A program made the translations under genes and the position numbers. Shown here in pieces: positions 1 to 35,093 of a stretch of DNA of 35,093 bases. Within the stretch, counting starts at the first letter, position 1. Every line of letters starts with the position of its first letter. The notes below the pieces were generated by a model, which worked only from the letters and a program-made list of their open reading frames with translations, did not search any database and was not told where the DNA came from. Source of the stretch: an uncultured Alphaproteobacteria bacterium (GTDB taxonomy: Bacteria; Pseudomonadota; Alphaproteobacteria; CAAGCB01; CAG-977); the NCBI GenBank assembly GCA_944392845.1, contig CALXYE010000148.1:1-35093 (forward strand), given 5' to 3'.

Positions 1-13
1 GAAAGATTGAGAA

Positions 14-112
14 TCACTTAAAAGTCGTATGGGGGGGGGGCATCAATTCTATCGCCGATGCCGAAAGCGGCAGAAACACCGCCGCCAAAGCGAATAAATA
101 ACGTTTGTTCAT
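14..112 (-). CDS. Short secreted peptide, frame broken at a G10 tract (possible phase-variable gene)
   Basis: The ATG at 110-112 follows a good Shine-Dalgarno (AGGAG, 8 nt upstream). The first 20 residues form a classic signal peptide: basic MNKR, hydrophobic YLFALAAVFLPL, then an Ala/Ser cleavage region ending ASA. Right after it the coding strand runs through ten C (plus strand G at 31-40), giving IELMPPPHTTFK and a stop at 14-16, 32 residues in all. If the tract were one base shorter the frame would stay open to the window edge (MPPPIRLLSDSQSF...). The visible peptide is therefore probably the 'off' or frameshifted form of a longer exported protein whose remainder lies outside the window. 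Function unknown. A homopolymer sequencing error is the main alternative. Confidence 0.5.
   Translation of the reverse strand: MNKRYLFALAAVFLPLSASAIELMPPPHTTFK
31..40. repeat. Homopolymer G10 tract inside a coding region
   Basis: Ten consecutive G lie directly after the signal-peptide codons of the minus-strand gene at 14-112. Runs of this length are prone to slipped-strand change, and a loss of one base would restore a long open frame. Confidence 0.9.
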
Positions 113-185
113 GGCGCGTCTCCTAAAATTAAATGTTTGTCATCAACCTTAGATAATCATCATCGCACATTTCGAATCGTTTTTC

Positions 186-318
186 AAGTGTCCGAAGGAC
201 ACTTTGACTTTTTGAGGCTTTTACTGTCGCTGTTTTTATCGCCTTGAGCGCCTGAAAGGGTGCTTGAAAAGCACGTTGACTTTTTAAACCCTTTTCTGTC
301 GCGGTTTTATAGGCGTTT
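186..318. repeat. Two tandem ~72-bp hairpin-bearing repeat units
   Basis: Unit one has the stem-loop AAGTGTCC-GAA-GGACACTT (186-204) and unit two has GTGCTT-GAA-AAGCAC (260-274). In both the stem is followed by TTGACTTTTT and then a similar tail ending CTGTCGC. The repeat period is 72 bases. The stems differ at paired positions yet still pair (TCC/GGA against CTT/AAG), while the GAA loop is identical, which suggests the hairpin itself is conserved. Role unknown; structured RNA, protein-binding site or a terminator-like element are all possible. Confidence 0.6.
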
Positions 319-331
319 TTTTGTTGGCATC

Positions 332-359
332 TCTTTTGCCGAAAAGGCTTCGGAAAAGA
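332..359. repeat. Imperfect inverted repeat upstream of the ankyrin gene
   Basis: TCTTTT-G-CCGAA, five-base centre AAGGC, then TTCGG-AAAAGA: 11 paired positions with one bulged G. It could act as an operator or as an RNA hairpin. No T-run of terminator type follows on the plus strand. Confidence 0.45.
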
Positions 360-580
360 TTTAAACGGGTAGCCGAAACGATTTTATTGATGCCTGTTTT
401 TTTAAGATAAATTAAAATGAAGCGGCGGAGAAATTATAAAGCTTTCATCTGCCTGTCGTCAAAGATGGAAGCATTCCGCCGAAATATTCGGCATGAGAGA
501 GGTAACTCATTATCAATTTCAAAAACCGTTTTCAAATTCGGTAGGATTGAATTTGAAAAAAGAGAGGAGACTTATAGAAG

Positions 581-1618
581 ATGTCAGATATTATACACAT
601 TGCCGCCTACGGTACGCCGGCCGACCTAAAAGCGGCGATAGCATCCGGAGCCGATGTAAATTTTGTCGAAGAAGCCCCGCCCGGGTGCGGCAGTGCGGCG
701 ACGGAGTACGGAAATACTCCCCTGCATTACGCAAAAAATGCCGAAATGGCAAAGATCCTTTTGGAGGCCGGAGCCTTCATTGACATAAAAAATTACGCCG
801 GCTGCACAGCCATAATGGATTTGGAATCAAAATATAACAATCCGTTTTTGGCTCGACTTGTTGATGCCTGCAATCATCCGAAAGATTATGCCGATACAAC
901 AGTATTGGGGCCGTTGAGAATTTTTTGGAGAAAATTAAAACGTTTCAATGAAAAACGAAATGGTCTCAAGATGCTGAAATTTTTAAAATCTGCCGAAAAA
1001 TCGGGAAAATATCTTCGTTGTCCCTTTTATCTGGCTGCCGAAGGGGATATAGAAGGGCTGCGTCAGGAAATTAAAAAGGGAACGGACATTAACAATCGTG
1101 TTAAAGGTTCCGTTTTGGGCGCGGCAATTAAAGCGGATGATCTGCAAATGATGCGGCTTATCATTGATAACGGCGGAGACGTAAGCGATCCGTATCTGTT
1201 ATTTCTTTGTCGTTCTCCTCAGGCTTGTGATCTTCTTTTGGAGCATGGGGCAAGCATGGAAAGCGTATGGAATTCCGATACGCCGCTTACCAAACACGCT
1301 AAATATGACCTGATTATAACGGAGCATTTAATTTTAAAAGGAGCAAATGTTAACCATCAAGATAAATACGGCAATACCTGTCTTATCAATACGGTTACTT
1401 TCGTTTATCGGGAAGATGAGGACTATCGGCACATGGGGAAATACGCGCTTTTTAAACAGCAGGAAAAGGTGATCCGTTTGCTGAAAGAAAAAGGAGCCGA
1501 CTTTAATCTCAAAGACCGTGAGGGACGCACGGCTTTACAGCGGGCTGCAGGACACGAAAAATTAAAAAAAATACTTTTGGAATGCGGCGCATTGCCGGAC
1601 GGCTCCGATGACGATTAG
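581..1618 (+). CDS. Ankyrin-repeat protein
   Basis: A 345-residue protein made largely of ankyrin-type repeats, which normally bind partner proteins. Recognisable units carry the alternating-helix pattern and the GA(D/N/F)(V/I)N turn: about residues 4-29 (ends GADVNF), 43-70 (TPLHYA...GAFIDI), 150-175 (AAEGDIEGLRQEI...TDIN), 235-270 (TPLTKHA...GANVNHQD) and 300-340 (LLKEKGADFNLKD...TALQRAA). The centre (about 85-145) is not repeat-like. There is no signal peptide or membrane segment, so it is probably cytoplasmic or delivered by a signal-peptide-independent route. The start follows GAGGAGA about 10 bases upstream. GC is lower than in the core genes to the right, and the neighbours suggest an accessory locus. 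The partner cannot be read from sequence. Confidence 0.85.
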   Translation: MSDIIHIAAYGTPADLKAAIASGADVNFVEEAPPGCGSAATEYGNTPLHYAKNAEMAKILLEAGAFIDIKNYAGCTAIMDLESKYNNPFLARLVDACNHPKDYADTTVLGPLRIFWRKLKRFNEKRNGLKMLKFLKSAEKSGKYLRCPFYLAAEGDIEGLRQEIKKGTDINNRVKGSVLGAAIKADDLQMMRLIIDNGGDVSDPYLLFLCRSPQACDLLLEHGASMESVWNSDTPLTKHAKYDLIITEHLILKGANVNHQDKYGNTCLINTVTFVYREDEDYRHMGKYALFKQQEKVIRLLKEKGADFNLKDREGRTALQRAAGHEKLKKILLECGALPDGSDDD

Positions 1619-1879
1619 AGGCGTTTTCCCGAAATATTTGTCGGTTATTCGGAAGCGGAATTAAACGATACGCGGACGTCTTCGGATTTACGGGGACGCT
1701 CTGCCTGTCATGAAGCCCTCTTAATTTCCGGAAAACAAAAAGCGTCCGCAACCGTCGTTTTTAGCGCTACCAACGGTTTTATAACTTTGTTCCGGTTGGC
1801 CATAAAAGGGTTTAAAGATATACTTGGCGACGAAATCCACTTTAGATTGCGTATAAATTATGGTACGGTCAAACGGTAA
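1619..1879 (+). pseudogene. Open remnant in frame with the ankyrin stop
   Basis: After the TAG stop of the ankyrin gene the same frame stays open for 86 codons to TAA at 1877. The translation is compositionally protein-like (it contains FVGYSEAELNDT, ATVVFSATNGFITLF and DEIHFRLRINYG) but has no start codon and no ankyrin pattern. It may be the decayed end of a longer gene. The last stretch faintly recalls class III nucleotide cyclases, too weakly to name. The competing open frame on the opposite strand (1509-1751) looks less protein-like. Confidence 0.3.
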
Positions 1880-1903
1880 AAGCAATCAGCGGAGTACAGC
1901 CTT

Positions 1904-3583
1904 ATGCCGGAAAAAGAAATAAAAAAAATAGTTATGGGAATTAAAAACAATGAATATGTTCTTCCGGTTATTCAAAGAGAACTGGTATGGAAATACGAAC
2001 AAATAGAACAACTGTTTGATTCGATCATGTCCGGTTATCCTTTCGGATCCATGCTGTTTTGGAATTACGAACACGATTCGGACTGCAAGTACAAATTTTA
2101 TAAGTTTTTAAAAAAATACGACGAATACAAGCCGGCCTCCAACCATAATCAGGAATATAATCCGGCCGGCGAAAAAGAGCTGACCGCCGTTTTGGACGGC
2201 CAGCAACGTTTGACAGCTTTGTATTTAGGGTTGCTTGGCAGTATGAAGCTGCATAAACCGAAAACCAAGTACGATAATCCCGAAAATTATGAAGAAAAAC
2301 GCTTATACATCAATCTTTTTTATCAAAAAGACCCTGATCCGGAAAATACTTCCGACAATTACGAATTTAAATTTAAAACTGATGAAGAAGTTCAAAGAGA
2401 TAACGACAGTCAAAAATCCCTCTGGTTCAAAGTCGGAGATATTTTGGATTTTGAAACAGATAAAGATTACCGTAAAAAATTAGGCGATATCTATTCGCAG
2501 GCGTCTGAGGAAATGAAAGACAGGCTGGGTGATATTTTCAGCGACCTATATAAAAACTTCGTTGAAAAAAAGGCTGTCAGCTATTTTGAAGAAAACACGA
2601 AATCATTTGACCGAGTATTGCAGATATTTGTTCGCATCAATTCCGGAGGTACACCGCTGGGATACACGGATTTGCTGATGTCGGTCATTATCAACCAATG
2701 GGGAGAAGGCCGGGATAAAATCAATCAGGCAATTGATATGATTTATGACGAATGCCGCTTTAATATCCCCAAAGACATTTTTCTGCGCGGCTGCCTGTTT
2801 TTGACAGGGCTTCCGTTGAATTTCAATGTCGATAATTTTGAACGCCAAAACGTCGACTGGATTGAAAAATCTTTTAACGACATCGTTAAATACATAAAGC
2901 TCGCCTGCGATGTTTTCAAAGAACTGGGATATTCTAAGGATAATCTGCGTTCTAATTTAATCGTGCTGCCTTTGGCTTTATTTTTATATCAAAACCAGCT
3001 GTCAAAGCCGGACATTGAAAACAAAAAAAAGATACTGCGGTGGATACAGCTGTCCACCATCAACCGGGTTTTCAGCGGGCAAACGACGACTTATCTGAAG
3101 AAGCTGAGAGAGATTATTGCAAATGCCGGCCCTTATTTCCCGCTGAATGAAATCAGGGGAAACATGGACACAAACGAAGAAAGTTTGGAACAGCTGATCG
3201 AAAAAGCCAAGTACGGATCGCAGGATTCGTGGTCATTGCTTACTTTGTTGCAGCCTGATCTGGCTTTTGAAGACAAAAACTATCATGAAGATCACATTTA
3301 TCCCATTTCGTCGCTGACGAAAGAACAGAAGAAGGAGGGCGGAAATTATCTGGCGAACCTGCAGCTACTGGAAGCCAGCGTAAACCAAAGCAAAAGAGAT
3401 AAAAACCCGGAAGAATGGCTGGATTCGTACTGTCGGCAGAGGGGAAAAAACAAAGAAGAATATAAAAAAGAACGCTGTATTCCCTTAATCGAACTCAGCG
3501 AGGAAAATTTCAGCCTCTTTTTACAGGAAAGAAAACGCCTGATCAAACAGGCGCTGATGCTGAAATTAGCCGAAGATTTATAA
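1904..3583 (+). CDS. gmrSD: GmrSD-type DUF262 + DUF1524 (HNH) restriction endonuclease
   Basis: A 559-residue single-chain enzyme of the GmrSD family, whose characterised members are type IV restriction nucleases that cut modified phage DNA. The N-terminal DUF262 half has the IQRELVWK signature (23-30) and the catalytic-type motif DGQQRLT (98-104) that resembles the ParB/DUF262 nucleotide-handling site. RINSGGTPL (244-252) is also typical. The C-terminal DUF1524 half carries an HNH-like nuclease: HEDHIYP (461-467), NLQLL (485-489), then N494 and K497. The ATG at 1904 has GGAG 9 bases upstream. Length and domain order match fused GmrS-GmrD proteins. The gene is relatively AT-rich, and its stop is followed by another open remnant in the same frame. 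The defence role is inferred from the family. Confidence 0.85.
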   Translation: MPEKEIKKIVMGIKNNEYVLPVIQRELVWKYEQIEQLFDSIMSGYPFGSMLFWNYEHDSDCKYKFYKFLKKYDEYKPASNHNQEYNPAGEKELTAVLDGQQRLTALYLGLLGSMKLHKPKTKYDNPENYEEKRLYINLFYQKDPDPENTSDNYEFKFKTDEEVQRDNDSQKSLWFKVGDILDFETDKDYRKKLGDIYSQASEEMKDRLGDIFSDLYKNFVEKKAVSYFEENTKSFDRVLQIFVRINSGGTPLGYTDLLMSVIINQWGEGRDKINQAIDMIYDECRFNIPKDIFLRGCLFLTGLPLNFNVDNFERQNVDWIEKSFNDIVKYIKLACDVFKELGYSKDNLRSNLIVLPLALFLYQNQLSKPDIENKKKILRWIQLSTINRVFSGQTTTYLKKLREIIANAGPYFPLNEIRGNMDTNEESLEQLIEKAKYGSQDSWSLLTLLQPDLAFEDKNYHEDHIYPISSLTKEQKKEGGNYLANLQLLEASVNQSKRDKNPEEWLDSYCRQRGKNKEEYKKERCIPLIELSEENFSLFLQERKRLIKQALMLKLAEDL

Positions 3584-3784
3584 TATTTCCGCTCTACCCG
3601 TCCGTTGGCATTTCGAACCGCTTCAAAATCGGGAATTTTACGCCGATATCAAATTATCGGCGGATCCCGCGGCGAAGGTTATACGGGCAACTTGAGCGTC
3701 ACGGAGCGCATAACGTCGGGCTTAGACGATCTGAAACGCACTGAAGGTTCTTTCGATGCCGTTATCGAAAAAGCCAAAAACTGA
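3584..3784 (+). pseudogene. Open remnant in frame with the GmrSD stop
   Basis: The frame of the nuclease gene stays open for 66 codons after its TAA, ending at TGA 3782-3784, and is then open again into the following uvrA-like gene. The peptide (RYQIIGGSRGEGYTGNLS, then VTERITSGLDDLKRT and SFDAVIEKAKN) looks like real protein rather than random translation, but no start codon or ribosome binding site is present. It may be the other part of the gene remnant at 1619-1879, split by the nuclease gene. No family recognised. Confidence 0.3.
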
Positions 3785-3859
3785 AACGCTCCTCTTGACG
3801 CGGAAGCGTATTTTTCGGATGCTGAGCCCGACGGATCAAATAAATTTTTCGTGAAAACA

Positions 3860-6343
3860 ATGGTTGATAAAATAAAGATTCGCGGCGCAAGGGTGCATAA
3901 CCTGAAAAACATAGACGTTGACGTTCCTTTGAACCGCATCGTCGGGATTGCGGGCGTGTCGGGGTCGGGGAAGTCTTCTCTGGCTTTGGGAGTCCTTTAT
4001 GCCGAAGGGTCAAGGCGCTATTTGGATTCCCTTTCCGCCTATACGCGACGCCGTATGTCTTTTGCCGAAAAAGCTTCGGTAGACGAAGTCCTTTACGTTC
4101 CCGCCGCTTTGGCTTTGCGTCAGCGTCCCGCCGTTCCGGGCATTCGAAGCACGTTCGGTACGGGGACGGAGCTGCTGAACGGCCTCAGGCTGGCGTTTTC
4201 CAGGCTGGCAAGCCATCGTTGTCCGAACGGGCATTATTTGCCTCCGACGATTGATGTAGCCGCGGGAAAGGAATTGATTTGTCCCGAATGCGGCGCAAAA
4301 TTTTATGCGCCGTCCGCCGAAGAGCTGGCTTTTAACGGGCAGGGCGCCTGCCGTACCTGCGACGGAACGGGAATCGTCAGGACCGTGGATAAGGCGACGC
4401 TCGTCCCCGACGACTCCCTTTCCATTGACGAAGGCGCCGTCGCTCCGTGGAATTCGCTGATGTGGTCTTTGATGACGGACGTGTGCCGCGCGATGGGCGT
4501 TCGGACGGACGTTCCTTTCCGCGATTTGACCGATGCGGAAAAAGACATCGTTTATAACGGCCCTCCCGAAAAACGGCATATTCTGTATAAGGCCAAAAGT
4601 TCCAATCAGGCGGGCGAGCTTGATTTTACATATTACAATGCGACTTATACCGTCGAAAACGCTTTGGCAAAGGTCAAAGACGAACAAGGCATGAAGCGGG
4701 TGGAGAAATTCTTAAAGGAAGAAATCTGTCCCGATTGCGGCGGTTCCCGTCTTTCTGAAGCCGCCAGAATGCCGAAGGTGCGCGGCATGTCGCTTGACGA
4801 GGTTTGTCGAATGCCGCTTTCCGACCTTGTCGCATGGACGGACGGCATTCCTGAAACGCTCGGCGAAGAAATGCGTCCGATGGCGGAAAGCATTTGCGAA
4901 TCGTTTCGGGACACGGCAAAGCGTTTGATTGACCTCGGTTTGGGATATTTGTCTTTGGATCGCGCTTCGCAGACGCTTTCGACGGGAGAACGCCAGCGCA
5001 TGCAGCTGGCCAGAGCCGTACGCAATCGCACGACGGGCGTTCTGTACGTTCTGGACGAACCCTCCGTCGGTCTTCATCCCGCCAATATTGTCGGTTTGAA
5101 CGGCGTAATGCACGACCTGATCGCCGACGGAAATTCCGTCATTTTGGTTGATCATGACGTTCAGATCCTGTCCGAAGCTGATCGCGTGATCGAGCTGGGG
5201 CCGAATGCGGGCGTCGGGGGCGGCAGAATCATTGCCGAAGGGAGCATTGCAGAGATTGAGAAAAACAAGGATTCCGTCATCGGTCCCTTCCTGTCGGGAA
5301 AGGCGGAAACAAAGGCAAGGAGCAGGGCGGACGAAAGCCGCATGTTCGAATTCGGCGCCCTTCGCCTGTCCGCCGGAGCAATCCATACGGTCAAACCTTT
5401 GGAGGTTTCCGTTCCCAAAGGGCGGTTGACGGCGGTTACGGGCGTTTCGGGGTCGGGAAAGACGACGCTGATTTTGGAAAGCCTTGTCCCCGCGCTTGAC
5501 GCGAAAATTAACGGTAAAAAGCTGCCCGAACACGTTATTTCCGTTGAGGCCGAAGGCATTAAAAGGGTAAAGCTGATTGATGCGACGCCGATCGGGATCA
5601 ACGTGCGTTCTACCGTCGCGACGTATGCGAACGTGCATGACGAGTTGCGCAAAGTCTTTGCTAAAACGGAAGACGCCAAGCGTTTAGGATATAAGGCGGG
5701 CGATTTTTCCTATAATACGGGCAGGCTCCGCTGCCCCGCGTGCGACGGGACGGGGGTGATCAGCCTTGACGTTCAATTTTTGCCCGACGTTGAAATTCCG
5801 TGCCCCGAATGCCGCGGGTCAAGGTATGCCAAGGAAGCCGAAAGCATCAGGTTCGCAAACAAAAACGGAGAGTCTTTCTCGCTTCCCGAACTGATGGACG
5901 CGGATATCAATTCGGCGTTGAAGGCGTGCGAAGGTCTGACGCTCGTGTGCCGTCGTCTGAAAACGTTGCAGGAGTTGGGACTGGGGTATTTGACTTTGGG
6001 GGAGGAAACTCCGGGGCTGTCGGGCGGAGAGGCGCAACGCCTGAAACTGGCGGAAGAAACGGGGAGGGCGCAGTCGGATTCCGTTTTTGTTTTTGACGAA
6101 CCGACGATCGGCTTGCATCCTCAAGACGTTCAAACGCTCTTGAAAGTTTTTCAGGGGCTTGTCGAAAACGGGGCGACCGTCATCGTAATTGAGCACGACT
6201 TGGACTTAATTCGTAACGCCGATTATATCATAGACATGGGACCGGGAGGCGGCGCGTCGGGCGGCAGGATCGTCGCCGCAGGCACGCCCGAACGCATTGC
6301 CGCCGCCCCGAACAGCGTGACGGGACGCTTCCTTCGTCCGTGA
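3860..6343 (+). CDS. UvrA2-like excinuclease ATPase lacking the UvrB-binding domain
   Basis: A protein of about 827 residues with the complete double-ABC layout of UvrA. Walker A GVSGSGKSS (about 32-40) and the zinc sites CPECG and CRTCDGTG lie in the first half, with signature LSTGERQRMQLA and Walker B VLDEPSVGLHP. The second half has GVSGSGKTT, a CPAC...CPEC zinc module, LSGGEAQRLKLA and FDEPTIGLHP. Housekeeping UvrA is about 940 residues. Here the sequence runs from the RSTFGTGTE segment almost straight into the first zinc module, so the UvrB-binding domain is missing. That is characteristic of UvrA2/class II paralogues, which are linked to damage or drug tolerance rather than normal excision. 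ATG 3860 is preferred because family N-termini begin (M)(V)DKI.IRGA; GTG 3851 is in frame. No strong Shine-Dalgarno for either. Confidence 0.88.
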   Translation: MVDKIKIRGARVHNLKNIDVDVPLNRIVGIAGVSGSGKSSLALGVLYAEGSRRYLDSLSAYTRRRMSFAEKASVDEVLYVPAALALRQRPAVPGIRSTFGTGTELLNGLRLAFSRLASHRCPNGHYLPPTIDVAAGKELICPECGAKFYAPSAEELAFNGQGACRTCDGTGIVRTVDKATLVPDDSLSIDEGAVAPWNSLMWSLMTDVCRAMGVRTDVPFRDLTDAEKDIVYNGPPEKRHILYKAKSSNQAGELDFTYYNATYTVENALAKVKDEQGMKRVEKFLKEEICPDCGGSRLSEAARMPKVRGMSLDEVCRMPLSDLVAWTDGIPETLGEEMRPMAESICESFRDTAKRLIDLGLGYLSLDRASQTLSTGERQRMQLARAVRNRTTGVLYVLDEPSVGLHPANIVGLNGVMHDLIADGNSVILVDHDVQILSEADRVIELGPNAGVGGGRIIAEGSIAEIEKNKDSVIGPFLSGKAETKARSRADESRMFEFGALRLSAGAIHTVKPLEVSVPKGRLTAVTGVSGSGKTTLILESLVPALDAKINGKKLPEHVISVEAEGIKRVKLIDATPIGINVRSTVATYANVHDELRKVFAKTEDAKRLGYKAGDFSYNTGRLRCPACDGTGVISLDVQFLPDVEIPCPECRGSRYAKEAESIRFANKNGESFSLPELMDADINSALKACEGLTLVCRRLKTLQELGLGYLTLGEETPGLSGGEAQRLKLAEETGRAQSDSVFVFDEPTIGLHPQDVQTLLKVFQGLVENGATVIVIEHDLDLIRNADYIIDMGPGGGASGGRIVAAGTPERIAAAPNSVTGRFLRP

Positions 6344-6773
6344 TTTTTGAATTTTGAAAGATTTTTACTAAATCAATAAAAGTCAAAATGTTTGAAGGAT
6401 AAAATAATAGAAAAAGACGGCTCTCTTCTTGATACTATAAGTAACGACCCGTCTTCTCCGGAAAGCGTCGGAAGCCGATTACGGCAAGAGACGAAAAAGG
6501 AAGCAAAAGAAGAATATTTTAGCTTATGATAAAAAAGTTTTGCGGATATATGTAGCGTCTTTAAAAAAGTCTTTTATCTGCAAAAACAATCCTATATTTC
6601 ACTACGGCTTTCAGGAGTGAAAATTATCTGCTTCCATATATCTTGTCCTTGTAATATTTGCTTTATTACATTTTTGCTATTAAATTGTTTATAGGAAAAG
6701 TTGCATCTAAATAACATCGAAAATTTTTTAAGCAAACCTTTTTTAGTTTCATATCTAGTCTCTGTCTTATAAA
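6344..6773. other. AT-rich gap between uvrA-like gene and the DpnII operon
   Basis: Strongly AT-rich, with no start-to-stop gene I trust. A 45-codon frame with only a TTG start (6392-6529, plus strand; contains DGSLLDTISNDPSSPES) reads like a protein fragment but has no ribosome binding site. The rest is the 3' flank of two converging transcription units. Composition changes sharply here from the GC-richer uvrA-like gene, marking an edge of the acquired restriction locus. Confidence 0.5.
6532..6586 (-). terminator. Possible terminator of the DpnII operon
   Basis: On the minus strand TTTTGC-A-GATA pairs with TATC-C-GCAAAA across a loop of about 24 bases, and a run of T (CTTTTTT) follows. It lies about 190 bases after the endonuclease stop. 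The stem is AT-rich and has one mismatch. Confidence 0.3.
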
Positions 6774-7670
6774 TTACTTTAAAAATTCCTCTAAGACGCC
6801 TTTTTGAATCATATCAAGATTAATGATATAATCTGTTGTATTGAATGTGTCACGCAATGGGCGTTGAGTCGTTTTCCAACCATAACCATCTGTTACCCAA
6901 ATGAATTGATGGCCATCTCTTGTCCATTGGTGATAAATATCGGCATATTCACCGGCGGTTGATTTCAACTTAGAACCACCGCCACCATAAAAGTTTGTTT
7001 CAATCAAATATAGTTTCTTGGGCGTGTTGATAGCAAAATCTATTCTTTTTGAAGATTTCGTTACTGTAATATTTTTGCCCCATTTTGCCTTGATTTTATC
7101 TGCCGTCGCCTGGGCAATATATTCGTAACCGTTTCTCTCACAAATGTCTTTTACAAAGAATTCAACCAAGTTTTCCATAGAAGTTCCGCTACGATTTTTG
7201 CGACCATTTGAATCAAGACCAACTTCTACACCGATAAAATAATCGGGGATAGACTTAATACTGCGGTTTGAAATAAGTTTTAAGAATCCACTTTCTTTTA
7301 GGAACAGAACCCCGTCTTTTGCTGGCATTGGCTTTGAAAAATCAAATCTTCTAGCATCAAAGTTATTTGGAGTAACCAGTAAGCTGATTTTCTTTTCTCT
7401 TTCTGCTAATAATGCAGGAACAATTCCAATAATTTGCGGATAATCCGTTAATAAAGCTAAGGCTTCTTCCTCAATATTCTCTTTACCAACCAAAGTATTT
7501 AATAAATTTAATGAGCGTTCAACCTCGCGGTAATTATGAATTACCTTTTTCCAGTTAACAAAATAATCCCATGATTTGATTGTTTCTTTCAATGTGGCAA
7601 TCAAATATGAAAAAACTTCATCATCATTGTTGCAATTCAAAATATTTTTGAAAACTGGATTATTTTTCAT
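6774..7670 (-). CDS. dpnB: DpnII-type GATC restriction endonuclease
   Basis: A 298-residue homologue of R.DpnII/MboI, which cuts unmethylated GATC. The catalytic PD-(D/E)xK-like core is visible as KRIDFAI (D211) followed by LIETNFYGGGGSK (E224, with N instead of the usual K at the next position), the arrangement I associate with this family. Length agrees with R.DpnII (about 288). The ATG overlaps the stop of the upstream methylase gene (ATGA), and AAGGAG lies 8 bases before it, so translation is coupled. It is last in the operon, giving the two methylases a head start. Base composition is far more AT-rich than the core genes, which suggests transfer. GATC specificity is inferred from family resemblance of all three genes together. 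Confidence 0.9.
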   Translation of the reverse strand: MKNNPVFKNILNCNNDDEVFSYLIATLKETIKSWDYFVNWKKVIHNYREVERSLNLLNTLVGKENIEEEALALLTDYPQIIGIVPALLAEREKKISLLVTPNNFDARRFDFSKPMPAKDGVLFLKESGFLKLISNRSIKSIPDYFIGVEVGLDSNGRKNRSGTSMENLVEFFVKDICERNGYEYIAQATADKIKAKWGKNITVTKSSKRIDFAINTPKKLYLIETNFYGGGGSKLKSTAGEYADIYHQWTRDGHQFIWVTDGYGWKTTQRPLRDTFNTTDYIINLDMIQKGVLEEFLK

Positions 7671-8452
7671 TCTTTATTCTCCTTATGTTGATATGCATCA
7701 AAAATTCTTTTATCCGCTAGTACGATAAATTCCGGATTTTTTTCGATTCCGATAAATTGCCGGTCTAATTTCATAGCGGCCACTCCGGTTGTTCCACTTC
7801 CCATAAACGGATCCAAAATCAGATCATTTTCCTTTGTTGAAGCAAGAATAATCCGCTCCAACAACTCCAAAGGCTTTTGAGTCGGGTGTTTCCCAAATTG
7901 TTTTTCACTTGGCGTTGGTGTCCCAATAGACCAAACGCTCCTCATTTGTGCATGAGGTTTCTTGATAAAATCTTTCGGAAAATCCCCGTCTTTCATCGCA
8001 TCATAATTAAAATAGTGCCGCGACTTTTTATCTTTTCTAGCCCAAATCAAAGTTTCATGGCTTGCTGTAAAATAACGACAAGACATATTCGGGCTGGCAT
8101 TAGGCTTAAACCACGAAATATCATTTAAAATATGATAACCTAGTAACTGCATAGCAAAACCACATTGAAAAATGCTGTGGTAAGTTCCAGACACCCATAA
8201 CGTGCCGTTCGGCTTCAAAACACGCCTACAGGCTGATAACCATTTCTTATGAAATTTAAAATCTTCTTTTAAACCTTTACTTTCATCCCAATCACCTTTA
8301 TTGACGGAAACAACATGTCCGTTCTGACAGCTGATACCACCATTAGAAAGCATATAAGGAGGATCAGCAAAAATCATATCAAAAGTATTTTCAGGGAAAT
8401 CTTTTAATTTCTTAATGCAATCGGCACAATATAAATTATAAATCTCTTTCAT
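7667..8452 (-). CDS. dpnA: DpnA-like DNA adenine methyltransferase (second methylase of DpnII system)
   Basis: A 261-residue beta-class amino-methyltransferase: the catalytic motif FADPPY (28-33) comes first and the SAM-binding motif FMGSGTTG (216-223) comes near the C-terminus, with the target-recognition region between. In DpnII systems this protein methylates adenine in GATC and also acts on single-stranded DNA, protecting incoming plasmid DNA during transformation. The start is ATG at 8452, two bases after the upstream stop; a TTG at 8458 overlapping that stop (TTGA) is also possible. Middle gene of the three-gene operon, overlapping the endonuclease start by 4 bases. Confidence 0.9.
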   Translation of the reverse strand: MKEIYNLYCADCIKKLKDFPENTFDMIFADPPYMLSNGGISCQNGHVVSVNKGDWDESKGLKEDFKFHKKWLSACRRVLKPNGTLWVSGTYHSIFQCGFAMQLLGYHILNDISWFKPNASPNMSCRYFTASHETLIWARKDKKSRHYFNYDAMKDGDFPKDFIKKPHAQMRSVWSIGTPTPSEKQFGKHPTQKPLELLERIILASTKENDLILDPFMGSGTTGVAAMKLDRQFIGIEKNPEFIVLADKRIFDAYQHKENKE

Positions 8453-8454
8453 TC

Positions 8455-9390
8455 TCAATAGTTCGTAATTAAAAGTTCCCTTACGCCATCACGACCATTC
8501 GGATCGGCATTAATCATTCTTTTAGCCCAAATTCTATGAATCTTGTAGTCGCGATACAAACTATCAAAGAACATATCTTTAGGATTGTAATTAGTCGGAT
8601 CAGAATTGCTGAGCATCTGCAATGCCCCCATTTCATTAGCCTTAGCAAAAACATCTTTTAAACGTCTTTGTTCATCATCATCAAAATCGCCGACAGCATA
8701 AGAATTAAATGAACTAGCGTTAATCGGTCGATATGGAGGATCATAATAAATGAAAGTATCCGAAGTTACATAGTCCAATGCAGAAGCAAAATCAGTCTGC
8801 AAAATTGCTGCACATCGTAAAGCTTTTGAGACTTCCCTTAGATTGTTTTCATCCAAAATCCGCGGATTCTTATATTTTCCAACTGGAACATTAAACAATC
8901 CCTTTGAATTAACTCTAAATAAGCCATTAAAGCAAGTACGATTCAAACAAACCGTCAAAGCTGCGCGCCTGATAAAATCAGCTGTATATTTATTAGCATC
9001 TACATTTTTATCAAATTGATTATATTCATCGCGAATAGTATAATAAAAAGCGGCTTTATCCGAAGCATAGTTATAGGCTTGTTGCAAAACTGATAACTCA
9101 GATATCAAGTCTTCAACGTTATTTTTAGTTACGTTATAAAGTATAACCAATTCAGGATTAACATCAAAGAGATAAGCATCCTCAAAACTATAGTTATTTG
9201 CCAGTTCAAAAAAAATAGCCCCACCACCAACAAAAGGCTCAATATAACGTTTTATGGCACCTAATTTTAATTTTGTGGGTAAATTTCCTGTGATTTGCGG
9301 CAAAAGCATACCTTTACCACCGGCCCACTTTAAAATGGGCTTTGCATGAAACTTTAAATAGTCTTCATTTAAAATTAATGCATTATTCAT
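8455..9390 (-). CDS. dpnM: DpnM-like D12-class Dam methyltransferase
   Basis: A 311-residue alpha-class (D12) N6-adenine methyltransferase of the Dam/DpnM type, predicted to methylate GATC in double-stranded DNA and protect the host from the cognate nuclease. The N-terminal KWAGGKG (21-27) and EPFVGGGA (51-58) form the SAM pocket, and the catalytic YYDPPY ends at residue 220. It is first gene of the operon, directly behind an extended -10 promoter, with AGGA about 8 bases before the ATG. Slightly longer than DpnM (about 284). AT-rich like the rest of the operon. Dam alone would be an alternative name, but the two downstream partners make a restriction system far more likely. Confidence 0.92.
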   Translation of the reverse strand: MNNALILNEDYLKFHAKPILKWAGGKGMLLPQITGNLPTKLKLGAIKRYIEPFVGGGAIFFELANNYSFEDAYLFDVNPELVILYNVTKNNVEDLISELSVLQQAYNYASDKAAFYYTIRDEYNQFDKNVDANKYTADFIRRAALTVCLNRTCFNGLFRVNSKGLFNVPVGKYKNPRILDENNLREVSKALRCAAILQTDFASALDYVTSDTFIYYDPPYRPINASSFNSYAVGDFDDDEQRRLKDVFAKANEMGALQMLSNSDPTNYNPKDMFFDSLYRDYKIHRIWAKRMINADPNGRDGVRELLITNY

Positions 9391-9431
9391 TTTGTATCCT
9401 AGGTCGAAGGTGAGTGTAGGCTTATTTAAAA

Positions 9432-9440
9432 ATTATAGCA
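9432..9440 (-). promoter_or_regulatory. Extended -10 promoter of the DpnII operon
   Basis: Minus-strand TGCTATAAT is a perfect TGnTATAAT extended -10, about 40 bases before the dpnM ATG. No good -35 at normal spacing, as expected for extended -10 promoters. Confidence 0.55.
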
Positions 9441-9949
9441 ATAAAAATTTTGTTTATTTGAAATTTTATCTTCTTCCTCAACTATAACGTCTTTCTCTTC
9501 TCCTTGTGCAAGTGGAATATTTTTTTAGGCGATTTAAATTTCTCCAGTTTTTCTCATTTCCAAATAGTTCAATAAAACTGGTATAATTATATGAACCAGT
9601 TTTTCTGTTTATTCTGGCATTAGGGTCTCCTTTTCTTATGATACAGATTGTAATAACGCTTGAAAGCATCAAAAAGTCAATTAAAATTTTTTCATTCAGA
9701 ATCAATATGTTATTTGGACGTTTTACAGCCAGAGGCCAACCTCACCTTATTGGATTTGAACTAGCGATATCAACGTAAAAATATATCTAGTTCAATAAGT
9801 TATACGCGGCAGCTACTTAAAATTTCAATTTACAAAATGTATACTTTTAGTGGATTACAATTTTTTCATGTATGGAAATTCTGCCCTCTGGAGCTGCAAG
9901 AAAAAATCATCATTAAATCATTGAAAAATATAATTAAACTGTTTTTGGT

Positions 9950-9983
9950 AAAAAAATAACATAGTAGGTATATATATACTATA
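9950..9983 (-). terminator. Probable terminator of tRNA-Pro
   Basis: About 10 bases after the tRNA 3' end the minus strand reads ATAGTA, a TATATATACC loop region, TACTAT, then GTTATTTTTTT. The stem is AT-only but the T-run is clear. Confidence 0.45.
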
Positions 9984-9993
9984 GTTATATAAT

Positions 9994-10070
9994 TGGTCGG
10001 GGCGACAAGATTCGAACTTGCGACATCCTGCTCCCAAAGCAGGCGCTCTACCAGGCTGAGCCACGCCCCG
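9994..10070 (-). tRNA. tRNA-Pro (anticodon UGG)
   Basis: A complete 77-base cloverleaf on the minus strand: acceptor CGGGGCG pairs with CGCCCCG, the anticodon stem CCTGC/GCAGG encloses the loop TTTGGGA giving anticodon TGG, the T-arm contains GTTCGAATC, and the discriminator A is followed by encoded CCA. It lies at the boundary between the AT-rich accessory region and the GC-richer core, a common position for integrated elements. Confidence 0.97.
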
Positions 10071-10097
10071 ACATATGCGCATCATAACCGAAACGGG

Positions 10098-10565
10098 TCA
10101 TTTTTCAACGTCAAAAACGGCATGCCTGACGATATCGCCTTCCGATATGCCAAAACGTTGCGCGCTGCCCGCCTTCATTTCCAAAACGCCCAACATATCG
10201 CCTTCGGAAAGGATGACATCCCGCGAAAAGGGAACCGTATATTCGGCGATTTGACGGATGACTCCCTTTGAATCGATGAAAAACATATCCAAAGACATCG
10301 CCGTGTTCGCCATCCACATGCCGATCCTGCGCGGCGTTTTGAAATCGAACAGCATGCCCGCGTCGTCCGCCATTTCCGTGCGGTACATCAGCCCGCGTTC
10401 GCGTTGGGCGTCGGTTTGTGCCAGTTCGACGTTTATTTTCAGGGGAGCCGCTGCCGCGCGCGATATTTCTATGTTACCTTTTTCAAAAGCGATTTCCGCC
10501 GTTTTCGGTTTTTCGGGAATACAGGCGGCGGCCAGCAGCAAAACGGCAAACAGAACGGTTTTCAT
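10098..10565 (-). CDS. DUF192 family lipoprotein
   Basis: A 155-residue exported protein of the DUF192 family. The N-terminal hydrophobic stretch ends in the lipobox LAAAC (Cys15), so it is probably a lipoprotein. The conserved DUF192 features follow: ERGLMYR, GMLFDF, MWMANTAMSLDMFFID and the ...DMLGVLEMKAG end. The biochemical role of the family is not established. ATG 10565 has AAGGA about 9 bases upstream; the TTG at 10574 is less likely. The gene starts just after a terminator of the upstream gene, 27 bases separate its stop from tRNA-Pro, and both are transcribed the same way. Confidence 0.85.
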   Translation of the reverse strand: MKTVLFAVLLLAAACIPEKPKTAEIAFEKGNIEISRAAAAPLKINVELAQTDAQRERGLMYRTEMADDAGMLFDFKTPRRIGMWMANTAMSLDMFFIDSKGVIRQIAEYTVPFSRDVILSEGDMLGVLEMKAGSAQRFGISEGDIVRHAVFDVEK

Positions 10566-10593
10566 TTTATCCAATCCTTGGCTTTCCGTTTCG

Positions 10594-10626
10594 AAAAAGC
10601 CCCTTTCCGACGAAAGGGGCTTTTGT
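10594..10626 (-). terminator. Strong intrinsic terminator
   Basis: GCCCCTTTC-GTCG-GAAAGGGGC followed by TTTTT on the minus strand, immediately after the gene ending at 10635. Nine GC-rich base pairs. The other strand also ends in T-rich sequence, so it may work both ways. Confidence 0.85.
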
Positions 10627-10634
10627 TTTTTAAA

Positions 10635-11606
10635 TTATTTTTCGCCGAAAGGAGAATAAGATTTCATATCAACGACGTTTTTGGCTTCGTCTTTTTTCTC
10701 TTCCTTGTTTTCTTCCTTCTTTTCGGCATCGTTTTTCTTTTCTTCCGCTTTTACGGCATCAGCCTTTTCCTCCGCGGGGACCGCTACGGGGGCGGCTTCT
10801 TCGGCAACGGGAGCCGCCGTCGCCGCAGGTTCGTCCGGCGCCGTCGTAATGTCTTTTCTTTCCCTGGTCGCGGGAGATTCCATCTGGAACGCCGTTTTTC
10901 CGTCAATTGTTGACAGCTTCATCGTCGATTTGCCCTGATAATCGATATAGGACAGAACGGCGGCGGCGGGTTGGGCTTGCAAAGCGACGGTGCCGCCGAC
11001 CGTTTCGGTCATGGCCAGCGTCGTTTTGTCACCCGTCAGGTCAATCGTGCTTTTCGCGCCGTCAATCGAAAATTCGGAATCGCCCGAACTGACCAGATCG
11101 ATGGAAGCGGCGCCGTTGCCCGTCAGTCCCAGATAAATATTGTTATTTTTGGTATCGTCCGTAACGGAAATCGAACGCACCGAGTTAACCAGGCTCATGT
11201 TGATTTTGCCTTGATAAACGTCGGTCAGGGAGAGCGAAGCGTTTTTATCGTCGACAGAAATGGCGGCGACGGGGAATTTCCCCTTATGCATCATGGCAAA
11301 CGAAGTCGTTTGATTGTCCGCGTTCCAAACGCCGCGAATCTGTCCCGTACTGTCTTTCAGGACAAAGACCTGAGCTTCAACGACGGTCGGAATTTTTTGT
11401 TCTTCGCCTTCTTTGCCCGAAGAATAAGATTGCAGGGCTGCATTGAGCTGTTCGGCCTCGGGAGACTGTGCCGTTGCGGAACGGTTGATCGTCAGTCCTC
11501 CCGAAAAAGAGGCGTATGCGGCGAAGCATACCAAAGCCGCAACCGAACGGGTCAGGATCCGGCACCTTTTTTCCAAATGTTGAACGCGTGTTTCCAAATT
11601 TTCCAT
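10635..11606 (-). CDS. Membrane-anchored protein with beta-repeats and Ala/Glu/Lys-rich tail, unknown function
   Basis: A 323-residue protein I cannot assign. It begins with a short heptad-like segment (MENLETRVQHLEKR), then one hydrophobic helix (about 20-38), then a periplasmic part built of repeated short strands of the kind 'F.L.D..G..RGVW.AD' and 'A.L.L.D..QGK..M.L' (about 75-235), suggesting a beta-sheet repeat fold. The tail from about 240 is low-complexity Ala/Glu/Lys/Pro and ends DMKSYSPFGEK. ATG 11606 is preferred because GGAG lies 6 bases before it; the ATG at 11618 has no site. A -10-like TATAAT at 11674-11679 lies upstream, and the gene is followed by a strong terminator, so it is probably a single-gene unit. 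Confidence 0.7.
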   Translation of the reverse strand: MENLETRVQHLEKRCRILTRSVAALVCFAAYASFSGGLTINRSATAQSPEAEQLNAALQSYSSGKEGEEQKIPTVVEAQVFVLKDSTGQIRGVWNADNQTTSFAMMHKGKFPVAAISVDDKNASLSLTDVYQGKINMSLVNSVRSISVTDDTKNNNIYLGLTGNGAASIDLVSSGDSEFSIDGAKSTIDLTGDKTTLAMTETVGGTVALQAQPAAAVLSYIDYQGKSTMKLSTIDGKTAFQMESPATRERKDITTAPDEPAATAAPVAEEAAPVAVPAEEKADAVKAEEKKNDAEKKEENKEEKKDEAKNVVDMKSYSPFGEK

Positions 11607-11826
11607 TTTCAGCTCCATGACAGATGTTCGGGCGGCTTTTTGCCCTTAGAATACTCTAAAGGAAAAGACGTTAATTATATATGAACGACAGTTTATTTCA
11701 TTTTCTTTTCGGATGGAATCTTTTTGGAAAAACGTTAATAAAAACAAAGGAATTATCGCGTGAAAGCGCCGAACGGACAAAGAAGCGAAAGAACCGTTTC
11801 CGGGGGCGCGTCCGCAAAAATCGGAT

Positions 11827-12372
11827 TCAGCCTGATTTTTTTCCCGTCGGAATCCATTTTTTGACGGCGACCGTTTTTCCCGTTTGGGAACGCATGACGC
11901 GCGTGCCTTCAAAGCTGCGGGCGGAAGGCGTTGCCGTCGTGTTTTTTCCCTGCGTATAGAATATTGTCATTTTTTCCAGACTGATTTCGGTGTTTTCCCC
12001 TTCGGCGAAGGCTTCGGCATACGGCGCGTGCGCGGAGATCAGGCGCGCCAGATAGTCTGCCGAATAAGCTCCGTATTTGCGCCATACCGTCTGTAAAAAG
12101 GCCGACACGGTTCTGTCAAACGGCGTTCGCGTAATCGGCGGGCGCGTCGCGGCGTACAGTTTGTAGCTGTTCGGTTCGATCGGCCCGCGCGCCGTTGCGA
12201 TGAAAACCGACGGAATCAGCCGTTGTCCTTTCGTCAGAGCGGCATAATACCCCTGAGCCAAAAACATCAGATACTGCATTTTCATCGGCTGAAGGTATTC
12301 TCCGTCGTTCAGGGCAGTGTCCAAAAACCATTCGGCGACGTCAAAGACGGATTCCGAAGCAGGGGCAAGCAT
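11827..12372 (-). CDS. Panacea (DUF4065/SocA-like) domain protein without visible toxin
   Basis: A 181-residue protein with the Panacea fold: VAEWFLDTA, LQPMKMQYLMFLAQGYYAAL, then IATARGPIEPNSYKLY, matching the family pattern 'LTPLKLQKLLYFAQGWYLA...WRYGPVVPELY'. Family members act as antitoxins or proteolytic adaptors (SocA in Caulobacter) and are found beside very varied toxins. No plausible toxin gene adjoins it here: the upstream neighbour is divergent and the downstream one is the unknown membrane protein about 220 bases away. The C-terminal 40 residues are basic and disordered-looking. ATG 12372 has GGAG 6 bases upstream. Its role may therefore be stand-alone. Confidence 0.75.
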   Translation of the reverse strand: MLAPASESVFDVAEWFLDTALNDGEYLQPMKMQYLMFLAQGYYAALTKGQRLIPSVFIATARGPIEPNSYKLYAATRPPITRTPFDRTVSAFLQTVWRKYGAYSADYLARLISAHAPYAEAFAEGENTEISLEKMTIFYTQGKNTTATPSARSFEGTRVMRSQTGKTVAVKKWIPTGKKSG

Positions 12373-12510
12373 AAAAATCTCCGCGTAAAAGGCATAAGCG
12401 TTTTTTAGGAATGTTGCGCGATTTTCCGCCCGAAGGAAAGGCTAAAATTTCAAAGCGGTAATTTTTTAAGCTCTTCCGCATGTTTCGGGGACGCGTCGCG
12501 TTATGAACAA

Positions 12511-12539
12511 TGGACAAAGAAAAAATTAAGGGATAATAT
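12511..12539 (+). promoter_or_regulatory. Sigma70-type promoter of the ydbH-like gene
   Basis: TGGACA (12511-12516), 17-base spacer, TAATAT (12534-12539). The start codon is about 62 bases further on, behind AGGGG. Confidence 0.5.
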
Positions 12540-12601
12540 TGTAAAGTTTATTATCAGGCGGCAATAAAGCCGGAACCGAAGAAATAAGTTAGGGGTTATC
12601 T

Positions 12602-15600
12602 ATGGCTGAAAATGAAAACGATCCTCAAGAATCCGCACCCGAAGCGTCGGCGGAACGTCCGACGGTGAAAAAGGTTATGGTGAAGCGGATAAAGGTTCCC
12701 GTTTCTCATGCGGCGGCGCCCGCACCGTCTTCCGCTCCCGCGCCCGAAGCCGCGAACGAGGCGCTGCCCGCCGCAGAAACGCCTGACGAACGTTCCGTCC
12801 CCGAAGAGGCGGAAGAGCTCGCCGGAGGGGATGCCGCGGTTGAAGAGGTCGCGGAAGAAGAGGCTCTTGAAGAAGCCGCCCCCGAAGAAGAATCTGCAGA
12901 AGAGGAAAGCGCGCCCGAAGAAGCGGCATCCGAAACTGCGGAAAGCGGAGATGCCGCGGAAGAAACGTCGGAGGAAAGCGAAGCGTCGTCTTCCGAACCC
13001 GAATTGCCGCCCGAGGATAAATCCGCCATCGTTCCGTCGCCCGTCGAGGCGGAGGAAATTGAAAAAGATCCGCCGCGCAAGCGCCGTCGCAGGGCTTATC
13101 AGGCGCCCGCAGAACCCGATCCGCGCGCCGAAAAAATAAAAGAAATCAAAGATAAAGCCAACGAAATCATCAGAACGCGCGCCTTTAAAATCGGCACGGC
13201 CGCTTTCATCGGGCTGATTCTGCTTTATTGTTTTTATTCGTGGCTGCCTTCTTTGGCGGAATCGAAAATTCCCGAATTGTTTAAGGATAACGGCATTCCC
13301 ATGGCGTCGTTCAGGGTCAAATCCGTGACGACGGAAGCGATGGAACTGACGGGCGTCCGCGACGCATCGGGGACGGTCAACATTTCAAATATCAAGGCGT
13401 CGTATTCTTTAACGGATCTTTTGATGTCGAAGCGAATCAAAAGTCTGACCGTTTCGGGAATAACCGTGACGGGCGAAAAGACGAACGAAGGCATTTCTTT
13501 GGGCGCTTTGGGCGGCGCGATCACGTCAACCATGCGCAAATCCGAAGATAACGCCATGACGATTGACAAGCTGAACCTGTCGGGCAATTTTATCCTGCAT
13601 GAGGAAGAACCGCCCGCTCCGCCTCAGCCCGCGGCGCCCCCGGCGAAAGGGAAAAAAGGCGAAGAGCCGCCTCCCGAGGAAGAACCCGAAGGGCCTTTCA
13701 CCGTCAAGTTTTCGGCCAACGGGTCGTGGAAGCCGACAGGGTTAAGGCTGAACGTTACGACAAACGTCGAAAACAAACAGCTTGTCCTGAGCGCGAGCTC
13801 CTCCTTCTTTAAATCTCCCGCGTCTACGGAAATTAAGGCCGAGGTTACGGAAGGCAACGTTTTGGAAAACGAACAAACGGTCGGTTCCGTAACGGGAACG
13901 TTTGAAGCGGCTGTCCAAAACGGCGCTTTGACGAAAGGCGTCGCCGATATGGTTGTCGCGACGCCCGTTCAAGACCTGCAGCTGAAAGGCAATGTGACCC
14001 CCGGCGAAAAAGAGGGGTTCAATTTGGACGTTCGGCTGAACCGTTCCTTTAAAAAGCCTCAGGATGCCTTCGGCAAGTTTGCGGGCGACCTGACCGTTAA
14101 GGCGGACGGCCTGAAAATGTCGGGCAATCTGCAAAAATTTGAAGGAGCGTTGCCGTTGGCTTTGGAATCGGCTTCTTTATCGAACGGCAAAATATCGCTG
14201 ACGAATATGAAAATGACTGCGGACGTGAACGTATCGTGCGATACGGGCGTGTGCAATTACTCTCTGACGAAACCTTTGAAGGCGGATATCGCTTCTTTTG
14301 CTTACGCGGGACAGTTCATGCAGCTGAAAACGTACGAGCCGCTGGCTTTAGGGTTGAATCCCGCAAAGGAACCGTTCCTGACGTCTAAAAAAGGGATGCT
14401 TTCCTTCCGCCTGCCTTTGGTCGGATTTGCGGCGAAAACGCTGGTCAGCGACAAGTCGGGCAGCCTGCAGACCGTCGCGGCCGTCAACGGTGCGCGCGCC
14501 GTCGTTAATTTCAACCCGTTCGCGGGAACCTATGCCGGCAGGATGGTTTTCTCGCAATCGGGATATGCCGACAGGAACATCAAGTTGACAAACCTGCAAG
14601 GCGACCTTTCTTTTGACAACAAAAACCTGCCCGCGTTGAATTTGCGCGTCGGGTCGGCCGTTTTGGTCAGACAGGGCATTCTGCCGCCGATGACCGCCGA
14701 TTTGAAATTGAAACCGATGCGCGGCGTCGAATACGGTGTTGATTTGTCCGTCAAAACCCAAAACGGGCTTGTTTCCGCGACCGCGCAGGGATCTTATTCT
14801 CTGCCGTCCAAGGAATGGGTGCTGTTGGTTGACGTGCCCGAACAGAAATTTTCGGACGGCGGGTTGAAGTTGTCCGATATTTTGCCTTCCGTCGCGGCGA
14901 AGTTCAAAAAAGAACCGACGGGCGGTCTGGCTTTGAAGGGACGCCTGAACATCAGGGACGGTAAGATCGGCGGTCCGCTCAGCCTGTTGATTCGCGACGT
15001 TTCCGCCCGCTGGGGGGAAATAGACGTCGCCAACGCCAACGGCGTGCTGGAAATCAACAGCCTGAAACCGTTTGAAACGGCGATGAACCAACAGTTGTTC
15101 ATCGGAAGCCTGAATACGGGAGTGCCTTTTAAGAATGCGTTGCTGAATTTCAGCGTTTCGCAGACGACGGGCGTAAAAGTCGATTCTTTGAAGATGAGCT
15201 ACGCGGACGGACAGTTCCAGAATCTGAAATCCTTTACGGTTCCGTTTGAGGGGGCGCCTTCCGCAATTTATTTGGAGGGCAAGGGAATCAATCTGGACGT
15301 TTTGTCGCGAAACCTGAAAGATTCGTACCTGAAGGCCGAAGGCATCATCGATTCCGATTGGAAGCTGTCCCTGAAAAACGGCGCCGTCGTTGTTGACAAC
15401 GCCCGCTTCCAGTCCAAAATTCCGGGATTGTTGGAATTTGACGCTCCCGATTCCGTGAAGCAAAAGATGAACAAAGACATGCAGGCGTTTTTGAAAAACG
15501 TCATCGTCAAAGATCTGTTGTTCGCCATGAAAGGGCCGATGAACGGGCTAATGGATTTCAAGCTGGGCATTCAGGGGCATTCGCCGCTGGACACGACTCA

Positions 15601-15721
15601 AACGAACAAAGAGATGTCGTTGAATTTCTCGGGAGCTTTGACGGAGTTTTTCAAACAGGAGGCCGGCGCTTTCGAAATTCCTTCCGACATTCGTTTGTCT
15701 CTGGAAAACTTTTATAAGTAG
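12602..15721 (+). CDS. ydbH: YdbH/AsmA-like intermembrane lipid-transport protein
   Basis: A 1039-residue protein of the YdbH/TamB/AsmA type, long beta-rich bridges anchored in the inner membrane that help move phospholipid to the outer membrane. Residues 1-165 are an acidic Glu/Ala/Pro-rich cytoplasmic tail, followed by a basic KRRRRAY segment and one transmembrane helix (about 196-217). The rest is repetitive beta-strand sequence (IKASYSLTDLL, LNLSGNF), a Pro/Glu insertion near 340-360, and a C-terminal domain with YdbH-like features (ADGQFQNLKSF, IYLEGKGINL, DLLFAMKGPMNGLMDFKLGIQG). The acidic tail is unusual compared with E. coli YdbH. AGGGG lies 6 bases before the ATG. It is followed after 6 bases by the next gene, probably co-transcribed. 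Confidence 0.75.
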   Translation: MAENENDPQESAPEASAERPTVKKVMVKRIKVPVSHAAAPAPSSAPAPEAANEALPAAETPDERSVPEEAEELAGGDAAVEEVAEEEALEEAAPEEESAEEESAPEEAASETAESGDAAEETSEESEASSSEPELPPEDKSAIVPSPVEAEEIEKDPPRKRRRRAYQAPAEPDPRAEKIKEIKDKANEIIRTRAFKIGTAAFIGLILLYCFYSWLPSLAESKIPELFKDNGIPMASFRVKSVTTEAMELTGVRDASGTVNISNIKASYSLTDLLMSKRIKSLTVSGITVTGEKTNEGISLGALGGAITSTMRKSEDNAMTIDKLNLSGNFILHEEEPPAPPQPAAPPAKGKKGEEPPPEEEPEGPFTVKFSANGSWKPTGLRLNVTTNVENKQLVLSASSSFFKSPASTEIKAEVTEGNVLENEQTVGSVTGTFEAAVQNGALTKGVADMVVATPVQDLQLKGNVTPGEKEGFNLDVRLNRSFKKPQDAFGKFAGDLTVKADGLKMSGNLQKFEGALPLALESASLSNGKISLTNMKMTADVNVSCDTGVCNYSLTKPLKADIASFAYAGQFMQLKTYEPLALGLNPAKEPFLTSKKGMLSFRLPLVGFAAKTLVSDKSGSLQTVAAVNGARAVVNFNPFAGTYAGRMVFSQSGYADRNIKLTNLQGDLSFDNKNLPALNLRVGSAVLVRQGILPPMTADLKLKPMRGVEYGVDLSVKTQNGLVSATAQGSYSLPSKEWVLLVDVPEQKFSDGGLKLSDILPSVAAKFKKEPTGGLALKGRLNIRDGKIGGPLSLLIRDVSARWGEIDVANANGVLEINSLKPFETAMNQQLFIGSLNTGVPFKNALLNFSVSQTTGVKVDSLKMSYADGQFQNLKSFTVPFEGAPSAIYLEGKGINLDVLSRNLKDSYLKAEGIIDSDWKLSLKNGAVVVDNARFQSKIPGLLEFDAPDSVKQKMNKDMQAFLKNVIVKDLLFAMKGPMNGLMDFKLGIQGHSPLDTTQTNKEMSLNFSGALTEFFKQEAGAFEIPSDIRLSLENFYK

Positions 15722-15727
15722 GCGTTT

Positions 15728-17404
15728 ATGAAATTCGGCGAATTTCCGCTTTACGACGCGATCGGCGTTGAACTGTCTCACGAAGTGAAATGCGGCGGGA
15801 GAGTGTTTCCCGCCGGCCACATCGTTACGGCGGACGACATACGCCTGTTGCGTCAGGCGGAAATAAAAACGGTCGTCGGGACTTTCTTTTCTCCGACCGA
15901 TTTGCGCCCCGATATCGCCTGTGATATTTTATTGAAAGACATTGTCGGCGACCATTTGCGTTATACGTTGCCCGAAAACGGATGCAGCGAAATCTACGCG
16001 GACGCCGACGGCGTTTTCGTCGGGCTGCCCGATCGTTTGTTGCGCTTTAATTCCCATGATGAAAGCCTGATTTTATCGTCACTGTTGCCTTATACGCCCG
16101 TGTATAAAAATCAGCTGGTCGCGTCGTTGCGTTTGCTGGGGCCTGCGTTTGATGCGGATATGATCAATGCGGCCGTTGAAAAGATTACGGGGCAGGGGCC
16201 CTTGTTGCGTATCGCGACGTATGCGTTTTGCAAGATTGCCTTCGTCCGTACGGTCGAACACGGCGGCGAAGTTTCCGAAACGGCCGAAGACGTTCAAAAA
16301 CGCTATGCCGTTTACGGCTTTGATATCGTTCGGAACACCGTTTGCGTCCATGACCGCGAGGCCGTGGCCAAAGAGATTGATAAAGCGGCCGATGAAAAGT
16401 TGGATGCCGTTTTTATCGAAAGCCCGACGGCGCCTCTGAACAGGGCGGACATCATTCCCGCTGCGGTGAAGGAGGCGGGCGCCGATATTGACAGGTTGGG
16501 CTGGTGTGCCGATCCCGGCGTTTCGGCGTTGATCGCCCATAAAAACGACATGAAGATCGTCGCTTTTAATGCGGAAGATTTTTCTTCGCCGTCTTTGGAC
16601 AGGCTGGTGCGCTACATTGCAACGAAGTCCTTGCCTTTTACGGACGAATTTCCGACTTTGGCGACGGGAACGCTGTCGCTGGAACGGCTGATCAAATTCC
16701 TGAAACCCGAAGAGGAAGCAAAAACGGTGGCGGTCGGCGCGTTGAGCGAACGAAGCAAAGTCGCCGTCGTCGTTTTGGCGGCGGGCGCGTCCAAACGGAT
16801 GATCGGGACGAACAAGCTGTTGGAAAGCGTGCACGGTATTCCGATGGTTGAACGGGCGGTGCAGTCGGCTTTGATGTCCAAAGCGGATTTCGTCGCGGTC
16901 GTTACGGGATACGACGCGAAATTCATTGAAAGGCGGCTGGTCAATTACGACGTCAAGATCGTCCGCAATCCCGATTATGCTTCGGGGGTGTTGAATTCAA
17001 TCCGTTTGGGGCTGTCGGTGTTGCCGCCCGACGTTGTTGCGGCGGTCGTCCTGCCTGCGGATATGCCGGGGTTTACCGCTTCCTATATCGACAAACTGAT
17101 TGATCTGTTTGATCCGAAAGCCAAAAGGAAAGCCGTTTGTCTGCCTTCGTACAACGGGGTGCGGCATAATCCCGTCCTGTGGCCCAGAGAACTGTTCAAG
17201 TCCGTCAAAATCGTTCCCGAAGACGCGCATTGGATGCCCGCATTGGTCGAGCATTCGGATTATATCAGGGAACTGAAACTGGACGACGATCTGCCGATTT
17301 CGGACGTCAATACGCGCGGAGACTTGTCCCTGTTTTTGTCGCGGGCCGATTTTTCAAACGATGCGGAAAAGGCTTTGGAAGAGCTTGAAGCTTCGTTGAA
17401 ATAA
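15728..17404 (+). CDS. Fused molybdopterin-binding / MobA-like nucleotidyltransferase protein
   Basis: A 558-residue two-domain protein. The first about 330 residues match the molybdopterin-binding (MoeA/MogA-like) type: GEFPLYDAIGVELSHEV, GRVFPAGHIVTADDI and a later P-rich PTAPLNRADIIPAA segment. The second domain is a MobA/MocA-like NTP transferase with the loop VVLAAGASKRMIGTNKLL (about 349-366), LPADMPGF and GVRHNP. Such fusions in alphaproteobacteria usually attach CMP or GMP to molybdopterin for enzymes like xanthine dehydrogenase. No molybdoenzyme or xdhC gene lies in this window. AGG lies 6 bases before the ATG. Substrate (CTP or GTP) cannot be decided by eye. Confidence 0.8.
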   Translation: MKFGEFPLYDAIGVELSHEVKCGGRVFPAGHIVTADDIRLLRQAEIKTVVGTFFSPTDLRPDIACDILLKDIVGDHLRYTLPENGCSEIYADADGVFVGLPDRLLRFNSHDESLILSSLLPYTPVYKNQLVASLRLLGPAFDADMINAAVEKITGQGPLLRIATYAFCKIAFVRTVEHGGEVSETAEDVQKRYAVYGFDIVRNTVCVHDREAVAKEIDKAADEKLDAVFIESPTAPLNRADIIPAAVKEAGADIDRLGWCADPGVSALIAHKNDMKIVAFNAEDFSSPSLDRLVRYIATKSLPFTDEFPTLATGTLSLERLIKFLKPEEEAKTVAVGALSERSKVAVVVLAAGASKRMIGTNKLLESVHGIPMVERAVQSALMSKADFVAVVTGYDAKFIERRLVNYDVKIVRNPDYASGVLNSIRLGLSVLPPDVVAAVVLPADMPGFTASYIDKLIDLFDPKAKRKAVCLPSYNGVRHNPVLWPRELFKSVKIVPEDAHWMPALVEHSDYIRELKLDDDLPISDVNTRGDLSLFLSRADFSNDAEKALEELEASLK

Positions 17405-17462
17405 AGCCTTTTCCGTAAAAAAACGATTTCATTTTTTTTAAAGAATCGAGTACAACAGCCGT

Positions 17463-20072
17463 ATGAAGAAGGAATATTTCGATATCAGCGGAATGAGCTG
17501 CGCGGCATGCTCGAACCGCGTTTTTAAGGCGGTATCCGCCCTTGAGGGCGTAGACGCCGCTTCCGTCAATCTGTTAAAAAACGACATGGCCGTTTCATTT
17601 GATGAAAGACGCCTGAGCGAAAGCGATATCGTTTCCGCGGTCGAGCGCGCGGGTTACGGTGCGAAGCCCCGCGGCGCAACGGCCGAACGGCGTGAAGCCG
17701 CCGCGCCCTCCGAAGAAAAACGGCTGAAGAGGCGCTTGGTTGTTTCGTGCATTTTTTTGTTGCCGTTGCTGTATGTTTCTTCCGGCGGCATGCTCGGTTT
17801 GCCGATGCCTTCGTATTTTGACGGTTCCGACGGCGCGACGGCTTGCGTTTTGACGCAGTTGCTTTTGACTTTGGCCGTGGCGTTCGTCAATGCGGGATAC
17901 TACGGGTCGGGAATCAGGGCTTTGGCTTCGGGGGCGCCGAACATGGATTCCCTGATCGCCGTCGGGTCGGGCGCGGCCGTTGTTTTCGGCGTATATGCGT
18001 TGTACGGCTTGATTTTTGCCGTCGGAGCGGGCGATGCGGAAAGCGTCGGGCGGTTTTCGTCAAACCTGTATTTTGAATCCGCCGCCATGATCCTGACCTT
18101 GATTACGTTGGGTAAATATTTCGAAGCCAGAGCCAAAGGCAAAACGTCCGAGGCCGTCGCGAAGCTGACGGAACTCGCGCCGCCGTCCGCAACGGTCGTG
18201 CGCGACGGAAAGGAAAGCATCGTTCCCGTCAAAGACGTCGCGGCGGGGGATATTTTGGCGGTCAAAACGGGCGAACGCATCCCCGTTGACGGCGTTGTCA
18301 TTGAAGGCCGCGGCCTGGTTGATGAATCGGCGCTGACGGGCGAAAGCCTGCCTGCCGAAAAAGGCGCGGGCGCCCGCGTTGTCGGGGCGACGCTCAACGT
18401 TTCGGGGCATTTTTTAATGCAGGCGACGGGCGTCGGGCAAGATACCGTTTTGGCGGAGATCATCAGGCTGGTGGATGAAGCGACATCATCGAAACCGCCG
18501 ATTGCCCGTTTGGCGGACAAAGTCAGCGGCGTGTTCGTTCCCGTCGTGATCGCGATCGCCGTTATTGCAACGGTCGTATGGCTGGCGTTGGGATATGACG
18601 TCGAATTCGCCCTGTCGGTCGGCATTTCCGTTTTGGTTATTTCCTGTCCGTGCGCTTTGGGGCTTGCGACGCCGACGGCCGTGATGGTCGGTTCGGGACG
18701 GGGCGCTTCGGACGGCATTTTATTCAAATCGGCGTCCGCTTTGGAAACGGCGGCGCGCGTCACCTCCGTCATTCTGGACAAGACGGGAACGGTGACGGAG
18801 GGCCGTCCCGTCGTTACGGATATCATCGCCGTAAACGGAAAAAAGACGGAAGACGTGTTGCGTTTGGCGGCATCCTTAGAAAAACTTTCGGAACATCCTT
18901 TGGGATCTGCGATCGTCAGGGAAGCCGAAAAACGCGGCTTGGATTTTTTAAAGGTTGAAGGCTTTTTGCAAATTCCCGGACAGGGCATATCGGGAACGGC
19001 GGGCCGCCAAAACTGTATTGCCGGGAATGCCCGTATGTTGCAGTCCGAAGGCATCGCCAACAGTCTTGCCGAAACGGGTGACGAACTTTCTTCCGAGGGC
19101 AAAACGCCGCTGTTTTGCGCCTGCGGTACCGAGCTTTTGGGCGTTATTGCCGTTGCCGACGCCGTTAAGCCGACGTCGCCTCAGGCCGTTGCGGAATTAA
19201 AGGCAATGGGGCTGGAAACCGTTTTGCTGACGGGGGATAATTCCAGAACCGCCGAAGCCGTGCGGCGCGCGACGGGAATTGACCGCGTCGTTTCCGAAAT
19301 GCTTCCGCAGGACAAGGAACGGGAGGTTCGCCGCTTGCAGGATCAGGGGCGGACGGTCGCCATGGTCGGCGACGGGATTAACGACGCTCCCGCGTTGGCG
19401 CGTGCCGACATCGGCATTGCCGTCGGGGCGGGAACTGATGTCGCCGTCGAATCCGCGGACGTCGTGCTGATGAAAAACGATCTGTTGGACGTTGTTTCGG
19501 CGATACAGCTGGGACGCGCCGTGTTGCGCAACATTCGCCAAAATTTGTTTTGGGCGTTCTTTTATAACAGCATCGGCATTCCCGTTGCGGCGGGCGTGTT
19601 CTACGGCGTCTGGGGATTGATGCTCAGCCCCGCCGTCGCGGCTGCGGCCATGAGTTTCAGTTCCGTCAGCGTCGTTGCGAATGCTTTGCGTCTGAGGCAT
19701 TTCAAACCGCGTTTCAAGTTCTCGGTCAATTTGGACGACGGGGAAGAGGAAGCCCCGCCCCCGTCCGCGAAAAAGCCTTCCGAAAAGAAAAAGCCTGCGG
19801 AACGTCCGAAAAGAAGGGTCGGATCTTCGACGATGAAAACAAGGAGCTTTAACATGATTAAAAATTTAAGCGTTGAAGGCATGAAATGCGAACATTGCGC
19901 CAATTTTGTCACCAAGGCGCTGATGGCCGTTCCCGGCGTTGAACGCGCGGTCGTCAATCTGGAAAACAAAAAGGCCGTCGTTGAAACGGACGGGACGGTT
20001 ACGAACAAAAGATTGAAAGAGGCCGTCGCCGACGCGGGATTTGAAATCACGGACATTCAGGATCAGTTTTGA
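17463..20072 (+). CDS. copA: Copper-exporting P1B-type ATPase with a C-terminal CopZ-like domain
   Basis: An 869-residue CopA-type pump that exports Cu(I). The N-terminal heavy-metal domain carries [11 protein letters not shown] (Cys13, Cys16). After transmembrane helices come the A-domain ([11 protein letters not shown]), the metal-channel motif CPC (395-397), the phosphorylation site DKTGT (Asp439), the HP motif SEHPLGSAI and the hinge GDGINDAP (about 636-643). After the last helices a Glu/Pro/Lys-rich linker (about 750-790) leads to a second heavy-metal domain, [11 protein letters not shown], fused at the C-terminus. This is unusual, since such domains normally sit at the N-terminus or in a separate chaperone. 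An internal start inside the fusion is described separately. The next gene overlaps its stop. Confidence 0.92.
19841..20072 (+). CDS. copZ: Nested CopZ-like chaperone from an internal start in copA
   Basis: Within the 3' end of copA and in the same frame, AAGGAG (19841-19846) lies 7 bases before ATG 19854. Translation from there would yield a free 72-residue heavy-metal-binding protein (CxxC motif MKCEHC, compact ferredoxin-like length) identical to the C-terminal domain of the pump. The interval here runs from the ribosome binding site to the stop. Either the gene makes both a fusion and a free chaperone, or this is the leftover start of a once separate copZ. Expression is inferred from the site alone. 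Confidence 0.45.
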
Positions 20073-21442
20073 ACGAAGAAAAAGATTCCCCCGTTTCTTT
20101 TGAAAGAGAAAAAGGCAAAGCGGCCGTTTTCACCGCGTCGGCGTTCCTTTTGCTGGCTTTCGAACTGTTTTATTTCTCCGATGTTTTGTTCCCCGAAAAA
20201 CGAAAGGCGCCGCCCGATAAAAAAGACGCCGCCGTTTATGTCTTAGCGCTTGATTGGGACGGCGACGGCCGTATCGGCATAAGGGACGGGATATATTTTG
20301 ATTACGGCGGAGACGGTTTCCCTGAAAGAACGCCGTGGGTAGACGCTTCCGACCTCTTTTTGGTGCGGGACGCGAACGCGAACGGCAAGATTGACGACGG
20401 GGAGGAAATATTCGGCAGCCGAACGGTTACGGCGGACGGTTCGGCGCGTGCAAGCGGTTTTGAGGCGTTGGCGCTTGCGGACGCGAACGGCGACAGGGTA
20501 TTGGATGCCGAAGATCCGCTGTTTTCGGAACTTATGCTTTGGCGCGATCTGAATCAAAACGGCGTTTCCGAAGCGGCCGAACTGGCAAAACTTGAGGAAT
20601 GGGGAGTCGGGGAGTTAAATTTTGAAGAGGCTCCGTCCGAGGCCTTTTTCGTCAAAAATAACGGCATAAAAGGAAGGATGGAGGAAAAAGAGCTGGTGCC
20701 CGATTTTGCGGATACGCTGGAACCCGAAACGGGCCCTTTGCCCGAAGAGATTCTGCGCCTGCCGAACTTGGGACATTCGGGGACGGTGCCTTCCTTGCAC
20801 GCGGCAATGTTTTCGGACAAGTCGGGCAGATTGAAGAGTTTGCTGGAACGCTACGCGGCGGAAAACGACCCCGTTGCGCGCGACGCGCTTTTAACGGATT
20901 TGATTTATGCTTGGGCGGGCGTATCCGACATCAATCCCGAAAGCAGGGCTTCTAAGGAAGGAAACGCCATCGGCGACGCGCGAAAGTTGGCCGTTTTGGA
21001 AAAGTATCTGGGGCGGCCGTATTTAGGCACTTGGAACGGCAGGGACAGGGATCCGAACCCTCACGCCAAGGCGGCGGCGCATTTGCTGAACGCCTTTGAA
21101 AATCTGAAAGAATATGTTGACGGGGCGCTCGGAGGAAAAACGCATTATGCCAAATATTTGGACGCGATTAACATTGAATGGGACGCCGAAAAGACGGAAT
21201 GGAAAACGAACGTGTCAAAGGCTTTGGAATTGCTTGAAAAAGACTACGTTACCGCTCCCGATAAAGAATTGTTCCTGCGGGGGCTTGTTCGCAGTCTGTC
21301 CGTTCACGGGAGGCTCGGAAAGTCAGCCTTGGAAGACCTGCAACGGCCGAACGCCGACGGTTCGGAGAGCGCCTTTAAAAGGGATTTGAGGAAGGCGCTT
21401 GAAGACGAGCCGCCGGGCAACGAGAAAAAAATCAATCCGTAA
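20069..21442 (+). CDS. Membrane-anchored protein with calcium-loop (RTX-related) repeats
   Basis: A 457-residue protein starting at TTG, overlapping the copA stop (TTGA); AGGA lies 7 bases before the start and there is no early ATG. One hydrophobic helix (about 19-40) anchors it, with the body presumably periplasmic. Four DxNxDG-type calcium loops follow: DWDGDGRIG (62-70), [13 protein letters not shown] (101-113), [12 protein letters not shown] (138-149) and [12 protein letters not shown] (160-171). The layout, including [19 protein letters not shown] and [17 protein letters not shown], matches a segment found in huge RTX-type adhesins, but here it stands alone with a helical C-terminal half and no secretion signal of the RTX type. 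Function unknown; calcium binding is likely. Confidence 0.7.
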
Positions 21443-21653
21443 CGCGAATGTGGAAATGCTCTTTTTCTTCGCTGTTCAACACGGACACGGCCGAACAGTA
21501 ATCCGTCCAAGCTTCAATGGAATCGTTCAGACGGTTTAAAATAAAGGTTTCCAAGGTTTCGCCCGCTAATTGTGCCTGAGTTTCGATCATGCGGTAAAGG
21601 GAATCTTCCAGAGCAATAGGAACGACTTTGTTATGAGAAGGGGCGATACCCAT
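21432..21653 (-). CDS. Small ribbon-helix-helix-like DNA-binding protein
   Basis: A 73-residue protein from ATG 21653 (AAAGGA about 7 bases upstream); the longer open frame to 21839 lacks a site and runs through AT-rich non-coding sequence. The pattern VVPIALEDSLYRMIETQAQLAGETLETFILNRLNDSIEAW fits a ribbon-helix-helix fold (one strand, two helices), as in CopG-like repressors and antitoxins. No toxin gene adjoins it. It converges on, and overlaps by 11 bases, the calcium-loop gene. Confidence 0.6.
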   Translation of the reverse strand: MGIAPSHNKVVPIALEDSLYRMIETQAQLAGETLETFILNRLNDSIEAWTDYCSAVSVLNSEEKEHFHIRVTD

Positions 21654-21687
21654 ATTGAATCCTTTTGTAAAATATGAACTTTTCATC

Positions 21688-21710
21688 AATATACATACCG
21701 CCGAATCGGC
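21688..21710 (-). promoter_or_regulatory. Promoter region with palindrome ahead of the ribbon-helix-helix gene
   Basis: A -10-like TATATT at 21688-21693 lies next to the palindrome GCCGAATCGGC (21700-21710), which would fall in the spacer. A repressor of this class commonly binds such a site to control itself. The -35 is weak. Confidence 0.3.
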
Positions 21711-21753
21711 TAATCCAGAAAAAAATCTAAAAAATCGTAAAAAAAATTTTGAA

Positions 21754-21837
21754 GCGACTCGGCAGGAATGCGAAAAACGAATCGAATGCCGCGGAAAATA
21801 AGACTTTTTTGAATCTTTAAGGATTCTAACGAGTCGC
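21754..21837. ncRNA. Structured intergenic element closed by an 8-bp stem
   Basis: GCGACTCG (21754-21761) pairs with CGAGTCGC (21830-21837). Inside lies a second hairpin GAATC-TTTAAG-GATTC (21811-21826). On the minus strand the closing stem is followed by TTCAAAATTTTTTTT, and on the plus strand by AAAAAATTTTTTT, so either strand could make a short terminated RNA. No coding potential. Could also be a DNA-level element. Speculative. Confidence 0.35.
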
Positions 21838-21951
21838 AAAAAATTTTTTTAATAAATTCAGAACGAAAAGGGAACGCATCGTTTTTTTAAACCGCTGATT
21901 CGTAATGTTGAGAATTTTCCCTTAAAAATGGTTTCGTTTTTTAGGGGGATG

Positions 21952-21982
21952 AAAAAAAACAGGCGCCCTGAGGTGCCTGTTT
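21952..21982 (-). terminator. Intrinsic terminator of the sigma / metal-sensor operon
   Basis: Minus strand AACAGGCACC-TCAG-GGCGCCTGTT followed by a run of T, 17 bases after the stop of the last operon gene. Confidence 0.85.
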
Positions 21983-21998
21983 CTCGGAAGGATTTTTT

Positions 21999-22763
21999 TT
22001 ATTTTTGAGGAGTGCTTCCTTCCTGAGGAGCTGGTTTTGCCTTCCCGCCCTTTTCGGGTTTTATCGGTTTGCCTTTGCGCATGCGTTCGGCAGGCGCCGC
22101 GCAGGGATAATCATCAGGCATAAACCGGCGTCCGTCCCGCGCGTCGCGCATGCAGGGCGGCAGACCGTGCGGCGGCATCATTTCGGGATGGTGCATCGGC
22201 GGACGGCGGTGATGACGGAAAAAAGGAGGTTCGCGCCTTTCGGGGGGCGGCGGCGGAGCCATGCCCGCTTCGGGCGGCATCGGTGCCCGGGCATCCCTGC
22301 GGGGACGGCGATGTTTTCTGAAACGCGGCCCTTTTTCAAAAGATTCCGCAAATGCGGCGCGTTCTTCGGGCGTCATTTTGGAAATCATGTCCAGCATATT
22401 TTTTTGAACCGCATCGTCGATCATTTTGCGTACGGCGCTGGCTTCGTCCAAGGCTTTTTGCAAAGCCGCGGGATCGAAGGGATCTTTGCGCAAAGCTTCC
22501 GTGACGGCTTCTTTAGACGCTTTCATAGGCTTTCGCGCATCTTTCATAGCTTTTTTAAACGCGCCGAAAAAGGCTTTTTTATTTTCGTCGGCGCGCACTT
22601 CTCTGCCGTCGGGCGGCGGGAAGCCTTCCGGTCTGAACTTAAAGCGTTCCGCGGGTCCGGACGGGAAGGGCGGTTCAAAAACGGCGCGGGAAACCTCAAA
22701 GCCGATGAACAAAAAGTTCAACGCCAATGATACGCCGAGAACGATAAGGATTTTTTTATTCAT
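21999..22763 (-). CDS. Periplasmic heavy-metal sensor (CnrX/Metal_resist-like)
   Basis: A 254-residue protein with an N-terminal membrane anchor or signal (IVLGVSLALNFLFIGFEVS), then a helical region of Metal_resist/CpxP type (about 70-145: ALRKDPFDPAALQKALDEA, MTPEERAAFAE). The C-terminal 110 residues are rich in Pro, His, Met and Arg (HHRRPPMHHPEMM, PPHGLPPCM), a likely metal ligand tail. In CnrYXH-type systems such a protein senses metal in the periplasm and releases the sigma factor from its membrane anti-sigma factor. The ATG overlaps the previous stop (ATGA) and GGAG lies 8 bases before it. Last gene of the operon. Which metal is sensed is unknown; the copper pump about 2 kb away is suggestive. 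Confidence 0.7.
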   Translation of the reverse strand: MNKKILIVLGVSLALNFLFIGFEVSRAVFEPPFPSGPAERFKFRPEGFPPPDGREVRADENKKAFFGAFKKAMKDARKPMKASKEAVTEALRKDPFDPAALQKALDEASAVRKMIDDAVQKNMLDMISKMTPEERAAFAESFEKGPRFRKHRRPRRDARAPMPPEAGMAPPPPPERREPPFFRHHRRPPMHHPEMMPPHGLPPCMRDARDGRRFMPDDYPCAAPAERMRKGKPIKPEKGGKAKPAPQEGSTPQK

Positions 22764-23137
22764 TGGTATAACTCCGTTGCGTTCAAGGTTAAGTCAAACA
22801 TGTCGTTAAAATAGCTTGTCGTATTCGCATAGCTTTGCATGGCTTCGTGATAGCCGAAATAAAAACCGCAAAGCATCAGTAAAACGGAAAGCCAGGCGGA
22901 ATGCCTGAAAAAAAGAAAGAACAGGCGCGCGTTCCGCTCCGTTACGATTGTTTTCATCAAACGGGCGGTCAGCCCCGGATTAAAGGGCGCCTCAAAAGCG
23001 TCAAGGCGGTCGTCCAAAGCTTTTTCTTCTGCCAAAACGAGGGCGTAAGCGCCGCCGTAAGCGGGTTCCGCGGTTTTTAGAAACGGACGGGAACCGTATG
23101 TCTGAACTTTCTTTTTGAATTCTTGAAAATCCGTCAT
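22760..23137 (-). CDS. Membrane anti-sigma factor (probable)
   Basis: A 125-residue protein from ATG 23137 (AAAGGAG 5 bases upstream; ATG overlaps the sigma stop as ATGA). The N-terminal 80 residues are soluble and charged, followed by one membrane helix (HSAWLSVLLMLCGFYFGY, about 83-100) and a short periplasmic end. Size, topology and position directly after an ECF sigma gene fit an anti-sigma factor that holds the sigma at the membrane. No strong sequence family is recognisable, so the call rests on context. Confidence 0.65.
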   Translation of the reverse strand: MTDFQEFKKKVQTYGSRPFLKTAEPAYGGAYALVLAEEKALDDRLDAFEAPFNPGLTARLMKTIVTERNARLFFLFFRHSAWLSVLLMLCGFYFGYHEAMQSYANTTSYFNDMFDLTLNATELYQ

Positions 23138-23682
23138 GCCGTCTCCTTTCGTACCGAAAGCCTTTCCTTCAGGGTTTGGCGCGCCCTGAACAGCAGGGAT
23201 TCCAACGCTCCGACGGAAACCGACAGGATGTCGGCGGCTTCCTTTGCTTTCAAACCCTGATGATAACACAGGATCAGGGCTTCTTTTTGGCGCGCGGGTA
23301 ACGCGTTGATCGCTTCTTTGATCTCTTCCTCTTCCGCCTTTTGAAGCATGCTCTGTTCGGGCGACGGGGCGGTTGAGGCCGTTTCGGGAACGGTATTTTC
23401 CGTCGGCCGCGCGCGCCTGAGCGTGTCAATGTAGTGATTGTACAAAATACGGTACAGCCATGTTGACAGCTTGGCGTCGGGCGTCCATTTTTCCGCATGG
23501 CGCCAGACCTTGAGGAAAACTTCCTGCGCCATGTCTTCGGCCTCGGTTCTGTCGGACGTCAACCGCCATGCGCAGGCATAAATCTTTTGCCCGTAACGAT
23601 CCAGCAAGGCTTGAAAAGCTGTCGCGTCGCCGGCAGCGATTCTTTTCATCAAGGTTTCGTCAGTCAGTTCGGTCGGCTTCAT
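23134..23682 (-). CDS. ECF sigma factor
   Basis: A 182-residue sigma70-family factor of the ECF type. Region 2 (about 11-80) shows FQALLDRYGQKIYACAWRLT, AEDMAQEVFLKVW and LSTWLYRILYNHYID. Region 4 (about 122-172) shows INALPARQKEALILCYHQG and the helix-turn-helix AADILSVSVGALESLLFRARQTL. The linker is Pro/Thr-rich. It heads a three-gene minus-strand operon in which each stop overlaps the next start by four bases, so sigma, anti-sigma and sensor should be made in fixed proportion. The target promoters are unknown. A GGAAC motif 25-29 bases before the ATG is too close to be its own -35 unless the transcript is nearly leaderless. Confidence 0.9.
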   Translation of the reverse strand: MKPTELTDETLMKRIAAGDATAFQALLDRYGQKIYACAWRLTSDRTEAEDMAQEVFLKVWRHAEKWTPDAKLSTWLYRILYNHYIDTLRRARPTENTVPETASTAPSPEQSMLQKAEEEEIKEAINALPARQKEALILCYHQGLKAKEAADILSVSVGALESLLFRARQTLKERLSVRKETA

Positions 23683-23744
23683 TCGTCGTTCTTTCGCAAA
23701 CTCTACGTTCCTTATAACGAAGTTTGGCGGAAAAACATTCGGTA

Positions 23745-23782
23745 AAAAAGAAAAAAAATCTCCCCGTCGAAAAGGCGGGGAG
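23745..23782 (-). terminator. Intrinsic terminator of the amidohydrolase gene
   Basis: CTCCCCG, loop region CCTTTTCGA, CGGGGAG, then ATTTTTTTT on the minus strand, 14 bases after the gene stop. Confidence 0.85.
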
Positions 23783-23796
23783 GCAAGCCGTTGATT

Positions 23797-24684
23797 TCAT
23801 TCTCCTTTGGGAGCCAAAAACAGCTCGTAGGCATTTCGGTAGAACAGCATTTCGATGATGTCGTCCGCATCTTCTCCGAATTCTTCGGCGACGGCGGATT
23901 TGACTTCTCCGACCCGTTGGGCGTAATAGGCGGGATCGCCGAAGGGCCCCAGAGGAATGTCCGTTCCCCATAACAGATGGCTTAAAACGTCTTCGTCCGC
24001 CATGCGCAGGATGTTGACGAGGGTTTCCGGCGAAATCCACGAAACGTCGGCGTAAAGGTTTGCCGATCCCGAATGCAGGGCGGCGGTCAGAATGCCCAGC
24101 GTGAAATAGTGGTTTTCGTCGCTGCCCATGCCCATATGCGCCAAAATGACGGGGACATCGGGGAATTTTTGCGCCGTTTCGTAAATATAAACGGGGCTGG
24201 ACCAGTTGTCCTGAGAATGGAACAGAACGGGCAATCCGTATTCCTGCGCGACGGCCAAATAAGGTTCGTATTGCGGATCGTTCGCGTCCAGCATCAGCGT
24301 GTTGGGGTGCAGCTTGATGCCGTAGATTTCGTCGCCGCGTTCGTCAATCAGACGAGCCAGCTTGTCCGCGTTGCCGTATCCGGGCTGCCCGACGATCATC
24401 GTTTTGAATTTCGGGTTTTGGGCGCAGATATCCAACATTTGACGGTTCGTTTCGAATTCGTCCTGACAGGGCGAACCGTCGGGGTTCGTATCAATGCCGC
24501 TCATGTTGGACACCATGACGGCGACGACTTCGTTTTCTTCCGTTTCTCCGCACACGGGAACCTCAAAGGGCGTATCGAACGTTTCCTGAAGCGTTTCCTC
24601 GGTAAAATCGACGTTGTCCGCGCTCCAATGCCCGATATGGGCGTGTGCTTCTATGATCTTTCCGTACAGTTCTTCGTCCGCCAT
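23797..24684 (-). CDS. Amidohydrolase-family TIM-barrel metal-dependent hydrolase
   Basis: A 295-residue enzyme of the amidohydrolase 2 type. Metal-site motifs appear in order: EAHAHIG (His14, His16), GIKLHP (about 122-127), LFHSQD, ILAHMGMG and the C-terminal LLWGTDIPLG with the catalytic Asp. Such proteins hydrolyse or decarboxylate small carboxylic acids, but the substrate cannot be read here. It is cytoplasmic, with no signal peptide. A near-perfect Shine-Dalgarno AAGGAGG stands 6 bases before ATG 24684 and directly behind a hairpin-forming leader. It has its own promoter and terminator, so it is a single-gene unit whose expression may be set by the leader. Confidence 0.82.
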   Translation of the reverse strand: MADEELYGKIIEAHAHIGHWSADNVDFTEETLQETFDTPFEVPVCGETEENEVVAVMVSNMSGIDTNPDGSPCQDEFETNRQMLDICAQNPKFKTMIVGQPGYGNADKLARLIDERGDEIYGIKLHPNTLMLDANDPQYEPYLAVAQEYGLPVLFHSQDNWSSPVYIYETAQKFPDVPVILAHMGMGSDENHYFTLGILTAALHSGSANLYADVSWISPETLVNILRMADEDVLSHLLWGTDIPLGPFGDPAYYAQRVGEVKSAVAEEFGEDADDIIEMLFYRNAYELFLAPKGE

Positions 24685-24740
24685 GGGATGCCTCCTTGTT
24701 TCCCTTTAAGAATCAAAGGGAAAGAGCTTCCCTTTGAACG
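24685..24740 (-). promoter_or_regulatory. Leader with two mutually exclusive hairpins before the Shine-Dalgarno
   Basis: In transcript order: CAAAGGGAA (24736-24728), TTTCCCTTTG (24723-24714), AAAGGGAAA (24707-24699), then AAGGAGG (24697-24691). The middle segment can pair with the first (9 bp, 5-base loop) or with the third (9 bp, 7-base loop), but not both. The third segment abuts the Shine-Dalgarno. The predicted transcript start falls just before the first segment, so the leader is almost exactly this device. Regulation is inferred. Confidence 0.5.
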
Positions 24741-24746
24741 GTTCTC

Positions 24747-24775
24747 GTTTTAACGCGCTTCATATAAGGGGTCAA
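24747..24775 (-). promoter_or_regulatory. Sigma70-type promoter of the amidohydrolase gene
   Basis: Minus strand TTGACC (24775-24770), 17-base spacer, TAAAAC (24752-24747). Transcription would start near 24740. Confidence 0.5.
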
Positions 24776-24796
24776 GAGTCAAAAGGCAAGGCGGAA

Positions 24797-25519
24797 TCAT
24801 AAAATTTTTCCGAGGAACTCCTTCGCCCTTTGCGTTTTCGGCGCGCTGAAAAATTCGGCGGGCGTCGCGTCCTCAATGACGTTTCCTCCGTCCATGAAGA
24901 CAATTCGGTCGGCGACCTCGCGGGCGAAATTCATTTCGTGAGTCACGATCATCATCGTCATGCCGTTATCTGCCAGTTCGCGAATGACGTTTAAGACTTC
25001 CTTGACCATTTCGGGATCAAGCGCGCTGGTCGGTTCGTCAAACAGCATCGCCTTCGGCGACATGCACAGGGCGCGCGCGATGGCGACCCGCTGCTTTTGG
25101 CCGCCCGAAAGGCTGTGCGGATAGGCGGCGGCCTTTTCTTTCAATCCGACGCGTTCCAACAGCGTCAACGCTTTTTCTTCGGCGTTTTCCGGGCTCATGA
25201 TTCCCGATAAAACGGGGGCAAGCGTCAGGTTTTCCAAAACGGTCTTGTTGGAAAACAGGTTGAAATGCTGGAATACCATGCCGAGCTTGCGGCGCAGGGC
25301 GGGCAAATCGGCGTTTTTCGCCGTGATCTCTTCGCCGTCAACGAAAATTCTGCCCTCCGTCGGTTCGGACAGGCGGTTGACGCAATGCAAAAGCGTGCTT
25401 TTTCCCGACCCCGACGGCCCGAGGATGCAAACGGCTTCTTTCGGACGGACGTGCAGGTTGACGCCCTTTAAAACGTCGTTGTTTCCGAAACGCTTACGCA
25501 GGTTTTCAATACGGATCAT
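24797..25519 (-). CDS. Polar amino-acid ABC transporter, ATP-binding protein
   Basis: A 240-residue ATPase of the GlnQ/HisP type that powers amino-acid import. Walker [11 protein letters not shown]-loop VFQHFNLF, signature [15 protein letters not shown], Walker [13 protein letters not shown] and the switch His in VTHEM are all intact. Start ATG 25519 is preferred over 25531: it overlaps the permease stop (ATGA) and has GGAG 6 bases before it. It follows the permease gene on the minus strand as an operon. Substrate unknown. Confidence 0.92.
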
Positions 25520-26193
25520 CGGCGGCTCCATTTTCTTTCGACGGCTTGCAGGATTTGGGACAGGGCAACGGTCAGAATCAGATAAATTACCGCGACCGTG
25601 AACAGCGGAACGACGGCGTCGTATGTTTTCGAACGCAGAATGTCGCCCGCGCGCATCAGGTCAATGCCGCCGATAAAGCCGACGACGGAGGTTTCCTTGA
25701 TCAGGACGATGAATTCGTTTCCCAAGGCCGGCAAAATCTTTTTGAACGCCTGCGGCAGGATGATGTGCCGCATGGCGGCGGCTTTCGTCATGCCGAGCGA
25801 CAATGCCGCCTGCATCTGTCCTTCGGCGACGGCGTTGATGCCCGCGCGGACGATTTCGGAAACGTAGGCGGCGGAATTAATGCCGAATGCGATGATCGCG
25901 ACCGTCCATTTATCAACGGCGACGGAGGCGAAAACAACGAAGTTAATGATGAACAGCTGGACTAAAACGGGCGTTCCGCGCACGCATTCGATATAAAGAA
26001 AGGCGGGGATGCGCCACGCCCTTTTTTCGGAAGAGCGCATGACGGCCAGCCCGACGCCCAAAAACGCGCCGAGAAGAACGGCGCCGAAGGTGATCAGGAG
26101 CGTGTTTCCCAATCCGTTTATCAGCAGGGACAAACCGTTCGGCTGTCCCGTTCCCAACGGTTCGAACAAGCATCGGATAATTCTGTCCTGCAC
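25516..26193 (-). CDS. Polar amino-acid ABC transporter, permease protein
   Basis: A 225-residue membrane permease of the HisM/GlnP type from GTG 26193, which has AAGGAG 7 bases upstream; the longer open frame to 26403 adds an unconvincing basic N-terminus. About five membrane helices, starting [20 protein letters not shown]. The coupling motif [37 protein letters not shown] (split: [14 protein letters not shown], then AALSLGM) is typical of the family. First gene of a two-gene operon with the ATPase. No periplasmic binding-protein gene adjoins it. Confidence 0.88.
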
Positions 26194-26267
26194 GGGCGTT
26201 CTCCTTGAAAAAGAAAAAGGCGAATGAAACCGAGTTATAGCAGGGAGGATGAAAAAAATACAGCCTT

Positions 26268-27617
26268 TTAGCGCAACTTTGCCTGCCGTTCGATCTCCAG
26301 AGCTTCGGCGGCGTCCTTTTTGTCGCGTTCCGACCCGATACGGCGGGTGCGCCTGATTTCCGAAAAATAGCTTTTGCGTATTCCGAGCGCGTATGACAGC
26401 CATATTCCCGCGAACAAAATGCCGAACCAGGGCAGGATTTCTTCAATCGGCAAGGACGCTTCGCTTCGCATCCGTTCAAGCCCGATGATCATCAGCGAGG
26501 CGATGACGCCGCCCAGCGGATTGATAATGCCTTCCAGTAAGGTTCGGATCTTTCCGCGGACGCTTGTGGCGAAGATGTTGAAAGAAACCTGAATCGAATT
26601 GGATTGCACCGACATCCCGATCAGGGTCTGCATAAACATTGTTGCGGCGACGGGCATCAGTCCGGGGGACAGAATCATAACGGCAAAGCAAACGATCTGA
26701 GACAAAGGCAAAACCGCGAAGCCGTTTCTGACCCCCGTTATTTTCAACAGCTTCGCGCCGACAAACGTCTGAATCAGCAAGGCGGCGACGTTCGCCGCCG
26801 TCGTATAGGCACCCGTGAACGAAGCGATTTCTTCCGCGGAAGAGTAAACCCTGTCCAGCATTTTGCCGTAACAAAAATCGATCAGGGTGCAGACCAGCCA
26901 AAACGACATGAACACGACGCCCATGTGCCGCGCAAAGGAAGACGCTTTAAAGTACTTCAGCCCAATGGCAAAGTTTTTTACCAAATCATTTTCGTTTCGC
27001 ACGGGCGTTTCGCCCTTTTCGTTCGGCGTCGTCAGGCGTTTGAGCGCGAAAGTAACGGCGAAACCTGCGAAAATGCTCAAGGCCCATGTGCGAATCAGCA
27101 TTTCCGCGGGCAAAAGGTAGGGCAGGCGGTTGGCCGTCGCGCCGCCCGCAATGCTGCCGATCAGGGAAGCCGTCGCCAAGACGGGATACACGTTCGCGGC
27201 GCTTTTGGGAGAAAAGGCTTTGTTGATCATGTTCCAAGTCTGAATGATATAGACGGACGGTACGGCAATGATCAAAACGGCCAGAAAAATCAGCAAAAAG
27301 CGGTACGTTCCTTCCGAAAACGACGCGGCATGCGCCAGAACCGCAAGGTCGGTTTCCAAAATAAAAATAAACGACAGAAAGGAAAATCGGACAAGCTTTT
27401 CGTTACTGAACGCGTCGGCAAAGAACATCAGGCAAACGTTCAGCGCGAAGCCGCCCAGCGCCGAGAACAGAAAAAATCGGGACAGGCTTTCCGATCCGAT
27501 TTCTTTAATCAAAAGGGAATATACTCCCGACCAGCCCGCGCCGTGCCCGAAATTAATCAGGAACAGCAACAGCCAGAACAGGACGGTCAAAAAGCGTATC
27601 CTTTTTTCTTCGCGCAT
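26268..27617 (-). CDS. Multi-pass transporter, ATP/ADP-translocase-like (TLC/NTT) or MFS
   Basis: A 449-residue membrane protein with about 12 predicted helices and a basic C-terminal tail. The stretch IIQTWNMINKAFSPKSAANVYPVLATASLIGSIAGG (read as IQTWNMINKAFSPKSA and ASLIGSIAGG) resembles the nucleotide-carrier (Npt/TLC) signature 'WNLVNDIFTPREAKRLFPLIGAGASLG'. Those carriers exchange nucleotides in obligate intracellular bacteria, but homologues of unknown substrate exist elsewhere. It starts 3 bases after the stop of the GH13 gene and is surely co-transcribed with it, which raises the alternative of a saccharide transporter. Nothing here decides between these. Confidence 0.65.
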   Translation of the reverse strand: MREEKRIRFLTVLFWLLLFLINFGHGAGWSGVYSLLIKEIGSESLSRFFLFSALGGFALNVCLMFFADAFSNEKLVRFSFLSFIFILETDLAVLAHAASFSEGTYRFLLIFLAVLIIAVPSVYIIQTWNMINKAFSPKSAANVYPVLATASLIGSIAGGATANRLPYLLPAEMLIRTWALSIFAGFAVTFALKRLTTPNEKGETPVRNENDLVKNFAIGLKYFKASSFARHMGVVFMSFWLVCTLIDFCYGKMLDRVYSSAEEIASFTGAYTTAANVAALLIQTFVGAKLLKITGVRNGFAVLPLSQIVCFAVMILSPGLMPVAATMFMQTLIGMSVQSNSIQVSFNIFATSVRGKIRTLLEGIINPLGGVIASLMIIGLERMRSEASLPIEEILPWFGILFAGIWLSYALGIRKSYFSEIRRTRRIGSERDKKDAAEALEIERQAKLR

Positions 27618-27620
27618 CGC

Positions 27621-30209
27621 TTATTCGACCGTCAGGAAGGAAGATACGAAATTCGGGCGCGTTTTTTCGCCGTCGTCGGGCAACCGTTCAACGATCGGAA
27701 CGGGCTTTCCTTCGGGCGGCGTTTCTCCCCATCTGCCGCCCGCGCTCCACACGATCGGAGCAACCTGATACCGTCCGAGGGGCAACGCCTCCTTCGAAAT
27801 CATAAAGTAAGCTTCGTTCGGCGTTTCAATAAACAGGATCTTGTCGGGAACGTTAACGCCGAACCAGCGCAATCCGCTGACGTTTGTTTGCAGGCGGGGC
27901 TGGCGGATGTGGCGCTCGTAAAGCAGAATGCCGTCGGTCGTCAGCGACGTCCGAATACCCGGCAGACGCCAGAAACCAAGCCTGTTTGTTCCTTTTGAAC
28001 TTTGTCCGTTGTTGAACAAAATGGCGTAGTCCAGGCCGCCGTTCGCGGGCAGGACGTACGCGTCCCGATCAATTCTGAAATACCAGAAGTTTTTATCCTG
28101 TCCCGCATACAGCTTTTTCAGATTGGCGTTTTTATCCGAAGCATAGACAAGACGCATCTTTTCGTTCATTCCCGTTTCGCCCGGCAGGTTTTCCAAAGCG
28201 AAACGGATGCCGTTTTTCCTCAAAACGATTACGTCGGCCTTGCCCTTTTGGACGGGCAAAAAGACGTCGCCGCCGTCCGTATCTATGTCGGACGCGTATT
28301 TCAAAACGAAAGAGTCCGGCGCGGATTTTTCATAAAAGGCGACGGGAACTTTTCCCTGTCCCGCAAATATTTTCAGGCGCAGGGAAACGTTCGGGAAATA
28401 AGGCGCATAGGCAGCGTTTTCGTCCGAAACCTTTTCCTTGCCGTCGACGGGCAGAGGGACGGACGCCATTTTTGACGGATCGGCTTTCCGCAGAGCGGCA
28501 GGGTCGAACCTTTCAAAACGGAAGGCATAGACGCCGTGCGGCTTTAAGGAGGAAAGACGGAGTTTCCCGTCTTCGCGCTTTATTTCGGGTTTTTCGGGAT
28601 GCGCAAAAATCAGTTCTTCGTCGGAAGACGCATAGGGCGTCAGGTCGAAAGAAACGCTTTTTTCGCGGGGGCCGAGGTTCATCACGACCAGCGCCGCTTC
28701 TCCGCCGTTCGCGAGGAAATAAGCGTATATTTCTTCATCGGGCGTTTTGAACGAAAAACGCTCGCCCTTAAAGAACAGGCGCGCATGGTCGTTTTTGAGT
28801 TTCGTCAAACGCCTGTAATGGTTCAGCAGGGAATTTTCGTCATTTTCCTGATCGGCGACGTTATTCGTTTTGAAATCGTCCGTGATCGGGACGACGGGCA
28901 CGTCGGAAGTTGAAAAACCGCCGTTTTTGCCGTCGTTCCACGCCATGGAGGCGACGGTCGCGTGAAACCATTTATTTTTGAAATCGTTGAAGTCGGAAAA
29001 TCCTTTAATACCGATTTCGTCTCCCGCGTACAGCTTGATATGCGCGGGCGTCAGCAGCAAAATCGCGGCGGCCAGCTTCAGCCGTTCGGGTTCGGAAGGC
29101 GACAGGCGGGCGGCCAAACGTACGCCGTCGTGATCCGAGTGGTACGTCAGACGGTCCTGCAGTTTCGTTACCTTGAATACCGTTTCGTTGTCAAAAAACG
29201 AATGCAGGTAAGATGCGGAATACAGCTTGTCCAAATCGGTCGCCGTATAGGGATAAACGTCGTTGATGAACGTCGAATCAAACATGGAATCAAACATTTC
29301 CCTGTTCGGGGCGACGTATTGCACATAGGCGGGGATGGGAACGACTTCCGCAATCAGGGTTTTGTCGGGACCGTATTTTTCCGTAACGTGTTTTCTTAAG
29401 GTTTTCCAAAACTCGAAATTTTCGGGCTGGTGATATTGTTTGGCTTCTCCCGGCCCGTTGATGAACAGGTGTTTCGTCGCGTCAATGCGGAAACCGTCCG
29501 CGCCCAGATCCAGCCAAAAATCAATGACGGACATGATATATTCGCGGACTTCGGGATTATGGTAATCCAAAAACGGCGATTTGCCCCAAAGCGAATAGTA
29601 ATATCCTCCGTGCGGCAGGGGATTCCACGCGCTTGATTTGAACTGTTCCGAATAATCGTTGAAGTTCATCCATTCGCCTTCCTTCGGTTCGGGCGACGTG
29701 ATGAACCAGCTTTTGTATTTGCTGTCGGGATTTTTCAAAACGTCCTGAAAAAACGGATGTTGAACGGAAATGACGGTCGTGATGAAGTCCAATACGACGT
29801 GCAGGTCGCGTTTATGCGCTTCTTTGACAAACGTTTTAAAATCGTCCAAGGTTCCGTAATCGGGATGGATGTTTTTGAAATCGGTGATTTCGTATCCGTA
29901 ATGGCTGCGGGGCATTTCCGCGACGTTCAAGGCCGGCGTGATCGGCAGCATGTAGATCGTATTGACGCCCAGTTTTTCGATATAATCCAGCTTTTCGGTC
30001 AGCCCTTTCAGGTCGCCTTTGCCGTCGCCGTTTGAATCATAAAAGCTTTTGACCAGAACGTGGTACATCAAAACTTTTTCATACCATTGATAACCGTCGT
30101 TGCGGTGCAAACCGCGGTAAAACAACGTTCCCGCTGCCGCAGCGAAAGCAAGCAGGCATACGAAGAGGGACGTTTTAAAAAACGTGTTTTTCATTATATT
30201 CAGGGACAT
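27621..30209 (-). CDS. Membrane-anchored GH13 (alpha-amylase family) enzyme with atypical region I
   Basis: An 862-residue protein from ATG 30209, chosen because the predicted transcript starts near 30234 and the longer open frame begins upstream of it. One N-terminal hydrophobic segment (about 12-30) exports or anchors it. The TIM-barrel of GH13 follows (about 45-480): SFYDSNGDGKGDLKG, region II GFRIDAT (nucleophile Asp243), region III LIAEV (acid/base Glu288) and region IV HSDHD (Asp361). Region I reads DFITTVISVQHPFF where the family has D-x-V-x-N-H-T-S, so the conserved Asn-His is Thr-Val. The C-terminal 350 residues are beta-rich and unassigned. It resembles trehalose synthase, alpha-glucosidase and amylase relatives. 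Leads an operon with the transporter downstream. Confidence 0.85.
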   Translation of the reverse strand: MSLNIMKNTFFKTSLFVCLLAFAAAAGTLFYRGLHRNDGYQWYEKVLMYHVLVKSFYDSNGDGKGDLKGLTEKLDYIEKLGVNTIYMLPITPALNVAEMPRSHYGYEITDFKNIHPDYGTLDDFKTFVKEAHKRDLHVVLDFITTVISVQHPFFQDVLKNPDSKYKSWFITSPEPKEGEWMNFNDYSEQFKSSAWNPLPHGGYYYSLWGKSPFLDYHNPEVREYIMSVIDFWLDLGADGFRIDATKHLFINGPGEAKQYHQPENFEFWKTLRKHVTEKYGPDKTLIAEVVPIPAYVQYVAPNREMFDSMFDSTFINDVYPYTATDLDKLYSASYLHSFFDNETVFKVTKLQDRLTYHSDHDGVRLAARLSPSEPERLKLAAAILLLTPAHIKLYAGDEIGIKGFSDFNDFKNKWFHATVASMAWNDGKNGGFSTSDVPVVPITDDFKTNNVADQENDENSLLNHYRRLTKLKNDHARLFFKGERFSFKTPDEEIYAYFLANGGEAALVVMNLGPREKSVSFDLTPYASSDEELIFAHPEKPEIKREDGKLRLSSLKPHGVYAFRFERFDPAALRKADPSKMASVPLPVDGKEKVSDENAAYAPYFPNVSLRLKIFAGQGKVPVAFYEKSAPDSFVLKYASDIDTDGGDVFLPVQKGKADVIVLRKNGIRFALENLPGETGMNEKMRLVYASDKNANLKKLYAGQDKNFWYFRIDRDAYVLPANGGLDYAILFNNGQSSKGTNRLGFWRLPGIRTSLTTDGILLYERHIRQPRLQTNVSGLRWFGVNVPDKILFIETPNEAYFMISKEALPLGRYQVAPIVWSAGGRWGETPPEGKPVPIVERLPDDGEKTRPNFVSSFLTVE

Positions 30210-30220
30210 GGCGCGTTCCG

Positions 30221-30248
30221 TTGTGTTTAATGTCCGCATCAGTATAAT
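30221..30248 (+). promoter_or_regulatory. Promoter of the methyltransferase gene
   Basis: TTGTGT (30221-30226), 16-base spacer, perfect TATAAT (30243-30248), about 32 bases before the start codon. Confidence 0.55.
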
Positions 30249-30268
30249 GGAAAAGCAGGCGTTTTCAA
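30241..30268 (-). promoter_or_regulatory. Promoter of the GH13 operon
   Basis: Minus strand TTGAAA (30268-30263), 16-base spacer, TATACT (30246-30241). Its -10 overlaps the -10 of the divergent methyltransferase promoter. Confidence 0.55.
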
Positions 30269-30280
30269 AAGGAGAAAAAA

Positions 30281-34827
<4,547 letters not shown>

Positions 34828-34839
34828 GGCAAGACCTCT

Positions 34840-35093
34840 TTATTTTTTTGTTTCCTCGGGAACGAGATTCGTTTTCTTTTTCATCAGAGCATAGGCTTTT
34901 TTATACCATTTGTCCGACGGGTAATTATAGCCTAAAACGGCGGCGCTTTTTTGCGCCTCTTCCGTCAATCCTAAAATCAGGTACGTTTCCGTCAGGCGGT
35001 ACAGCGCTTCCCGAACGTGTTCGGTCGTTTGATAGTTTTTGACGACGTTGACGAACCTGTTCATTGCCGCCAGGTGCATTCCCTGACGCAGAT
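34840..35093 (-). CDS. bamD: Outer-membrane assembly lipoprotein BamD, C-terminal part
   Basis: Partial: the frame is open to the right edge of the window, so only the last 83 or so residues are seen. LRQGMHLAAMNRFVNVVKNYQTT, EALYRLTETYLILGL and AAVLGYNYPSDKWYKKAY are strongly BamD/ComL-like (read in pieces: AAMNRFVNVVKNYQTT, then LTETYLILGL), with the TPR-type helices of the last repeat. BamD is an essential part of the beta-barrel assembly machine. The order bamD-recN-ligA is a common alphaproteobacterial arrangement. Confidence 0.9.
   Translation of the reverse strand, partial: LRQGMHLAAMNRFVNVVKNYQTTEHVREALYRLTETYLILGLTEEAQKSAAVLGYNYPSDKWYKKAYALMKKKTNLVPEETKK

Follow-up and report, generated by a model that had tools for sequence, protein, structure and literature searches.

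Two competing stems in the leader of an amidohydrolase gene

Does the short leader in front of an amidohydrolase gene act as a switch, or is it a peculiarity of one lineage? In the stretch of DNA analysed here (the window, 35,093 nucleotides) the leader is a minus-strand sequence between the stop codon of an ABC ATPase gene (24797) and the ATG of the amidohydrolase gene (24684). The window belongs to a 177-contig draft assembly of a gut alphaproteobacterium, the one genome of its genus in the comparison, and the relatives with which it was compared belong to the same order. The reading that we favour, tentatively, is that the leader of this amidohydrolase-ECF sigma unit holds a lineage-specific cluster of inverted repeats that is at most a fixed brake on translation.

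Read along the minus strand, the region consists of TTGACC, 17 nt, TAAAAC, then TCAAAGGGAA-GCTCT-TTCCCTTTGA-TTCT-TAAAGGGAAA, followed by AAGGAGG and the ATG, which gives a leader of 56-58 nt. It contains three inverted segments, AAAGGGAA / TTCCCTTT / AAAGGGAA. Segment A (TCAAAGGGAA, 24728-24737) is the 5' arm of the first hairpin, P1, and also the left half of a DNA palindrome; segment B (TTTCCCTTTGA, 24713-24723) is an arm common to P1 and the second hairpin, P2; segment C (TAAAGGGAAA, 24699-24708) is the 3' arm of P2. Since both outer segments are complementary to the middle one, P1 and P2 are mutually exclusive. We found that P1 joins TCAAAGGGAA (24737-24728) to TTCCCTTTGA (24722-24713) by 10 Watson-Crick pairs around a 5-nt loop, GCUCU (24723-24727), and that P2 joins TTTCCCTTTG (24723-24714) to TAAAGGGAAA (24708-24699) by 9 Watson-Crick pairs and one G-U. 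The Shine-Dalgarno sequence AAGGAGG (24691-24697) begins one base past P2 and stands 6 nt before the ATG.

The original prediction had described three alternating segments, two exclusive hairpins and an adjacent Shine-Dalgarno sequence, and all of these were confirmed; they belong to the minus strand, a point that it had left unstated. The plus strand of the interval was also considered as the folding unit and was set aside, since its fold is unremarkable and it is the wrong strand for the gene.

The leader promoter is conserved with the amidohydrolase-ECF sigma unit

A -35 element, TTGACC (24770-24775), and a -10 element, TAAAAC or alternatively TTAAAA (24747-24752), are separated by a 17-nt spacer on the minus strand. 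Using the alignment of nine leaders and the upstream sequences of the orthologues, we found that CTTGA and TAA are invariant at equal spacing in the eight orthologues aligned with the window, and because of this the promoter appears credible, although it went undetected in a generic sigma-70 scan of the leader. Transcription is predicted to start at 24738-24743, about 5-9 nt past the -10 element, and the first segment begins about 5 nt or less past this point. The earlier proposal that the transcript begins right before the segments is thus supported by the conserved promoter sequence, the start itself being a prediction.

The amidohydrolase (23797-24684, minus strand) is a protein of 295 aa of the Amidohydro_2 family (Pfam PF04909, 80.5 bits). 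Orthologues that are 58-72% identical were found in all 11 of the other genomes of the order that were searched; a search for a solved structure among its sequence relatives gave no match at E<=0.01. The next gene of the conserved unit encodes an ECF sigma factor (23134-23682, minus strand; Pfam Sigma70_r2 and r4_2), and it follows the amidohydrolase orthologue in relatives too. Besides the amidohydrolase and the ECF sigma factor, the whole unit (21999-24684) includes a small protein without a match, possibly an anti-sigma factor, and a Metal_resist/Spy-like periplasmic protein; the unit was seen in the g3 relative L004 too.

The gene upstream of the leader differs. In the window it encodes an amino-acid ABC transporter ATPase. 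In L004 it is anmK (PF03702), and in most other relatives the upstream sequence likewise terminates in an anmK-like protein; in the source genome anmK is on a different contig from the amidohydrolase. The promoter is therefore kept together with the amidohydrolase-ECF sigma unit, as it is conserved despite different upstream genes, anmK in g3 and the ABC ATPase here. The amino-acid ABC transporter itself is apparently split, with a permease and the ATPase in the window (24797-26403) and a substrate-binding-like protein behind anmK on the other contig of the same genome (L036, 1506-2255).

A different inverted repeat, of the type CCCCTT-N6-AAGGGG, lies between the -35 and -10 elements of the same promoter in L004, L005, L006, L008 and L010. 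This CCCT/AGGG-type repeat occurs in five g3 leaders out of the six aligned; L009 has a broken copy, and g2 has none. An order-wide search with it as a regulon motif gave no regulon. The g3 repeat could be an operator.

Predicted folding closes the ribosome site by default

Folding was calculated with a nearest-neighbour model of the RNA without ribosomes or proteins, and the energies below are thermodynamic predictions. In the growing transcript, P1 is the predicted minimum-energy structure at about 29 to 50 nt, and from about 53 nt the predicted minimum-energy structure has P2. For the full leader at 37 C, P2 is predicted at 99.8% and P1 at 0.14%, the closed state being favoured by about 4 kcal/mol. 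In the predicted P2 fold the Shine-Dalgarno sequence is paired with the loop of P1 (GCUCU), and GGGA with UCCC directly before the ATG. The predicted P1 fold leaves the Shine-Dalgarno sequence free. The predicted cost of opening the region from the Shine-Dalgarno sequence to the ATG is about 10.6 kcal/mol in the P2 fold versus 4.4 in the P1 fold. These predictions are in line with the link between hairpins and ribosome site that had been proposed. In principle the model thus provides for both an open and a closed state, without a working balance between them.

Warming is predicted to have little effect on the choice of fold. P2 is predicted to exceed 99% across 20 to 50 C, and the predicted opening cost declines smoothly over the same range, from 11.1 to 6.8 kcal/mol. 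The outcome differed for a transcript that reads through from the ABC genes, in which P1 is predicted at 0.67-0.73 and P2 at 0.27-0.33, with the ribosome site closed by other sequence.

Taken as a fixed brake, the leader would work as follows. P1 would form first on a transcript from the leader's own promoter; once segment C and the Shine-Dalgarno sequence had been made, P2 would displace P1 by strand exchange. The loop of P1, released by this takeover, would pair with the Shine-Dalgarno sequence, and GGGA would pair with UCCC before the ATG. The likely outcome, we infer, would be fixed, default-low translation, the site being open at most briefly while the RNA is nascent. Nothing in the analysis indicates that a ligand, a protein or a small RNA drives a shift between P1 and P2.

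The stems exceed chance, the occlusion does not

When the whole 35-kb window was shuffled with its dinucleotides preserved, one shuffle in 100 contained a triple of segments with Watson-Crick pairs only and stems of 10 and 8 bp. Shuffling the 58-nt leader 20,000 times gave none, and the real window has no other triple of such strength. When G-U pairs were allowed, 9/9 triples were common (29 of 40 shuffled windows), and therefore the striking feature is the perfection of the stems. Composition fails to explain the triple; a local duplication or a template switch would explain it, and these are events that shuffles do not model.

The fold of the leader has a z-score of -2.64 (3 of 200 shuffles were equally good). 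Against shuffles of the upstream leader, its minimum energy gave P=0.037 and the occlusion of the ribosome site gave 11.3 versus 8.75 +/- 2.7 kcal/mol (P=0.15). This suggests that the predicted occlusion is not unusual and lies within the ordinary range. A second module joining P2 to a Shine-Dalgarno sequence was not found in the source genome.

Orthologous leaders do not share the structure

The order-wide search covered 11 other genomes, none of them of the same genus, of which 10 upstream regions were read; a scan of contigs for close relatives outside the order yielded no more than four Alphaproteobacteria MAGs. Eight orthologous leaders were aligned with that of the window. Most of the relatives' leaders are T-rich, lack the segments and are shorter; the window leader exceeds most of those in g3 by about 15-20 nt. 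The three-segment pairing was kept in none of the orthologous leaders examined at the level of the order.

We found that RNAalifold gave 0 consensus pairs on the nine leaders. For P1, only two rows of the alignment have letters on both sides. For P2, 65.5% of the cells pair, versus 62.6% when shuffled and 70.5% when the partner was slid by one column; the P1 and P2 pair counts in this alignment are thus no better than those of shuffled or slid partners. In some g3 leaders the Shine-Dalgarno sequence AAAGGA can enter a small U-rich hairpin, and occlusion in g3 leaders is generally not above that of shuffles, L009 (P=0.037) being the sole value below 0.05.

In this alignment the structure lacks conservation at the family level. 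The original prediction had named segments that vary in relatives without keeping their pairing as a result that would tell against it, and this is what the genomes of the order contain. Its absence from the orthologous leaders is what one would expect of a fixed feature of one lineage, and not of a class of sensors. With the double hairpin missing from all relatives examined, a local quirk or a simple brake on expression is therefore likelier than a new riboswitch.

Comparison with known leader systems

Above its curated thresholds, Rfam 15 identified only a tRNA in the whole window, and at a lax threshold the leader gave matches at E 2.9-4.6, far under the gathering scores. The statement that no known RNA class could be recognised thus held, as no match rose above the level of chance. 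A conserved aptamer with covariation, as a riboswitch class would have, was not seen in the alignment of the window leader with eight others, which are from the order and none of which is congeneric. Read by eye, the leader has neither an ATG nor a GTG that could open a leader peptide; its one TTG (about 24716) is without a Shine-Dalgarno sequence. No terminator-like site with a U tract was found in the leader on the minus strand. The literature search found no direct precedent for the arrangement.

In translational riboswitches such as preQ1-I and SAM-II, a short leader hides or frees the Shine-Dalgarno sequence by alternative pairing. The window leader shares its shortness and the alternative pairing at the Shine-Dalgarno sequence with them, but not an aptamer core, a match in Rfam, conservation in relatives or a balance of states. 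Translation attenuators of the ermC type have alternating complementary segments before the gene, as the window leader does, but they also encode a leader peptide that has a ribosome site to itself, which the window leader lacks. A study of type I toxin messengers reports metastable co-transcriptional hairpins, in which an early transient hairpin gives way to a later fold with an effect on translation (PMC6733600). The replacement of an early hairpin by a later fold is shared, here as a prediction, whereas the window gene is an ordinary hydrolase with no known antisense RNA or processing. Template switching is known to create perfect hairpins (PMC8794818), and the window leader likewise has a perfect inverted repeat that appears in one lineage, although close relatives are lacking and the mutational event cannot be reconstructed.

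The structural description in the original prediction was right, and its regulatory reading, as a riboswitch or regulated attenuator, exceeds the evidence: the leader is too short to accommodate an aptamer besides its bare stems, and it has no match in Rfam, no leader peptide and no balance of states.

Weighing the explanations

What speaks for a fixed brake is that the stems are genuine and stronger than composition would give by chance, that P2 is predicted to take over from P1 at about 53 nt, to dominate and to make the site costlier to open, and that the promoter apt to give such a transcript appears conserved despite a differing upstream gene. Against it stand the ordinary predicted occlusion and the shift of the preferred fold in the modelled read-through transcript. 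A brake without a selective trace could equally be neutral. Two rivals are serious. It is possible, if doubtful, that the repeats are a neutral by-product of local template switching (quasipalindrome correction) or of a short inverted duplication and have no regulatory role; perfect stems that are absent from all orthologous leaders examined, the extra length relative to g3, the documented source of perfect hairpins (PMC8794818) and an occlusion inside the shuffled range all agree with this. However, the repeat sits exactly between the start site and the Shine-Dalgarno sequence, the P1 loop is complementary to the latter, and the genus offers no ancestral sequence that could show such an event. 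Somewhat less probable is a DNA operator, in which a dimeric repressor would bind the near-perfect palindrome TCAAAGGGAAGCTCTTTCCCTTTGA, about 3-5 bp past the predicted start, with segment C as an extra half-site. Its 10-bp half-sites, 5-bp centre and classic operator position are as one would expect, and most aligned g3 leaders have an inverted repeat of their own in the same promoter. Yet a genome search that allowed 3 mismatches in the 20 specified bases gave just one further, chance-like match, 2 mismatches in 16 gave eight scattered sites versus three in the control, and no regulator was found among the neighbouring and window proteins scanned, save the ECF sigma factor. The palindrome is absent from relatives, the g3 repeat is without a regulon, and a search of the genome and the order for further copies at other promoters likewise revealed no regulon.

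The other explanations are all improbable. An early stem-loop that shields the messenger from decay is suggested by the closeness of P1 to the predicted 5' end (about 5 nt or less), and it is quite unlikely given that P2 is predicted to displace P1 in the full-length fold and that relatives do without such a hairpin. Slightly less credible would be a genus-specific minimal kinetic switch of about 56 nt, in which P1 would open the site on nascent RNA only and P2 would then close it, limiting hydrolase-ECF sigma output and possibly responding to a factor that captures segment C. Mutually exclusive stems coupled to the Shine-Dalgarno sequence might suggest a riboswitch, attenuator or trans-responsive switch, with a ligand, protein or small RNA moving P2 to P1, but this is very improbable: the stems are bare of an aptamer-like conserved core, Rfam has no match, relatives do not conserve them, the states are predicted to lie about 4 kcal/mol apart, and genome complementarity to the region of segment C and the Shine-Dalgarno sequence amounts to one match with 3 mismatches. 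Least probable is an RNA thermometer whose ribosome site opens on warming. The closed Shine-Dalgarno sequence is predicted to loosen gradually with temperature, but it does so like any stem while P2 persists, and the temperature is steady in rumen and horse faeces, the sources of the related genomes.

A fixed brake, if real, would show how little sequence suffices for a default-closed leader and how such an element can come up in a single lineage at a conserved promoter. As matters stand, the case mainly warns against taking mutually exclusive hairpins in one genome as evidence of a riboswitch.

Elsewhere in the window, a DpnII-type restriction endonuclease and two DNA methyltransferases (Pfam DpnII, N6_N4_Mtase and MethyltransfD12) are encoded at 6774-9390, and a UvrA-like ABC ATPase of 830 aa that matches the UvrA DNA-binding domain at 3851-6343. 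A membrane protein of 449 aa (26268-27617) weakly resembles the TLC ATP/ADP transporter (20.8 bits, slightly below the cut-off) in this alphaproteobacterium of 1.9 Mb.
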